Below are positions 1-64,000 of a stretch of 64,000 nt of DNA, piece by piece. The DNA lies in the NCBI RefSeq assembly GCF_001639105.2, contig NZ_CP015285.1:2224501-2288500 (forward strand), in the 5' to 3' direction. The notes under the pieces were generated by a model. It worked only from the letters and a program-made list of their open reading frames with translations. It did not search any database and was not told where the DNA came from. The position numbers and the translations under genes are program-made. This DNA comes from Azospirillum humicireducens (GTDB taxonomy: Bacteria; Pseudomonadota; Alphaproteobacteria; Azospirillales; Azospirillaceae). Within the stretch, counting starts at the first letter, position 1, and each line of letters begins with the position of its first letter.

Positions 1-213
1 GCCAAGGCCCCGCAAAAGGCCATCAAGCCGGCCGGGGCGCCGCGGCCTGACGCCGCCCGCAACGACCAGAACCGGCATGACCGCCGCCCGGCTCCACACG
101 CCGTTTCGCACGGCAACAACCATGGGGGCAATGGCAGCGGCAAGCAGGCGCCGCGCGCCGCCGGAACCCCCGGCGGCAACACCCCGCTGCGCCGCAAGCC
201 CAGCGCTGCCTGA
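1..213 (+). CDS. C-terminal tail of a basic protein, possibly DEAD-box RNA helicase
   Basis: The reading frame is open from the first base and stops with TGA at 211-213, giving 70 residues with no upstream end. The tail is rich in Lys, Arg, Pro, Asn, Gly and His and has no folded-domain motif. Such disordered basic tails are typical of RhlE-type DEAD-box RNA helicases in alphaproteobacteria, where they help bind RNA, but other RNA-binding proteins have them too. It is followed after about 30 bases by a strong hairpin terminator, which supports a genuine gene end. The family assignment is a guess from composition only. Confidence 0.5.
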   Translation, partial: AKAPQKAIKPAGAPRPDAARNDQNRHDRRPAPHAVSHGNNHGGNGSGKQAPRAAGTPGGNTPLRRKPSAA

Positions 214-244
214 CCCGGCAGCGCCTTTCCGGAAACACCACAAG

Positions 245-281
245 AAAAAGGCCCCGTCTCGCAGCGAGACGGGGCCTTTTT
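245..281. terminator. Bidirectional rho-independent terminator
   Basis: Perfect 16-base arms (245-260 and 266-281) form a GC-rich stem with a five-base loop. The stem is flanked by an A-run on the left and a T-run on the right, so it can terminate both the gene ending at 213 and the convergent glutathione transferase ending at 299. Confidence 0.9.
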
Positions 282-298
282 CGTCCGACGGACGGCTG

Positions 299-913
299 TC
301 AGCCTTGGGCTTCAGCGGCGTGGGCCGCCTGCACCGCAGGACGGGCGGCAACCCGCTCGGCGAAGGCAACCAGATTCGGCAAGGGCGACAGGTCGAAGCC
401 GATCCGCGGCAGCCAGCTCAGCACCGTGTAGGCGTAAGCATCGGCGACGGTGAAGGTGTCGCCGGTCAGATAGGCCTTGCCCTCCAGCTGCGTGTTCAGC
501 ACCGCCAGCTTGCCGCCCAGCACCTTGCCCGCGAACTCGCGGTAGTTGTCGGAGACGACCTCCTTCAGCATCGGAAACAGCGGGACGACACCCTTGTGCA
601 GTTCCGACCCGATGAAGTTCAGCAGTTCCTGCACGCGGTAGCGCTCGATGGTGCCCGCAGCAGGAATCAGACCGCTGCCCGGCACCTTGTCGGCGACATA
701 CTGCACGATCACCGCCCCCTCGGTCAGGATGCCGCCCTCGTCGAGCGTCAGCGTCGGCACCTGCCCTTTGGGGTTCACCGCGCGGAAGTCGCTGCCGTCG
801 GGCAGGGTCTTGGTGACGAGATCGACCTTGACCAGATCGAAAGGCAGCCCGGCCTCGCGCAGAACGATGTGCGGCGACAGCGAACAGGCGCCCGGCTTAT
901 AATAGAGCTTCAT
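299..913 (-). CDS. gstA: Glutathione S-transferase (beta-class type)
   Basis: A 204-residue cytosolic protein of normal GST length. The N-terminal thioredoxin-like domain (about 1-80) has the bacterial beta-class signature with Cys10 in GACSLSPH and the NPKGQVPTL segment that binds glutathione. The helical C-terminal domain (about 88-200) contains the LTGDTFTVADAYAYT motif. The family conjugates glutathione to electrophiles or reduces mixed disulfides. The ATG at 913 begins directly with the conserved MKLYYKPGACS start. The gene is convergent with the upstream partial gene and lies downstream of the ferritin-like gene on the same strand. The physiological substrate is unknown. Confidence 0.92.
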   Translation of the reverse strand: MKLYYKPGACSLSPHIVLREAGLPFDLVKVDLVTKTLPDGSDFRAVNPKGQVPTLTLDEGGILTEGAVIVQYVADKVPGSGLIPAAGTIERYRVQELLNFIGSELHKGVVPLFPMLKEVVSDNYREFAGKVLGGKLAVLNTQLEGKAYLTGDTFTVADAYAYTVLSWLPRIGFDLSPLPNLVAFAERVAARPAVQAAHAAEAQG

Positions 914-991
914 GTTTCCGGCCCCTCTTTGGGTTTATGATCCCGCAATGGCTACCCCAAAGGGAGAGCCGCCGCCAGCTTGGCGGATGGC

Positions 992-1816
992 TCAGACCGC
1001 CTGCGCCGCCAGCTTCCGGGCCTGTCGGTCGATGAACCACCAGGCGCCACGCGAAGCCACGCTGCACAGGCGCGTGTGCGGCTTCAGGCCGCAGGCCTTG
1101 AACACCATGGCGATGGCACGGTCGACGTGCTTGCGGCGATACCGGCCGAAAGCACGGCGCTTGTAGGCGGCGTTGTAGAGCTTGTGCTCGTAGGGGGCGT
1201 CGGCCGGGGCGTTGGCGGCGTAATAGGCGTAAGCCAGTTCGTCATCCTCCGACTCGCCGATGCGCGACAGCGCCACCTTCAGCCGCTGGATCCTGTTCAG
1301 CCCCTCGCGGTCGAGGTACTTCTTGGCATAAGTGTAAAAGATCTTGTAGTGGCGCAGTTCGTCGGCCGCGATGTTGCGGCAGATCTCCTTCAGCACCGGC
1401 TCGTCGGTCGAATCGCCGATGGCGGCATAGTAGGAACTGGTGCCGGTCTCCACCATGCAACGGGCGATCATCTCGCCGGTCCGCGACCCGCGCACCGAGG
1501 CGTCCAGGTCGATCGGCACGCGGTAGCCGGCACGGAAGCGCTCGACCGCGGCGCGGAAATCGAAGGTTGGATCGACCAGTTCGGCCCAGCGGCCGAGCGC
1601 CTCGCCATGCTGGACCTCCTCGACCGCCCAGCCTCGGGCCGCCTCCTGGAATTCCGGATCGTCATTGAAGACGTTGCACAGATAGGCCGTGTAGTCGTCT
1701 GCGTTGAACTCGACCAGAGCCGCTGCCTTGATCAGGGGAACCAGGTCGGGATCGACCCTGCCGGCATCGAAACGGTCCCAGGGAAGCTCTTCGATCCGCC
1801 AATGCGCACGCGCCAT
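992..1816 (-). CDS. Ferritin-like di-iron protein (acyl-ACP desaturase-like fold)
   Basis: From the ATG at 1816 the protein has 274 residues. Six residues match a four-helix di-iron site: Glu36, Glu67-x-x-His70 (EVQH), Glu123, and Glu153-x-x-His156 (ELRH). This is the pattern of the ferritin-like superfamily that includes rubrerythrin and acyl-ACP desaturase, so an oxygen- or peroxide-linked redox reaction is possible. The real substrate cannot be read from sequence. A TTG 51 bases upstream (1867) would add 17 residues, but neither start has a good ribosome site and the ATG is preferred. No redox partner gene is adjacent. Confidence 0.75.
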   Translation of the reverse strand: MARAHWRIEELPWDRFDAGRVDPDLVPLIKAAALVEFNADDYTAYLCNVFNDDPEFQEAARGWAVEEVQHGEALGRWAELVDPTFDFRAAVERFRAGYRVPIDLDASVRGSRTGEMIARCMVETGTSSYYAAIGDSTDEPVLKEICRNIAADELRHYKIFYTYAKKYLDREGLNRIQRLKVALSRIGESEDDELAYAYYAANAPADAPYEHKLYNAAYKRRAFGRYRRKHVDRAIAMVFKACGLKPHTRLCSVASRGAWWFIDRQARKLAAQAV

Positions 1817-1985
1817 GATCCGCTCTGCCGCCTCGTTTTGGGCCGCCCTGCCGGCGGCCGTGGCCAATATCGTGTAAGGTCTGCTCCCGTGTCCCCACCA
1901 ATGCCGTCGGGGTGCGGCGGGGTTTGCGGTTCAGGCCTTCGAATGTAAGTCGTCTTTTCGGCGATGCAACCAAGTCGCAACGGAA

Positions 1986-2016
1986 ACGGGCGGCCTGGAA
2001 GTCCAAGCCGCCCGTT
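1986..2016 (-). terminator. Terminator of the atp operon
   Basis: Ten-base perfect arms (1986-1995 and 2007-2016) lie about 58 bases after the atpC stop codon. On the minus strand the stem is followed by TTTCCG, so it is a plausible but not T-rich terminator for atpHAGDC. Confidence 0.6.
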
Positions 2017-2073
2017 CGACCGAAGAGATGCACGCCATCCGCCACGGGGAACCCGGATCGGAGGCCTTTCCGC

Positions 2074-2490
2074 TCAGTGAGCGGAGGACTGGCTCAGCGC
2101 GTCCAGCTTGGCGCGCGCAACGGCCAGCTTGGACTCTGCCACGGCCCGCTCGGCGTCCGACTTGCTGTCGTCCAGATCCTCGGACAGATCCTTGATCTGC
2201 TTCTCGACCGCGGCGCGGTCCAGGTCGGTCAGCGCCACCGCTTCCTCGGCCAGAACGGTGCAGCGGGCCTCGGTGACCTCGGCGAAGCCGCCGGCGACGA
2301 AGACGCGGTCGACGATGCGGTCGCCCTCATAGACGTCGATGACACCCGGACGCACGGTCGAGATCATCGGCGAATGACCGGCGAGCACGCCGAAGTCGCC
2401 TTCCGAACCCGGCACCACGACCATGTCCACGGGCTGCGACTTCAGCAGCTTTTCCGGCGAGACCAGCTCGAATTCGACTTTATCGGCCAT
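2074..2490 (-). CDS. atpC: ATP synthase F1 subunit epsilon
   Basis: A 138-residue protein of normal length. It starts with the beta-sandwich domain (about 1-87, containing GDFGVLAGHSPM, a family hallmark) and ends with a helical hairpin rich in Ala, Glu and Lys. Epsilon sits on the central stalk with gamma and inhibits ATP hydrolysis. It is the last gene of the F1 operon. The ATG at 2490 follows AGGAAACCC, a good ribosome site. A strong hairpin lies between atpD and atpC and may lower its expression relative to atpD. Confidence 0.97.
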   Translation of the reverse strand: MADKVEFELVSPEKLLKSQPVDMVVVPGSEGDFGVLAGHSPMISTVRPGVIDVYEGDRIVDRVFVAGGFAEVTEARCTVLAEEAVALTDLDRAAVEKQIKDLSEDLDDSKSDAERAVAESKLAVARAKLDALSQSSAH

Positions 2491-2516
2491 GGGTTTCCTG
2501 GTGCCTCTTCATAGGA

Positions 2517-2547
2517 ACCCCCTCCCCCGCTGACGGGGGGAGGGGGT
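2517..2547. repeat. GC-rich palindrome between atpD and atpC
   Basis: Arms of twelve bases (2517-2528 and 2536-2547, CCCCCTCCCCC type) form a very stable hairpin just upstream of atpC. The sequence resembles the hairpin cores of the larger intergenic elements at 37229 and 60736. It is not followed by a T-run, so it looks more like a repeat or an RNA-stability element than a terminator. Confidence 0.7.
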
Positions 2548-2635
2548 GTGCTGATGTCGATTTCCGCCCGGCCGTCTCACGCCTCGTCACAAGGCCGATG
2601 GGGTCGGGTCGGAATGCCGCGATCCCTGGTGGGGA

Positions 2636-4123
<1,488 letters not shown>

Positions 4124-4143
4124 CTACGTGTCGGATGCGGCCG

Positions 4144-5031
4144 TTACAGGGCTTCGGCACCGGAGATGATCTCGATCAGCTCCTTGGTGATGTAGGCCTG
4201 GCGCGTCCGGTTGTAGGTGATCGTCAGCTTGTTGATCATGTCGCCGGCGTTGCGCGTCGCGTTGTCCATCGCGGTCATCCGGGCGCCCTGCTCGGACGCG
4301 GCGCTCTCCAGGAGGGCGCGGTAGATCTGGATGGACAGGTTCCGCGGCAGCAGTTCGGCGAGGATCTGCTCCTCATCCGGCTCGAACTCGTACATCGCCT
4401 TTGCCTCGGCACCGGCGGCCTCGGCGGCCTCGGTGGCGACGGCGAAGGGAATGAGCTGCTGAACCGTGACGATCTGGGAGATCGCCGACTTGAACTTGTT
4501 GAAGATGACCGAGCAGACGTCGAACTCGCCGGCGTCGAACATCGCCAGCACCTTCGTCGCCACCATGTCGGCGTCGCTGAAGCCGAGCCGGCGGCGACCG
4601 ACATCCTCGTAGCTCTCGACGATCAGCGAGGCGAATTCGCGGCGCAGCTGGTCGCGGCCCTTGCGGCCGACGGTCAGCAGCTTGACGGTCTTGCCCTCGC
4701 CCTGCAGGCGCGTGATCTGACGCTTGGCCTCACGGACGATGGAGCCGTTGAAGGCGCCGCACAGACCGCGGTCGGAGCTGATGACGACCAGCAGATGCAC
4801 CTTGTCGGCGCCCGTCCCGGTCATCAGCTTCGGGCCGTTGCCGCTGTCCTGCACGTTGGCGGCCAGCGACGACAGCATGCGGCCCATACGCTCCGCGTAG
4901 GGACCGCTGGCTTCCGCCTGCTCCTGAGCGCGGCGCAGCTTGGAGGCCGCGACCATCTTCATGGCCGAGGTGATCTTGCGCGTCGACTGGACGCTCGAGA
5001 TCCGGTTCTTTAGGTCCTTGAGGTTAGGCAT
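4144..5031 (-). CDS. atpG: ATP synthase F1 subunit gamma
   Basis: A 295-residue rotor subunit, normal length. The N terminus ([20 protein letters not shown]) and the C terminus ([15 protein letters not shown]) are the conserved coiled-coil ends that rotate inside the alpha3beta3 ring. The middle contains the [11 protein letters not shown] signature. The ATG at 5031 follows GAAGGG. It lies between atpA and atpD in the F1 operon with short gaps of 87-88 bases. Confidence 0.98.
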
Positions 5032-5118
5032 GCCGGCCCTTCAATTCCGCTCGAGGTCGTTCCGTGACCGTCGTTTCAGGACGGTGGGGGACGGTTTCCC
5101 GCCCCCGCGCGCGGTCGG

Positions 5119-6647
<1,529 letters not shown>

Positions 6648-6648
<1 letters not shown>

Positions 6649-7217
6649 CAGACTGATCCCCCTGAGGCCTTCATGGCGAGTTGCAATTTGTTCAGCTTCG
6701 TGCGCACCGAGGTATCGACCATGCGCGAGCCGAACTTAACGATCATGCCGCCGATCAGCTCCGGATCGACGGAGGTGTTCACCAGCACCTTGGAACCGAT
6801 GGACGCCTTGAGCGCATCGATCACGGCGTCGCGCTGGGCGTCGTTCAGCGGCTGGGCAGTCGTGACCTGCGCCGTGACCTCGCCGCGGCGCCGGGCCAGT
6901 TCGGCCAGGAAGCCTTCGATCATCCCGTCGATCGAGAACAGGCGGCGGTTGGCCGCCACCAGCCCGATGAAGCGCTTGGTCAGATCGGACACGCCGGCGC
7001 TGTCCAGGACAGCGGCCATGGCCTTGCCCTGATCGGCGCGGCTGATGACGGGGCTGCGGACGAGGCGACGGAGGTCAGCGCTCTCGGCCAGGATCTGCTT
7101 CAGCGTGGTCAGATCGCTCGCGACCGTGTCCAACGCCTGGTTTTCGTCCGCAAGCTCGAACAGCGCGGTGGAATAACGCGCGGCGAGTTCGGATACGCCT
7201 GTTCCTTCGGATGCCAC
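6648..7217 (-). CDS. atpH: ATP synthase F1 subunit delta
   Basis: A 189-residue stator subunit that joins F1 to the F0 b subunits. The N-terminal helical domain ([14 protein letters not shown]) and the C-terminal segment with [25 protein letters not shown] are typical of the family. The start is GTG at 7217, preceded by GAGGGA six bases upstream. It is the first gene of the atpHAGDC operon, so the operon promoter should lie in 7218-7600. Confidence 0.96.
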
Positions 7218-7600
7218 CTGATCCCTCGAATTGAGTTCGGTAGACGGTGAATTCGGCGGCCTTATAGGGTGTCAACCCGAGGCACAAACACCCCGGCCGC
7301 GAAAGCGAGCGGTCCAATATCACAGGAATCGCGCCTACGCAACGGGGTCTGGACAATTTGACTGCGGCGTTTTGAGCAACTGCGGAATCATTGGTCGCAA
7401 CTGCGTTCGCCAATGACTCGAGTCGCGCTCGACTGGTCATACCGGCTGTGACTTCGATGTGGCCCCAATCTCGGCTTAATTCAAGGTTAACCAATCTGAT
7501 CCACGGTCGGACCGAACCGCCCAGCCGGCCGAACCGCCACCGTTTCCGGTCGTTTCGCCGCGCTGGAGGCCGGTCCGGAGAGACCAGGGGCCCTGCCGCC
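7218..7600. other. Divergent intergenic region between atpH and an unknown gene
   Basis: These 383 bases have no convincing gene and must carry the atp promoter. On the minus strand there is a TTGACA hexamer at 7270-7275, but no good -10 box at 16-18 bases, so I do not call a promoter there. A CtrA-type box lies at 7476-7490. The sequence AACTGCG occurs twice (from 7379 and 7400), with CATTGG and CCAATG flanking the second copy as an imperfect inverted repeat. Confidence 0.6.
7476..7490 (+). promoter_or_regulatory. CtrA-type binding box
   Basis: TTAA, seven bases, TTAA, then C: an exact match to the full CtrA consensus TTAA-N7-TTAAC. It lies 110 bases before the start of the unknown gene at 7601 and about 260 bases before atpH. 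CtrA controls cell-cycle and/or motility genes in alphaproteobacteria. Binding here is inferred from the match only. Confidence 0.5.
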
Positions 7601-7996
7601 ATGACCATCCTGCCGACGTCCGATCCTGGTGCCGATCACGGTGCCGACACCCTTGCGATCGCCGATGCCGACTCCGGAACCCGGCGGTCGATCATCATCC
7701 CGTTCTGCCGCGCCCGCTTCACCCCGGAAGACCTGGACGCCTTCGCCGCGGTCGCCGAACCCAAGCTGAGCCAGGGTCACTGGGCCGGCGTGCTGCGCGA
7801 GTCGGGCCGCAACCATGACCGCCTGCTGGTGCTTCTGCCAGAGGTGGACCGTCCGGTCTTCCGCTTCGAGCGCGACGCCAAGGGGCGCTACAGCCTGTCC
7901 TTCCACGACCGATCCGGCTGGTACGGCATCGGGTCCGGCGACAGCGCCGCCGAATGCCTGTCGATCTGGCGCCCGCGCCGCCCGCGGACTCCGTGA
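7601..7996 (+). CDS. Hypothetical protein, 131 residues
   Basis: I do not recognise the family. The ATG at 7601 opens a compact protein with a variable first 30 residues and then a folded-looking region (IIIPFCRARFTPEDLDAFAA ... FRFERDAKGRYSLSFHDRSG) of alternating hydrophobic and charged residues. There is no signal peptide or membrane segment. The frame is open about 200 bases further upstream, but that part is Arg/Pro-rich and looks non-coding. The only contextual clue is the CtrA-type box 110 bases upstream. It converges on the Cache protein gene. Confidence 0.65.
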   Translation: MTILPTSDPGADHGADTLAIADADSGTRRSIIIPFCRARFTPEDLDAFAAVAEPKLSQGHWAGVLRESGRNHDRLLVLLPEVDRPVFRFERDAKGRYSLSFHDRSGWYGIGSGDSAAECLSIWRPRRPRTP

Positions 7997-8126
7997 TCGC
8001 CGGATGCCCCGGCCCGCCCCTCCGTAGGCAGGCTCCTGAATTCCACCATGTAAAAAAGTGACGTGCAGCGGGATGCCGCACAGGTTCCACGGTCGAACCG
8101 CAACTCCCGTCCGATCCGTCCCCGCC

Positions 8127-8642
8127 TTACCGGTAGACACCCACAGCCAACATGTAGGGCTTGCCGTTCAGCACCAGACGGCGGGCGTGCATCGTCTTGC
8201 GCGCGACCTGCCCGCTCAGCGGATCGATCCATTGATAGGTGACGTCCGTGCGTCCGTCGCGCTCCACCCCGGCCAGCGCCTCGCGGATGAAGGGCTTGCC
8301 GTCGACGTCGCGCAAATCCCGGAGGTCCGACCCGTTGAGCGTCGCGGTCCAGCCATGGGCGATCATCACCCCCTTGTCGTCGAGCAGCATCGGATAGAGG
8401 TCGCGGTCGATGAAAGCGCTATCATGGCCGGCAAAGGCTTCCGCGGCTCCCTCCGGACCGACCCGCTCCAGCATGTGCTGGGCGCGGTCGATCATGGTCA
8501 GCGCCTCGGCATCGGTGCCGCGGGTGTAAGCCGGCGCACCTGCGGCGAAGGCGATGACCACCAGCAGCAGCAGAACCGGCAGCACGGTCAGCAGGGTTTG
8601 GCGCTGCACGCGCAGACGAAGCTTGGAGATCATGCCGGCCAT
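8127..8642 (-). CDS. Membrane-anchored single-Cache-domain protein
   Basis: From the ATG at 8642 the protein has 171 residues: a basic N terminus, one strong membrane segment (about 14-36, rich in Leu, Val and Ala), then an extracytoplasmic domain. That domain ends [32 protein letters not shown], which matches the end of the single-Cache (sCache_2) ligand-binding fold found in chemoreceptors and histidine kinases. No signalling output domain follows, so it is a stand-alone sensor-like or binding protein. An ATG nine bases downstream (8633) is an alternative start. No kinase is adjacent. Confidence 0.75.
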
Positions 8643-8829
8643 CAGCCTGAACCAGTGCCTGTGGTTTTGGGGTCCGGGAGCGATGCTTCGGTTCGGAACC
8701 ATCCCGGCCGTGGTAGTACCATGCCCGCCGCCGCGCAATGGGCCAAACGTCACAGGTGCCATGTCCGACCGTCCCGGCGAGCGCTTCGTGTCAATTCGCC
8801 GCAGTCTCGCCGGGCTGCACCAAGGACGT

Positions 8830-11136
8830 CTAAAGGAAGCTGTAGGGGTCGACATCGATCTGCACCCGGATGGCCGGCGGAATTTCCACCCGCTCCAGCC
8901 ACTCAGCGATCACGGGCTGCACCTGGGTGCTGCGCGGCGCCTTCAGCAGCAGGCGGCGGCGGTGCCGCCCGCGCAGCAGGGCCAGCGGCGCCGGTGCCGG
9001 CCCCAGCACATGCACGTCGTCGCTGCGCGGGGCGGCACGGCCCAGCGCCATCGCCACCCGCTCCACCAGCGTCGGATCCTCACCCGACACGATCAGTGCG
9101 GCCAGCCGGCCGAAGGGCGGCATGCCGGCCTCCAGCCGCATCTCCGCTTCCAGCTGGTAGAAGCCGTCGCGGTCGCCGGCGGCCAGAGCCTGCATCACCG
9201 GATGCTCGGGCATGTAGGTCTGCAGCATCACCCGTCCCGGCCGCTCGCCGCGCCCGGCACGCCCGGCCACCTGATGCAGCAGCTGATAGGTGCGCTCCGC
9301 CGCCCGCAAATCGCCGCCGTTGAGGCCAAGGTCGGCATCGACCACCCCGACCAGGGTCAGCATCGGGAAATGGTGGCCCTTCGCCATCACCTGGGTGCCG
9401 ATGATGATGTCCAGCTCGTGCCGGCCGATGCTCTCCACCATTTCCTGGATGGCGCGCGGGCCGTGCAGGGTGTCGGACGCCATGATGGCGGCGCGGGCCT
9501 CGGGGAACAGCTCCGCCACCTCCTCGGCGATGCGCTCCACGCCGGGACCGCAAGCGGCCATCGTGCCTTCCTCGCCGCACTCCGGGCAGGCATGGGGCAA
9601 GGGCTGCTGCAGGCCGCAATGATGGCATTGCAGCTTGCGGGCGAGCCGGTGCTCGACCAGCCACGCCGTGCAGTTCGGGCATTGCATGCGGTGGCCACAG
9701 GCCCGGCACAGGGTCAGCGGGGCATAGCCGCGGCGGTTCAGGAACAGCATCGCCTGCTCGCCGCCGGCCAGCGTGTCGGTCAGCGCCTTGCGCAGGCTGG
9801 GCGCCAACCAGTGCCGGGCGGGCGGACGGTCGCGCCGCAGGTCGACCAGCTCGACATCGGGCAGCACCGCACCGCCATGGCGGGCCGGCAGGGCGATGCG
9901 GGCATAGCGGTGGCTGTCGGCGTTGACCTTGGTCTCCAGCGACGGCGTGGCGGAGACCAGCACGATCGGCAGCCCGCCCAGATGCGCCCGCGCCACCGCC
10001 ATGTCGCGGGCATGGTAGATCGCCCCCTCCTCCTGCTTGTAGGCGGAGTCGTGCTCCTCATCGACGATGATGACGCCCAAATCGGGATAGGGCAGGAACA
10101 GGGCAGAGCGTGCGCCGACCACCACCGGCACCTCTCCCTTCGACACCGCGCGCCAGGTGTCGCGCCGCTGCGCCCCGGTCAGTTCGGAATGCCATTCGGC
10201 CGGCGGCGCGCCGAAGCGGCGGGCGAAGCGGTCGAGCCATTGCGCCGACAGCGCGATCTCCGGCAGCAGCACCAGCGCCTGTTTGCCCTGTTCCAACGCC
10301 GCGGAGATCGCCTCGTAATACACCTCCGTCTTGCCCGACCCGGTGACGCCGTCGAGCAGTACGGTGGAGTAGCGGCCCGACGCGACCCGTTCACGCAGAT
10401 CGTCGGCCGCCGCCCGCTGGTCGGCGGACAGGGTGGGGCCGGGACGCTGCCAGTCCGGCCGGCCGAGCCGCGTCGGGTGCAGCATCACCGGCTCCAGCAG
10501 CCCGGCCTCCGCCAGCCCGCGCACCACGGTGACGCCGCAGCCGGCCTCGTCGGCCAATTCGGCAGGCGTGCGGGGAGGCCCATCCTCCAGCAAGGCCAGG
10601 ATGCGTTTGCGCGGATCGGTCATCTTGAAACCGGGCGGAGGCTCGGCCCCCTGCTTGCGCAGATAGGCCAGCATCGGCTTGGGCGGCTCCAGCGCCGCCG
10701 GCACGCTGACCGCCATGCGCAGGACGAATCCCGGCGGCGTCATGGTGTAGGCGGCGACCCAGTCGACGAAGCGGCGCCCGACCTCCGTCATCGGCGGCAC
10801 GTCGAACCGGCGGACCACCGCCTTCAGCCGGCCGGCGTCCAGCGTCCCGCCGCCCGGTCCCCAGACGACACCGATCATCCGGCGCGGCCCCAGCGGCACC
10901 TCGACGAAGTCACCGGGGACAAGCTCCATCCCGTCCGGAACGCGGTAGTCGTAAGCCTCGCGCAAGGGCAGCGGCAGCAGAACGGCGACGCGGCGGTCCG
11001 GGCCGCGAAGCTGCGGCTTTGCCGGCACATCGCCGGTTTCGCGCGCAAAATCGCCTTCGGGTTGCCCTGTTTCGGGCACGTCCCCAAGAAGATCCCCCTG
11101 AAGGCCCGGGGCGGAACTGGCGGAAGTCGAACGCAT
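8830..11136 (-). CDS. priA: Primosomal protein N' (replication restart helicase)
   Basis: A 768-residue superfamily 2 DNA helicase that reloads the replisome at stalled forks. Visible parts are the N-terminal 3'-DNA-binding region (about 48-110), Walker A GVTGSGKT at 263-270, DEEH at 359-362, and eight zinc-binding cysteines (477, 480, 486, 489, 504, 507, 517, 520) in two clusters inside the helicase core. The first 45 residues are a variable extension. It is divergent from the transaldolase gene, with 105 bases between the starts. Confidence 0.97.
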
Positions 11137-11241
11137 CGGCTAGAGTGGCCTCATGTCCCGGGCACCGGGCGGGACGGCGCGTCGGTCAGCTTTCCGGCGC
11201 GGCCGGTTCCGGTCAACATCAGCAAGCATGGACCCTTCGTC

Positions 11242-11898
11242 ATGAAGTTCTTCGTCGACACCGCCGACATCGCCGAGATCCGCGATCTGGCCGATACCGG
11301 TCTGCTGGACGGTGTTACCACCAACCCCTCCCTGATCGCCAAGTCCGGCCGTCAATTCCTCGACCTCGTGGCCGAGATTTGCGACGTCGTCAACGGTCCG
11401 GTCAGCGCCGAGGTGGCGTCCACCGACTTCGAAACCATGCTCGCCGAGGCCCACAAGATCGCCAAGATCTCCCACCGCGTCGCGGTGAAGGTGCCGCTGA
11501 CCCCGGCCGGCCTGAAGGTCTGCAAGATCATCTCGTCCGAAGGGACGATGGTCAACGTCACGCTGTGCTTCTCCCCCGCCCAGGCGATCCTGGCGGCCAA
11601 GGCCGGCGCCAGCTTCGTGTCGCCCTTCGTCGGCCGGCTGGACGACATCGGCCAGGACGGCATGGGCATCATCAAGGACATCTGCGAGATCTATAACAAT
11701 TACGACGCCTTCAAGACCGAGGTTCTGGTCGCCTCGATCCGCAACCCGATGCACATCGTCAAGGCCGCCCGCCTGGGCGCCCATGTCGTGACCGCCCCGG
11801 CGTCGGTGCTGAAGCAGCTGTTCAACCACCCGCTGACCGACAAGGGTCTCTCCCAGTTCGTCGAGGACTGGAAGAAGACCGGCCAGTCGATCCTGTAA
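11242..11898 (+). CDS. tal: Fructose-6-phosphate aldolase / transaldolase family protein
   Basis: A 218-residue TIM-barrel protein of the short transaldolase subfamily (TalC/FSA, typically 214-220 residues). The start [13 protein letters not shown] and the [11 protein letters not shown] segment are diagnostic. The Schiff-base lysine is in the [12 protein letters not shown] strand. It interconverts sugar phosphates of the pentose phosphate pathway, or cleaves fructose 6-phosphate. Sequence alone does not separate transaldolase from FSA activity. It is followed after 17 bases by the DUF484 gene and xerC on the same strand. Confidence 0.95.
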
Positions 11899-11915
11899 GG
11901 CGGGCCGGAGCGATC

Positions 11916-12638
11916 ATGGCCGACAGGGGCCGCGAACCGGGTCACAGCCCGCACCGGACGTCGACACTCTCTTCGGAGGATGTGCGCGCCTATCTGCGGA
12001 GCCACCCGGACTTCCTGGCCCAGAACGCCGATCTGGTCCACCACCTGACCCCGCCGTCGCTCGACCGCGGGCGGGGGGTGGTGGACCTCCAGGCCTTCAT
12101 GGTCGACCGGCTGCGCGCCGAGGTCCGCACCCTCAAGGACCAGCAGCGCGAGCTGATCGGCACCAGCCGGGCCAACCTGAACAGCCAGAACCGCATCCAT
12201 GCCGCCGTCCTGTTCCTGCTCGATGCCCAGAGCTTCGAGCAGCTGATCCAGACCATCACCACCGACCTCGCGGTCCTGCTCGACCTCGATGTCGCCTGTC
12301 TGGTCATCGAATCCAACGGCAGCGACATCCCCCATGTCCACCGCTCCGGCGTGCGGGTGGTGGAACCGGGCGCCATCGCCGACCGGCTGGGCCGCGCCGA
12401 CGTGGTGCTGAACACCGACATCCAGGGCGATCCCGAGATCTACGGCCCCGGCGCCGGCCTCGTCCGGTCGGAGGCGCTGATCCGCATCCAGGTCTCCAGC
12501 GAGACGCCCGACGGGCTGCTCGCCTTCGGCAGCCGCGAACCCGACACCTTTCACAGCGGCCAGGGCACCGAACTGGTCGGTTTCCTCGCCCGCGTGATCG
12601 AGCGGGTGATCCGCGGCTGGCTGGAACTGCCGGCGTGA
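11916..12638 (+). CDS. DUF484 family protein
   Basis: A 240-residue cytosolic protein. The N-terminal SSEDVRAYLRSHPDFLAQNADLV segment is the hallmark of DUF484. A helical linker follows (DRLRAEVRTLKDQQRELI) and then a GAF-like domain (about 95-235). The family has no established function but is regularly encoded just before xerC, including in E. coli, and that is so here. The ATG follows CCGGAG. Its stop overlaps the GTG start of xerC, indicating translational coupling and possibly a shared role. Confidence 0.9.
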   Translation: MADRGREPGHSPHRTSTLSSEDVRAYLRSHPDFLAQNADLVHHLTPPSLDRGRGVVDLQAFMVDRLRAEVRTLKDQQRELIGTSRANLNSQNRIHAAVLFLLDAQSFEQLIQTITTDLAVLLDLDVACLVIESNGSDIPHVHRSGVRVVEPGAIADRLGRADVVLNTDIQGDPEIYGPGAGLVRSEALIRIQVSSETPDGLLAFGSREPDTFHSGQGTELVGFLARVIERVIRGWLELPA

Positions 12639-13600
12639 CCGACCCTGTTCCCGGCACGCCAAGTTTGGGTTTTTCCGCCAAGCCGGACGTCCAGGACGTG
12701 CTCGCCCACTGGCGGCGCTGGATGGAAAGCGAAAAGGCGGTCTCCCGCCACACCCTGTCGGCCTACACCGCCGATGTGGGCGAGTTCCTGCGCTTCCTCA
12801 CCGAATTCCGCGGCGGCTCCCCGCCCTCGCTCAACGATCTGGGCGACCTGAAGGCGGCGGATTTCCGCGCCTGGATGTCCAGGCTGGCGATGGACGGGCT
12901 GGTCGGGGCCAGCCGGGCGCGCAAGCTGGCGGCGGTGCGCAACCTGTTCCGCTGGCTGGACCGCAGCGGTCGGCTGCACAACCCCGCCGTCGCAACGCTG
13001 GCGACCCCGAAGGTCAAGCGCCCCGCCCCGCGCCCGCTGACCGTGATCGACGCCGACCGCCTGCTGGAGGAGGCCGAACGCGACCGCGAGGAGCCCTGGA
13101 TCGGCAAGCGCGACCGTGCCCTGTTCACCCTGCTCTACGGCTGCGGTCTGCGCATCTCCGAAGCCCTGGGACTGGCGCGCAAGGACGCGCCGCTGGGCGA
13201 CACGCTGCGCGTCACCGGCAAGGGCCGCAAGGACCGCATGATCCCGGTTCTGCCGGCGGTGACGGAGGCCGTGCGCGCCTATCTCGACAGTTGCCCCTTC
13301 ACCCTGGTCCCCGACGGCCCGCTGTTCGTCGGCACCCGCGGCGGCCGGCTGAATGCCAGCGTCGCCCAACACCAAATGCAGAAGCTGCGTACCCTGATGG
13401 GGATGCCCGACAGCGCCACCCCGCACGCCCTGCGGCATAGTTTCGCAACCCACCTGTTGGCGGATGGCGGCGACCTGCGCGCCATCCAGGACCTGCTCGG
13501 CCACGCGTCGCTGTCCACGACCCAGCGTTATACGGATGTGGAGAACGAGCAGTTGATGAACGTCTACCGCAACGCCCATCCACGGGCGCGCAAGGGCTGA
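12635..13600 (+). CDS. xerC: Tyrosine recombinase XerC
   Basis: A 321-residue site-specific recombinase that resolves chromosome dimers at dif with XerD. The N-terminal SAM-like core-binding domain spans about 20-110. The catalytic domain has all active residues: Arg173 (GCGLRISEAL), Lys196 (TGKGRKDR), His264-x-x-Arg267, His290 (LLGHASLSTTQ) and nucleophile Tyr299. The start is GTG at 12635, overlapping the DUF484 stop by four bases. No integron or phage context is visible, so this is the housekeeping enzyme. Distinction from XerD rests on the DUF484 neighbour. Confidence 0.93.
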   Translation: MTDPVPGTPSLGFSAKPDVQDVLAHWRRWMESEKAVSRHTLSAYTADVGEFLRFLTEFRGGSPPSLNDLGDLKAADFRAWMSRLAMDGLVGASRARKLAAVRNLFRWLDRSGRLHNPAVATLATPKVKRPAPRPLTVIDADRLLEEAERDREEPWIGKRDRALFTLLYGCGLRISEALGLARKDAPLGDTLRVTGKGRKDRMIPVLPAVTEAVRAYLDSCPFTLVPDGPLFVGTRGGRLNASVAQHQMQKLRTLMGMPDSATPHALRHSFATHLLADGGDLRAIQDLLGHASLSTTQRYTDVENEQLMNVYRNAHPRARKG

Positions 13601-13914
13601 CCGCTCTCGGGCTCTCCAACCCCTTGCACATAATTAGGTATTCAGATCATCGCCCTTTGCGCCGCCGCCCGCTCCCTTCCGGTTGGGCTGCCTCAACGAT
13701 CCGATAAAGAAGCTCCATAGGACCGTCAGATTACGATTACCCATATTCTCAACAATCATCGAACCGCTCAAAAACAATCCCGAGCAATCCACTAAGATAA
13801 TACTTAGGTATCACTGGAGCGCGTACACCCCCTAATTTCCCGTTAAACCATCGTTAATTTTAGAGTTCGAAAGTCTTTCCCAGAAATCCGGTGAAAGACT
13901 CGGGGGGAACTCCT
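13601..13914. other. AT-rich regulatory region before the chemoreceptor gene
   Basis: These 314 bases are clearly richer in A and T than the surroundings and contain no gene. They hold a dyad CTAAG-N6-CTTAG (13792-13807), two copies of TTAGGTAT, and a CtrA-type box (13843-13857) 58 bases before the chemoreceptor ATG. There is no obvious xerC terminator with a T-run. Confidence 0.7.
13843..13857 (+). promoter_or_regulatory. CtrA-type binding box before chemoreceptor gene
   Basis: TTAA-N7-TTAA, an exact match to the two half-sites and spacing, 58 bases upstream of the ATG at 13915. Motility and chemotaxis genes are known CtrA targets in several Rhodospirillales, so a functional site is plausible. 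In an AT-rich region chance matches are somewhat more likely. Confidence 0.55.
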
Positions 13915-16095
13915 ATGCAAACAAAATCCATCCAATCGAAAATAGCCTTGCTGGCGGGCATGTGTCTGGCGGGCACCGTCGCCGTGCTCGTCGGCTTCGG
14001 CATCGTATCGACACGCTCAAACGACGAGTTCGTGACCGATAACGTCGAACGGATCCTCGAGAGCAAAACAACGGAGTCCCTGCAAAATCTTGCCGCCACC
14101 CAAGCCGGCCTGCTGCGGTCGGAGTTCGACAGCGCCCTCAACGCGGCCCGCACCATGGCCGGCAGCTTTGCCAGCCTCGCCGACGACGCCTCTCCCGGCC
14201 ACATCCTGCCGGAGCGGCGGCGCGAGGTGCTCAACGGCGTGCTTCTGTCGGTCCTCAAGCAGAACCCGCTGTTCAACGGCACCTATTCGGCATGGGAGCC
14301 CAACGCTCTCGATGGCCGGGACGAGGAGTTCCGCAACCGCCGCGAAACCGGAACCGACGGTACCGGCCGCTTCATCCCCTACTGGAATCGCGACCAGAAC
14401 GGCCGCATCGCCATGCAGCCCCTGGTCGAATACGACAGCCGCGACCGCCATCCCAATGGCGTCATGAAGGGAGGCTGGTACATCGGCCCGCAGGAACATG
14501 GGCGTGAGAGCGTTCTCGATCCCCTGCCCTACATCGTGCAGGGCAAGCAGGTCTTCCTGGCGACCCTGTCGGTTCCGGTGGTGATCGGCGGCAAGTTCCG
14601 CGGCGTGGCCGGCGCCGACTTCAACCTCGATTTCGTCCAGCAGCTGTCGACCAAGGTCAGCGCCGCCGTGTTCGACGGCCGCAGCCAGGTGGTCATCGTC
14701 AGCAACATGGGCCTGATCGTCGCCCACAGCGCGCGCCCTGACCTGATCGGGCAGCCGATCTCCACCTTCGACACCTCCTGGCAGTCCGATCTGGCGAATG
14801 TCCAGGCCGGCAAGGCTCACGTCGATATCGAAGCCACCACCAACATGCTGCGCGCCTTCGCCCCCATCACACTGGGCAACACCGAGAAGCCGTGGGCCGT
14901 GCTGGTCCAGGTGCCGAAGGACCTCGTGCTGGCCCACAGCATGGCCCTGTCCGAGGCGCTGGGCGAGCGCGCCAATTCCAACATCCTGTGGCAGGTCGCC
15001 GTCGGTGCCCTGGTGGCTCTCTGCGCCGTCGCGGTGATGTGGGTGGTCGCCGGCGGCATCGCCCGGCCGATCCGCGCCAGCGTCGGCTTCGCCGAGGGCA
15101 TCGCGGCCGGCCGCTTCGACCAGACGCTCGACATCCGCCAATCCGACGAGGTCGGCGCCCTGGCCGACGCCCTGCGCAAGATGCTGGCCGACCTGAAGCG
15201 GATGATCGACCAGCGGGCGGAGGATCAGGCCAAGGCCGACGCCGAGCGCCGCACCGCCATGCTGCAACTGGCCGACACTCTGGAAGCCCAGGTGATGAAT
15301 GTGGTGGACGGCGTCGACCGCGCCGCCCAGTCGATGACCGGCACCGCCCAGTCGATGACCGCCACCGCGACCCAGACCAGCCAGCAGGCCGGCGTGGTCG
15401 CCAGCGCCTCCCAGGACGCCAGCAGCAACGTGCAGACCGTCGCCAGCGCCACGGAGGAGCTGTCGGCCTCGATCCAGGAAATCGGCGAGCGCGTCAACCG
15501 CTCCGCCCAGATCGCCCGCGAGGCGGTGGAGGCGGCCCAGCAGGCCAACGGACAGGTGCTGAGCCTGACCGAGGCGGCGGAGAAGATCGGCACCGTGGTG
15601 CAGCTGATCCAGGACATCGCCAGCCAGACCAACCTGCTGGCGCTGAACGCCACCATCGAGGCTGCCCGCGCCGGCGAGGCCGGCAAGGGCTTCGCCGTGG
15701 TGGCGCAGGAGGTGAAGAGCCTGGCGAGCCAGACCGCCAAGGCGACGGAGGACATCGCCGGACATGTCAGCGGCATGCAGCGCGTGACCAATGAGACCGC
15801 CAACGCCATCAAGGGCATCGGCGGCATCATCGCCCAGATCGACGAGATCTCCACCGCCATCGCCGCCGCGGTGGAGGAACAAGGCTCCGCCACCGCCGAG
15901 ATCGCCCGCAACGTCCAGCAGGCCGCCAGCGGCACCCAGGAGGTGACGAAGACCATCGCCGATGTCCGCAGCGCCGCCGTCGAGGCCGGCCATTCCGCCG
16001 AGAATGTCCTGTCGGTCTCCGGCCAGCTCGCCGGCGACGCCGGCCGCCTGCGCAGCGCGGTGAACGGCTTCCTGTCGACCATCCGCGCGGCCTGA
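13915..16095 (+). CDS. Methyl-accepting chemotaxis protein with periplasmic Cache sensor
   Basis: A 726-residue transmembrane chemoreceptor. Order: membrane segment 1 (about 13-33), a long periplasmic domain with double-Cache features (including [18 protein letters not shown] and [20 protein letters not shown]; about 40-360), membrane segment 2 (about 372-392), HAMP (about 393-445), and a signalling domain with the invariant hairpin tip [20 protein letters not shown]. It relays ligand binding to CheA/CheW. No che genes are adjacent. The ATG at 13915 has GGGGGGAA upstream and is preferred over a start 24 bases earlier. The ligand is unknown; this Cache type often binds amino acids or other small metabolites. 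Confidence 0.95.
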
Positions 16096-16120
16096 CGGCC
16101 GGAGCGGAACCCACAACGAA

Positions 16121-16154
16121 AAAGGCTCCCCCGCCTAACGGCGGGGGAGCCTTT
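16121..16154. terminator. Terminator between chemoreceptor and lpdA
   Basis: Perfect 15-base arms (16121-16135 and 16140-16154) with a TAAC loop form a GC-rich stem flanked by A and T runs. It can serve the chemoreceptor gene and the convergent lpdA. Confidence 0.9.
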
Positions 16155-16198
16155 CGTCGTTACGGACCTCGCGGTCTGCAGATCGGATGTGAAGAGGA

Positions 16199-17596
16199 TC
16201 AGATATGCAGCGGACGCCCGTCCACCGCCAACGCCGCTTCCTTGACCGCTTCCGACAAAGTCGGGTGGGCGTGGCAGGTGCGGGCGACGTCTTCGGCGGA
16301 CGCGCTGAACTCCATGGCCAGCACCAGTTCGCCGATCATCTCCGACACGTTCGGGCCGATCATGTGGACGCCCAGCACCTGGTCGGTGGAGGCATCCGAC
16401 AGGATCTTCACGAAACCGTCGGTGTTGCCGCCGGCACGGGCGCGGCCGTTGGCGGTGAAGGGGAACTTGCCGGTCTTGTAGGCGACGCCCGCGGCCTTCA
16501 GCTGCTCCTCGGTCTTGCCGACGGCGGCGACTTCCGGCCAGGTGTAGACGACGCCGGGAACCAGGTCGTGGTTGACGTGGCTCTTCTGGCCGGCCAGCTG
16601 CTCGGCCAGCGCCACACCCTCTTCCTCGGCCTTGTGGGCCAGCATCGGGCCTTCCACCACGTCGCCGATGGCGTAGATGCCCGGCACGTTGGTTTGGAAA
16701 TGATGGTCGATCTTGACGCGCCCGCGGTCCAGCTCGACGCCCACCGCCTCCAGCCCGAGGCCCTCGGTGTAGGGACGGCGGCCGATGGCGACCAGGACGG
16801 TGTCGGCCTCGATGGTCTGCGCCGCGCCGCCGGCGGCGGGCTCGACCGTCAGGGCCACGCCGGTTTCGGTCATCGACGCGCCGGTCACCTTGGTGCTCAG
16901 CTTGAAGTCCATGCCCTGCTTGGCGAAAATGCGCTGGGCCTGCTTGGACAGCTCGTTGTCCATGGTCGGCAGCACGCGGTCGAGATACTCGACCACCGTC
17001 ACCTTGGCGCCCAGCCGGCCCCAGACGGAGCCCAGCTCCAGCCCGATCACGCCGCCGCCGATGACGACCAGATGCTTCGGCACCTCCGGCAGCGACAGGG
17101 CGCCGGTGGAGGACACCACGCGCTTCTCGTCGATGGCGATGCCCGGCAGCGGGGTCACGTCCGAACCGGTGGCGATGACGATCGCCTTCGACGCGGTGAT
17201 GGTGCCGACGCCATCGACCTCGACGGTGTTCGGGGCGGAGATCTTGCCCGCACCCTTCAGCCAGGTGACCTTGTTCTTCTTGAACAGGAACTCGATGCCG
17301 CCGACATTGTCCTTAACGACCTTGTCCTTGTGGGCCAGCATGCCCGGCAGGTCCAGCTCGACGCCGCCGACCTTGATGCCGAACTTGGCGAGGCCGTGGG
17401 CCGCTTCCTCGAACTTCTCCGACGCCGCCAGCAGAGCCTTGGACGGGATGCAGCCGACATTCAGGCAGGTGCCGCCCAGCGTCCCGCGCTTCTCCACGCA
17501 GGCGACCTTGAAGCCGAGCTGCGCCGCGCGGATCGCGCAGACATACCCGCCGGGACCGCCGCCGATCACAACGACGTCAAAAGTGCTTTCAGCCAT
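16199..17596 (-). CDS. lpdA: Dihydrolipoyl dehydrogenase
   Basis: A 465-residue FAD flavoprotein, the E3 component of 2-oxoacid dehydrogenase complexes, which reoxidises lipoamide with NAD+. It has the FAD fingerprint [12 protein letters not shown], the redox pair Cys44/Cys49 in [13 protein letters not shown], the NAD-binding [10 protein letters not shown], and the C-terminal HAHPTLSEA with the catalytic His. The ATG at 17596 follows AAGGA; an in-frame codon at 17617 is less likely. No E1 or E2 genes are next to it, so which complex it serves cannot be read from the neighbours. Confidence 0.96.
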
Positions 17597-17860
17597 GAGA
17601 GGCTTTCCTTTCGCCATTCTTGCTCGTTGCCAAAAGCCGTCCCATCCAGCGGGGAGGGCACGCGGGATCTTCCGCGGGGCGATTTATGCCCGCGCTCACG
17701 CCCGGTGGCAACGGGACACTTCGTCTCTGCGGATTCGGACGATGCGCAGGCGAAGGGCACCCCTTTTGCGCAAGCCCCCTCCACTTTCGATTCCGGAAAC
17801 CTTTACGGCCCCGCTTGCGTTCCACTCGGCATCACAACGCCACCGCAACGGAGACCGACC

Positions 17861-18019
17861 ATGACCACCGTCAAGAAGTTCGCCCTGTTCGCCATCCTCG
17901 GCGCGCTGCTGGGCACCACGCTCGCCGCCTGCAACACCGTCGAGGGCGCCGGTCAGGACGTACAGGCCGGCGGCCGCGCCATCGAGCGTGGCGCCGACAA
18001 CGTCCAGAAGAAGATGTGA
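17861..18019 (+). CDS. ecnB: Entericidin-like small lipoprotein
   Basis: A 52-residue protein with a lipoprotein signal peptide: basic start, hydrophobic core, lipobox LAAC with the acylated Cys at about 24. The mature part, NTVEGAGQDVQAGGRAIERG followed by ADNVQKKM, matches the entericidin EcnA/EcnB family, whose members act as antidote and toxin lipoproteins in enteric bacteria and are widespread single genes in alphaproteobacteria. Function here is not established. GGAG lies 8-11 bases upstream of the ATG. A 19-base inverted repeat follows downstream (around 18070-18125). Confidence 0.85.
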   Translation: MTTVKKFALFAILGALLGTTLAACNTVEGAGQDVQAGGRAIERGADNVQKKM

Positions 18020-18068
18020 ATCCGCAGCCCGGCCGGTCTTGGAAAACCATCACTCCCAGGCCGACGAC

Positions 18069-18125
18069 AATACAGCCCGGAAGCCGCATGCGGTTCGAAC
18101 AGAACGCATGCGGCTTCCGGGCTGT
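18069..18125. terminator. Inverted repeat after entericidin gene
   Basis: The sequence ACAGCCCGGAAGCCGCATG (18071-18089) is repeated in inverted orientation as CATGCGGCTTCCGGGCTGT (18106-18124). The 19-base perfect arms are separated by 16 bases and lie 50 bases after the stop. A short TTT follows, so it may act as terminator or RNA stabiliser for the entericidin gene. Confidence 0.65.
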
Positions 18126-18178
18126 TTCAACGATCGGATTCGCGGCTCAGATCGATTTCCGAATTTGCGCGACCGGAC

Positions 18179-18547
18179 TCAGCGGCTCCTGGCTTTACGT
18201 GCCGCATAGCGGGCGTCGCGGGCGGCTTTCGCCTCCGCTGCCATTGCCACCTGGCGCTTGGCCTGTTCGGCCAATTCCTGAACCGCCAGCGCCTCGCGGG
18301 CGGCCAGTTCGGCCTGTTCGGCCTGCAACACCTCCTGTTCGGCGGCCTTGCGGGCTGCGCGCGCCGCATTGCGTTCGGCCTCGCGGGCCTCACGGGCGAC
18401 GCGGACGGCCCGCCGTGCCTCTTCGCGCTCGGCGAAAACCGGATCGTTCACACCGGGTTGCGCCTTGAATTTTTCCAGAAGCGCCTTTTTCGCGCCGGCC
18501 GCCGCACTCAGGCGCTCCGAAAGCCCAGCATTCTTGAAGCCGTTCAT
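18179..18547 (-). CDS. DUF6481 family protein
   Basis: A 122-residue protein starting MNGFKN, then a segment GLSERLSAAAGAKKALLEKF that is recognisable from DUF6481 proteins. The rest is almost pure charged helix rich in Ala, Arg, Glu and Lys, probably coiled coil. Function is unknown. It lies downstream of the cold-shock gene on the same strand, a neighbour pairing I recall from other alphaproteobacteria. In-frame ATGs at 18553 and 18598 would extend it; MNGFKN fits the family start best. A terminator after cspA suggests partly separate expression. Confidence 0.7.
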   Translation of the reverse strand: MNGFKNAGLSERLSAAAGAKKALLEKFKAQPGVNDPVFAEREEARRAVRVAREAREAERNAARAARKAAEQEVLQAEQAELAAREALAVQELAEQAKRQVAMAAEAKAARDARYAARKARSR

Positions 18548-18688
18548 ATCCATCCATTTCGTGAATTCGGTCGTGCCCGCAGGCAGGCCATCAAGCAAGT
18601 CCTGAATCGGGCAGTGCCACCGAAGGCGGCGAAGCGGCGCCAGGGACAGGCGAACCCGGCTGCGGCGCTCCCGATTTCCGGTACGAAA

Positions 18689-18710
18689 AAGGGCGGCCTG
18701 AGCCGCCCTT
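18689..18710 (-). terminator. Terminator of the cold-shock gene
   Basis: Nine-base arms (18689-18697 and 18702-18710, AAGGGCGGC type) with a four-base loop are followed on the minus strand by a run of T. It lies 20 bases after the cspA stop codon. Confidence 0.85.
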
Positions 18711-18730
18711 CCTCTTCGAACCCGTTGCGC

Positions 18731-18940
18731 TCAGAGCGCGCGCAGGTTCTCGGCCGCAACCTTGCCACGGCGCGGATCGCGAATTGCATCGAAGGACAGC
18801 TTCTGGCCTTCACCGAGGTTGGCGATCCCGGCGCGCTCGACCGCGGAGATGTGGACGAACACGTCGGCCGTGCCGTCTTCCGGCTGAATGAAGCCAAAGC
18901 CCTTGGTCGAATTGAAAAACTTGACGGTACCGATAGCCAT
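18731..18940 (-). CDS. cspA: Cold-shock domain protein
   Basis: A 69-residue single cold-shock domain with both RNA-binding motifs, KGFGFI (RNP1) and VFVHI (RNP2). It binds single-stranded RNA/DNA as an RNA chaperone. The ATG at 18940 is preceded by GGAAGGGAA. The nearly 200 bases upstream could hold a long leader as in other csp genes, but I cannot show a thermosensor. Several csp paralogues usually exist per genome, so the symbol is generic. Confidence 0.95.
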   Translation of the reverse strand: MAIGTVKFFNSTKGFGFIQPEDGTADVFVHISAVERAGIANLGEGQKLSFDAIRDPRRGKVAAENLRAL

Positions 18941-19137
18941 GGGTCAGTTCCCTTCCTGGCGTTGCGCTGCGCGAGGGTGCGCAGGCGCATCAATTCACTT
19001 CGGGAAAGAGACCCAGATCCGTGTGACGGATCAGAATGACAAAGCCCAGAGCAACGTCGACCGCCCACAGATGGGGAACGCATCGGCAGCTTACAAGTGA
19101 CAATCGATACCCCCCGGCGGCGGCCGGCAGGGTTGCC

Positions 19138-20583
19138 TCAACTCTTCATGCGCTTGATGGTGTTGGTCGTGCTCTGTCCCTGGACAAGCTCGGCCAGCAC
19201 GACTTTGCCACCGTAGCTCTGCACGAAATCCGCTCCGACCACCGTGGCGATGGTATAGTCGGCGCCCTTGACCAGAACGTCCGGGCGCAGCGCGCGGATC
19301 AGTGTTTCCGGCGTGTCCTCGCCGAAGACCACCACCAGATCGACGCAGCCGAGCGACGCCAGCACCGTGGCGCGCGCCGTCTCGTTCTGCACCGGCCGGC
19401 TTTCGCCCTTCAGCCGCTTCACCGAGTCGTCGCTGTTCAGCCCGACCACCAGCACGTCGCAGGCCGCCCGCGCCTGTTTCAGCAGCGAGATGTGGCCGGG
19501 GTGCAGCAGGTCGAAGCAGCCATTGGTGAAGCCCACCCGCTTGCCGCGCAGCCGCCAGCGCTCGGCCCGCTCCGCCGCGGTGTCGCGGTTCGCCACCTTC
19601 TCCTCGCCATGGCGCCACTCCTGTTCATGCAGGCCGGCCAGCAGTTCGGCGGAGCGGACGACCGCAGTGCCGACCTTGCCCACCACGATGCCGGCCGCCA
19701 GATTGGCCAGCCGGGCCGAATCGACCAGATCGATCCCGACCGACAGCGCGGCGGTCAGCGTCGCCACCACCGTGTCGCCGGCGCCCGACACGTCGAACAC
19801 CTCGCGCGCCTCGGCCGGCAGATGCACGGCGTCCGCGGCCGTCACCACCGACATGCCCTGCTCGCTGCGGGTGGCGACGACGGCGCCGATGCCGCAGGTG
19901 GCGATCAGGTGGCGGGCGGCGGCGATCACCTCCTCGTCCGTCCGCGCCGGCAGGCCGGTGGCCTCCATCAGCTCCTTGCGGTTGGGCGTCACGATGTCGG
20001 CGCCCCGATAGCGGCGGTAGTCGCGGCCCTTCGGATCGACCACCACCGTGCGTCCGGCCTGCCTTGCGGCGGCGATCACCGCCATCACCAGATCGTCGGT
20101 CAGCACACCCTTGCCGTAATCGGACAGGATGACAGCCTGCACGCCGGTCAGCTCGCGACGCACCTGCGCCAGAACCTCGTCCGCCACCGCTATGGCGGCT
20201 ACAGTTTCCCGATCCGCACGAAGCAGTTGCTGTTGTCCGGCGATGAAACGGGTCTTCGCGGTGGTTTGCCGGCCAGGCTCCACCACCACCGTATCGTCTC
20301 CGATCTGTTCGCTGTTGAGGATTCCCCGCAACTGGTTGCCGACCGCATCGTCGCCAACCACCGAGATGAAGCGGCATTTGGAATCCAGCGCCACGAGATT
20401 GGCGGCAACATTTCCCGCCCCGCCGAGCTTCAACAACTCATGCTGGATGCGCAGGACCGGGATCGGCGCCTCCGGCGACACCCGGTCCACCGAACCATAG
20501 ACGAAACGGTCAAGCATCACGTCGCCAAGACACAAAACGTTGGCGCGCGAAAGGGTGTCGATATGACGGGCAAGGTCGCTCAT
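19138..20583 (-). CDS. hldE: Bifunctional heptose 7-phosphate kinase / heptose 1-phosphate adenylyltransferase
   Basis: A 481-residue fusion that makes ADP-heptose for the lipopolysaccharide inner core. The N-terminal ribokinase-like kinase (about 1-320) shows [10 protein letters not shown] and [11 protein letters not shown] with the catalytic Asp. The C-terminal cytidylyltransferase-like domain (about 345-481) shows the nucleotide-binding [12 protein letters not shown] and ends with [11 protein letters not shown]. Length and domain order match E. coli HldE (formerly RfaE). Other hld/gmh genes are not in the window. Confidence 0.96.
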
Positions 20584-20669
20584 GACGCCTGTCTTACCAA
20601 CGCCAAAGCGGTAACGCCAGTGGACAAAGTTGGCATGCGGGCCTTGGGCGGGACTCCGACAGTGACGGG

Positions 20670-21002
20670 TCAGGAAAAAGCCGGGACATCGCGGCGCAGA
20701 TCGCCGGTCCCGCGGGAGAAGATCAGGGTGATCATCCCCTTCAGCTCCGCCGCAGTCCCGCTATCCGCCGCCATGCCATCCACAGACGCCGGCTCGACCG
20801 CCAGTCCGGCGGCGGCCAGCCCGCGCTCGAAGGCGGCGACCCGGTCGCCCGGCAACTCGAAGCGGACGGTCGCCATGGCGTCAGAGAACAGCGTGTGATC
20901 GACGATCCAGCCGCCGGCCGCCGCCAGCGCATCGGCGACCGCGGTCAAGGCCGCGTTGCGGTCGATGGCGACCACCGCCTCGTACTTCAGGAAGGCCCGC
21001 AT
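20670..21002 (-). CDS. Hypothetical protein, 110 residues
   Basis: Family not recognised. The ATG at 21002 gives [20 protein letters not shown] and follows GGTGGGA; a start 21 bases earlier is in frame but lacks a site. The composition suggests a small alpha/beta fold ([49 protein letters not shown]), with two similar beta-alpha halves possible. No signal peptide or membrane helix. It is divergent from the histidine kinase gene at 21162, with a 159-base shared regulatory gap. Confidence 0.7.
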
Positions 21003-21161
21003 TGTCGATTCCCACCGCTTCATCGTCCTGCGACATCCACGCCGCGGACGAAATCCTGGTGTACTAGAGAACGGCCATCACGCGAAAGCCCCGCTTACCC
21101 GCGCAGGCACAATCCGGCACACGCAATCCGGCACAAGCAAACCGACACAAGGCGAGCCACC

Positions 21162-22631
21162 ATGCCCCGTTCCACCGTCGCGTCCAGCCTGTCGGCCAAG
21201 CTGCTGCTGCTCACCATCCTGTTCGTGCTCCTGGCGGAGGTGCTGATCTACACCCCCTCCATCGCGCGGTTCCGCATGAGCTATCTGGAGGAGCGGCTGG
21301 CCGCCGCCCACATCGCGGCCCTGTCGGTGGAGGCCGCCCCGGACCTGATGGTGACGAAGGAGCTTCAGGCCAAGCTGCTGGCCTACACCGGCACCCATGT
21401 CATCGACCTGATCCAGCCGGGCGCGCGGATCTACATGCTGTCGCGGCCGATGCCGCCACGGGCCGATGCCGTGTACGACCTGCGCACGACCGGCATGGGG
21501 ATGCAGATCGTCGATGCCGGGCACGCCCTGCGCCTTGCCCTGGAAGGCGCCTTCGGCCCGCCGCGCAACCGGGTGATCCGGGTGATCGACCGCTCGCCCA
21601 ACGACCCCGCCCAGCGTGTCGAGGTGACGATGGACGAACGGCCGCTGATCGACGCGATGGTGGAGTTCTCCCGCCGCATCCTGGCGGTTTCGGTCGCCAT
21701 CTCGCTGATCGCGGCGATCCTGGTCTATCTCACGCTCCATGCCCTGCTGGTTCGGCCGATGCGGCGGCTGACCGCTGAGGTCGTCGCCTTCCGCCGCGAC
21801 CCCGACGGCGCCCCGCCGCTGGTGCCGGGGCGCCGCCGCGACGAGATCGGGGTGGCGGAGCGCGAGCTTGCCGCCATGCAGGACACGGTGCGCGCCGCCC
21901 TGCGCCAGCGCGAACGGCTGGCAACGCTGGGCACCGCGGTGGCGAAGATCAATCACGACCTGCGCGGCATCCTGTCCACCGCCTCCCTCCTGTCGGAACG
22001 GCTGACGGAGAGCGCCGACCCGGAGGTGCGGCGGGTGACGCCGCGGCTGGTCGCCTCGCTGGACCGGGCGGTGGAGCTGTGCGGCCAGACGCTGTCCTTC
22101 ACGCGCGACGGCGTCCTGCCGCTGTCCCCCGCGCCGGTCGACCTGCAGCGTGTGGCGGAGGAGGCCGGCGCGGAGGTGCTCGCCACCGTCCATCCCGACG
22201 GCGGACGGGTCGAGGCGGAGTGGATCAACGACATCCCCGCCGGCACGCTGGCGCCGGTGGATACGGCACAGATCGGCCGCGCGCTCGTCAATCTCGGCCG
22301 CAATGCGGTGCAGGCCGGCGCCGGCCGGGTGCGGATCGCGGCCCGGACGGAGCCGGCCGGCATGCTGACCCTGACGGTCGCCGACGATGGTCCGGGCCTT
22401 GCCCCGCGGGCGCGGGAAAATCTGTTCCAGCCCTTCGCCGGATCGGCACGGGCCGGCGGCATCGGCCTGGGCCTCGCCATCGCACGGGAGGTGCTGCGCG
22501 CCCATGGCGGGGAGTTGCGGCTGGTGCGCAGCGATGCCACCGGAACGGTCTTCGCGCTTGACATACCGCAAGGCAACACGGAAACCGATCCGGTAGATGC
22601 TGCACGGCACAAGTCGTTTGTGTCGCATTGA
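21162..22631 (+). CDS. Orphan membrane sensor histidine kinase
   Basis: A 489-residue kinase. Membrane segment 1 at about 12-30, a periplasmic sensor of about 140 residues with no recognised fold, membrane segment 2 at about 172-195, HAMP (about 197-250), then the kinase core. His265 in KINHDLRGILST is the phosphorylation site, with N box NLGRNAVQAG, G1 DDGPGL and G2 GGIGLGLAI. The H box is slightly unusual (NHDLRG instead of the common SHELRT). No response regulator gene is adjacent, so its partner is unknown. The ATG has only a weak upstream GCGAG. Confidence 0.92.
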   Translation: MPRSTVASSLSAKLLLLTILFVLLAEVLIYTPSIARFRMSYLEERLAAAHIAALSVEAAPDLMVTKELQAKLLAYTGTHVIDLIQPGARIYMLSRPMPPRADAVYDLRTTGMGMQIVDAGHALRLALEGAFGPPRNRVIRVIDRSPNDPAQRVEVTMDERPLIDAMVEFSRRILAVSVAISLIAAILVYLTLHALLVRPMRRLTAEVVAFRRDPDGAPPLVPGRRRDEIGVAERELAAMQDTVRAALRQRERLATLGTAVAKINHDLRGILSTASLLSERLTESADPEVRRVTPRLVASLDRAVELCGQTLSFTRDGVLPLSPAPVDLQRVAEEAGAEVLATVHPDGGRVEAEWINDIPAGTLAPVDTAQIGRALVNLGRNAVQAGAGRVRIAARTEPAGMLTLTVADDGPGLAPRARENLFQPFAGSARAGGIGLGLAIAREVLRAHGGELRLVRSDATGTVFALDIPQGNTETDPVDAARHKSFVSH

Positions 22632-22656
22632 TTCCGCGGGATCCATCCCGCAGAAT
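22631..22656 (+). terminator. Hairpin after histidine kinase gene
   Basis: An almost perfect 12-base inverted repeat (22631-22642 and 22645-22656) begins at the last base of the kinase stop codon. The loop is only two bases on paper and no T-run follows, so this is a possible rather than certain terminator. Confidence 0.45.
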
Positions 22657-22750
22657 CCCTTCAATGATGAAGCGTTCGCGGGAAGCCCGGCGGGGCGGGA
22701 GGCGGGCGCTTTCCCTCTGACAACGCCTTGTTCTGAAAGGACTTCGCGAC

Positions 22751-22939
22751 GTGAAAGCCTTCTCCTACTGGATCAACTCCATCCTCGCCGGCATCATGGC
22801 GTTCGTCGGTCTGCTTGCGTCCTCGCGCGCGGCGGACGATGCGTTCGCCATCGGTGGCCTGATCGTCTTCCTCGGCTGCGTGCTTTTCATCTTCGCGTCG
22901 ATCGGCCGTTACTTCGACCGCATGGGCTCCGCCCACTGA
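22751..22939 (+). CDS. Small two-helix membrane protein
   Basis: A 62-residue protein with two hydrophobic segments (about 6-26 and 32-50) joined by a short polar turn (SSRAADDA), ending in a cytosolic-looking GRYFDRMGSAH. The start is GTG at 22751, with AAAGGA about ten bases upstream. It lies alone between the kinase and the methyltransferase. Family and function are not recognised. Confidence 0.7.
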   Translation: MKAFSYWINSILAGIMAFVGLLASSRAADDAFAIGGLIVFLGCVLFIFASIGRYFDRMGSAH

Positions 22940-23018
22940 CCGTACGGGCTCCGATCCGCGGAGTCCCGACGGTCGACGCGAAGGCTGGAGGGCGCAAGCC
23001 CAACAAAGCGGGTGCCAC

Positions 23019-23813
23019 ATGACACATTGCATGGCATGGGACCCTGACGCCTTCGCGACGCTCGATGTCCTGCGCCGCCGTCCCGTCATCGACCTGACGG
23101 CGGCGCTTCCCTCCTCCCTCGCACCGCGCTCGGTCGTCGATCTCGGCTGCGGCGCCGGGCAACTGTCCCGGCTGCTGGCGGCGCGCTGGCCCCAGGCCGA
23201 CGTGCTGGCGGTCGACCAGTCGCGGGCGATGCTGCGCTGGGCCGGCGACACTCCGTCATCGGTGCGCTATCTCCATGCCGATCCGGCGGTCTGGCGCCCG
23301 CACTGGCCGACGGATCTCGTCATCTCGGCCGGCGGGCTTCAGCATGTCGCCGGGCATGACCGGCTGTTTCCCGAACTGCTGCAATCGCTCGGCCCCGGCG
23401 GGGTGCTGGCCGTCGCCCTGCCCCGCCCGCAGGACCAGGACACCCACAGCCTGCTTCTGGAAACCGCCGCCGACGGCCCCTGGGCGGACCGGCTGGATGG
23501 GGTCTGGCCCGCGGCTCCGCTGACCGGGGGCCGGGGTTACGATGCCCAGGACTATTACGACTGGCTCAGCCCGGAAGGAGCGTCCATCGAGTTGTGGGAG
23601 ACCGAGTATTTCCACGCCCTCGACGGCGACGTTCCGCTTGTGCAATGGCTGCATCAGGCGGCGCTGGCCCCGGTGATGGACCGCCTGACCGGTTCCGAAC
23701 TCGACGGTTTCCTCGCCGCCTATCGCCGCCGCCTGGAGGCCGCCTATCCGGAGCATTCCAGCGGCAACACGCTGATCCCGACCAAATGGCTGTTCGTGGT
23801 GGTGCGGGTGTAG
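23019..23813 (+). CDS. tam: Trans-aconitate 2-methyltransferase-like SAM methyltransferase
   Basis: A 264-residue cytosolic class I methyltransferase. The SAM-binding motif I is VVDLGCGAGQLSRLL, followed by the acidic VDQSRAML strand and LVISAGGLQHV. The N-terminal WDPDAF...RRRPVIDLTAAL and the C-terminal YRRRLEAAYPEHSSGNTLIPTKWLFVV correspond to Tam, which methylates trans-aconitate that arises spontaneously from cis-aconitate. The overall likeness is good but substrate use is inferred. It converges on the parA-like gene. Confidence 0.8.
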   Translation: MTHCMAWDPDAFATLDVLRRRPVIDLTAALPSSLAPRSVVDLGCGAGQLSRLLAARWPQADVLAVDQSRAMLRWAGDTPSSVRYLHADPAVWRPHWPTDLVISAGGLQHVAGHDRLFPELLQSLGPGGVLAVALPRPQDQDTHSLLLETAADGPWADRLDGVWPAAPLTGGRGYDAQDYYDWLSPEGASIELWETEYFHALDGDVPLVQWLHQAALAPVMDRLTGSELDGFLAAYRRRLEAAYPEHSSGNTLIPTKWLFVVVRV

Positions 23814-23839
23814 GGGAGGCCGCACTGCGGCCCTCTCCC

Positions 23840-24463
23840 TCAGACTCCGTCGATGTAGCTCAGCAGCGGCTGCCAGTCGCCGCGATGCTCGGCGGCGCGC
23901 TTGCCCGGCATGTCGAACAGGCTGAGGCCGCTTTCGGCCGCGTCGGCATAGATCTGGCTGTCGCGCAGGCGGGTCACCACCTGATGGCCGATACCGCCGA
24001 GGAAGCGGTCCAGCCGGTCGGCGGCCCTGGTGCGGGCGCGCATCCGGTTGCCGACCACCGCCACCGTGGCCTTCTTCTTCGCGATGCGTTTCAGTTCGTC
24101 GAGCTTGGTGAGGAAACGCTGGGTCGCCTGTTCATCGAAGGCACCGGGCAGCACCGGCAGCACGACGATGTCGGCCATCTTGACCAGATCCTCGATCTGC
24201 TTGGTCTTCAGCGCGGCGGGCGCGTCGATCACCAGCCGCTTGGTGCCGCGCGGCGCATCGGAGAAGTCCTTGGCCCAGTCGAGCCCGACCAGCGCCGGCG
24301 CCTGTCCCGGCCGGCGCTCCAGCCAGCCGAGCGAGGAGTGCTGACGGTCGACATCGGCCAGCACGGTGGGCAGGCCCGCCGCGGCGGACGCGGCGGCGAG
24401 ATGGGTGGCGACGGTCGTCTTGCCGCAGCCGCCCTTGATGTTGGCGACGAGGATCGTGAGCAT
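23840..24463 (-). CDS. ParA/MinD-family ATPase
   Basis: A 207-residue single-domain P-loop ATPase beginning with the deviant Walker A KGGCGKTT and showing the VIDAPA strand (Walker A' region) and VVGNRM. There is no DNA-binding N-terminal extension and no parB beside it, so it is not the chromosome partition ParA. Such orphan ParA proteins position cargo (for example chemotaxis clusters or storage granules) in proteobacteria. It lies 11 bases downstream of the CYTH-CHAD gene, likely co-transcribed. Confidence 0.85.
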   Translation of the reverse strand: MLTILVANIKGGCGKTTVATHLAAASAAAGLPTVLADVDRQHSSLGWLERRPGQAPALVGLDWAKDFSDAPRGTKRLVIDAPAALKTKQIEDLVKMADIVVLPVLPGAFDEQATQRFLTKLDELKRIAKKKATVAVVGNRMRARTRAADRLDRFLGGIGHQVVTRLRDSQIYADAAESGLSLFDMPGKRAAEHRGDWQPLLSYIDGV

Positions 24464-24474
24464 AGCTGCGGACT

Positions 24475-26079
24475 CTACACCGCAGCGTCCGGCTTCGACC
24501 AGAAATGCTTGGTGTCGATGAAATCATGCCACAGGGCCACCAGCGCCGCTTCGGTGTCGGCGACGCCGCGGGCGTGCCAGCCGATGACGATGCCGGCCGC
24601 GCGCGGCTCGCCGGGAGCGGAGCGGCTGCCGTCGTCGTGCAGTTCGTGCAGAAGCCGCGTCGCCGTCGCCACGTCGTTCAGATGCCCCAGCGCGTCCTGG
24701 AAGGCGGCCATCTGCTGGATATAGCGGCGCACCGGCTTGTCGTCATACAGGCTGCGGAAGAACTCCACGGCATAGCGCAGCTTCTTCAGGGCGATGCGCA
24801 GCTGGTGACGCTGGGCCACCGGCAGATGGGCGAAGCCGTGCCCGGCCCGCTTGGCCTTCTTGTGGCGCTTGTTCAACAGATGGTCGGCCAACCCGATCAC
24901 CGGCTGGAACAGGCGCACCGAGTCCTCGCTGACCGGCTGGTCGCGCCAGCCCCGCTTCTCCACCCAGCTGCCGACGCCCAGCAGAAAGGCGGTGTAGCGA
25001 TCCGACCGGATCGCCTCCCGCACGCCCTCATAGGCACGCAGCCTCTTCGCCTCGGCCGCCGCCGCCAGCGTGTCGAGATCCTCGACCGCCGAGCGGCCAT
25101 GCCCGTCGGCCTTGTGGAAGGCGTCGCGCACCGGGGCCAGCAGTTCCTCGCCGAACACGTCCCAGTCGCGCGCCGGCCCCAGGCTGCCGGCCAGCCATTT
25201 GATCTCGCCGACCAGCCACAGATATTGGGTGGCCGGGATGAAGGGGCGGAACAGCGCGATGGCCGAGCGCAGCCGGCGCAGCGCCACGCGCATCTGGTGG
25301 ACGCCCTCCGGATCCTCGCCGGCCAGCGTCACCGCCTCGTTCGCGACCATATGGGCGAGACAGGCGCGGACGATGCGGGCCACCGCCCCTTCCACCGTCG
25401 TCTCGGGGTCGAGCAGCAGCTTTTCCGCCTTCAGCGCCTTGTCGGCACCGCCGTTCGCCAGCGCGTGGCCGCGCTCCGCCTTGCTGCGCATCTCCAGCCG
25501 CAGCGGTGCCGCCTTCGTCAATTCCTGCGCCAGATCGTAGAGCGCGGCGGGCGGGCCGCTCTTCAGCTCCAGCTCGACCTCGCACAGGTCGCTGGACCGG
25601 CCGTCGGGCAGCCGGATTCGGCCACGGTCGAAGGCGACCTCGATGGAGGCGGCGTCATCCCCCTCGCCCAGCGTCACGTCCTGGATCGTGCGCTCGACGA
25701 CCGTGGTGAAGACCGGCTGCAAATCCGATTCGCCGAGCGCGCCCAGCAGCTCGAGTGCCGCGGCGTCGGTGATCAGCGTCAGGTCGGGGGCGGCGGAGGT
25801 CACCGCGCATTCCCATTCCCCGCGCCCCAGCCCATCCTCGTCCGGGGCCGATTTGACCGTCTGGACAAAGCCGTCGCCGGTCTTGCGCACCCGCAGCGTC
25901 ACCTTGCGCGCGGCGAGCCGGCGGTCTTCGGTGTCGTAGTAGGTGCTTTCCAGGGTCTTCGCCGTTGCCGGTCCGGTCGTCCGGTCCGCAATGGCGGGAG
26001 AGACACGCAGCGTGTCGAAGTCTTCCGGCTTCGCCGCCAGCTTCAATTCCGTCTCGCGGTTGATGTCCGCCTCAGCCAT
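24475..26079 (-). CDS. CYTH and CHAD domain protein (inorganic triphosphatase type)
   Basis: A 534-residue protein. The N-terminal CYTH domain (about 5-210) starts with the metal-binding ExExK motif (ETELKL) and has the expected VTLRVRKTGD and EVELELKSG strands. CYTH proteins hydrolyse tripolyphosphate or similar substrates. The CHAD domain (about 235-510) is helical with conserved histidines and arginines (EGVHQMRVALRRLRSAI, HQLRIALKKLRYAVEFF) and binds polyphosphate. The ATG at 26079 gives MAEADINRETELKL; a codon at 26136 would add 19 unlikely residues. Upstream of the ParA-like gene with 11 bases between, which suggests a polyphosphate-granule link. Confidence 0.92.
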   Translation of the reverse strand: MAEADINRETELKLAAKPEDFDTLRVSPAIADRTTGPATAKTLESTYYDTEDRRLAARKVTLRVRKTGDGFVQTVKSAPDEDGLGRGEWECAVTSAAPDLTLITDAAALELLGALGESDLQPVFTTVVERTIQDVTLGEGDDAASIEVAFDRGRIRLPDGRSSDLCEVELELKSGPPAALYDLAQELTKAAPLRLEMRSKAERGHALANGGADKALKAEKLLLDPETTVEGAVARIVRACLAHMVANEAVTLAGEDPEGVHQMRVALRRLRSAIALFRPFIPATQYLWLVGEIKWLAGSLGPARDWDVFGEELLAPVRDAFHKADGHGRSAVEDLDTLAAAAEAKRLRAYEGVREAIRSDRYTAFLLGVGSWVEKRGWRDQPVSEDSVRLFQPVIGLADHLLNKRHKKAKRAGHGFAHLPVAQRHQLRIALKKLRYAVEFFRSLYDDKPVRRYIQQMAAFQDALGHLNDVATATRLLHELHDDGSRSAPGEPRAAGIVIGWHARGVADTEAALVALWHDFIDTKHFWSKPDAAV

Positions 26080-26166
26080 CGCCTGCGCTTCAACCCCCGT
26101 TTTGCGGCCCACTGGCCTACAGTTGGGTGTTTGCACAGGCTATGGACAGGGTCAAGTTACGGAAAT

Positions 26167-26284
26167 GTTGCAGAAGCCTGGGGTTGCAGCGCCCTCCATT
26201 CCCGCATCTTCCTTTTGTTCGCAGCGCTTTGACCGTGTTGCAGGGGCAATATGCCCCAATTCACCCCACCCCTGAGGCGTTGCA
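26167..26284 (+). promoter_or_regulatory. Repeated GTTGCA sites and a palindrome upstream of pgk
   Basis: GTTGCA occurs at 26167, 26183, 26237 and 26279, always in the direction of pgk. A perfect palindrome GGGGCA-ATA-TGCCCC lies at 26243-26257. The segment separates the divergent CYTH-CHAD and pgk genes. A regulator-binding role is only a suggestion. Confidence 0.35.
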
Positions 26285-26373
26285 ATGCGGTCGGCGCTGT
26301 GCTTGGGTTCGGCCAAATCGACTGGGGCCGCTCCCGGACGGGAAAACGGCCATTACTCAAGGGAAGCGTGACG

Positions 26374-27567
26374 ATGACCGATTTCAACACGATCGACGAC
26401 CTCGAGGTGAGCGGCAAGACGGTGCTGGTCCGCGCCGACCTGAACGTTCCGATGCAGGACGGCAAGGTGTCGGACACCACCCGCATCGACCGCCTCGCCC
26501 CCACCCTGAAGGAGCTGTCCTCCAAGGGCGCCAAGGTCGTCGTCCTGTCGCATTTCGGTCGCCCGAAGAACGGCCCGGACGCCAAGAACTCCTTGCGCAA
26601 CGTGCTGGACGCGCTGAGCGCCGCCGTTGGCCAGAAGGTCGCCTTCGCCGAGGATTGCGTCGGCGACAAGGCCAAGGAGGCCATCGCCAAGGTGCATGAC
26701 GGCGCCATCGTGCTGCTGGAGAACACCCGCTTCCACGCCGAAGAGGAAAAGAACGACCCGGCTTTCGCCAAGGAGATGGCCGCGCTGGGCGACATCTACG
26801 TCAACGACGCCTTCTCCGCCGCCCACCGCGCCCATGCCTCGACCGAGGGCGTCGCCCGCCTGCTGCCGAACGCCGCCGGCCGCCTGATGGAGGCCGAGCT
26901 GAAGGCGCTGACGCTCGCGCTGGAGAAGCCGGAGCGCCCGGTCGCCGCCGTCGTCGGCGGTGCGAAGATCTCGACCAAGCTGGAGCTGCTCGGCAACATG
27001 GTCCGCAAGGTGGACCTGCTGGTGCTGGGCGGCGGCATGGCCAACACCTTCCTGTTCGCCCAGGGCACCGACGTCGGCGCCTCGCTGTGCGAGAAGGACA
27101 TGGCCGACCAGGCCCGCGCCATCATGGCGACCGCCAAGGACGCCAACTGCGAGATCCTGCTGCCGAAGGACTTCGTCGTCGCCAAGGAGTTCAAGGCCGG
27201 CGCCGCCAACCGCGTCGTCGCCTTCGACGCCATCGGTGCGGACGAGATGGCTCTCGACATCGGCCCGGCGACGGTGGAGTTCCTGGGCGTGAAGCTGCAG
27301 GGTGCCAAGACCGTCGTGTGGAACGGCCCGCTCGGCGCCTTCGAAATTCAGCCCTTCGACGCCGGCACCAACGCCGTGGCCGGTCTGGTCGCCGCCCGCA
27401 CCGAGGCCGGCGGCCTGCTGTCGGTGGCCGGCGGCGGCGACACCGTCGCGGCGATGGCCCATGCCGGGGTCGAGGACAAGTTCACCTACGTCTCCGCCGC
27501 CGGCGGCGCCTTCCTGGAATGGCTGGAAGGCAAGGAACTGCCGGGCGTCGCGGCGCTGAAGAAGTAA
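26374..27567 (+). CDS. pgk: Phosphoglycerate kinase
   Basis: A 397-residue glycolytic/gluconeogenic enzyme of normal length that transfers phosphate between 1,3-bisphosphoglycerate and ADP. Conserved parts include [15 protein letters not shown], the substrate-binding [27 protein letters not shown], and the nucleotide-binding GGGDTVAA near the C terminus. The ATG at 26374 has AAGGGAAG upstream. No gap or fba gene is next to it. A strong terminator follows. Confidence 0.97.
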
Positions 27568-27592
27568 GCTTCGCCCGGTCCAATAGGTTCGC

Positions 27593-27620
27593 AAAGGGGG
27601 CGTCAAGGCGCCCCCTTTTT
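27593..27620 (+). terminator. Terminator of pgk
   Basis: Ten-base arms (AAAGGGGGCG at 27593-27602 and its complement at 27609-27618), a six-base loop and five T residues give a classical rho-independent terminator 25 bases after the pgk stop codon. Confidence 0.9.
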
Positions 27621-27767
27621 CGTTGATCCCGGACCTGGAGCCCAAAAGCCTCTGTGGCGGATCTCCGTGATCGGTCAATGACTTCCTGGATTTTTTTCCT
27701 ATTATTCCCCCAAAACGTTCAGCATGCGGTAACTGAAAGACGTCAAACCTAACCGGAGATGTCATCC

Positions 27768-28154
27768 ATGAAGACCGCTTTTGCCGCTTTCGTCGCTGTG
27801 CTGACCCTCGCCGCCAACGCCAATGCCGCGGAGCCGATCGGCGGCTCCTTTCTCTCGACGGTTGACACCCTGGCGAACAAGACCCTGATCGCCGGTTCGG
27901 CCAACATCAACGGCCTCAATCTGCGGACCATCACCACCGGCTGCGCGATGAACCTGACGGTCAGCGTGGTTCCCCCCGGCACGGGCGCCGCCGCCCGGCC
28001 GATTGTCGCCTGTTCGCCCGGTTCCAGCACCATCACGGGGTCGGCGATGCTGCCCAATCCGCTCTATGTGCCAGCGGGCTGGTCAGTCACCCTCAACACG
28101 TCGGCCGGCTATCTCTACAGCCTCTACATGACCTACGACCTCGCCGGCCAGTGA
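27768..28154 (+). CDS. Small secreted protein of unknown function
   Basis: A 128-residue protein with a clear Sec signal peptide (MKTAFAAFVAVLTLAANANA, cleavage before AEP). The mature 108 residues are predicted beta-rich with many Thr, Ser, Gly and Asn and two Cys (in TTGCAMNLTVS and PIVACSPGSS) that could form a disulfide. The ATG at 27768 has GGAG ten bases upstream; the ATG nine bases earlier overlaps that site and is rejected. Family not recognised. Confidence 0.75.
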   Translation: MKTAFAAFVAVLTLAANANAAEPIGGSFLSTVDTLANKTLIAGSANINGLNLRTITTGCAMNLTVSVVPPGTGAAARPIVACSPGSSTITGSAMLPNPLYVPAGWSVTLNTSAGYLYSLYMTYDLAGQ

Positions 28155-28367
28155 TCCGGCGCAGGCCTTCCGGAAAGGGGAGGTGCTGCGGCACCTCTCC
28201 TCGCTTAAGCCGCGAGTCGGCCGAACGTGCCCAGCCCCCCTTTAGGGCCAATTATGGGCGGAACACTAAATTATAGTCCCGGAAATAATTGCCCATAACC
28301 CAGTGCCGCCCCCGCCCACGAACCGTTTCCCCTTGCATCCGCCCGCGCAAATGCCCATAACAGCCGC
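28155..28367. other. Intergenic region with TTATGGGC/GCCCATAA repeats before SRP RNA
   Basis: No gene is seen. TTATGGGC (28252-28259) pairs with GCCCATAA (28291-28298) across 31 bases, and a further direct copy TGCCCATAA follows at 28351-28359, nine bases before the SRP RNA. The part between is unusually AT-rich (ACTAAATTATAGTC, GAAATAATT) and is a good place for the SRP RNA promoter, but no clear -35/-10 pair can be assigned. Confidence 0.5.
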
Positions 28368-28464
28368 GGGAGGCTGGCGTCGGACGAGTCCCTCGCCAAC
28401 CCGGTCAGGTCCGGAAGGAAGCAGCCGCAACGAGTTACGGCTCGGGTCGTTCGTCCAGTCTCCC
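28368..28464 (+). ncRNA. ffs: Signal recognition particle RNA, small bacterial type
   Basis: The nearly invariant SRP domain IV core GGTCAGGTCCGGAAGGAAGC lies at 28403-28422. The flanks close into one long hairpin: GGGAGGCTGG at the 5' end pairs with CCAGTCTCCC at the 3' end, and inner blocks such as CGGACGA and TCGTTCG also pair. The length of about 97 bases fits the 4.5S-like form. It binds Ffh and targets nascent membrane proteins. Location just before dnaX is the usual alphaproteobacterial arrangement. The exact ends are set by the terminal pairing. Confidence 0.93.
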
Positions 28465-28570
28465 ACCCTCTCCGAAAATTGCCAGCACGAAACAGACGGC
28501 GACAGCGCGGCGCCGGGACGCTATCCTGCGGCCCGAAATTCCCCTCCCGTCGTTTCGACAGGCCAGCCGC

Positions 28571-30472
28571 GTGACCGATACCACTGCCCTTTCAGGCGCC
28601 GACATCACCGCCGCTTCCGCCCCCGCCGCGGCTCCCGCCACCGGGCTGGCCTATCGGGTGCTGGCGCGCAAATATCGGCCGAAGACCTTCGACGAGCTGA
28701 TCGGCCAGGACGCGCTGGTCCGAACCCTGACCAACGCCATCCAGTCCGGCCGCATCGCCCAGGCCTTCATGCTGACCGGCGTGCGCGGTGTCGGCAAGAC
28801 CACCACGGCCCGTATCATCGCCCGCGCGCTGAACTGCACCGGCACCGACGGCAAGGGCGGGCCGACGATCAGCCCCTGCGGCGTCTGCGACAATTGCCGC
28901 GCCATCGCCGAGGATCGCCACGTCGACGTGATGGAGATGGACGCCGCCAGCCACACCGGCGTCGACGACATCCGCGAGATCATCGACGGCGTGCGCTACT
29001 CGCCCGTCTCGGCCCGCTACAAGCTCTACATCATCGACGAGGTCCACATGCTCTCCAAGAGCGCGTTCAACGCGCTCCTGAAGACGCTGGAGGAACCGCC
29101 GAGCCATGTGAAATTCGTCTTCGCCACCACCGAGATCCGCAAGGTCCCGGTCACGGTGCTGTCGCGCTGCCAGCGATTCGACCTGCGCCGCGTCGATGCC
29201 CAGGTGCTGAAGGAGCATTTCACCCGCGTCACCGTCCAGGAAGGCGCCGACATCGAGGGGGATGCCGCCGCCCTGATCGCGCGCGCCGCCGACGGGTCGG
29301 TGCGCGACGGACTGTCGCTGCTCGATCAGGCCATCGCGCTGGCTGCCGGCACCGTCACGGCGCAGCAGGTGCGCGACATGCTGGGTCTGGCCGACCGCAC
29401 CCGCGTGATCGACCTGTTCGAAGCCGCCGTCTCCGCCAAGCCCGCCGAGGCAATGGACATCCTGGCCGACCTGCACCGCGTCGGCGCCGATCCGGTGGTG
29501 ATCCTGCAGGACCTGCTCGACCTCGTCCACAACCTGACCCGGCTGAAGGTGGTGCCCGACAGCGCCAACGACCCCTCCCTGCCGGAGGCCGAACGCACGC
29601 GCGGCTCCGCTCTGTCCTCCAAGCTCGGCATGCCGGCGCTGACCCGCGCGTGGCAATTGCTGCTGAAGGGGCTGAACGAGGTGCAGGCCGCCCCGGTGCC
29701 GCAGCAGGCGCTGGAGATGGTGATCGTCCGCCTGTCCTACGCCGCCGATTTGCCGACGCCGGGCGAGCTGATCCGGCAGTTCCAGGCCCAGCAGGCCAAT
29801 GGCGGAGGCAGCGCGCCGATGGGCCGCGGTCCAGGTGGCGGAGGCATGGGCGCCGGCGGGCCGGTCTCGGTCGCCAGCCAACCCTCCTCCATGGCCACCC
29901 ACGCCGTCGCCCGCTCCATGGGCGCGGCCCAGCCGCAGAGCGCTCCGGTTGCCCAGGCTGCCCCCGCCGCAGTCCAGGCGGGCGAAGAGCTGTCGCCGAT
30001 GCCGCACGACTTCCGTGCGCTGGTGCAGCTGTTTTCCGACCGGCGCGAGGGCGCGCTCTACGGCTATCTGATGGAGACGGTGCAGCTGGTCCGCATGGAG
30101 CCGGGCCGGCTGGAGCTGAAGCTCCGCCCCGCCGCCCCGCCGACGCTGCCGGCCAAGGTCGGGCAGTTCCTGACCGAATGGACCGGCCATCGCTGGATCG
30201 TCGCCCTGTCCGAGGGCCACGCCCAGGCGACGCTGGCCGAACAGGAGCAGGCCGAAAAGCGCCGTTCGCTATCGGAGGCAGAGGCCAATCCGGTGGTGCG
30301 TGCCGTCCTCGACGCCTTTGCCGGAGCGAAGATCATCGACATCCGCGACCTCGCCGAAGTTGCCGCGGCGGAGAGTGCGGCGGTTGCGGATGACGGCGAG
30401 ACACCCGATTTCATGGTTCAGCAGCAGGACGACGGGGTCTATTACCCCCTCGACGACGAAGGAGAGTACTGA
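28571..30472 (+). CDS. dnaX: DNA polymerase III subunits gamma/tau
   Basis: A 633-residue clamp-loader ATPase. Walker A GVRGVGKT at 70-77, zinc cysteines Cys89, Cys103, Cys106 and Cys109, and Walker B IIDEVHM are present. A Gly/Pro/Ala-rich linker (about 405-465) is followed by the C-terminal tau region that contacts the polymerase and DnaB. The start is GTG at 28571. I did not see the A-rich slippery site used for programmed frameshifting in E. coli, so only the full-length form is evident. Followed after three bases by ybaB, then recR. Confidence 0.96.
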   Translation: MTDTTALSGADITAASAPAAAPATGLAYRVLARKYRPKTFDELIGQDALVRTLTNAIQSGRIAQAFMLTGVRGVGKTTTARIIARALNCTGTDGKGGPTISPCGVCDNCRAIAEDRHVDVMEMDAASHTGVDDIREIIDGVRYSPVSARYKLYIIDEVHMLSKSAFNALLKTLEEPPSHVKFVFATTEIRKVPVTVLSRCQRFDLRRVDAQVLKEHFTRVTVQEGADIEGDAAALIARAADGSVRDGLSLLDQAIALAAGTVTAQQVRDMLGLADRTRVIDLFEAAVSAKPAEAMDILADLHRVGADPVVILQDLLDLVHNLTRLKVVPDSANDPSLPEAERTRGSALSSKLGMPALTRAWQLLLKGLNEVQAAPVPQQALEMVIVRLSYAADLPTPGELIRQFQAQQANGGGSAPMGRGPGGGGMGAGGPVSVASQPSSMATHAVARSMGAAQPQSAPVAQAAPAAVQAGEELSPMPHDFRALVQLFSDRREGALYGYLMETVQLVRMEPGRLELKLRPAAPPTLPAKVGQFLTEWTGHRWIVALSEGHAQATLAEQEQAEKRRSLSEAEANPVVRAVLDAFAGAKIIDIRDLAEVAAAESAAVADDGETPDFMVQQQDDGVYYPLDDEGEY

Positions 30473-30475
30473 CCG

Positions 30476-30799
30476 ATGAAGAATATCGGCAACATGATGA
30501 AGCAGGCCCAGCAGATGCAGGCCAAGATGCAGGAAATGCAGGCGAGCCTGGAGCAGGTCGAAGTGACCGGCCAGAGCGCCGCCGGCATGGTCGTCGTGAC
30601 CGTCAACGGCAAGAGCGAGATGAAGAAGGTCAAGCTCGACAAGTCCGTCGTCGATCCCGAGGACGTCGAGGTGCTGGAGGACCTGATCGTCGCCGCCTTC
30701 AACGACGCCAAGAAGAAGGTCGAGCAGCACGTCGCCGAGGAGACCTCGAAGATGATGGGCGGCCTCAAGCTGCCGCCGGGCATCAAGCTGCCGTTCTGA
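30476..30799 (+). CDS. ybaB: YbaB/EbfC nucleoid-associated protein
   Basis: A 107-residue protein with the typical N-terminal helix of Met, Gln and Lys (MMKQAQQMQAKMQEMQ) and the beta-sheet core (VEVTGQSAAGMVVVTVNGK). It is a dimeric DNA-binding protein with a tweezer-like shape. The gene lies three bases after dnaX and 61 before recR, the conserved dnaX-ybaB-recR order, and has GGAGAG upstream. Confidence 0.96.
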   Translation: MKNIGNMMKQAQQMQAKMQEMQASLEQVEVTGQSAAGMVVVTVNGKSEMKKVKLDKSVVDPEDVEVLEDLIVAAFNDAKKKVEQHVAEETSKMMGGLKLPPGIKLPF

Positions 30800-30820
30800 T
30801 CCATTACAGTATCTGTGAAA

Positions 30821-30846
30821 ATCCCCTCTCTCCGGAGGGGAGAGGC
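30821..30846. repeat. Short CT/GA-rich palindrome between ybaB and recR
   Basis: The sequence CCCCTCTCTCCGG-AGGGGAGAGG forms an imperfect hairpin immediately before the recR ribosome site. It resembles the hairpin cores of the intergenic elements at 38871 and 60736. Confidence 0.55.
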
Positions 30847-30860
30847 GGATTTGCACATCC

Positions 30861-31454
30861 ATGATCGGACCTGAAATCGAACGCCTGATCCAGTTGCTGT
30901 CCAAGCTGCCGGGGCTCGGTCCCCGGTCGGCACGGCGGGCAGCGCTGCATCTGATGAAGCGGCGGGACAGCCTGCTGGTGCCTTTGTCGGAGGCGATGGC
31001 GGCGGCCGGCGAGTCGATCCGCGCCTGCTCCGTCTGCGGCAATCTGGACAGCCGCGATCCCTGCACCGTCTGCTCCGACCCCACCCGCGACCGCTCGGTC
31101 ATCTGCGTGGTGGAGGATGCCGGCGATTTGTGGGCGCTGGAACGCACCCGCGCCTTCCGCGGCACCTACCATGTGCTGGGCGGCCTGCTGTCGGCCCTGC
31201 AGGGCGTCGGTCCCGACGACCTGAACATCGCCGGCCTCGCCGAACGCGCCAAGGATCCGGCGGTGCGCGAGATCATCCTGGCGCTCAACGCCACCGTCGA
31301 CGGCCAGACCACCGCCCATGTGGTGACAGACCGCCTGACCGAGTCCGATGTGTCCGTCTCTCGTCTGGCGCATGGCGTCCCGGTCGGCGGCGAGTTGGAC
31401 TATCTCGACGACGGCACCTTGACTGCGGCACTGAAGGCACGCCGGCCGCTGTAG
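30861..31454 (+). CDS. recR: Recombination mediator protein RecR
   Basis: A 197-residue protein acting with RecO and RecF to load RecA at gaps. It has the helix-hairpin-helix [16 protein letters not shown], the zinc finger Cys56-x2-Cys59...Cys68-x2-Cys71, and a Toprim domain ([17 protein letters not shown]). Length is normal. It ends the dnaX-ybaB-recR operon. Confidence 0.97.
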
Positions 31455-31483
31455 CCTTGGCCACGCGGCCCATCCCTACACAG

Positions 31484-31649
31484 GTACACTCCCGTACGCC
31501 CCGCACTTCACGCATCGCCAACCGCCGTACGCCGCAGTTCACGAAGCCAAGCCCGCTCCTTACGTACCCTCGCTGGCACGTACACCCGCCTCCCGCCGAT
31601 GGTCCTTCGCAGTTTCCACCACCCGCGAAGGCACCATCCCGATGCGTAC
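31484..31649. promoter_or_regulatory. Cluster of GTAC sites upstream of the FAD-oxidoreductase fusion
   Basis: GTAC occurs at 31484, 31494, 31527, 31564, 31580 and 31646, several as CGTACG or ACGTAC. Six copies in about 165 bases is well above the chance rate of about one per 256. The cluster fills the gap before the gene at 31642. No regulator can be named. Confidence 0.3.
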
Positions 31650-33825
31650 GCCCGCCAAGCTTCCCCCCGCCAAGCTCCCCATCGCGTTCCGCATTCTGCT
31701 GGGCTTCTCTCCCTGGCTGCTGTTCGGCGCCGTCCTGCCGCTCGCCGGATTGCTGCCGGCCTCCCTGACCGCACTGGCGGCAAGTCTCGCCCTCTGCGCC
31801 CTCGACAGGCTGCGCGGCTCCCTCAAGGCGCCGGAGCTGGTGGCCGCCGCCTTCTTCGCCATTCTGCCGCTCTGCGGTCCGCTGGGCTGGGACTGGCCGC
31901 TTCACAATCTCGGCCTCGCCATCCATCTGGCGCTGTCCGCCATGGCCTTCGGCAGCATCGCCGCCGGCAGCCCCTTCACCCTGCAATATGCCCGCGACGA
32001 CTGGCCGCGCGACTATTGGCACCTGCCGCAATTCGTCGCCGTCAACCGGCTGATGACTGCGGTCTGGAGCGTGCTGTTCCTGGTCGGCGGTCTGGGCTTC
32101 GCCGCCCTGCCCGGATGGGAAGCCCCGGTCTCCATCGGCGCCTCCGCGCTGGGTGTGCTCGCCAACCGGCTGCTGCCGGATTGGATCGTCGGGCGGGCGA
32201 TGCACCGTCGGCTGGCCGAGGCCGATCCGCACCCCTGGCCGGCTCCGGCGATCCTGAACCGGACGCGTACCGCCGCAGATGAGCGTGACGTGGTGGTGGT
32301 CGGCTCCGGCATCGGCGGCCTGACGGCGGCGGCGCTGCTGGCACGGGCCGGGGCGCGGGTGACGGTTCTGGAGGCGCATGACCGTCCCGGTGGATTCTGC
32401 ACCTCCTGGACGGTCAAGGCGCGCAACCGCAGCGAACCGGGGGCCGAGCCCTTCCGCTACGTCTTCGATGCCGGCGTCCACGACATCAGCGGCGCCCAGC
32501 CCGGCGGTCCGGTCGATCATCTGCTGCGATCGCTGGGGGTCGAGGACCGGGTGGAGTGGCAGCCGGTGAACCGCGGCGTCGCCCTGGACGGCAAGCTGCT
32601 TCAACTGGCCGACGACGCCGATGGACTGGCCGCCCAGATCGCCGCCGACCACCCGCCCAGCGCCGCCGGGGCCGCCGCCTTCCTGGCGGAGATGCGGGCG
32701 GTCTATGACGACATGTATCGCGGCTGCGCCGACAGCGGCCTGCCCAACATCCCGCAATCGGTGGCGGCGATGCGGCGCTATGTGACGGAGAGCCCGCACG
32801 CCTTGCGCTGGATGGCCCGGCCGTTCCAGGAGATGCTGGACCATTTCATTCCCGACCGCGCCGGCCAACGCCTGCTGACCGTGCTGACCGGCTATCTCAG
32901 CGACCGGGCGGAGGCGCTGACGGTCGGCCAGATGGCGCCGATCTTCGGTTACTGGTTCTCCGGCGGCTTCTATCCGGCCGGCGGGTCGCAGGCGCTGGCC
33001 GATGCGCTGGCCCAGTCGATCCGCGCCGACGGCGGTGAGGTCCGGCTGCGCACCCCCGTCACCCGCATCCTGATCGAGGACGGCCGCGCCGCCGGGGTGG
33101 AGACCGCAGATGGCCGCGTCATCCGCGCTCCGGCCGTGATCTCCAACGCCGACGTGCGGCGGACCATGCTGGAACTGGTCGGGGCGGAGCATCTGCCGGC
33201 CGCCTATGCCGCCCGCTGCGCGGCGATGCGTCCGTCCACCTCTGCCTTCATGGTCACGCTTGGGCTGGACATCGTCCCCGATCTGCCGTCGATGACCTTC
33301 CTGCCGCAAGACGGGACGGGCTTCGGCATGGCCATCGCCGTCCCCTCCATCCACGACCGCAGCCTCGCCCCCGAAGGGCATGCCGCGGTGGCTCTGCTGC
33401 GTCTGGCCCCGGCGGATGCCGGCTGGAACCGCGCCGATCCGGCCTACAAGGCGCGCAAGCGGGCGGAGGGCGACGCGATGATCGCCGCCGCGTCCCGCCT
33501 GATCCCCGGCCTGGAGCGGCACATCACCACCCGGCAGGAGGCCAGCGCCGCCACCTTCGCCCGCTATGCCCACACCAGCGCCGGCAGCATCTACGGCATC
33601 GCTCCCGACCAGCAGCGGCTGACCCGCCGCAGCCCGATCCCCGGCCTGTGCCTGACCGGCGCCGGGGTCTTCCCCGGACCCGGCGTGGAGGCCTGCGTCA
33701 TCTCCGGCCGGCTGGCCGCCGAATCCCTGCTGGGCAAGGAGAGCCTGGCGCCCGAGTCCCTGCGCAACACCGCCGGGCGGAGCGCCGCCTGCGCGTCTGC
33801 CCTGCCGGTGACGCAGTTGGGCTGA
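31642..33825 (+). CDS. Fusion of a membrane domain and a CrtI/RetSat-type FAD oxidoreductase
   Basis: A 727-residue protein in two parts. Residues 1-190 hold about five or six membrane segments and the motif SPFTLQYARDDWPRDYW followed by NRLMTAVWSVLFLVGG, which I recognise only as an uncharacterised membrane domain. Residues 215-710 form an FAD amine-oxidase/phytoene-desaturase-like enzyme: the dinucleotide fold VVVVGSGIGGLTAAALL at about 217, EAHDRPGGFC, then YPAGGSQALADALAQSI and the C-terminal TGAGVFPGPGVEACVISGR. The family oxidises, saturates or isomerises polyenes such as carotenoids and retinol. The substrate is unknown. No other carotenoid genes are adjacent. Starts at ATG with GAAGG 12 bases upstream. 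Confidence 0.85.
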   Translation: MRTPAKLPPAKLPIAFRILLGFSPWLLFGAVLPLAGLLPASLTALAASLALCALDRLRGSLKAPELVAAAFFAILPLCGPLGWDWPLHNLGLAIHLALSAMAFGSIAAGSPFTLQYARDDWPRDYWHLPQFVAVNRLMTAVWSVLFLVGGLGFAALPGWEAPVSIGASALGVLANRLLPDWIVGRAMHRRLAEADPHPWPAPAILNRTRTAADERDVVVVGSGIGGLTAAALLARAGARVTVLEAHDRPGGFCTSWTVKARNRSEPGAEPFRYVFDAGVHDISGAQPGGPVDHLLRSLGVEDRVEWQPVNRGVALDGKLLQLADDADGLAAQIAADHPPSAAGAAAFLAEMRAVYDDMYRGCADSGLPNIPQSVAAMRRYVTESPHALRWMARPFQEMLDHFIPDRAGQRLLTVLTGYLSDRAEALTVGQMAPIFGYWFSGGFYPAGGSQALADALAQSIRADGGEVRLRTPVTRILIEDGRAAGVETADGRVIRAPAVISNADVRRTMLELVGAEHLPAAYAARCAAMRPSTSAFMVTLGLDIVPDLPSMTFLPQDGTGFGMAIAVPSIHDRSLAPEGHAAVALLRLAPADAGWNRADPAYKARKRAEGDAMIAAASRLIPGLERHITTRQEASAATFARYAHTSAGSIYGIAPDQQRLTRRSPIPGLCLTGAGVFPGPGVEACVISGRLAAESLLGKESLAPESLRNTAGRSAACASALPVTQLG

Positions 33826-33831
33826 GTCCTA

Positions 33832-34674
33832 TCACGCAAACCCCGCCAGCGCCCGGACCTCCGCCGGGCTGCGGCCTTCGTCGCGGAGCGAGCGCAGGGT
33901 CTGGGCGCGGTCGCGCTTGGCCAGCCGCTCGCCCGCCGCGTTCCGCAGCAGGCCGTGATGGTGGTAATCGGGCGGATCGTAGCCCAGCAGGGCCTGCAGC
34001 AGCCGGTGCAGATGGGTGGCGAAGAACAGATCCTCGCCGCGCGTGACCAGCGTCACGCCCTGCAGATGGTCGTCGACGGTGACGCTGAGGTGATAGCTGG
34101 TCGGCGTGTCCTTGCGGGCCAGCACCACGTCGCCCAGCAGTTCCGGAGTCGCCTCCTGCCAGCCCTGCGCCCGGTCGTGCCAACGCAGCGGCCCGGTCTG
34201 CCGGCAGGCGGCGGCCACGTCCAGCCGCAGTGCCCAGGGATCGCCACGGGCGATCCGCTCAGCCTGCTCCTCGGGCGAGCGATGGCGGCAGGTGCCGGGA
34301 TAGAGCGGGCCGTCCGGACCGTGCGGCGCGGCGCCGGCCCGCGCGATCTCCGCGGCGATGTCCTTGCGGGTGCAGAAACAGGGATAGAGCACGCCCAGCG
34401 ACTCGAGCCGGGCCAGTGCCGCGCGGAAATCGTCGAAATGGTCGGACTGGCGCCGGACCGGACCGTCCCAGTCGAGGCCGAGCCAGGACAAATCCTCGAT
34501 CAGGTCGCGCTCGTAGTCCGGGCGGCAGCGGTTGGGATCGATGTCCTCGATCCGCAACAGGAAACGGCCGGCGGCGCTGCGGGCTGTGGTCCAGCCGAAC
34601 AGCGCGGAATGGGCATGGCCCAGATGCAGGTGCCCGGTGGGGCTGGGGGCGAAGCGGGTGACGAGATCGCTCAT
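33832..34674 (-). CDS. gluQ: Glutamyl-Q tRNA(Asp) synthetase
   Basis: A 280-residue paralogue of the catalytic part of glutamyl-tRNA synthetase that attaches glutamate to queuosine at position 34 of tRNA(Asp). It starts with TRFAPSPTGHLHLGHAHSAL (class I HIGH-type motif), has the inserted cysteine cluster CFCTRK...GTCRH for zinc, and a KMSKS-like LAKRDRA. It lacks the anticodon-binding C-terminal half of GltX, which identifies it. It converges on the fusion gene with six bases between the ends. Confidence 0.93.
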   Translation of the reverse strand: MSDLVTRFAPSPTGHLHLGHAHSALFGWTTARSAAGRFLLRIEDIDPNRCRPDYERDLIEDLSWLGLDWDGPVRRQSDHFDDFRAALARLESLGVLYPCFCTRKDIAAEIARAGAAPHGPDGPLYPGTCRHRSPEEQAERIARGDPWALRLDVAAACRQTGPLRWHDRAQGWQEATPELLGDVVLARKDTPTSYHLSVTVDDHLQGVTLVTRGEDLFFATHLHRLLQALLGYDPPDYHHHGLLRNAAGERLAKRDRAQTLRSLRDEGRSPAEVRALAGFA

Positions 34675-34734
34675 TCCCGCGTTATAGCGGATCGCGCGCC
34701 GGACGGGACGCGGGATGTGACGATCCGGTTGGTC

Positions 34735-34902
34735 TCAGATGTAGGGATTGTCGCGGATCGGCTCGACCGGGATCTCTTCGCCCTCCAGATAGAGCGCCAG
34801 ACGACGGCGCAGCTCGCGGTCGAAAGCGTCGATGCGGATCTGGCGTTCACGCTCCTCGCGTTCACGGCGCTTCTGGGCGAGGTCGATGATGACTGCGGTC
34901 AT
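34735..34902 (-). CDS. Small charged protein of 55 residues
   Basis: The short frame starts with ATG at 34902, with GAGGAAAC eight bases upstream, and stops at 34735. The product runs MTAVIIDLAQKRREREERER and continues through a charged helix to LRRRLALYLEGEEIPVEPIR and DNPYI. It is nearly one amphipathic helix with an ordered acidic/Pro tail. Good ribosome site, codon bias and position upstream of gluQ make it a likely real gene. Function is unknown. Confidence 0.7.
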   Translation of the reverse strand: MTAVIIDLAQKRREREERERQIRIDAFDRELRRRLALYLEGEEIPVEPIRDNPYI

Positions 34903-35325
34903 GGCGGAGTTTCCTCGGGGTCGCTTCCGGCCGGATCGGGCCGGCAGGATCGTGTTCGATCTGGTCGTCTTGGATCAACGAGGTCCACCATGGCGCCGTT
35001 ATGGTTAACGAGGGGTAACCGCACAAGGCAAGCGCGAGTCTTTTTTCCCGATGTCACAGCCACCGCGCGTGGTGCCGGATAACCGCTCCCCCCTGCCGGC
35101 GATGCCCACAGCGCGAAAAAGGTTACACAACGGTGAAGAAATTCGGCCCTACCGGGTCAAGATGTTGAGTCCGGGCCGCCGATCCACTATGTATCTGGTT
35201 GTCCCGGATCGGCGATCCCGCAGTTGGGCCGGCCGCCGGGGCGGAGTAGATACGCCCCCGCGCACAAAGCCGCCTCGGTGTCGCGTGCCGGGATCCAGAC
35301 ACGGTTCCAGACAAGGGAGTGGCCA
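34903..35325. other. Divergent intergenic region before the HNH nuclease gene
   Basis: No gene with a ribosome site is seen in these 423 bases. There is a dyad GGTTA-N8-TAACC at 35003-35020, an AT-rich patch with GTTACACAA around 35120-35135, and TATGTATCTGG near 35190. These are candidate promoter elements for the divergent genes on both sides, but none can be assigned firmly. Confidence 0.5.
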
Positions 35326-35889
35326 TTGGCTCCACCACCCGATCACTGTCCGGCTCTGGTGCTGAACGCGGATTTCCGCCCGCTCAGTTACTTCCCCTTG
35401 TCGCTATGGTCCTGGCAGGAAGCGGTCAAGGCGGTCTTTCTGGAACGGGTCAACATCGTATCGCACTATGACCGGGTCGTCAGATCCCCAAGTTTCGAAG
35501 TCCGGTTGCCCAGCGTCATCTCTCTGAAAGAGTTCATTCCGGCAACGCGCCGCCCGGCCTTCACCCGCTTCAACGTCTTCCTGCGCGACCGCTTCACCTG
35601 CCAATATTGCGGCCGCCCCTTCCCCACACACGATCTGACCTTCGACCATGTGATCCCGCGGTCCCGCGGCGGTCGGACGACGTGGGAAAACGTCATCACC
35701 TCCTGTTCGGCCTGCAATCTGGCGAAGGGCGACCGCCTTCCCCATGTCTGCGGCATGATCCCTCTCAGTCCGCCCTTCCAGCCCACCGCCTACGAGCTGC
35801 AGGAGAACGGACGCGCCTTCCCGCCAAACTTCCTTCACGAGAGTTGGCGGGATTTTCTTTATTGGGACTCGGAACTGGACCCGATGTAG
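35326..35889 (+). CDS. HNH endonuclease family protein
   Basis: A 187-residue protein. The HNH core is complete: CQYCGRPFPTHDLTFDHVIP with two zinc cysteines and the catalytic His, then SRGGRTTWENVITSCSACNLAKG with the second cysteine pair. The N-terminal VLNADFRPLSYFPLSLWSWQ segment is conserved in this alphaproteobacterial family. The likely start is TTG at 35326, six bases after AAGGGAG; no ATG exists at a sensible place, and the frame extends upstream only into unlikely sequence. No restriction-modification or phage genes are near, so it is probably a chromosomal housekeeping or repair nuclease of unknown role. Confidence 0.85.
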   Translation: MAPPPDHCPALVLNADFRPLSYFPLSLWSWQEAVKAVFLERVNIVSHYDRVVRSPSFEVRLPSVISLKEFIPATRRPAFTRFNVFLRDRFTCQYCGRPFPTHDLTFDHVIPRSRGGRTTWENVITSCSACNLAKGDRLPHVCGMIPLSPPFQPTAYELQENGRAFPPNFLHESWRDFLYWDSELDPM

Positions 35890-36239
35890 GGCCACGATAC
35901 GGGCGGGAGGGGGCATGGCCGGGCCTCCACTCTACTCCCCCGCCCCAGCCTGACCGTCATCGGCCAGCGCGGCAGCCAGCCCATCCGGATATGTCGGCCG
36001 GAAGGCGCGGTAATCGCCGGCATGCCCGGAGAAATGGTCCTTGTAAGGAGGTCATCGGACTGGAGTCGCTCCTGAACGATTAGGGTTGGAATTCCCCGGC
36101 GGATGAGGATAAACCCTGTGGGTTCGTCGCGGAACCCTTCCCAGGCCGTCCCGCACCTTTCCGCTGTGGCGCAGGCGCGCCGGGCGTGCTAACCAAGCGC
36201 GCGTTTTTTCGTGCGCCCCGCCAACCACCCGTGTCCGGC
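35890..36239. other. Intergenic region between HNH nuclease and accA
   Basis: This 350-base gap holds the methyltransferase relic (35932-36055) and, from about 36056, the presumed accA promoter region. A run GCGCGTTTTTTCGTGCGC (36199-36216) is a short inverted-repeat-like feature before accA. No other gene is seen. Confidence 0.55.
35932..36055 (-). pseudogene. Frameshifted N-terminal relic of a SAM methyltransferase
   Basis: If one base is removed near the start (ATG ACC TCC-T-TAC), these 124 bases read MTSYKDHFSGHAGDYRAFRP then TYPDGLAAALADDGQAGAGE and a TAG stop. The pattern FSGHAxDYxxFRPxYPxxL is the characteristic N terminus of UbiE-like class I methyltransferases, which are about 250 residues long. 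The SAM-binding domain is absent. It is therefore a truncated, frameshifted remnant between the HNH gene and accA. No ribosome site is seen. Confidence 0.7.
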
Positions 36240-37196
36240 ATGCAGACCTTCCTGGAATTCGAAAAGCCGATCGCCGAGCTTGAAGGCAAGATCGAGGAGT
36301 TGCGGCACCTGACCAACGCCGGCGACATCAACATCGCCGACGAGGTTGCAAAGCTGCAGGCCAAGGTCGACAAGCTCCTGCGGCAGACCTACGCCAAGCT
36401 CACGCCCGCGCAGAAGGTTCAGGTGGCCCGCCACCCCAATCGGCCGCACTGCCTGGACTATGTGCGCGGCCTGATCGAGGACTTCACGCCGCTGGCCGGC
36501 GACCGCCATTTCGCCGAGGACCGCGCGGTCATCGGCGGGCTGGGTCGCTTCCGCGGCCGCTCGGTGGTGGTGATCGGCCAGGAAAAGGGCAACGACACCG
36601 AATCGCGCGTCCGCCACAATTTCGGCATGGCGAAGCCGGAAGGCTACCGCAAGGCCCAGCGCCTGATGGATCTGGCCGACCGCTTCAAGCTGCCGGTCGT
36701 CTCGCTGGTCGACACCGCCGGCGCCTTCCCCGGCGTCCAGGCCGAGGAGCGCGGCCAGGCCGAGGCCATCGCCAAGAGCATCGAGCGCTGCCTGCGGCTG
36801 AACGTGCCGATGGTCGCCTCGGTCATCGGCGAAGGCGGATCGGGCGGCGCCATCGCCATCGCCACCGCCGACCGCGTGCTGATGCTGGAACACGCCATCT
36901 ATTCGGTGATCTCGCCGGAAGGCTGCGCGTCGATCCTGTGGCGCAGCTCCGACATGGCGGGCGAGGCGGCCATCGCGCTGCGCCTGATCAGCCAGGACCT
37001 GAAGGAACTGGGCGTCATCGACCGCGTGGTGAGCGAGCCCATCGGCGGCGCCCACCGCGACCCGGCCGAGACCATCAAGAAGCTGGGCGACTGCATCGAG
37101 GAGTCGCTGGGCGAACTGGACGGCCTCGACGGCGTCACGCTCCGCGCCAAGCGCCGCGAGAAGTTCCTGGAGATGGGGCAGAAGGGGCTGGGGTAA
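36240..37196 (+). CDS. accA: Acetyl-CoA carboxylase carboxyltransferase subunit alpha
   Basis: A 318-residue protein of normal length that, with AccD, transfers the carboxyl group from biotin to acetyl-CoA to make malonyl-CoA for fatty-acid synthesis. Family features are the N-terminal helical [16 protein letters not shown], the crotonase-like [31 protein letters not shown] and [14 protein letters not shown]. The ATG at 36240 starts [10 protein letters not shown]; an in-frame ATG 54 bases upstream is less family-like. accD is not in the window. Confidence 0.97.
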
Positions 37197-37228
37197 GTCC
37201 CTGGCCCATGTGCCCCCTCATGCCCGAT

Positions 37229-37338
37229 GCCCCCTCCCCATCCCTCCCCCGCCCTCGGCGGTGGAGGGGGCGGGAGCTTTGCAAAAGTACAGCGGCTGCC
37301 CCCTCTCCCTCGAAGAGGGGGAGGGTTAGGGAGGGGGC
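37229..37338. repeat. Palindromic intergenic element, copy A (110 bp)
   Basis: Terminal inverted repeats of 22 bases (GCCCCCTCCC... at 37229-37250 and its near-complement ending 37338, 20 of 22 matching) enclose two small hairpins and a central TTTGCAAAAG...AGCGGC segment. It lies between the convergent accA and imuB genes. A related copy with an inverted centre is at 60736-60860. It has no coding capacity and resembles a small MITE or composite REP element. Confidence 0.75.
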
Positions 37339-37347
37339 AAAAGCACC

Positions 37348-38931
37348 TCAGCCCAGGAACCCGTGCAGGAACCAGCGCGGCCATTCCCCCGGCCGGTACA
37401 GCCCGGCGCGGAACAGCCAGAAGCGGCGGCCGGCGCCATCCTCCACGCGGTAATAATCGCGCACGGCCAACCCCAGCGATCCTTCCGGACGCCACCATTC
37501 GCACTCGATCCGCTCCGGCCCCTCGGCCCGGCTCACGCGGTGGCGCAGGCCGCGCCAGACGAACTGCAGCGGCGGGTCGTCGGGCAGCGGGGCGGTGGCC
37601 TCGATCGGTTCGGGCGGGGTCAGCAGGCGCAAAGGCCGCGGCCGGCCAGCCGGCCAGGGCTTCGGCAGCGGCAGGACCTCCACCGGCGGCAGCGCGGCGA
37701 CGCAGCGTTCCGGCAGCCAGCTTTCCCGCGGCACCAGCCGCAGCACCGCCCGTTCCCCCAGCCGCAACGCCAGCCGATCGACCAGTTCCGCCAATCCTCC
37801 GTCAATCCCCTCGCCGTCGATGCCGGTCTGGATGGCGATGAGCGGCCCCGTCTCCGTCGCCGACAGCACCAGTGTCTCCAGCCCCGGACCAGGGTCGATC
37901 CGCTCGAGCAGCGGGGCGGCCAGCCGCGCCAGCGCCGCCGGGTCGCGGGTAGGGCGGCTGGTGCCGAGCGTCAGGCTCTGCGCTTCGTCATCCACCCTCT
38001 GGTCGGTGCGGTGGGTGTCCAACCGCAGCCGGCGCACCCCCTGCCCAGCCGCCTCCAGCCCAGTGCACAGCCGGCCCAGCAGATGGCGGAGCGCCCCGGC
38101 AATCGACTCGGGCGTGGAGATCGGCTCGGCGAAGGTCAGGCGCTCGCGGTGCTCAGGCACCGGCCGGCGCGGAGAGATCGGCTCGTCCAGCCGGCCGAAT
38201 GCCTGATCGTAGCGTTGCAGCAACCTGCCCCCGAACCGCGCCGCCAGCCCGGCCCGCGGCATGGCATGCAGGTCGCCGATCCGGCGCAATCCCAGCGCAT
38301 GCAGCCCCTCGACCGTCTCGGCGGGCAGGCGCAGGGCGGCCAGCGGCAGCCCATCCAGCCGCTCCCGCCGCCGATCCTCCGGACTGCCGAACCGCACCAG
38401 CCCCCAGGCGGCGGCCGGGGTGTCGGCGATGGCGGCGCGGGCGGCAAAGCCGGCGGCGCGCAGTCGACCGGTCAGGTCGGCGGCCAATGCCGCTTCATTC
38501 CCGAACAGATGGGCGCAGCCGGTGATGTCGATCACCACCCCGTCCGGCTCGTCCGCCGCTGTCCAGGGGCTGTAGCGATGCGCCCAGTCGGCGATGCGGC
38601 CGAGCAGGACCGCATCGGCCTCCGGCGTCGCCTCCGCCACCTCCAGCCCCGGCTCCAACGCACGGGCGTCGCTGAGGGTATGGCCGGGGCCGATGCCGGC
38701 CGATGCCGCCACCCGGTTGACCGCGACCACCATCCGGCGCTGGCGCTCCGTCCGCAGCAGGGCGAAGGGACGTCCCCGCAATTCGGGCGGCATGGTCCGC
38801 TCCCGCGCGTCGGTGGGCAGCCGAGGCAGCCACAGGGCGAGGATGCGGCGCCTTCCTCCCCAACGACCGAATCCCCTCTCCCCCCCGGGGGGAGAGGGGG
38901 ATAGGTCCGGATGTGGGAAGAGGGGCTTCAT
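37348..38931 (-). CDS. imuB: ImuB-type Y-family polymerase-like protein
   Basis: A 527-residue protein of the ImuB family, catalytically degenerate relatives of DNA polymerase IV/V that recruit ImuA and DnaE2 to the beta clamp in SOS mutagenesis. Recognisable blocks are ILALWLPRLPTDARER, VVAVNRVAASAGIGPGHTLSDARAL, and YSPWTAADEPDGVVIDITGC, in which the second catalytic acidic pair of active polymerases is not evident. Neither imuA nor dnaE2 is adjacent, so the usual cassette is split. The only in-frame ATG/GTG/TTG starts before the domain are ATG 38931 and TTG 38955; the first 25-30 codons then run through a repeat palindrome. A LexA box lies just upstream. Confidence 0.88.
   Translation of the reverse strand: MKPLFPHPDLSPSPPGGERGFGRWGGRRRILALWLPRLPTDARERTMPPELRGRPFALLRTERQRRMVVAVNRVAASAGIGPGHTLSDARALEPGLEVAEATPEADAVLLGRIADWAHRYSPWTAADEPDGVVIDITGCAHLFGNEAALAADLTGRLRAAGFAARAAIADTPAAAWGLVRFGSPEDRRRERLDGLPLAALRLPAETVEGLHALGLRRIGDLHAMPRAGLAARFGGRLLQRYDQAFGRLDEPISPRRPVPEHRERLTFAEPISTPESIAGALRHLLGRLCTGLEAAGQGVRRLRLDTHRTDQRVDDEAQSLTLGTSRPTRDPAALARLAAPLLERIDPGPGLETLVLSATETGPLIAIQTGIDGEGIDGGLAELVDRLALRLGERAVLRLVPRESWLPERCVAALPPVEVLPLPKPWPAGRPRPLRLLTPPEPIEATAPLPDDPPLQFVWRGLRHRVSRAEGPERIECEWWRPEGSLGLAVRDYYRVEDGAGRRFWLFRAGLYRPGEWPRWFLHGFLG
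38871..38902. repeat. CT/GA palindrome inside the 5' end of imuB
   Basis: A perfect palindrome CCCCTCTCCCCCC/GGGGGGAGAGGGG forms a very stable hairpin at the start of imuB. The flanks AATCCCCTCTCC and GGGGGATAGG match the right half of the element at 60736-60860, so it is probably a partial copy of that repeat. Confidence 0.7.
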
Positions 38932-38949
38932 ACGAGAGCCAACAGTTCG

Positions 38950-38964
38950 GAACAAACAAAGAAC
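38950..38964 (-). promoter_or_regulatory. LexA (SOS) box of imuB
   Basis: On the minus strand the site reads GTTC-N7-GTTC, the exact alphaproteobacterial LexA consensus, 19 bases before the ATG at 38931. imuB is a known LexA-controlled gene in this class, so site and gene support each other. Confidence 0.85.
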
Positions 38965-39048
38965 ATACTAGCGCCAGCTTGGCCGCAGGGGGAGTCCCTC
39001 CTTTAGGGTCATCTTGCCGAAACGTCCGGCAGTACCGACATTCCGTTC

Positions 39049-39603
39049 ATGGCCCTGCATCTCCCGTCTCTCATCCGCCGCTTCGCTCCGCTGGCTTTCC
39101 TGCTGGCAGCGGGCGCCTGCGCGCCGACGGAACTGCGCGACGATGCCCCCGGCCGCGCCCAGGCCTTCCCGCCGGTCTACAACCAGACATTCGTGCCGGG
39201 AGGCGGGGAACGTCGGACCTGGAGCCGGATCCAGGCGGAACAGTCGCGTGCCGACTCCGGCGGCGCAGTCCGGCCACGGCAGAGCGAGGAACCGCAACCC
39301 CGCACCAACTCCAAGCACACCGACTCGGGAGACGCCGACCGGCCGCCGCCCAAACGTCCCCGCGGCAGTTCGTCACCCCCGCCCGATCCGGCGGCCTTGC
39401 CGCAGCCGCCGCGCCCGATCCCGGTGCCGCCCCCGCCCTCGTCGCAGAGCGCCACCGACGCCTTCAAGCGCGACCTGATCCGGCCGGAGGTGGACCGCAT
39501 GCGCACAGACGACGCCATGGGGCGGCTCGACCCGCTGGGCCAGCGCGACCTGATGCGGCGCGAAAACGACCTGCGCCAATGGGGCGATCCGCTGGCGCGC
39601 TAG
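39049..39603 (+). CDS. Hypothetical Pro-rich lipoprotein
   Basis: A 184-residue protein with a lipoprotein signal peptide: RRFAPLAFLLAAGAC, lipobox AAGAC with the acylated Cys at 24. The mature part is disordered, rich in Pro, Arg, Ser and Gln (about 60-140), and ends in a charged helix-forming segment (FKRDLIRPEVDRMRTDDAMG to the end). Likely anchored in the outer or inner membrane. No family is recognised. The divergent region with imuB is about 115 bases and also carries the LexA box. Confidence 0.75.
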   Translation: MALHLPSLIRRFAPLAFLLAAGACAPTELRDDAPGRAQAFPPVYNQTFVPGGGERRTWSRIQAEQSRADSGGAVRPRQSEEPQPRTNSKHTDSGDADRPPPKRPRGSSSPPPDPAALPQPPRPIPVPPPPSSQSATDAFKRDLIRPEVDRMRTDDAMGRLDPLGQRDLMRRENDLRQWGDPLAR

Positions 39604-39728
39604 CCGCCCCCGGCAGCATCCCTCCGGCAGCATTCCCTCGGCAACCTCCGCCTTGGCGGCTTGACCACGCCCTCTCTCAACCGCCATACCGGCCCCCGTG
39701 ATTCGGAATGGACGGAGGATGCAGGCGC

Positions 39729-40223
39729 ATGACGACGGTGACGGGGGCCTTCGGCAACGGGCTGACCACGCCGGTGTGGGTGCTGCAGCATCTGCTGGGC
39801 ATCCTCGGCATCGGCCTATGGGCGGGGCAGGCCGGCGGCACCGCGGTCTGGCAGGTGCCGGCCGCCGCCGTGACCGCGGCTCTGGTGGCGGGCTTCGCCG
39901 CACAGATGGGGCTGCGGCTGCCCTATGCCGGGCCGGGGCTGGCGGCTTCGCTGATCGTGATCGGGTCGCTGGTGGCGCTGGGGGTGCGGGCGCCGGCCGT
40001 GCTGGCGGTGCTGATCGCCGCGGTGGCCGCGGTGTTCCACGGCCACGCCCACCAGGGTCCGCCGCTCTATTGGGCCGGCTTCGCCGCCGGGCTGATGCTG
40101 GTCGCCTGCGGCGGGCTCGGTCTGTCGATCGCGGTGACGCAGGCCGAATCGGACAGGGCAGTGCGCATGTGTGGCGGTGCGGTGGCAGTCGCGGGCGTTC
40201 TCGACCTCGTCGGCGTGATTTGA
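39729..40223 (+). CDS. HupE/UreJ-like membrane protein
   Basis: A 164-residue membrane protein with about five hydrophobic segments. The FHGHAHQGPPLYWAGFAAGL segment matches the metal-binding-like HGHAHG motif of HupE/UreJ family nickel permeases and accessory proteins. The N-terminal segment, WVLQHLLGILGIGLWAGQAG, fits less well, since HupE usually has a signal peptide and an HxxxDH motif, which is replaced here. Nickel transport is therefore uncertain. The ATG at 39729 has GGAGGA eight bases upstream. No urease or hydrogenase genes are near. Confidence 0.7.
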   Translation: MTTVTGAFGNGLTTPVWVLQHLLGILGIGLWAGQAGGTAVWQVPAAAVTAALVAGFAAQMGLRLPYAGPGLAASLIVIGSLVALGVRAPAVLAVLIAAVAAVFHGHAHQGPPLYWAGFAAGLMLVACGGLGLSIAVTQAESDRAVRMCGGAVAVAGVLDLVGVI

Positions 40224-40262
40224 CCGCTTGCGCCTTGAAATGAGGGGGTTGCGCGGGAATCT

Positions 40263-41564
40263 TTGAAGACACTCCCCTTCCCAGCCCGATCGACCGGGCC
40301 AGACGAACGGAACGACCCGGTGTCCCGCGCAGCCGCCAAAGCCTGCCTCCCTCCGCCGGGGCTCCCCTCGAAGGGGCTTCAGACGCATTCCGATGCGGTC
40401 TTCTTGACCCGACGGTGCCTGCTGGGCCGTCTGTTGGGCGGGCTGGCGCTGCCGCCGCTGCTTGCCTCCGCCGGCGGTCTGGCATTGGGGGGAGCGCAGC
40501 CGGCGGCGGCGCAGGATCTGCGCTATTTCCGCATCGGCACCGGCACCACCGCCGGCACCTATTTCCCGATCGGCGGGCTGATCGCCAACGCCATCTCCAA
40601 CCCGCCGGGATCGAGGCCCTGCGACAAGGGCGGAAGCTGCGGCATACCCGGCCTGATCGTGGTGGCGCAGGCCAGCAACGGTTCCGTCGACAACATCGAG
40701 CTGCTGCGCGCCGGCACGGTGGAGGCCGGCTTCGCCCAGGCCGACGTCGCCTTCTGGGCCTACAGCGGCACCGGCAGCTTCAGCGGCAAGCGCCCCTTCG
40801 CGGAACTGCGCTCGCTCGGCATGCTCTATGCGGAGGCGATCCAGATCGTCGTCCGCTCCGACGGCTTCATCGACCGCATGCCCGACCTGAAGGGCCGCAG
40901 CATCTCGCTGGGCGAGGAGGGATCGGGCACGCTGGTGGAAGCCCGGCTGATCCTGGATGCCTATGGCCTGTCGGAAACGACGATCACGCCGCACTACCTC
41001 AAGCCGGGCATGGCGGCCGACCGGCTGGCGAAGGGTGAGCTGGACGGCTTCTTCATGGTGGGCGGCTATCCGGTGTCGGCGGTCGCGGACGTGGCCGCGC
41101 GCGTGCCGATCCGGCTGGTGCCGCTGGACGGCGAACCGGCCGCCCGGCTGCTGCGGACCCAGCGCTTCTATATCGAGGACGAGATCCCCGCCAACGCCTA
41201 TCCCGGCAGCGCCACCACCCCGACGCTGAGCCTGGGGGCGGAGTTGCTGACCCGCGCCGACCGCGATCCGGACCTGATCCATGGCATCGTCCGGGCGCTG
41301 TGGCACGAGAACACCCGCCGCATCCTGGCCGACGGGCATCCGCAGGGCCGCAACTTCGACCCCGCCCGCGCGGTCGCCAACGTCTCGGTCCCCCTGCATC
41401 CGGGGGCGGAGCGCTATTACCGGGAGGCCGGCCTGCTGGGCAATGCCGCCAACGAGGAAAACCGCGCGCCCGCACCCCTGCCCGACAACGGCGCCGGCAC
41501 CGGCACCGGCAGCGACGACAAAGCCGCCAGGAACAAACCGGCTGGAGAGAAGACGGTACGCTGA
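40263..41564 (+). CDS. TAXI-family TRAP transporter solute-binding protein
   Basis: A periplasmic binding protein. The mature domain starts after AAAQD and shows the family core FRIGTGTTAGTYFPIGGLIANAIS, ASNGSVDNIELLRAGTVEAGFAQADVA and LKGRSISLGEEGSGT. The export signal begins TRRCLLGRLLGGLALPPLLA, with twin arginines that fit Tat export. The first codon is uncertain: TTG 40263 (with GGGAA just upstream), GTG 40320 or TTG 40404, the last giving a normal-length signal peptide. The C-terminal 45 residues are a low-complexity tail. No TRAP membrane subunits are adjacent, so it is an orphan; the ligand is unknown. Confidence 0.87.
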   Translation: MKTLPFPARSTGPDERNDPVSRAAAKACLPPPGLPSKGLQTHSDAVFLTRRCLLGRLLGGLALPPLLASAGGLALGGAQPAAAQDLRYFRIGTGTTAGTYFPIGGLIANAISNPPGSRPCDKGGSCGIPGLIVVAQASNGSVDNIELLRAGTVEAGFAQADVAFWAYSGTGSFSGKRPFAELRSLGMLYAEAIQIVVRSDGFIDRMPDLKGRSISLGEEGSGTLVEARLILDAYGLSETTITPHYLKPGMAADRLAKGELDGFFMVGGYPVSAVADVAARVPIRLVPLDGEPAARLLRTQRFYIEDEIPANAYPGSATTPTLSLGAELLTRADRDPDLIHGIVRALWHENTRRILADGHPQGRNFDPARAVANVSVPLHPGAERYYREAGLLGNAANEENRAPAPLPDNGAGTGTGSDDKAARNKPAGEKTVR

Positions 41565-41681
41565 GACTCCGCTCTCGGCACGAGACGAAAGGAGCGTTCC
41601 CGGACGACCCGCCGACGGAATATTCTGTTCCCCATCCGGTTGATCCAGACGATCGACCGCTACGGACAGAAGGGAGGAGGC

Positions 41682-42143
41682 ATGCCGGCCGGCGAAGGAA
41701 GGGGCGTCGCGATCCGTTCCATCCGCAGCGCCGACGCGCCGCGCTGCGCCGAGATATTCCTGCATGGCCGCCGCCAGGCCTTTTCCTGGCAGCCCGCCGA
41801 CCGCTTCAGACTGGACGATTATTACGATTGCGTGCGCGAGGATGCGGTGCTTGTCGCCGAAGCGGACGGGACGGTGGTCGGCTTCGTCTCCCTCGATCCG
41901 CAGGCCTGCATCATCCACAACCTGTTCATCGACCCCGGATGGTGCAAGCGCGGCATCGGTTCCGCCCTGCTGCGCGAGGCTCTAGGCCTGCTGCGCGCAG
42001 GCCATCGCCCGGCCGAGCTGGCTTGCGCCGCCCGCAACGCCGCCGCCCGCGCCTTCTACGAACGCAACGGCTGGACGCCGGTGACGGCACCCTCCGACGA
42101 CGGGGATGCGCTGGTGCTCTACCGCCTGTCGCCGGCAAGGTGA
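41682..42143 (+). CDS. GNAT family N-acetyltransferase
   Basis: A 153-residue protein with the GNAT fold: acetyl-CoA-binding motif A in IHNLFIDPGWCKRGIGSALLREAL (R/QxxGxG/A), and the late strand/helix ARAFYERNGW. The family moves an acetyl group from acetyl-CoA to an amine. The substrate is unknown. The ATG at 41682 follows GGGAGGAG; a codon 42 bases upstream is in frame but lies before the ribosome site. Confidence 0.88.
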   Translation: MPAGEGRGVAIRSIRSADAPRCAEIFLHGRRQAFSWQPADRFRLDDYYDCVREDAVLVAEADGTVVGFVSLDPQACIIHNLFIDPGWCKRGIGSALLREALGLLRAGHRPAELACAARNAAARAFYERNGWTPVTAPSDDGDALVLYRLSPAR

Positions 42144-42276
42144 GCCCCCATTTTTCCACCACCTTTCATTGCCGCTTCTCTTGCCGGAATCCCCGTCGAC
42201 CCTCCCCCAACGAGACGCGCAGACGCCGATGCGCGGGCTGTTTTCGCGTGCCGCGTTACGGTAAAGTCCCGCCGCC

Positions 42277-42945
42277 ATGCGAACCCTGTACCATCACCCG
42301 ATCCACCCCCTGTCGCGCGTCGCGCGCGTGATGCTCGCCGAGAAGGGCCTTCCCTTCGAGCCCGTGGTCGAGAAGCCATGGGAAAGGCGCACCGATTTCC
42401 TGAAGATGAACCCCGCCGGCGAGGTGCCGGTGCTGGTGGAGGAGGATGGGACCGTCGTCGCCGGCGGCCTCGCCGTGATCGAATATCTGGAGGAGGCCTA
42501 TCCCGACACGCCCCTGCTGCCGCGGGAGGTCGCGGCGCGGGCGGAGGTGCGGCGGATCGCCGACTGGTTCCTGCACAAGTTCGAGCGCGAGGTGGGCGAA
42601 AATCTGGTGGGCGAGAAGCTGATAAAGCGGCTGTCCGGCCAGGGCCACCCCTTCGCGCCGGCGATTCGCGCCGGGCTGGCCAACATCACCTACCATCTCG
42701 ACTACATCGCCTTCCTGTCGGAACGGCGGCCCTGGCTGGCGGGGTCGGTGTTCACGCTGGCCGACATCGCCGCCGCGGCCCAGCTGTCCTGCCTGGACTA
42801 TATCGACAATGTACCATGGGACCGCAGTCCGGAAGCCAAGGACTGGTACGCCCGGATCAAATCGCGCCCCAGCTTCCGCGCCCTTCTGGCCGACAACATC
42901 ACCGGTTGTCCGCCGCCCCGGCACTACGCCGACCTGGATTTTTAA
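42277..42945 (+). CDS. Glutathione S-transferase family protein
   Basis: A 222-residue GST. The N-terminal thioredoxin-like domain has HPLSRVARVMLAEKGLPFEP, the cis-proline segment NPAGEVPVLVEEDG and a conserved Glu-Tyr near 70. The C-terminal helical domain has LAGSVFTLADIAAAAQLSCLDYI. The catalytic residue may be the serine in PLSR rather than a cysteine, so it belongs to a different subgroup from the GST at 299. Substrate unknown. Confidence 0.9.
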   Translation: MRTLYHHPIHPLSRVARVMLAEKGLPFEPVVEKPWERRTDFLKMNPAGEVPVLVEEDGTVVAGGLAVIEYLEEAYPDTPLLPREVAARAEVRRIADWFLHKFEREVGENLVGEKLIKRLSGQGHPFAPAIRAGLANITYHLDYIAFLSERRPWLAGSVFTLADIAAAAQLSCLDYIDNVPWDRSPEAKDWYARIKSRPSFRALLADNITGCPPPRHYADLDF

Positions 42946-42956
42946 CGCCGTCTTAG
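42942..42956 (+). promoter_or_regulatory. Near-match CtrA box
   Basis: TTAA-N7-TTAG, one base off the CtrA consensus, overlaps the stop codon of the GST gene and lies 85 bases before the next gene at 43041. Could be chance. Confidence 0.25.
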
Positions 42957-43040
42957 GAACAGACGCATCAGAGGCATGGACCGGCCTTGCGTATCAGGTT
43001 TAACGTGCTCCCAAAATCGTATATTGGGAGTTGTTCCTCG

Positions 43041-44672
43041 ATGCGCCTGCGCCGTCTTTCGTCCGTCCCGGCCCTGCCGCTCCGTTCCCTGCGGCCTGCC
43101 CTGATCGCCGGCGGCATGCTGGCGCTGGTGGCCGGCTGGCCACTCTCCCAGGCCGCCCACGCCGCACCCGCGGTCGACGAGGCCGGTGCCAAGGCACTCG
43201 CCGAGTTGCTGAAGAAGGAGCTGCCCCGCTGGTACCCGCCGTCCTCCGAGACTGTCGAGGGTGTCGGCTTCGAATGGCAGGGCGAGCCGACCGTCAAGCC
43301 GGCCGGCGACCATTACGACGTCGCCCTGCCCCGCCTGTCGGTGGAGGGCGCCGAAGGCGGGCTGATCGACGTTGGAACCATCCTCTTGTCGGTGACGCCG
43401 AAGGATGACAGCCAGTTCGGTTTGGCGGTCACGCTGCCCAGCGCGATCAAGGTGCAGGACCTGGACGAGAACGACGAGTATGTCGACGTTGCGATCATCT
43501 CCATCGGTAAGCAATCCTTCACCAGCACCTGGTCTGGCACGCTGGAGACGCTGCTGACGGTCGATGCCGCCTACAACGACATCGCGGTCAGCGCGGCCGA
43601 TGGCAAGGGCAAGCTCTCCGTCGCCTCCATGACCATGGTCCAGGACCTGAAGCCGGAGGCCAGCACCGGCGGCGCCAGCCTGTGGAGCGGCCCGTCCGCC
43701 TTCGCCTTCAGCGGCCTGTCGCTACTCGACGACAAGAACAAGGAGTTGATGAAGCTCGGCAGCGCCACCGCCGAAGCCGCCTACGTCCGTGTCGACCTGA
43801 CCAAGGTCAGCGCCCTGCAGAAGCTGTCGAAACAGACCGCCGCCATGGGCGTGGCCCCGAACAAGACCGAGCTGTTGTCGAATCTGCAGGGCATCTTCGG
43901 CAGCGTCACCGCCGCGATTCGCCTGTCCAACCTGTCCTTCGTCAAACCGGAGGATGGGACCAGCGTGACGCTGGGCCAGTTCGCCTTCCACAGCGGCCTG
44001 ACCGATCTCGACCAGCCGCAATCGACCGTCAGCATGGGCATCGAAGCCCGCGACTTCGCCATGACGCCGTCGCCGGCCCCCGCAGCCTTCACCCCGCGCG
44101 CCTTCGAGATCAAGCTGTCGGCCGCCAAGCTGCCGAACAGCGCCCTGTGGAAGGCCTTCACCGAGTACGCCAAGACCATCGAGGCGCAAGAGGCCCCGCC
44201 GCCGAAGAAGGGCGCCAAGGCCCCGCCGCCGCCGCCGTCGCCAGAGGTCATCATGCTGCAGACGATGGCCGCGATGGGCGAGGCCGGGACCGAGCTGCGC
44301 ATCGACGCGCTGAACCTCGACACCCCCGCCACCGCCGGCACCGCCACCGGCGCCCTGAAGGTCGCCACCCCGGCCGCCTTCGGCGTCACCGGCGGCGCCA
44401 CCGTCCTGCTGCGCGGCATCGACGCCGCGGTGAAGGCGATGCAGCCGGCGCCTGGGACCAAGCCCGACAAGGAGACGCAGGATCTGCTCGCCGGTCTGGC
44501 GATGGTCCAGGCCCTGGGCCAGGCCGGGAAGGACGACAGCGGCGCCGAGATCCGCACCTACAAGATCGACGTCACGGAGGCCGGCCAGCTGCTGCTGAAC
44601 GGTGCAGACATGACCGCCTTGCTGGCCGGCGGCAGCGAGCCGGCTCCGGCACCGGCTCCGAAGAAGAAGTAA
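43041..44672 (+). CDS. Exported protein of unknown function, 543 residues
   Basis: The ATG at 43041 opens a Sec signal peptide (MRLRRLSSVPALPLRSLRPA then a hydrophobic stretch ending SQAAHA, mature AAPAVDEAG). The mature part is beta-rich and repetitive in character with many short hydrophobic strands, for example FEWQGEPTVKPAGDHYDVAL and DGTSVTLGQFAFHSGLTDLD, and a Lys/Pro-rich insert (PPPKKGAKAPPPPPSPE at about 393). It ends in a PAPAPAPKKK tail. I do not recognise the family; the character suits a periplasmic beta-sheet protein. A GC hairpin (44684-44710) follows. Confidence 0.75.
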   Translation: MRLRRLSSVPALPLRSLRPALIAGGMLALVAGWPLSQAAHAAPAVDEAGAKALAELLKKELPRWYPPSSETVEGVGFEWQGEPTVKPAGDHYDVALPRLSVEGAEGGLIDVGTILLSVTPKDDSQFGLAVTLPSAIKVQDLDENDEYVDVAIISIGKQSFTSTWSGTLETLLTVDAAYNDIAVSAADGKGKLSVASMTMVQDLKPEASTGGASLWSGPSAFAFSGLSLLDDKNKELMKLGSATAEAAYVRVDLTKVSALQKLSKQTAAMGVAPNKTELLSNLQGIFGSVTAAIRLSNLSFVKPEDGTSVTLGQFAFHSGLTDLDQPQSTVSMGIEARDFAMTPSPAPAAFTPRAFEIKLSAAKLPNSALWKAFTEYAKTIEAQEAPPPKKGAKAPPPPPSPEVIMLQTMAAMGEAGTELRIDALNLDTPATAGTATGALKVATPAAFGVTGGATVLLRGIDAAVKAMQPAPGTKPDKETQDLLAGLAMVQALGQAGKDDSGAEIRTYKIDVTEAGQLLLNGADMTALLAGGSEPAPAPAPKKK

Positions 44673-44758
44673 GGGAAAAGTCCGGGGGAGGGGACATCGT
44701 CGCCTCCCCCGCCGCGACACCCCGCCGCACACCTCCCGCGGTTGCACGGCACAAGCCT

Positions 44759-44788
44759 CTTGAACGGCCGGGACGCTTTCACATATCT
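44759..44788 (+). promoter_or_regulatory. Possible heat-shock (sigma-32) promoter of htpG
   Basis: CTTGAA at 44759-44764 and CATATCT at 44782-44788 resemble alphaproteobacterial RpoH -35 and -10 elements, though the 19-base gap after CTTG is slightly long. It lies 49 bases before the htpG start. The gene's known heat-shock role supports it. Confidence 0.45.
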
Positions 44789-44836
44789 CCGCCGTCTTGA
44801 CGCCAACACCCGTGCAAAACCAACGAAGGTGCCCCC

Positions 44837-46720
44837 ATGACCGAGGAACGGCTCAGTTTTCAAGCCGAGGTCAGCCGTCTGCTCGACATCGTCGCCCACT
44901 CGCTCTACAGCGAGAAGGAAGTCTTCCTGCGCGAATTGGTCTCCAACGCGTCGGACGCCTGCGACCGCCTGCGCTACGCGGCCCTGACCCAGCCGGAACT
45001 CTCGGCCGACGATCCGAACCTCAAGGTCCGCCTGCTGGTCGACAAGGACTTGCGGACCCTGACCGTCGCCGACAACGGCATCGGCATGAACCGCGAGGAT
45101 CTGGTCGAGAATCTCGGCACCATCGCCCGCTCCGGCACCGCCGCCTTCATGAAGTCGCTGGAAGGCGCGGAAAAGGCTGACGGCAAGAAGGACGTCAACC
45201 TGATCGGCCAGTTCGGCGTCGGCTTCTATTCCGCCTTCATGGCCGCCGACAAGGTGACGGTCCTGACCCGCAAGGCCGGCGAACCCCATGGCTGGCGTTG
45301 GGAATCCGACGGCAAGGGCGAGTTCACCATCGCCGAGGCCGACGGCCTGTCGCGCGGCACGAAGATAGTGCTGCACCTGCGCCAGGGCGACGACGAATAT
45401 CTCGACGAGGCCCGGCTGGGCGGCATCGTCCGCAAATATTCCGACCACATCGCCATCCCGATCCTGTTCGGCGAGGGTGACGACGCCAAGGCGCTGAACA
45501 GCGCGTCGGCCCTGTGGACCCGGTCGAAGTCGGAGATCACCGCCGACCAGTACAAGGAATTCTACCACCATGTCGGGCACGCCTTCGACGATCCGTGGCT
45601 GACCCTGCACTGGCGGGCCGAAGGGGCGCTGGAATACACCAACCTGCTCTATGTGCCCTCGACCAAGCCGTTCGACCTGTTCGACCCCAAGCGCGCCCAC
45701 CGGGTGAAGCTGTACGTCAAGCGCGTCTTCATCACCGACGCGGCGGAAGGTCTGATCCCGCCCTATCTGCGCTTCCTGCGCGGCGTGGTCGACAGCGAGG
45801 ATCTGCCGCTGAACATCAGCCGCGAGATGCTGCAGCACAACCCGATGCTGGCCAAGATCAAGGCCGGCATCACCCGGCGCGTCCTGTCGGAGCTGTCGAA
45901 GAAGGCCAAGGACACGGAGAACGCGGCCGAATATGACAGCTTCTGGGAAAACTTCGGCGCGGTGCTGAAGGAAGGCCTCTATGAGGATTACGAGCACCGG
46001 GACGAGTTGCTGAAGCTGCTGCGCTTCCGCACCACCGCCGGCGAGGAACTGGTGTCGCTGGAGCAGTATGTCGCCCGCATGAAGGAAGGCCAGGACGCCA
46101 TCTACACCATCAGCGGCGACGACATCGACACCCTGCTGCGCAGCCCGCAGCTGGAAGGCTTCAAGGCCAAGGGCGTCGAGGTTCTGCTGCTGACCGATCC
46201 GGTGGACGAGTTCTGGATGCCGTCGGTCGGCGTCTATGACGGCAAGCCCTTCAAGTCCGTGACCCGCGGCGGCGCCGATCTCGGCAAGATCAAGGGCGGG
46301 GAGACCGAAAAGCCGGAGGAGGAGAAGACACCGGAAGGCGAGCTGACCGACCTGCTGGCCCTGCTGAAGCTGACCCTGTCCGATGCGGTGAAGGATGTCC
46401 GCAAGTCCGAACGCCTGACCGACAGCGCCGTCTGTCTGGTCGCCGACGACAACGACATGGACATGCATCTGGAGCGGCTGCTGAAGCAGCACAAGCAGCT
46501 GAACGGCGAGGCCGGCAAACGCATCCTGGAGATCAACCCCTCGCATGCCCTGATCAAGCGGCTGGCCGAGCGGGCCAAGGGCAGCGGTGCGACCGACGCG
46601 CTGGAGGATGCGGCGTGGCTGCTGCTGGACCAGGCCCGCATCGTCGAGGGCGAGCCCCTGCCCGACCCCGCCGCCTTCGCCCGCCGTCTGGCGAGCGCGA
46701 TGGAGAAGGGGCTGGCGTAA
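44837..46720 (+). CDS. htpG: Molecular chaperone HtpG (Hsp90)
   Basis: A 627-residue bacterial Hsp90. The N-terminal GHKL ATPase domain (about 1-220) has FLRELVSNASDACDRL with the catalytic Glu and ATP-binding Asn, NGIGMNREDL, and GQFGVGFYSAF as lid motif. The middle domain starts around 225 (TRSKSEITADQYKEFYHHVG) and the C-terminal dimerisation domain covers about 510-627. No MEEVD tail, as expected in bacteria. The ATG has GAAGGT upstream. A clear terminator follows. Confidence 0.97.
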   Translation: MTEERLSFQAEVSRLLDIVAHSLYSEKEVFLRELVSNASDACDRLRYAALTQPELSADDPNLKVRLLVDKDLRTLTVADNGIGMNREDLVENLGTIARSGTAAFMKSLEGAEKADGKKDVNLIGQFGVGFYSAFMAADKVTVLTRKAGEPHGWRWESDGKGEFTIAEADGLSRGTKIVLHLRQGDDEYLDEARLGGIVRKYSDHIAIPILFGEGDDAKALNSASALWTRSKSEITADQYKEFYHHVGHAFDDPWLTLHWRAEGALEYTNLLYVPSTKPFDLFDPKRAHRVKLYVKRVFITDAAEGLIPPYLRFLRGVVDSEDLPLNISREMLQHNPMLAKIKAGITRRVLSELSKKAKDTENAAEYDSFWENFGAVLKEGLYEDYEHRDELLKLLRFRTTAGEELVSLEQYVARMKEGQDAIYTISGDDIDTLLRSPQLEGFKAKGVEVLLLTDPVDEFWMPSVGVYDGKPFKSVTRGGADLGKIKGGETEKPEEEKTPEGELTDLLALLKLTLSDAVKDVRKSERLTDSAVCLVADDNDMDMHLERLLKQHKQLNGEAGKRILEINPSHALIKRLAERAKGSGATDALEDAAWLLLDQARIVEGEPLPDPAAFARRLASAMEKGLA

Positions 46721-46751
46721 GGATCGCCGTCGGCAGGACAATGCGATGAAC

Positions 46752-46785
46752 AGGCCCTCTCCTCCACGGAGGAGGGGGCTTTTCC
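46752..46785 (+). terminator. Terminator of htpG
   Basis: Arms AGGCCCTCTCCTCC (46752-46765) and GGAGGAGGGGGCTT (46768-46781), with two G:U pairs, are followed by TTTTCC. It lies 31 bases after the htpG stop codon. Confidence 0.75.
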
Positions 46786-47991
46786 TTATCCCCGCCCCAC
46801 CCGGTCGGCAGGGAAGACCAGCGACATGACCGTGCCCTCGTCACGACGGCTGACGACATCCAGTCGTCCTCCATGCAGTTCGATCAGGCGCTTGGTCAGG
46901 GGAAGGCCCAGCCCGGTGCCGACCTGGGCGCGGGCCAGTGCGCTGTCGATCTGCCCCCAGGGCTCCAGCGCCTTCGCCAGCTCTTCCCCGGTCATGCCGA
47001 TGCCGGTGTCATGCACCGAGAGCCACAGCGCGCCGCCGGCCGCCACGCGGGCGCCCAGCGTCACCACACCATCGACCGGCGTGAACTTCACCGCGTTCGA
47101 CAGCAGGTTCAGCAGCATCTGGCGCAGCTTGCGTTCGTCCGCGCGCAAGGGCGGCAGGTCGGTGGGCACGGTGGTGACGATGCGCACGCCATGGCGCGAC
47201 GCCCGTTCGGCCAGCAGCCGCGCGGTGCCGATCGCCACCCGCAACACATCCACCGTCCCATCCACCAGTTCCAGCCGGTCGGCATCGGCCTTGGACAGGT
47301 CGAGCAGGTCGTTGATCAGTTCCATCAGGTGCCGGCCGCTCTCGGCGATGTCGCGGGCATAGTCGCGATAGAGCGGAATCGCGTGCGGTCCCGCCACCTC
47401 CTGCTCCAGCAGCTCGGCGAATCCCATCATCGCGGTCAGCGGAGTGCGGATCTCGTGGCTCATGTTGGCGAGGAAGGCCGTCTTGGCCCGGATCGCCCGC
47501 TCGGCTTGCCGACGCGCCTCCTCCAGCTGGCGGGCGCGCAGATCGGTCTGTTCGGCGGAACGCGCCATCAGCCCGGTCACCGTGCCGACGCCGAGATAGC
47601 GGCCCTGGTCCACCACGAGAAAGCCGGTCACCAGCGCCGCCGGCTTCAGCCGGGCCAGACGCCGCCCGATCTCCGCCAGCGGAGTCGTCCCCTCGACCAG
47701 CAGCGGAGCCGGGTCCATAAGGGCCGACACCGGGACGTCCGCGTCATCGTTGCCGCCAGCCGCCGGAAGCCGGCTGCGCTCCAGCAGGCCGACGACACAG
47801 CCCTCGCCATCGACAACCGGAATGGCGGGCAAATCCGGTTGGCGGTTGAAGCGGGCCGTTGCCGCCGCACAATCCTGTGCGGGTGCCAGCGGCGTCACCG
47901 GAACCGCCAGCCCGGCGGCGGTGAAGGCGGGTTCATCCATGTGCGCCTCCGGCGCGGCCGGTACGGGAAGCGGCGGATCGAATGGCGTCAC
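46786..47991 (-). CDS. CBS-domain sensor histidine kinase
   Basis: A 401-residue soluble kinase with no membrane segment. Residues 20-145 contain two CBS-like motifs (LPAIPVVDGEGCVVGLLERS and VTGFLVVDQGRYLGVGTVTG), a pair that usually binds adenine nucleotides. A short helix links to HisKA (His179 in LANMSHEIRTPLTA) and the ATPase domain (NLLSNAVKF, DTGIGM, GTGLGLPLTKRLIELHGG). It probably links energy or nucleotide state to phosphorylation. The start is GTG at 47991 with GGGAG six bases upstream. No response regulator is adjacent. Confidence 0.9.
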   Translation of the reverse strand: MTPFDPPLPVPAAPEAHMDEPAFTAAGLAVPVTPLAPAQDCAAATARFNRQPDLPAIPVVDGEGCVVGLLERSRLPAAGGNDDADVPVSALMDPAPLLVEGTTPLAEIGRRLARLKPAALVTGFLVVDQGRYLGVGTVTGLMARSAEQTDLRARQLEEARRQAERAIRAKTAFLANMSHEIRTPLTAMMGFAELLEQEVAGPHAIPLYRDYARDIAESGRHLMELINDLLDLSKADADRLELVDGTVDVLRVAIGTARLLAERASRHGVRIVTTVPTDLPPLRADERKLRQMLLNLLSNAVKFTPVDGVVTLGARVAAGGALWLSVHDTGIGMTGEELAKALEPWGQIDSALARAQVGTGLGLPLTKRLIELHGGRLDVVSRRDEGTVMSLVFPADRVGRG

Positions 47992-48371
47992 GGCATCTCC
48001 CCCCTCCCTATCCGGCTTACTCCTGTCCGGTCGGCACCGGTCGCGGAATGCGCGGCGCTCTTTCGGGAAAACCTAGCAGCGGATTATGAGCAATTGGTTT
48101 CCAATCCGCCCATCCATCCCGACACGGCCCTATACGAAAGTCCTATAGCCATGAAAGAAGAGGCTTTTGGACGTTCGGCCGTCCGGCTGTGACCTGGGCA
48201 TTTGAGAATGGCTCCGAAACACAGTATGATGGTCGGGTATTCGGGGTGCCGCGTTCGGCCGACCGGACTTGTCCGTCCGGCCTGCCTTCCCTGTCGGCAT
48301 TCCGGGCATCAGGGAGACACGGAGGGGCGATCCGCCGCCCGCCACACAGAACAGGATTACAGGGGATGTCC
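47992..48371. other. Divergent region between CBS-kinase and fur
   Basis: No gene is seen in 380 bases. It includes an imperfect inverted repeat GGATT...AATCC at 48082-48108, a likely fur promoter at 48202-48230, and an untranslated leader of about 135 bases before fur. Confidence 0.5.
48202..48230 (+). promoter_or_regulatory. Probable fur promoter
   Basis: TTGAGA (48202-48207), a 17-base spacer and TATGAT (48225-48230) are close to the sigma-70 consensus. Transcription would start near 48237, leaving a leader of about 135 bases. Confidence 0.55.
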
Positions 48372-48803
48372 ATGCCCTCGCGCCTCGAAGAATTGTGCGT
48401 GAAGAAGGGATTGAAGATGACCGACCAGCGCCGCGTGATTTCGCGCGTGCTGTCGGAGGCGACGGACCATCCCGATGTGGAGGAGGTGCACCGCCGTGCA
48501 TCGGCCATCGACCCGCGCATTTCCATCGCCACCGTCTACCGGACGATGCGGTTGTTCGAGGAAGCGCATGTGATCGACCGCCTCGATTTCGGCGATGGCC
48601 GCGCTCGCTACGAAGAAGCGAGAACCGATCACCACCATCATCTGATCGATGTCGATTCCGGTGAAGTCATCGAATTCACCAATGATGAAATGGAACGGCT
48701 GAAGGAAAGCATTGCCAGCGAACTGGGCTATGACCTGATCGGCCATCGGCTTGAACTGTACGGCGTCCCGCGCAAGCGCCGCGCCGATAAATCTGAGTCT
48801 TAA
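48372..48803 (+). CDS. fur: Fur-family transcriptional regulator
   Basis: A 143-residue metal-dependent repressor. The N-terminal winged helix contains MTDQRRVISRVLSEATDHPD and the recognition helix ISIATVYRTMRLFEEA. The dimer domain has the metal-binding DHHHHLIDVDSGEVIEF. The two CxxC pairs of many Fur proteins are absent, as in alphaproteobacterial Fur/Mur. It may therefore respond to iron or manganese; the sequence does not decide. The ATG at 48372 follows AGGGG by six bases; the ATG at 48366 is closer than a ribosome can use. Confidence 0.9.
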   Translation: MPSRLEELCVKKGLKMTDQRRVISRVLSEATDHPDVEEVHRRASAIDPRISIATVYRTMRLFEEAHVIDRLDFGDGRARYEEARTDHHHHLIDVDSGEVIEFTNDEMERLKESIASELGYDLIGHRLELYGVPRKRRADKSES

Positions 48804-48999
48804 CTAGATAGCGGACTCCGCGGCGTTGCGCACAAGAGGTGGCTGCTGACTTTACCCCCATCCGGAATCGCCACACGCGCAACGGGCGGGTCAAGCGGCC
48901 ATCGCTTGCGGGGTGCATCGGGTGCCGGTCTGGACCTTGCAGGTCGATGGCCCAAGGTTAGGCGAGGAGCAAACCTCACTGACCGGAACCGGCCGCACC

Positions 49000-49398
49000 A
49001 TGGATGACCGCCACGACGACCGCCCCGACACCCGGCACGAAAGCCCGCCGATCATGTCCGGGGCCGAACCGATCACAATCCAGGGCTCCAGCCCTAACTC
49101 AGTTGGCCCGGCTCCTGTTGGCCCGGATCCCGTTCTCGAACGGCTGGACCGGCTGTCCGACTTGCTGCTGCGCCGCATCGACCGGTTGGAGGAGCGGGTC
49201 CGCAGCCTGGAGCAGGACAATGGCGAGATCATAAATCTGCTGATCGCCGTCAAGGCCGGTCTCGAAGAGGCATCCGGCGACCTGATCGCACAGCTTGAGG
49301 ACGCCGAGGATGCCGCCGAGGCCGATGCGGGGAGCGAAGATGGGGCGGAGGACGGCCTGCTGTTCGAAACGCCCAGCGGCCCGACGATGCTGCATTGA
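49000..49398 (+). CDS. Hypothetical coiled-coil protein, 132 residues
   Basis: From ATG 49000 the protein has a polar disordered start (about 1-42), a clear heptad-type coiled coil (DPVLERLDRLSDLLLRRIDR then LEERVRSLEQDNGEII, about 43-85) and a strongly acidic tail (AEDAAEADAGSEDGAEDG). An in-frame GTG at 48913 would add 29 residues. The ribosome site is weak for both. Family not recognised; a self-associating adaptor is possible. Confidence 0.6.
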   Translation: MDDRHDDRPDTRHESPPIMSGAEPITIQGSSPNSVGPAPVGPDPVLERLDRLSDLLLRRIDRLEERVRSLEQDNGEIINLLIAVKAGLEEASGDLIAQLEDAEDAAEADAGSEDGAEDGLLFETPSGPTMLH

Positions 49399-49490
49399 CG
49401 GCACCGCGGCTCGCGGCAGACCTGGAACCGTTCCCAGGGTTGCCGTAAAAGACCTTGCCCGCCATACCGCGGCGGCCGGATAAACGGCGC

Positions 49491-50237
49491 ATGCAGACCT
49501 TCCCCCTCCCCGATCCTGCGCCCCGGACCAGCCTCGCGCCGCCGGCGCTCCTGCCGGCGCAGCATCTCGAATTGCCGACGTCCGCTTCTCCGGTCTCCGA
49601 TCCGTTGGTCTGCGGTCCGTCCGGCGTCGCCTTCTTCGACTTCGACGGCACGCTGATCCACGGCGACAGCCTGCCGATGTTCGTCGGCGAGGTGATCGGC
49701 CGGCACCGCGCCGCCCTGGCGCTGGCCGACGCCATCCGTTCGGCGATGCACCGCCATGTCCGCGGCCGGGGGCCGGGCTGCGATTTCCCCGGATCGGTGA
49801 AGGCGATCTATCTGAAGCGCACCCTTCGCGGTCTACCGGTGGCCGACGCGCTGGCCGCGGCCGAGCGGATGGCGCCCCGCGTCCGCTGGCACCAGCCCAT
49901 GCTGGAGGTGCTGAAGGAGCATCGCCGGCAGGGACGCCGGGTGGTGGTCGCAACCGGCGCGCTCGACCTCTATATGCCGGCCCTTCTGCGCGGGCTGGAG
50001 GTGGACGACCTGTTGGCCACGGGAATGGAAGTGGCGGACGGCAAGCTGACCGGCAGCCTCAGCACCGCCAACTGCGTACGCCTGGACAAGGCCGAGCGTG
50101 TGACCGCCTGGATCGCCGGCAACGGCCCGGTCGCCGCCACCTGGGGTTATGGCAACCACCCCAGCGACCTGCCGATGCTGGCGCTGATGCACAAGGGCGA
50201 AGTGATCCGCATTCGACGAAGGTCGAACCGCAGGTAG
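49491..50237 (+). CDS. HAD-IB family phosphatase
   Basis: A 248-residue hydrolase. After a variable first 45 residues comes motif I FFDFDGTLIHGDSLPMF with the nucleophile Asp, motif II VVATGALDLYMP, and a final motif YGNHPSDLPMLALMHKGEVI in which the usual GD is GN before the second Asp. The family includes SerB-like and phosphatidylglycerophosphatase-C-like enzymes. Substrate cannot be named. It begins at ATG 49491 and is followed by the degenerate receiver gene on the same strand. Confidence 0.85.
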   Translation: MQTFPLPDPAPRTSLAPPALLPAQHLELPTSASPVSDPLVCGPSGVAFFDFDGTLIHGDSLPMFVGEVIGRHRAALALADAIRSAMHRHVRGRGPGCDFPGSVKAIYLKRTLRGLPVADALAAAERMAPRVRWHQPMLEVLKEHRRQGRRVVVATGALDLYMPALLRGLEVDDLLATGMEVADGKLTGSLSTANCVRLDKAERVTAWIAGNGPVAATWGYGNHPSDLPMLALMHKGEVIRIRRRSNRR

Positions 50238-50314
50238 CAACCGTTTACAACCCGCCTGCCGCGCCGCATACTTCTTGCCGTCCATAAAAAAAACATGATG
50301 GACGGAGGGGAAAC

Positions 50315-50689
50315 GTGAGCTTCAGCATCGACGCCGACATCGGGATGCCGGGCTATGGCGGGCGCCGTGCCGTGGTTGCCGATGCCGACCGCATCCAGCG
50401 CGAGGCGCTGGCAGGCCATCTCTCCGGCCGCGGTTTCCAGGTTTCGCAGACCGACGATGCGCTGGAGGCGTTGACCATCATCGGTGCGGAGGCGCCGGTG
50501 GTCGCATTGCTGCCCTTGCACCATGAAGGCGACGAGGGCGACCGGGCCGCGGCACTGGCGGCGATGCTTTACCCGCAGACGCGCATCCTGATGACCGGCC
50601 CCCGCCTGCAGAATGCCGCCTTTCCCATCCTGTCCCGCCCGGTCGACCTGACCGCACTCGACCGCTGGCTGGACGAGGCGACGGCATAG
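50315..50689 (+). CDS. Degenerate response-regulator receiver domain protein
   Basis: A 124-residue protein with the layout of a lone CheY-like domain: RAVVADADRIQREALAGHLS (first strand and helix with the acidic pair), a middle hydrophobic strand VVALLPLHH where the phospho-acceptor Asp should be but is not, TRILMTGPRL in place of the T/S strand, and PILSRPVDLTALDRWLDE, in which the conserved Lys-Pro is Arg-Pro. It is probably a non-phosphorylated pseudo-receiver that acts by protein contact. GTG start at 50315, with GGAGGGG upstream. Confidence 0.7.
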   Translation: MSFSIDADIGMPGYGGRRAVVADADRIQREALAGHLSGRGFQVSQTDDALEALTIIGAEAPVVALLPLHHEGDEGDRAAALAAMLYPQTRILMTGPRLQNAAFPILSRPVDLTALDRWLDEATA

Positions 50690-50717
50690 GGTCGGCCATG
50701 AGCCCTGCCGCTTTTCC

Positions 50718-51617
50718 CTATTGGACGCCGGTCTCTCCGAAGCCCGCCACATGCTTCAGCTTTTGCGGGTTGGCGATCTGGTAGATCCGCCGGATGCGGC
50801 CATCTGCGATGTCGAAGGCCAGCACGCTGCGGAAGGAGCCGCCCAGTTCGGCCAGCAGCCCCGGTCCGCCATTCACCCGCACCTGCACGAAGCCGAACCC
50901 GACGCCCCGCTTGCGCTGAACGCCCAGCAGGAAGCGGGCGATGCGCTCGGCACCGAAGAGCGGATTGACCGCCGTCCGCACCATGCCGCCGCCGTCGCTC
51001 AGCCACTGGGCATCGTTCGACAGCAGGGCGACGATGGCGGCATAGTCGCGCCGGGCGCTGGCCTCGGCGAAGGCATCGGCCAGACGGCGTCCGGCATCCG
51101 CATCGGCGCGGGATTCGGAGGGTTCGTTCAGCCGGTTGCGGGCACGCCGCATGATCTGGCGGCAGGCCTCCACCGACTTGCCGAGGATCGCCGCGATCTC
51201 CGTGTAATCGAGGTCCATCGCCTCGCGCAGGACGAAGACCACGCGCTGGTCCGGCGCCAGCCGTTCCAGCAGCAGGAGCATCGCGATCGGCACCGACTCG
51301 CACTCAGGTCCCTCGTCAGCCCCGTCGGCCCAGGCGGCGACCTCCGGTTCGGGCAGCCACAGCCCGTAATAGCGCTCCCGCGCCACCTGGGCGGAACGCA
51401 GCCGGTCAAGCGCCAGCCGGGTCACAAGCGTCGTCAGAAAGGCGGGGGCCGACCCGACGCTGCCGGGCGCCACTGCGGACCAGCGCAGCCAGGCGTCCTG
51501 CAGCGTGTCCTCCGCCTCCGCCACCGAGCCGAGCAGCCGGTAGGCCAGGGCGCGCAGCCGCGCCCGCTCGCCCGCGAAGGCGGCGAGCGCGGTGTCCGGA
51601 TCGGCCAGCGCCGTCAC
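50718..51617 (-). CDS. ECF41-type RNA polymerase sigma factor
   Basis: A 299-residue ECF sigma factor. Region 2 (about 8-75: ARLRALAYRLLGSVAEAEDT), region 4 (about 110-165: RVVFVLREAMDLDYTEIAAI), then a SnoaL/NTF2-like C-terminal extension (about 175-290) that regulates activity in place of an anti-sigma factor. The WLPEP linker motif and the late YQIANPQKL motif are ECF41 signatures. The start is GTG at 51617, overlapping the CMD-gene stop by four bases. The pairing with a carboxymuconolactone decarboxylase-like gene is the known ECF41 context, and such sigma factors usually drive that gene. Confidence 0.92.
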   Translation of the reverse strand: MTALADPDTALAAFAGERARLRALAYRLLGSVAEAEDTLQDAWLRWSAVAPGSVGSAPAFLTTLVTRLALDRLRSAQVARERYYGLWLPEPEVAAWADGADEGPECESVPIAMLLLLERLAPDQRVVFVLREAMDLDYTEIAAILGKSVEACRQIMRRARNRLNEPSESRADADAGRRLADAFAEASARRDYAAIVALLSNDAQWLSDGGGMVRTAVNPLFGAERIARFLLGVQRKRGVGFGFVQVRVNGGPGLLAELGGSFRSVLAFDIADGRIRRIYQIANPQKLKHVAGFGETGVQ

Positions 51618-52066
51618 GCCGCCATCCCCACGGCGGTGCCCTCGATATGCTGGGCGATGCCGATGCGGTTCCAGGCGTTGATCTGCGCCGCCGTCACCGT
51701 CAGTTGGGCGATCTGCTCGGCGTTGAAATGGCGTTGCAGTTCCCGATAGGCTGCGTCGATGCGGTCATGCTGGGCGCGGGTCAGCACCTCGGCCCAGGCG
51801 AAAGCGGCGCGTTCGTCGGGCAGGAACAGATCCGACCGCTCCCACTCGGCAAGGGAGGCGATGCGCTGTTCCGACTGGCCGTCGTGGCGGGCTTCCTTGC
51901 TGTGCATGTCGATGCAATAGGCGCAGCCGTTGATCTGCGACACGCGCAGGTCGATCAGATGAATCAAGCCGGTCGGCAGGCCGCTGCCGCGGATAGTCTT
52001 GGCTGTGGCGTACAGCGTGGCAAACAGGGACGGTGCATCGGTGGCGACGGTGAAACGGAAAGCCAT
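51614..52066 (-). CDS. Carboxymuconolactone decarboxylase/AhpD-family protein
   Basis: A 150-residue protein with the AhpD-like redox motif CAYC in NGCAYCIDMHSKEARHDGQS. Members work as peroxidase partners or decarboxylases. Placed before the ECF41 sigma gene with a GTGA overlap, it is the usual target and operon partner of that sigma. ATG 52066 has GAGGA nine bases upstream; farther in-frame codons are weaker. The substrate is unknown. Confidence 0.9.
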   Translation of the reverse strand: MAFRFTVATDAPSLFATLYATAKTIRGSGLPTGLIHLIDLRVSQINGCAYCIDMHSKEARHDGQSEQRIASLAEWERSDLFLPDERAAFAWAEVLTRAQHDRIDAAYRELQRHFNAEQIAQLTVTAAQINAWNRIGIAQHIEGTAVGMAA

Positions 52067-52173
52067 GGTTCGCATCCTCGTTTGGAGTGTCATCGCCCCC
52101 ATGACGGGGCGACCCGCTCCGGCGTGACGCATGGCAGCCCCGCACCTTGCTCAAGGCTGATCCACCCCGCCCG

Positions 52174-52431
52174 TCAGCCCTCCGTCAGCAACTCCACAGC
52201 CTCGTGCAGGATGGCGATCTTGGCGGCGAAACGGCCTTCGGGATCGCTTTCGCCGATCAGGCGGATCATGACGCCCAGGACATGGGCAACCTGCGGCGCC
52301 AGCCCGGCATGGCTCCGCACATGGCGGGCGAGGCCGGCCAGCGCCGTCCGGTAGGGACGCCCTTCGAACCCGTCGGTGGCAATCGACTCGAAACGGTTGG
52401 CGAGGTCGAGGATCTCGCGGTTGTCATTCAT
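52174..52431 (-). CDS. Hypothetical protein, 85 residues
   Basis: A small helical protein (MNDNREILDLANRFESIATD...ARHVRSHAGLAPQVAHVLGV...LHEAVELL). No signal peptide, membrane helix or known motif. The ATG has GGAAAG upstream. It is 42 bases downstream of the dsrE-like gene on the same strand and may be co-transcribed with moeB-dsrE. Family not recognised. Confidence 0.6.
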   Translation of the reverse strand: MNDNREILDLANRFESIATDGFEGRPYRTALAGLARHVRSHAGLAPQVAHVLGVMIRLIGESDPEGRFAAKIAILHEAVELLTEG

Positions 52432-52473
52432 GGTCTTTCCGCCAGATCGGATGAACAGGTTCGGAGACTGGTG

Positions 52474-52938
52474 TCAGATGAACAGCATGGCGCCGCCCTT
52501 CGGCGCGTCGTTCAGGAAGGTGACGACGCCGCCGGTGGCGACCGGCACGTCGGCACGCAGTTGCACGCCAGGCGGCAGACCGAGGGCCCGCAGCCCCATC
52601 TCGCAGGCCATCACCGTCACCCCCAATGCGACGCAGGCCTCCAGCAGTTCCTCGAAGGTGGCAAGGCCGTGGGTGGCGAAATAGCGGTCGCGCGCCACCG
52701 GCGAACTGCCGTCGTCGGCGGGGTCCAGGTCGTGCCAGCCCAGCACCCCCGGCTCGCTCTCATGCACCAGGGCGCGCAGCGCACGGCCGGTGAAGAACAG
52801 CGTGACCTTGCGGTTGGTGGCCGCCGCGGCGCTGGCCATCACCAGCGCGTAATGGACCCGGTCGAAGCCGCCGGCGAACAGGACGATCGACAGGGCCGAG
52901 GTGCTCTCGGCCGAGGACTGCGACATGGTGGTGGACAT
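52474..52938 (-). CDS. DsrE-family sulfur-transfer protein
   Basis: A 154-residue alpha/beta protein of the DsrE/DrsE superfamily: ALSIVLFAGGFDRVHYALVM, KVTLFFTGRALRALV, and CVALGVTVMACEMGL, with two Cys of which the second sits where family members carry the persulfide. From ATG 52938, with GGGAGG nine bases upstream. It lies 34 bases downstream of moeB. The pairing suggests transfer of sulfur to a small carrier protein, but no MoaD/ThiS gene is present here. Confidence 0.8.
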   Translation of the reverse strand: MSTTMSQSSAESTSALSIVLFAGGFDRVHYALVMASAAAATNRKVTLFFTGRALRALVHESEPGVLGWHDLDPADDGSSPVARDRYFATHGLATFEELLEACVALGVTVMACEMGLRALGLPPGVQLRADVPVATGGVVTFLNDAPKGGAMLFI

Positions 52939-52972
52939 GATGGGCCGCCTCCCGTCTTTCCCGTCGCGCCCG

Positions 52973-53761
<789 letters not shown>

Positions 53762-53852
53762 GGCCGGCAGCATAGCGCAAGGACGCGCCGTTGCAGCAAC
53801 ATTCGATGCGGCATTTTCCGACACGCGGAGCCGCCCGGCATCGCGAAGGCGG

Positions 53853-54644
53853 TCAGACCTTGGTCGAGGTGGGCTTCGCTTCGGACGCCCATTGCCGCAG
53901 CCGGGTCTGCCGCTCGCGCAGGGTCTTGGATATGGCGCTTTCCTGGTTCGCTCCCGACTCGGACAGATCCGCATTGCGCGGCACGAGGTTCATCATGAAA
54001 TCGGTCGGCGACTTCAAACTCGACGGCGGGACCACCACCATCGTGTATTGGCCGGGTTCCAGCTTGTAGGTCGGCTTCTGCAGGAAGGTCTGCTGGGAAT
54101 CGGGCTTGCCCGAGTCGCTGGCGGCGACGACCTTGCCGTCCTTGTCCATCATCGCCCAGCGCGTGTTGGGAAGCGATATGTTGGCGGTGAAGTTGCCGCC
54201 CTGCAGGACGTTGAAGGTGTGCTTCTGCACGCCGGTATCGCCGTTGCCCGGCGGCTGGGCGGTGCCCTTCAGCGTTGCGCCGGCACCCGTCACCAGGACG
54301 TTCTGCCGTTCGGTGACGTCCAACGAATAATCGCGCACGCCGGCCGCCCGGTTGGCCTGCGAAATGGTCGCCGTGTAGGTGCCCGGCCCCAGCCGCGCGG
54401 TGGCGTCCGACGCCGATTCCTTCGACCGGATGGTCGTCACCACCTCGTTCCGGTCGTTGCGGATCTCGACGTTGGTGAAGGTGTTGTTGACCTTGAAATT
54501 GAACTCGCCGGCCTTGCTGACCGTGAAGGTCTGGGTGTCGGCATTGGCCCCGTCGGCGCCGACCTTGGTCGTCTGCCCCTTGAGCTGCGAGAAGGCGCTG
54601 CTCGACAGGTTCGGAACATAGGTGGCGGCGGTCACATCCGACAT
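53853..54644 (-). CDS. Hypothetical protein with two beta-sandwich repeats
   Basis: A 263-residue protein without a signal peptide. Two related halves are visible, about 15-112 and about 113-225. Each has a pattern LKG...Q.FTV...G.F.......N...D...VV....S......L.PG.YT, so it is an internal duplication resembling pre-peptidase C-terminal (PPC)-like or Ig-like modules. The C-terminal 40 residues are a charged helix. Start ATG 54644 with GGGGAG eight bases upstream; a GTG nine bases earlier is in frame. Export by a non-classical route is possible. Function unknown. Confidence 0.65.
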   Translation of the reverse strand: MSDVTAATYVPNLSSSAFSQLKGQTTKVGADGANADTQTFTVSKAGEFNFKVNNTFTNVEIRNDRNEVVTTIRSKESASDATARLGPGTYTATISQANRAAGVRDYSLDVTERQNVLVTGAGATLKGTAQPPGNGDTGVQKHTFNVLQGGNFTANISLPNTRWAMMDKDGKVVAASDSGKPDSQQTFLQKPTYKLEPGQYTMVVVPPSSLKSPTDFMMNLVPRNADLSESGANQESAISKTLRERQTRLRQWASEAKPTSTKV

Positions 54645-54752
54645 GGCGGTCACTCCCCGGCGGCGCGGACGGCGAAGGCTTTGCTGTTGCCGGGAAGAGT
54701 AGCGCGAACCGCCAATTCCGTCAAATTTCGCACCGGAATTTCGCGGATAGGC

Positions 54753-54786
54753 TGCGGAGCGGAAGCGGCGTCGCCCCCGCTCCGCA
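54753..54786 (-). terminator. Hairpin downstream of cysK
   Basis: Ten-base perfect arms (54753-54762 and 54777-54786) lie eleven bases after the cysK stop codon. No T-run follows on the minus strand, so it may stabilise the mRNA end rather than terminate alone. Confidence 0.5.
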
Positions 54787-54796
54787 ACGTCGGCGG

Positions 54797-55756
<960 letters not shown>

Positions 55757-55807
55757 GATTCCACCTCTAAGATTTGTGTTATGTGTAAGTTCAACACCCC
55801 AGGCCGA

Positions 55808-55835
55808 GCATTATCCAGCGCGGATGGCCTGTCAA
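55808..55835 (-). promoter_or_regulatory. Probable cysK promoter
   Basis: On the minus strand TTGACA (55830-55835), a 16-base spacer and TAATGC (55808-55813) lie 52 bases before the cysK start. The Rrf2-type protein encoded upstream may bind nearby; the AT-rich sequence at 55765-55797 is a possible operator. Confidence 0.5.
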
Positions 55836-55903
55836 ACGGGAAGTGGGGTCGGCGGGCCGTCCGTGCGATCCCGCTGATCGCAGTCGAAGCGCCAGCCGGA
55901 GCG

Positions 55904-56359
55904 TCAAATCGTGAAGTCGATCCGGTCCTCGGTCTCGCTCTCCACCCCGGCCTGGCGCGCGCGCATGCACAGATCCTCGACCGTGATGGTGTCGAGCTTG
56001 GCCATGCATTCCTCCTGCAACTCTCCCCACAACGGACGCACGACCTGATGGCCCAGGACGGAACCCGCCGGCTCTTCGATGGGATCCGTGGCTGTCTCCA
56101 TCGAGCGGACCACCCGCACGATCTCGCCCAGCGTGATCCGCCGCCGCTCGCGCGCCAGCCGATAGCCGCCACGCGGGCCCCGCACACCGGCCAGCACGCC
56201 TTCCCGCACCAGCTGCTGCAGCACCTGCTCCAGGTAACGCTTCGGGATACCCTGGCGCCGGGTGATCTCTCCCGACTGCACCGGCTCGGTGCCCGCGTTG
56301 TAGGCGATGTCGAGGACCGCCTCGATGGCGAACATCAGCTTCTTGGAGATGCGGAGCAT
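55904..56359 (-). CDS. Rrf2-family transcriptional regulator
   Basis: A 151-residue regulator. The N-terminal winged helix (MLRISKKLMFAIEAVLDIAY, ITRRQGIPKRYLEQVLQQL, GVRGPRGGYRL) is typical of Rrf2. IscR-type cluster ligands are incomplete: only Cys118 and Cys131 are present in EECMAKLDTITVEDLCMRAR, so an Fe-S cluster like that of IscR (three Cys) is doubtful. It sits immediately upstream of cysK, like the CymR-type regulators that sense cysteine metabolism through CysK contact, and control of cysK is the natural guess. ATG at 56359. Confidence 0.88.
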   Translation of the reverse strand: MLRISKKLMFAIEAVLDIAYNAGTEPVQSGEITRRQGIPKRYLEQVLQQLVREGVLAGVRGPRGGYRLARERRRITLGEIVRVVRSMETATDPIEEPAGSVLGHQVVRPLWGELQEECMAKLDTITVEDLCMRARQAGVESETEDRIDFTI

Positions 56360-56595
56360 CACGAGCGACTCCCGGTGTTCTGACTGTGCCTGCCACTGCA
56401 GCAAGGGGACCGGCGGTTCCCGGCGGCACCGGCCTCGGACCGGTCCGAAGGTGGAAACGCCGACATCTCACCCATTCCCGCCTGTTGGTTAAGAAGCGTT
56501 CTACACCTTGGAAGCGGGAATTCACAACAGGATTTGTCGCAGACAGACTCGGGAAAAGCCCTTCCGAACACACGGCACGCCCGGCGGGGCGGGTG

Positions 56596-56889
56596 TCACG
56601 ATCCGGCCGTCCAGGCCACCTCCCCCAGATCCTCGCGGAAGGCGAAGCGCTTCAGATGGTCGATGACCACTGCCTGCATGCGCTCCATCTGTTCGGCATC
56701 CTCCATCTCGATGGTCAGCGTCAGCCCTTCGGCATCCGCCGCCATCCGGCAGCGGCGGTCGGGAGAGAAGGGCACCAGCCCCTGGTTCTCGTCATAAGCG
56801 ACCTCGAACTTGTGCGCCCAGTGCTTGCACAGCTGGGTCATGTAGCGGCGGCCGTTGGGGGTCGCGATGCGGGCGCTCGATACGATCAT
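56596..56889 (-). CDS. DUF2218 family protein
   Basis: A 97-residue protein matching DUF2218: ATPNGRRYMTQLCKHWAHKF, then YDENQGLVPFSPDRRCRMAA and EDAEQMERMQAVVIDHLKRF. The single Cys-Lys-His (LCKHW) near the N terminus is conserved in the family. Function is unknown. ATG 56889 follows GGAGGA. It lies 20 bases after the PadR-type gene, so it is very probably controlled by PadR through the operators at 57554-57586. Confidence 0.85.
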   Translation of the reverse strand: MIVSSARIATPNGRRYMTQLCKHWAHKFEVAYDENQGLVPFSPDRRCRMAADAEGLTLTIEMEDAEQMERMQAVVIDHLKRFAFREDLGEVAWTAGS

Positions 56890-56909
56890 GGTCTTCGTCT
56901 CCTCCGCGA

Positions 56910-57533
56910 TCAGATCCGTTCGACGGCGCGGGCTGCGGCGTCGATGGCGTCGGCGATGGCCTGGGTTTGCTCCGCCGTCAGGTCGCCGCGCGACAGGCGC
57001 AACCGCAGGGCCAGCTTGAAGTTCTCGACGGCGCGGACGATCTGCGGCGAGGATTCGCGTTGCTGCCGGGCCTTCGCGTGGGCGATCCGTTCGCGCACCG
57101 CGGCAACGGCGGGCTCCGCCGCCTTCAGCGCCTCCGTCCCTTCGGGCGTGATCTCGTAGAGCTTCTTGTTGCCTTCGGTCGACCCGATGCGGATGTGGCC
57201 CTGCTCCTCCAGCAGGGTCAGCGTCGGGTAGACGACGCCGGGGCTGGGGCTGTAGGCGCCGCCGACCATCTCCTCGATCGTCTTGATCAGGTCATAGCCG
57301 GAGCGCGGCTTCTCCGCGATCAGCCACGACAGAACGAGGCGCAGGTCGCCGTGGTCGAAGACGCGGCGCTCTCCCCGCCCTCCCCGACCACCCCCGAAGC
57401 CACCCCCCCGGCCGCCGCCGGAGCCTTCCCAGCCGCCGCGATACCCATGGCGGCCGCGCCCGTCCGGCGCCTCGTCGTCGAAGTCCGGGCGCGAGAAGCG
57501 GCGCCCCTGGCAGTGAAACAGATGCCGAAACAT
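56910..57533 (-). CDS. PadR-family transcriptional regulator with Gly-rich N-terminal linker
   Basis: A 207-residue repressor. Residues 1-60 are low-complexity (about 30-55 mostly Gly and Arg). The PadR winged helix is about 60-140: LRLVLSWLIAEKPRSGYDLI, GGAYSPSPGVVYPTLTLLEE, QGHIRIGSTEGNKKLYEITP. A helical dimerisation part follows (about 145-207). PadR proteins usually repress their own operon and are released by a ligand or stress. Two adjacent palindromes lie just upstream of the gene. ATG 57533 follows AGAGGG. Confidence 0.9.
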   Translation of the reverse strand: MFRHLFHCQGRRFSRPDFDDEAPDGRGRHGYRGGWEGSGGGRGGGFGGGRGGRGERRVFDHGDLRLVLSWLIAEKPRSGYDLIKTIEEMVGGAYSPSPGVVYPTLTLLEEQGHIRIGSTEGNKKLYEITPEGTEALKAAEPAVAAVRERIAHAKARQQRESSPQIVRAVENFKLALRLRLSRGDLTAEQTQAIADAIDAAARAVERI

Positions 57534-57553
57534 GGAACCCTCTCTCGATGCAG

Positions 57554-57569
57554 TTTCGATATAACGAAA
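57554..57569. promoter_or_regulatory. PadR operator, palindrome 1
   Basis: TTTCGATATAACGAAA is a 16-base near-palindrome (arms TTTCG/CGAAA). It lies 20 bases upstream of the PadR-type start and abuts an almost identical second palindrome, the layout of an autoregulated operator. Confidence 0.7.
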
Positions 57570-57570
57570 T

Positions 57571-57586
57571 TTTAGATATATCGAAA
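57571..57586. promoter_or_regulatory. PadR operator, palindrome 2
   Basis: TTTAGATATATCGAAA, palindromic apart from one base, follows the first palindrome after one base. Both contain the TCGATAT/ATATCGA core typical of PadR-type dyads. The outer arms TTTCGATATA and TATATCGAAA also form a perfect ten-base inverted repeat over the pair. Confidence 0.7.
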
Positions 57587-57708
57587 CTCGCTCTTTGACA
57601 AGGGGGGGCGTTCCGACAAATCGCAGCCGCCTGCAAATCACTGTCGCCTGCCCTGTCGAAGGGGCTATAACCGACGCCCTGGCTTTGCTATCGCGCGTGT
57701 GTGCCCTG

Positions 57709-59652
57709 ATGCCCCTTCGGATCGAGACCTTCTCCAACGTCACCGGCGGCTCCAGCTTCTTCAAGGCGGTGGGCCATCCGCTGGCGGCGCCCAAGGCCGC
57801 GATCCTGATATCGCGGCTGGCCTCGTACGGCCCGGTGGCCGTCTATGACCCGCTGGGCCTGCTCTCGGGGCTGGCGGAGTTCTATGACCTGTCGGCGGTG
57901 CCGGTGTGCGGCATCTATGTCCAGGACGTGGAGCAGGTGGGGAAAGAGGTGTTCGGCCATGCCGCCCGCCCGGTGACCGACCTGCCGTCAAGCCGCGCCC
58001 GCACCGTCTTCATCGTCGCCTTCGATTCGCAGCGCTTGGAAGGCCACATCGCGCATCTGATCCCGAAACAGGCCGGCGTCGTCTCGCTGGACGCCATGCG
58101 CGTGCCGGAAGACATGCTGAACGACCCCGGCCATTACCTGTCGAAGTTCAATTGGGCGACCAATTTCGCCTGGTTCCGCGACGGCGACGGCCATCACACC
58201 CGCGTGGTGTCGGCCAACTACTGGCCGCGCTACGGCGCCAAGGGCACCAGGCTGTGGGCCTGCCTGTTCGATGGCGAGGGCCGCCCGATCGCCGACTGGA
58301 CGGAGCCGATGCCGCCGACCGACGGCACCGTGGTGATCGACAGCCGGCAGGTGCGCGAGCGCTTCGGCCTCGCCCCCTTCTGCGGCTCGCTGTTTCTGCA
58401 CGTCATCGGCGCCGCCGGGCACGACGTGGTCAAATACGCGCTCGACACCTATGGCGACGACGAGACGGTGTTGTCCTGCACCCACGACGCCAACGCCTGG
58501 CCGGCCGATCTCTATGCCGGCCTGCCCGCCCCGCGCGAGGGAGAGCGGGTGTCGTTGTGGATCCAGAACAGCCACCCCACGCCGATCCCGGCCGGCGCCG
58601 TCGGGCTGAACCTGATGGGCTCGGCGGAGATCCGGACGCTGGACCGGACGGTCCCGGCCTTCGCCACCGTCGAACTGGACACCGCCAGCCTGTTCCCCGA
58701 AGCCCGCTGGCCGCAACAGTTCGAGGTGCAGGCCGGCAAGCATTTCGTCCGCCCGCGCTATGAGATCGTCGCCGCCGATGGCCGCCGCCGCATGGCCCAC
58801 GCCAATGTGGAGCGCACCGATCTGAAGCCGGACCCCAGGCTGCCGCTGCTGACCGGCGGCGCGGTGGACAAGGGCGTGGTCGGCAAGGGCCACATCCTGC
58901 CGGCGCCGCTGCTGCCGATGGGCCGTTGGCGCACCATCCTGCTGCCGACGCCGATGAGCACCGCGCAGACCGAACTGCCGGTGAAGGCCGTCGTCTATGA
59001 CCGCAACGGCGCCGCGGTGGCGGAACACCGCTTCGGCAACCTCAAGCGCTCCGACAGCGTGGCGCTGGACGTGACGGGGCTGGTCGCCGACAGGGCTGTC
59101 GTCGACCAATTTGGGGGCGACGGCTGGGGCCATGTCGAACTGGTCTATGATTTCGAAGCCGGAACGATGGCCGACGGATGGTTGCATGCGCTGGTCCGTT
59201 ACGAGGACGTAACGACTGGCCATGTGGCGGAGACCAGCTTCGGCAGCCACATGTTCAATATGGCGATGATCTATCGCGACGAACCGCAGAGCTACCATGG
59301 CCGCCCGCCCGGCCTGTCGACCCGCCTGTTCCTGCGGCTGGGCACCGACCCGTGGGACACGCTCTGCCATCTTGTCTATCCTGCCTCGACCCCGTGGCAT
59401 GCCCTGTCCGACACCAACCTGATACTGGTGCGGCGCGACGGCGTTGAAGTGGTACGCAAGCGGTTGGCGATTCCCTGCGGCGGTTCGCACTACTGGCGGT
59501 ATCGCGAGATGTTTACGGAAGCCGAACGGTTGGCGGCGGGTGAGCATGCCTATGTGCTGATCCGTGACACCACCTGCCGCCTGTTCGGCTACCATGGCTG
59601 CCTTGCGGCCGGTGACAGCGCCTTCAGCCTCGACCATATGTTCGGTTTCTAG
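57709..59652 (+). CDS. Large protein of unknown function, 647 residues
   Basis: From ATG 57709 the product starts MPLRIETFSNVTGGSSFFKA. There is no signal peptide or membrane helix. The first 110 residues resemble an alpha/beta unit (LISRLASYGPVAVYDPLGLL, TVFIVAFDSQRLEGHIAHLI), followed by about 530 residues rich in Trp, Tyr, His and beta-type patterns (NYWPRYGAKGTRLWACLFDG, GGSHYWRYREMFTEAERLA). I do not recognise the family. It is divergent from the PadR gene, sharing the operator region, and is followed 51 bases later by trxB. No clear ribosome site is seen at the ATG. Confidence 0.7.
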   Translation: MPLRIETFSNVTGGSSFFKAVGHPLAAPKAAILISRLASYGPVAVYDPLGLLSGLAEFYDLSAVPVCGIYVQDVEQVGKEVFGHAARPVTDLPSSRARTVFIVAFDSQRLEGHIAHLIPKQAGVVSLDAMRVPEDMLNDPGHYLSKFNWATNFAWFRDGDGHHTRVVSANYWPRYGAKGTRLWACLFDGEGRPIADWTEPMPPTDGTVVIDSRQVRERFGLAPFCGSLFLHVIGAAGHDVVKYALDTYGDDETVLSCTHDANAWPADLYAGLPAPREGERVSLWIQNSHPTPIPAGAVGLNLMGSAEIRTLDRTVPAFATVELDTASLFPEARWPQQFEVQAGKHFVRPRYEIVAADGRRRMAHANVERTDLKPDPRLPLLTGGAVDKGVVGKGHILPAPLLPMGRWRTILLPTPMSTAQTELPVKAVVYDRNGAAVAEHRFGNLKRSDSVALDVTGLVADRAVVDQFGGDGWGHVELVYDFEAGTMADGWLHALVRYEDVTTGHVAETSFGSHMFNMAMIYRDEPQSYHGRPPGLSTRLFLRLGTDPWDTLCHLVYPASTPWHALSDTNLILVRRDGVEVVRKRLAIPCGGSHYWRYREMFTEAERLAAGEHAYVLIRDTTCRLFGYHGCLAAGDSAFSLDHMFGF

Positions 59653-59703
59653 AACCGTTCCAATCGCAAACTCCCTTCTGCCGATCACTGCGGGATCAGA
59701 CCC

Positions 59704-60708
59704 ATGGCCACCACGCACCACACCAAGGTCCTCATCATCGGCGCCGGCCCGGCCGGCTACACCGCCGCCATCTATGCCGCGCGCGCCAATCTGGAACCGC
59801 TGATGGTCCAGGGCATGCAGCCGGGCGGCCAACTGATGATCACCACCGATGTGGAGAATTTCCCCGGCTTCGCCGATCCGATCCAGGGCCCCTGGCTGAT
59901 GGAGCAGATGCAGAAGCAGGCGGAGCATGTCGGGACGAAGATGGTGTTCGACCTGATCACCGACGTCGACTTCACGCAGCGCCCCTTCGTCTGCAAGGGC
60001 GACAGCGGCGACACCTACACCGCCGACAGCGTCATCATCGCCACCGGCGCCCAGGCGCGCTGGCTCGGCATCTCGACCGAGGAGATCTACCGCGGCTTCG
60101 GCGTGTCGGCCTGCGCCACCTGCGACGGCTTCTTCTTCCGCGGCAAGGAGGTGGCGGTCATCGGCGGCGGCAACTCCGCCGTCGAGGAGGCGCTGTACCT
60201 GACCAACCATGCCAGCAAGGTGACGGTCATCCACCGCCGCGACAGCTTCCGCGCCGAACGCATCATGCAGGACCGCCTGTTCCGCCACCCGAAGATCGAG
60301 GTGGTGTGGGACAGCACGGTGGAGGAGATCGTCGGCGAGGGCGACGGCACCATGGGCAACCCGCGCGCCGTCACCGGCGTGCGCGTGAAGAACGTCAAGT
60401 CGGGCGACGAGCGCGTCATCCCGGTGGCCGGCGTCTTCGTCGCCATCGGCCATGTGCCGGCGACCGGCATCTTCCAGGGCAAGGTGGAGATGGACGAGGC
60501 GGGCTACATCGTCACGGTGCCCGATTCGACCGCCACCAACATCCCCGGCGTCTTCGCCGCCGGCGATGTGAAGGACAAGGTCTATCGTCAGGCCGTCACC
60601 GCCGCCGGCATGGGCTGCATGGCTGCACTGGAGGCCGAGCGCTGGCTCGCCCACCACGAACCGGCCGCCGGCGCCCATGGCGATCCCAGCCCGGCGGGGA
60701 CTTGGTGA
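59704..60708 (+). CDS. trxB: Thioredoxin reductase
   Basis: A 334-residue FAD enzyme that reduces thioredoxin with NADPH. FAD motif LIIGAGPAGYTAAIYAARAN, redox pair Cys137/Cys140 in SACATCDGFF, NADPH motif GGGNSAVEEALYL, and C-terminal GVFAAGDVKDKVYRQAVTAA. Length is slightly longer than E. coli TrxB owing to a short C-terminal tail. The trx gene is not adjacent. Confidence 0.96.
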   Translation: MATTHHTKVLIIGAGPAGYTAAIYAARANLEPLMVQGMQPGGQLMITTDVENFPGFADPIQGPWLMEQMQKQAEHVGTKMVFDLITDVDFTQRPFVCKGDSGDTYTADSVIIATGAQARWLGISTEEIYRGFGVSACATCDGFFFRGKEVAVIGGGNSAVEEALYLTNHASKVTVIHRRDSFRAERIMQDRLFRHPKIEVVWDSTVEEIVGEGDGTMGNPRAVTGVRVKNVKSGDERVIPVAGVFVAIGHVPATGIFQGKVEMDEAGYIVTVPDSTATNIPGVFAAGDVKDKVYRQAVTAAGMGCMAALEAERWLAHHEPAAGAHGDPSPAGTW

Positions 60709-60735
60709 GCTGAGGGTTAAGTTCAAGCGACGGAT

Positions 60736-60860
60736 GCCCCTCCCTAACCCTCCCCCGCTCAAGCGGGAGAGGGAACTCCGCCGCTCTTTTGCGAATCGTC
60801 ACGCTACCTGGCATCCAATCCCCTCTCCCGCGGAACGCGGGGGAGGGATAGGGAGGGGGC
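60736..60860. repeat. Palindromic intergenic element, copy B (125 bp)
   Basis: Terminal inverted repeats (GCCCCTCCCTAACCCTCCCCC at 60736-60756 and a near-complement ending 60860) enclose two short hairpins. The centre, with CGCTCTTTTGCGAATCG, matches the centre of copy A at 37229-37338 in the opposite direction. It lies between trxB and the ABC transporter operon. No coding capacity. Confidence 0.75.
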
Positions 60861-60971
60861 AAGCGGCGCATCCACAGCACCCAGCTCCCCATACTCCCCT
60901 ATGCCCTTGACGGGCTTTGCACAAAGCTCCGACTGTGATTCCCTTGGCGCTCCAACCGCGAGGGAGTCCTC

Positions 60972-61982
60972 TTGCCTACGCTGAAACGCGGCCTCGCCCT
61001 GCTGGTCACGGTGGCCGTGACCCTGCTGGGCCTGCTGCTGGTCACTTTCCTGATCGGCCGCGTCGTGCCGATCGACCCGGTGCTTTCGGCTCTGGGCGAT
61101 CGGGCGAATGCCGAAAGCTATGCGCAGATGCGCGCGCAGCTGGGCCTCGACCTGCCGCTGTGGCAGCAGTTCCTGCGCTATGTCGGCGACGTGCTGCAAG
61201 GCGACCTCGGCACCTCGGTGCTGACCTCCCGCCCGGTGCTGGAGGATGTGCTGCGCGTCTTCCCGGCAACGCTGGAACTGGCGACGGTCGCCGCCATCGT
61301 CGGAGCGGTGCTGGGCATCCCCGCCGGGGTGTTCGCCGCCGTCAACCGCGGGCGCTGGCCCGACCATGCCATCCGCCTGCTCGGTCTGCTCGGCCATTCG
61401 GTGCCGGTTTTCTGGCTGGGGCTGATGGCGCTGCTGCTGTTCTACGCCAAGCTGGACTGGGCGCCGGGACCAGGGCGGGTCGATATCTTCTATGAAGGGA
61501 TGGTCGATCAGGTGACCGGCCTCGTCACGGTCGACGCCCTGCTGGCCGGCGAAACCGACATCTTCTGGAACGCCGTGGGGCATCTGGTTCTGCCGTCAGC
61601 CATCCTCGGCTTGTACTGCGTCGCCTACATCGCGCGGATGACGCGCGGCTTCATGCTGGACCAGTTGCGCCAGGAATACATCACCACCGCACGGGTGAAG
61701 GGCCTGTCGGAGACCCGCGTGGTCTGGGGCCATGCGCTGCGCAACATCACGGTGCCGCTGATCACCGTCATCGCCCTGTCCTATGCCAGTTTGCTGGAGG
61801 GATCGGTGCTGACCGAGACGGTGTTCGCCTGGCCGGGGCTGGGGCTCTACATCACCAATTCGCTGCTCAGCGCCGACATGAACGCGGTGCTGGGCGGGAC
61901 GCTGGTGGTCGGCGCGGTCTTCATCGCGCTGAACCTGCTGTGCGACCTGCTCTATCGCCTTCTGGATCCCAGGGCCCGATGA
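60972..61982 (+). CDS. Dipeptide/oligopeptide/nickel-type ABC permease, first subunit (DppB family)
   Basis: A 336-residue inner-membrane protein with six membrane segments. It opens with the N-terminal family signature RVVPIDPVLSALGDRA and has the ABC-contact EAA-type loop EYITTARVKGLSETRVVWGHALRNI. It forms half of the substrate pore. The start is TTG at 60972, with AGGGAG six bases upstream. Overlaps the next permease gene by four bases (ATGA). No binding-protein gene is in the window; it may lie beyond the end. Confidence 0.92.
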   Translation: MPTLKRGLALLVTVAVTLLGLLLVTFLIGRVVPIDPVLSALGDRANAESYAQMRAQLGLDLPLWQQFLRYVGDVLQGDLGTSVLTSRPVLEDVLRVFPATLELATVAAIVGAVLGIPAGVFAAVNRGRWPDHAIRLLGLLGHSVPVFWLGLMALLLFYAKLDWAPGPGRVDIFYEGMVDQVTGLVTVDALLAGETDIFWNAVGHLVLPSAILGLYCVAYIARMTRGFMLDQLRQEYITTARVKGLSETRVVWGHALRNITVPLITVIALSYASLLEGSVLTETVFAWPGLGLYITNSLLSADMNAVLGGTLVVGAVFIALNLLCDLLYRLLDPRAR

Positions 61983-62911
61983 CCGCGCGCACCGACCCCC
62001 CATTCGCCCACCGGCCCGCCGGCTGGCGGGACTGGTTGACCACCGACACCCCGCAGTCCCGCGCGCAGGCCCGGCTGGGCCGCGCCTGGGCCGGCTGGAC
62101 CGCCTTCCGCCGCAACCGGCTGGCCGTCGCCGGGCTGCTGATCGTGCTGGCCCTGGTCGTCGTCGCCGCATTCGCCCCGCTGTTGGCGCCCCACCACCCC
62201 TATGCCCAGGATCTGAACAGCCGGCTGCTGCCGCCAAGCGCCGCCCATTGGCTGGGCACCGACGCCTTCGGCCGCGACATCCTCTCCCGCCTGATCCATG
62301 GGGCGCGGCTGACCTTGATGATCGTGGCGCTGGTGGCGGCAACGGCGCCGCTGGCCGGGCTGGTGATCGGCACGGTCGCCGGCTATTTCGGCGGCTGGGT
62401 CGACACCGTGCTGATGCGCATCACCGACATCGCGCTGGCCTTTCCCAAGCTGATCCTGGCGCTTGCCTTCGTCGCCGCGCTCGGCCCCGGCATCGAGAAC
62501 GCGGTGATCGCCATCGCCATCACCTCCTGGCCGCCCTATGCCCGCATCGCGCGGGCGGAGACGCTGACCGTCCGCCGCGCCGACTTCATCAGCGCCGCCC
62601 GGCTGCAGGGCGCCTCCAGCCTGCGCATCATCCTGGGCCACATCATGCCGCTGTGCGTCGCCTCGCTGATCGTGCGGACGACGCTGGACATGGCCGGCGT
62701 GATCCTGACCGCGGCCGGGTTGGGCTTCCTCGGTCTCGGCGCCCAGCCGCCGCTGCCGGAATGGGGGGCGATGATCGCCAATGGCCGGCAATATGTGCTG
62801 GAGCAATGGTGGGTGGCCGCCATGCCCGGTCTCGCCATCTTCATCGTCAGCCTGGGCTTCAACCTGCTGGGCGACGGGCTGCGCGACGTGCTGGACCCGA
62901 AGGGCGACTGA
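61979..62911 (+). CDS. Dipeptide/oligopeptide/nickel-type ABC permease, second subunit (DppC family)
   Basis: A 310-residue inner-membrane protein. After an N-terminal cytoplasmic segment and first membrane helix (about 51-72) come HHPYAQDLNSRLLPPSAAHW with GTDAFGRDILSRLIHGARLTL, a DppC signature, and five more helices with the loop ADFISAARLQGASSLRIILGHI. Partner of the preceding permease. ATGA overlap with it at 61979-61982; the ATPase gene follows after two bases. Confidence 0.93.
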   Translation: MTARTDPPFAHRPAGWRDWLTTDTPQSRAQARLGRAWAGWTAFRRNRLAVAGLLIVLALVVVAAFAPLLAPHHPYAQDLNSRLLPPSAAHWLGTDAFGRDILSRLIHGARLTLMIVALVAATAPLAGLVIGTVAGYFGGWVDTVLMRITDIALAFPKLILALAFVAALGPGIENAVIAIAITSWPPYARIARAETLTVRRADFISAARLQGASSLRIILGHIMPLCVASLIVRTTLDMAGVILTAAGLGFLGLGAQPPLPEWGAMIANGRQYVLEQWWVAAMPGLAIFIVSLGFNLLGDGLRDVLDPKGD

Positions 62912-62913
62912 AG

Positions 62914-63762
62914 ATGACGGACAACACACCCCTGCTGGACGTCTCCAACCTCCGCGTCGCCTTCCCCACACGCACCGGCGAGGCGGAGGCGGTGCGCGGC
63001 GTCTCCTTCACCCTGGGGCGGGAGAAGCTGGGCATCGTCGGCGAGTCGGGCTCCGGCAAGTCGATGACCGGCCGCTCGATCCTGCGCCTCGTGCCGCCAC
63101 CGGGGCGCGTCACCGCCGACCGGCTTGCCTTCAACGGCGAGGATCTGCTGACGGCCTCGGCCAAGCGCATGCGCGGCATCCGCGGCCGGCGCATCGCCAT
63201 GGTGATGCAGGACCCGAAATATTCGCTCAACCCGGTGATGACCGTCGGCCGCCAGATCGCCGAGGCCTATCGCGTCCACAGCAGGGCCGGTGCCGCCGAG
63301 GCCAAGCGCCGCGCGCTGGAGATGCTGGCCGCCGTGCGCATCCGCGATCCGGAGCGGGTCTATGACCGCTATCCCCATGAGGTGTCGGGTGGCATGGGCC
63401 AGCGCATCATGATCGCGATGATGCTGATCCCCGATCCCGACCTGCTGATCGCCGACGAGCCGACCTCCGCGCTCGACGTCACCGTGCAGATGCAGGTGCT
63501 GGCGATCCTGGACGACCTCTGTTCCCAGCGCGGCATGGGCATGATCTTCGTCAGCCATGATCTGAACCTCGTCGCCTCCTTCTGCGACCGCATCCTGATC
63601 ATGTATGCCGGCCGGGTGGTGGAGAGTTGCCGCGCGTCGGAGCTGCACGCGGCGCAGCACCCCTACACCCGCGGCCTGCTGGCCAGCCTGCCCAGGATCG
63701 ACGAGCCGCCCGGCGACCTGCCGGTGCTGAGCCGCGATCCGGCCTGGCTGGAGGGGCGATGA
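62914..63762 (+). CDS. ABC transporter ATP-binding protein (DppD family)
   Basis: A 282-residue ATPase. Walker A GESGSGKS, Q-loop MVMQDPKYSLNPVMT, signature HEVSGGMGQR, Walker B LLIADEPTSALDVT, and the switch HDLN. It ends with a partial oligopeptide-type C-terminal extension (YTRGLLASLPRIDEPPGDLP), which confirms the dipeptide/nickel class. It couples ATP hydrolysis to import with the next ATPase. Starts with ATG 62914; overlaps the following gene by four bases. Confidence 0.94.
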   Translation: MTDNTPLLDVSNLRVAFPTRTGEAEAVRGVSFTLGREKLGIVGESGSGKSMTGRSILRLVPPPGRVTADRLAFNGEDLLTASAKRMRGIRGRRIAMVMQDPKYSLNPVMTVGRQIAEAYRVHSRAGAAEAKRRALEMLAAVRIRDPERVYDRYPHEVSGGMGQRIMIAMMLIPDPDLLIADEPTSALDVTVQMQVLAILDDLCSQRGMGMIFVSHDLNLVASFCDRILIMYAGRVVESCRASELHAAQHPYTRGLLASLPRIDEPPGDLPVLSRDPAWLEGR

Positions 63763-64000
63763 CCATGATCGACATCCGGGATTTGCGGGTCCGCTTCGGC
63801 CAGGGCACCGATACCGTCACGGCGGTGGACGGTGTCACCCTGTCGGTGCGCGAGGGGGAGAGCTTCGGGCTGGTCGGTGAATCGGGTTCCGGCAAATCCA
63901 CCGTCCTGCGCGCGGTCAGCGGCCTGAACGACGAGTGGACCGGCCGCATCGCCGTCGCCGGCGCGGACCAGGGACCGAAACGGCAAAAGGGCTTCTACAA
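63759..64000 (+). CDS. ABC transporter ATP-binding protein (DppF family), 5' part
   Basis: The first 80 residues are inside the window: an N-terminal strand set IDIRDLRVRFGQGTDTVTAV, then the Walker A SGSGKS in LVGESGSGKSTVLRAVSG. The frame is open to the last base. It is the second ATPase of the transporter. ATG 63759 overlaps the previous stop; an ATG six bases later is also possible. Confidence 0.9.
   Translation, partial: MTMIDIRDLRVRFGQGTDTVTAVDGVTLSVREGESFGLVGESGSGKSTVLRAVSGLNDEWTGRIAVAGADQGPKRQKGFY

Follow-up and report, generated by a model that had tools for sequence, protein, structure and literature searches.

The window, by which we mean the whole 64,000-nucleotide stretch of Azospirillum humicireducens DNA that was analyzed, carries on its minus strand a gene whose sequence identifies it as imuB, encoding a presumably inactive Y-family polymerase homolog of the SOS mutasome (Table 1). 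In a profile search, the product matched IMS (54 bits) and IMS_C (36.8 bits), both above the Pfam cutoffs; the IMS match begins at profile position 11, leaving the first catalytic block unmatched, and the core is ILALWLPRLP. Matches to imuB were obtained in 42 of the 45 Azospirillum genomes, a few of them distant paralogs or weak matches only, and the named organisms among them are Azospirillum sp. B21, A. oryzae, A. lipoferum, A. endophyticum, A. melinis, and A. picis. The window's genome has one further Y-family gene, on contig C6, with a strong IMS match. From what is known of the family (PMC3901139), the protein encoded here is presumably the usual clamp-binding hub of the ImuA-ImuB-DnaE2 mutasome. 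Our literature search found no paper on imuB in Azospirillum, and a plasmid collection searched with the imuB 5' region returned zero matches.

Table 1. Features of the imuB locus, in window coordinates
Feature	Position	Strand	Basis
Putative -10 element TAGTAT, abutting the LexA box	38965..38970	-	Similar AT-rich hexamer at the equivalent place in relatives
LexA (SOS) box GTTCTTTGTTTGTTC	38950..38964	-	Conserved in orthologs (count in text)
imuB coding sequence from the likeliest start, ATG 38931	37348..38931	-	527 aa; Pfam IMS and IMS_C, genus orthologs, frame conservation
Residues 1 to 27, N-terminal extension, largely repeat derived, predicted to be translated	38851..38931	-	Absent in outgroups; in frame in 14/14; residues 1 to 26 with pLDDT < 50
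REP-like hairpin, probably what an 87-bp deletion left of a double-hairpin element	38865..38907		Inverted repeat; one 87-nt gap versus L041; 24 genome copies of the core
Purine-rich GGGGAGGAAGG ahead of the conserved block, probably coding here	38851..38861	-	L046 has GGGAGGAGGCGTGCCATG at the equivalent place
Second double-hairpin repeat, between imuB and accA	37228..37339		Arms 37228-37250 and 37317-37339; spacer length not frame constrained, used as control

A first-pass annotation of this DNA had called imuB SOS controlled on account of a LexA-type box, which is indeed present. Taken by itself, the box could be due to chance, as 1.09 matches of the GTTCN7GTTC type are expected within the window and a single one is not significant, but it recurs at the equivalent position in 29 of the 29 orthologs whose 5' region could be inspected, in keeping with putative SOS control through LexA. 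The tighter form GTTCN5TTGTTC occurs seven times in 6.86 Mb. A sigma-70 scan of the imuB promoter region gave no full match; since an AT-rich -10-like hexamer adjoins the box in most relatives, the transcript probably begins in or close to the box.

Two possible starts had been put forward for the protein, at 38931 and 38955. The ATG at 38931, located 18 nt past the LexA box, is the sole in-frame ATG, GTG, or TTG between the box and the core and is the likely start on sequence grounds, whereas the TTG at 38955 lies within the LexA box and was rejected as an unlikely start. The observation that no ATG, GTG, or TTG follows the purine-rich tract in frame proved correct, and an internal start after GGAGGAAGG was rejected because such a codon is missing and because frame conservation (see below) is contrary to it. 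Neither ATG 38931 nor any of its counterparts is preceded by a Shine-Dalgarno sequence, which counts against this start; in most outgroups, a Shine-Dalgarno sequence precedes the ATG. The purine-rich tract resembles the ribosome-binding site of the outgroup L046 and may be left over from an earlier site of this kind. Possible internal starts past the palindrome were seen in L008 and L009.

The segment between this ATG and the core is occupied by a palindrome that is near-perfect rather than perfect, its arms (38865-38885 and 38887-38907) being 86% complementary around a 1-nt loop. Its core, CCCTCTCCCC-N-GGGGAGAGGG, occurs 24 times in the genome, compared with 0 occurrences of a control pattern, and thus defines a dispersed palindromic repeat family. 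As no RAYT/Y1 transposase gene was found in the genome, mobilization of the repeat by such an enzyme was rejected, as was a role of the hairpin as a transcription terminator, given that it has no T-run and no match in a terminator scan. With the second double hairpin on the accA side, imuB has repeats at both of its ends.

Comparison with relatives showed that the repeat is confined to part of the genus. In the outgroups L046, L013, L047, and L014, it is absent, and the proteins begin with MTRRIV, MSRRIL, MVRRIL, or MTRRIV, so that the pattern M-(T/S/V)-RRI stands straight before the LWLPR block. In contrast, a clade of 15 Azospirillum species (support, 100/97) has REP-like hairpins at the imuB start, often two with a spacer between them, which makes the insertion clade specific; L042 and L006 carry a further insert nested in the 5' repeat. 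The proposal that a repeat had been inserted at the imuB 5' end is therefore supported by the outgroup orthologs. The first 27 residues, whose possible uniqueness to this protein had been raised, turned out not to be unique, as relatives have an equivalent repeat-derived segment in many lengths.

These many lengths provided us with evidence on whether the repeat is translated. In all 14 clade members with a complete 5' end, the ATG lies 17 to 18 nt past the LexA box. The ATG-to-LWLPR distance takes ten values (75, 90, 96, 99, 114, 144, 183, 189, 198, and 243 nt), every one a multiple of 3. The ATG frame of the extension contains a stop in 0 of the 14 species, while frames +1 and +2 are interrupted in 12 and 8 of them, respectively. 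By parsimony on the tree, which has some unresolved forks so that the count is approximate, at least 10 length changes took place, and if the frame were unconstrained, all of them would be in frame by chance with a probability of about 2e-5. As a control, we used the untranslated spacer between imuB and accA, which is also repeat bearing in the window. Its lengths (151, 146, 31, 3, 54, 39, 67, and 262) give pairwise differences divisible by 3 in 9 of 28 cases, matching the chance prediction, compared with 45 of 45 for the 5' segment. Because the frame is kept in 14 species over ten lengths with no stops, and the spacer is under no such constraint, ATG 38931 is the likely start and the repeat at the imuB start is very likely translated.

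These data also bear on a scenario in which the palindrome forms an untranslated leader hairpin with a role in posttranscriptional control, of the kind suggested for many 5' REPs elsewhere, ImuB being made from a nonstandard codon after GGAGGAAGG. Such a leader would be compatible with the purine-rich tract ahead of the core and with the strong predicted RNA hairpin (z = -2.65), and a survey of intragenic REPs has warned that many N-terminal copies may be noncoding (PMC3733652). However, an untranslated leader would not hold to multiples of 3 or to a stop-free frame in 14 species, and no ATG, GTG, or TTG is available in frame past the tract, making this scenario improbable. The nonstandard start offered by the first-pass annotation is likewise not supported, since the frame has been retained in 14 species through at least 10 changes in length, which favors ATG 38931.

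Codon-position statistics were less informative. Differences in the extension are distributed over the three codon positions as 288/315/406, and this third-position bias was too weak to serve as proof of translation and was dropped from that argument. The weak bias gives the residues of the extension a nearly neutral appearance and, together with the free length change, suggests that the tail is tolerated rather than selected. It is nevertheless conceivable that the extension has a selected function, for example, in tuning SOS expression through a hairpin in the early coding region or in binding a partner, which would be compatible with our main explanation. Its presence in every sampled member of the 15-species clade and the constant spacing of 17 to 18 nt between box and ATG could be read in this way, but the ATG-to-core segment ranges from 25 to 81 codons with freely varying residues and is predicted to be disordered, and we therefore consider such a function unlikely.

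The window's version of the repeat is best understood next to its closest relative, L041, which is 94% identical, has the same protein as L122 (Azospirillum sp. B21), and has kept both hairpins. Their alignment contains one gap of 87 nt, or 29 codons, running exactly from hairpin to hairpin. Two other pairwise comparisons likewise show single gaps between hairpins, of 90 and 75 nt, and a 1-nt indel is confined to the untranslated leader. Together, these gaps and the position of the indel fit deletion between the direct CCCTCTCCCC arms combined with selection on the frame. The exact hairpin-to-hairpin difference from the sister also speaks against the view that misassembly or a homopolymer error at the 5' end masks an ordinary start. 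Errors of this kind are invited by the GC-rich palindrome with its runs of 6 to 7 bases, and two of the other genomic copies of the repeat have N bases next to them. Yet 14 separately assembled species agree, including the records of A. lipoferum, A. oryzae, A. melinis, and A. endophyticum, and we regard an artifact as very improbable indeed.

Considering these data, we propose a model for the history of the imuB start. First, a double-hairpin, REP-like palindromic element would have invaded the gene start in the ancestor of the 15-species clade, either downstream of the original ATG or upstream of it, a new ATG being recruited in the latter case. Translation from ATG 38931 would then include the repeat and give the protein an extra Pro/Gly/Arg-rich stretch, 27 residues long here and about 20 to 76 residues long in relatives. 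The element would be shortened repeatedly by recombination or slippage between its CCCTCTCCCC arms (by 87 bp in the window strain), with selection for the polymerase-like core downstream retaining in-frame outcomes only. In this scenario, the added tail is disordered and tolerated, and ImuB presumably remains the clamp-binding hub of a mutasome whose genes lie at three separate loci. Based on comparative sequence data, we consider it highly probable that a repeat entered the start of this SOS-controlled imuB, that translation begins at ATG 38931, and that the repeat has since been shortened in frame.

Protein-coding palindromes are already known, and in our reading, the imuB case would add an unusually clean comparative proof. 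The Rickettsia palindromic elements (RPEs; Ogata et al. 2000; reviewed in PMC10969869 and PMC2229807) are in-frame palindromes within genes and, like the imuB repeat, reside in conserved genes, are kept as extra residues, and hold the frame across relatives. The likeness concerns the gene context, and the imuB repeat differs in occurring in free-living Azospirillum rather than in an obligate intracellular host, in its very strong length turnover at a single site, and in its position at the protein start. REPs have also been reported within many genes, notably those for replication and repair, including dnaE2 (PMC3733652). As in imuB, these are REP-like hairpins, often dimers, that encode 20 to 30 or more residues in DNA repair genes. 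The main text of that study makes no mention of imuB or Azospirillum, and it cautions that N-terminal cases are perhaps false because translation may start downstream; here, coding of the N-terminal copy is supported by frame conservation, and the series of frames answers this caution for imuB. A repeat at a gene start is often put down to a misannotated 5' end, but about ten in-frame length changes argue that this one is read as protein. Our analysis would correct the ImuB start in a plant-associated bacterial group and place the hub of the SOS mutasome among the palindrome-decorated repair proteins, and the repeat-free outgroups offer a ready system for determining the cost of such insertions.

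The first-pass annotation had also described imuA and dnaE2 as missing. This holds for the neighborhood of imuB but not for the genome, where imuA, imuB, and dnaE2 all occur, noncontiguously and with the single-operon arrangement absent. A homolog of imuA lies at C1:2333711-2334595, 70 kb from imuB (C1:2.26 Mb), with a GTTCN7GTTC box 3 nt from the start of its open reading frame; its score is below the curated cutoff of the ImuA family, but homologs of it directly adjoin ImuB paralogs, as on contig C2 of G013. A DnaE2-like open reading frame of 1,035 aa is located on the same contig at C1:237 kb, and no perfect GTTCN7GTTC was found upstream of it. As in the imuA-imuB-dnaE2 (imuC) cassette (PMC3901139), an ImuB homolog with a LexA box is thus accompanied by imuA and dnaE2, but at three separate loci. 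Cassettes split in this manner have been described before, for example, in Mycobacterium tuberculosis (PMC3901139). ImuA matches were found in 41 of the 45 genomes of the genus, and the imuA-imuB gap is about 6 kb in a more distant Azospirillum clade. Because imuB and imuA are separated in most of the genus, the orphan position of imuB is an old, shared trait. In G013 (G013:C2:505853-508100), a more distant imuA-imuB pair exists side by side in addition to the separate imuB; similar extra pairs were seen in G014, G050, G053, G056, G058, and G059.

The 5' end is not the only site in ImuB to have acquired palindromes. In another Azospirillum clade (L019 to L022 and L024), different palindromes of 126 to 195 nt lie in frame in a loop in the middle of the protein after TPAAAW-(L)ARF, at a site where L014 and L018 carry 39 and 15 nt, respectively. 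That these palindromes are coding is not in doubt, and they represent a case independent of the one at the 5' end. A structure predicted for the window's ImuB from a 13-sequence alignment (mean pLDDT, 66.7, and hence a guide only) has its core beginning at a strand formed by residues 30 to 34, and its low-confidence segments, residues 1 to 26 (pLDDT < 50) and 183 to 186, coincide with the two insertion sites.

Beyond imuB, copies of the repeat lie in a histidine-phosphatase gene (L071:1497-1519) and between acyltransferase and FabA-like domains (L067:1547-1569). Each has an N base beside it and a frame shift across it, so that sequencing errors are possible, and we do not claim these copies as in-frame insertions. 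In L058:968-2059 (G000:C1, about 752.8-753.9 kb), as well as in L108 to L118, L120, and L121, the frame of RuvC (151 bits in Pfam) stays open across a double palindromic repeat and joins that of DUF559 (119 bits). This uninterrupted frame, including the repeat-derived linker, is 91 to 94% identical in ten relatives, with shorter linkers in L118, L120, and L121, and may represent either a genuine gene fusion or two neighboring genes that lack an intervening stop. With two sites in ImuB and the RuvC-DUF559 frame kept in 11 species, it is possible, if rather doubtful, that Azospirillum palindromes recurrently enter DNA repair proteins in frame as linkers or domain joiners and thereby create new architectures. 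Separately, a 718-aa frame with no Pfam match (L062:1-2154, minus strand, in G000:C1:2731500-2734500; also L094 to L107) has a proline-rich linker that has grown in frame by palindromes in several species.
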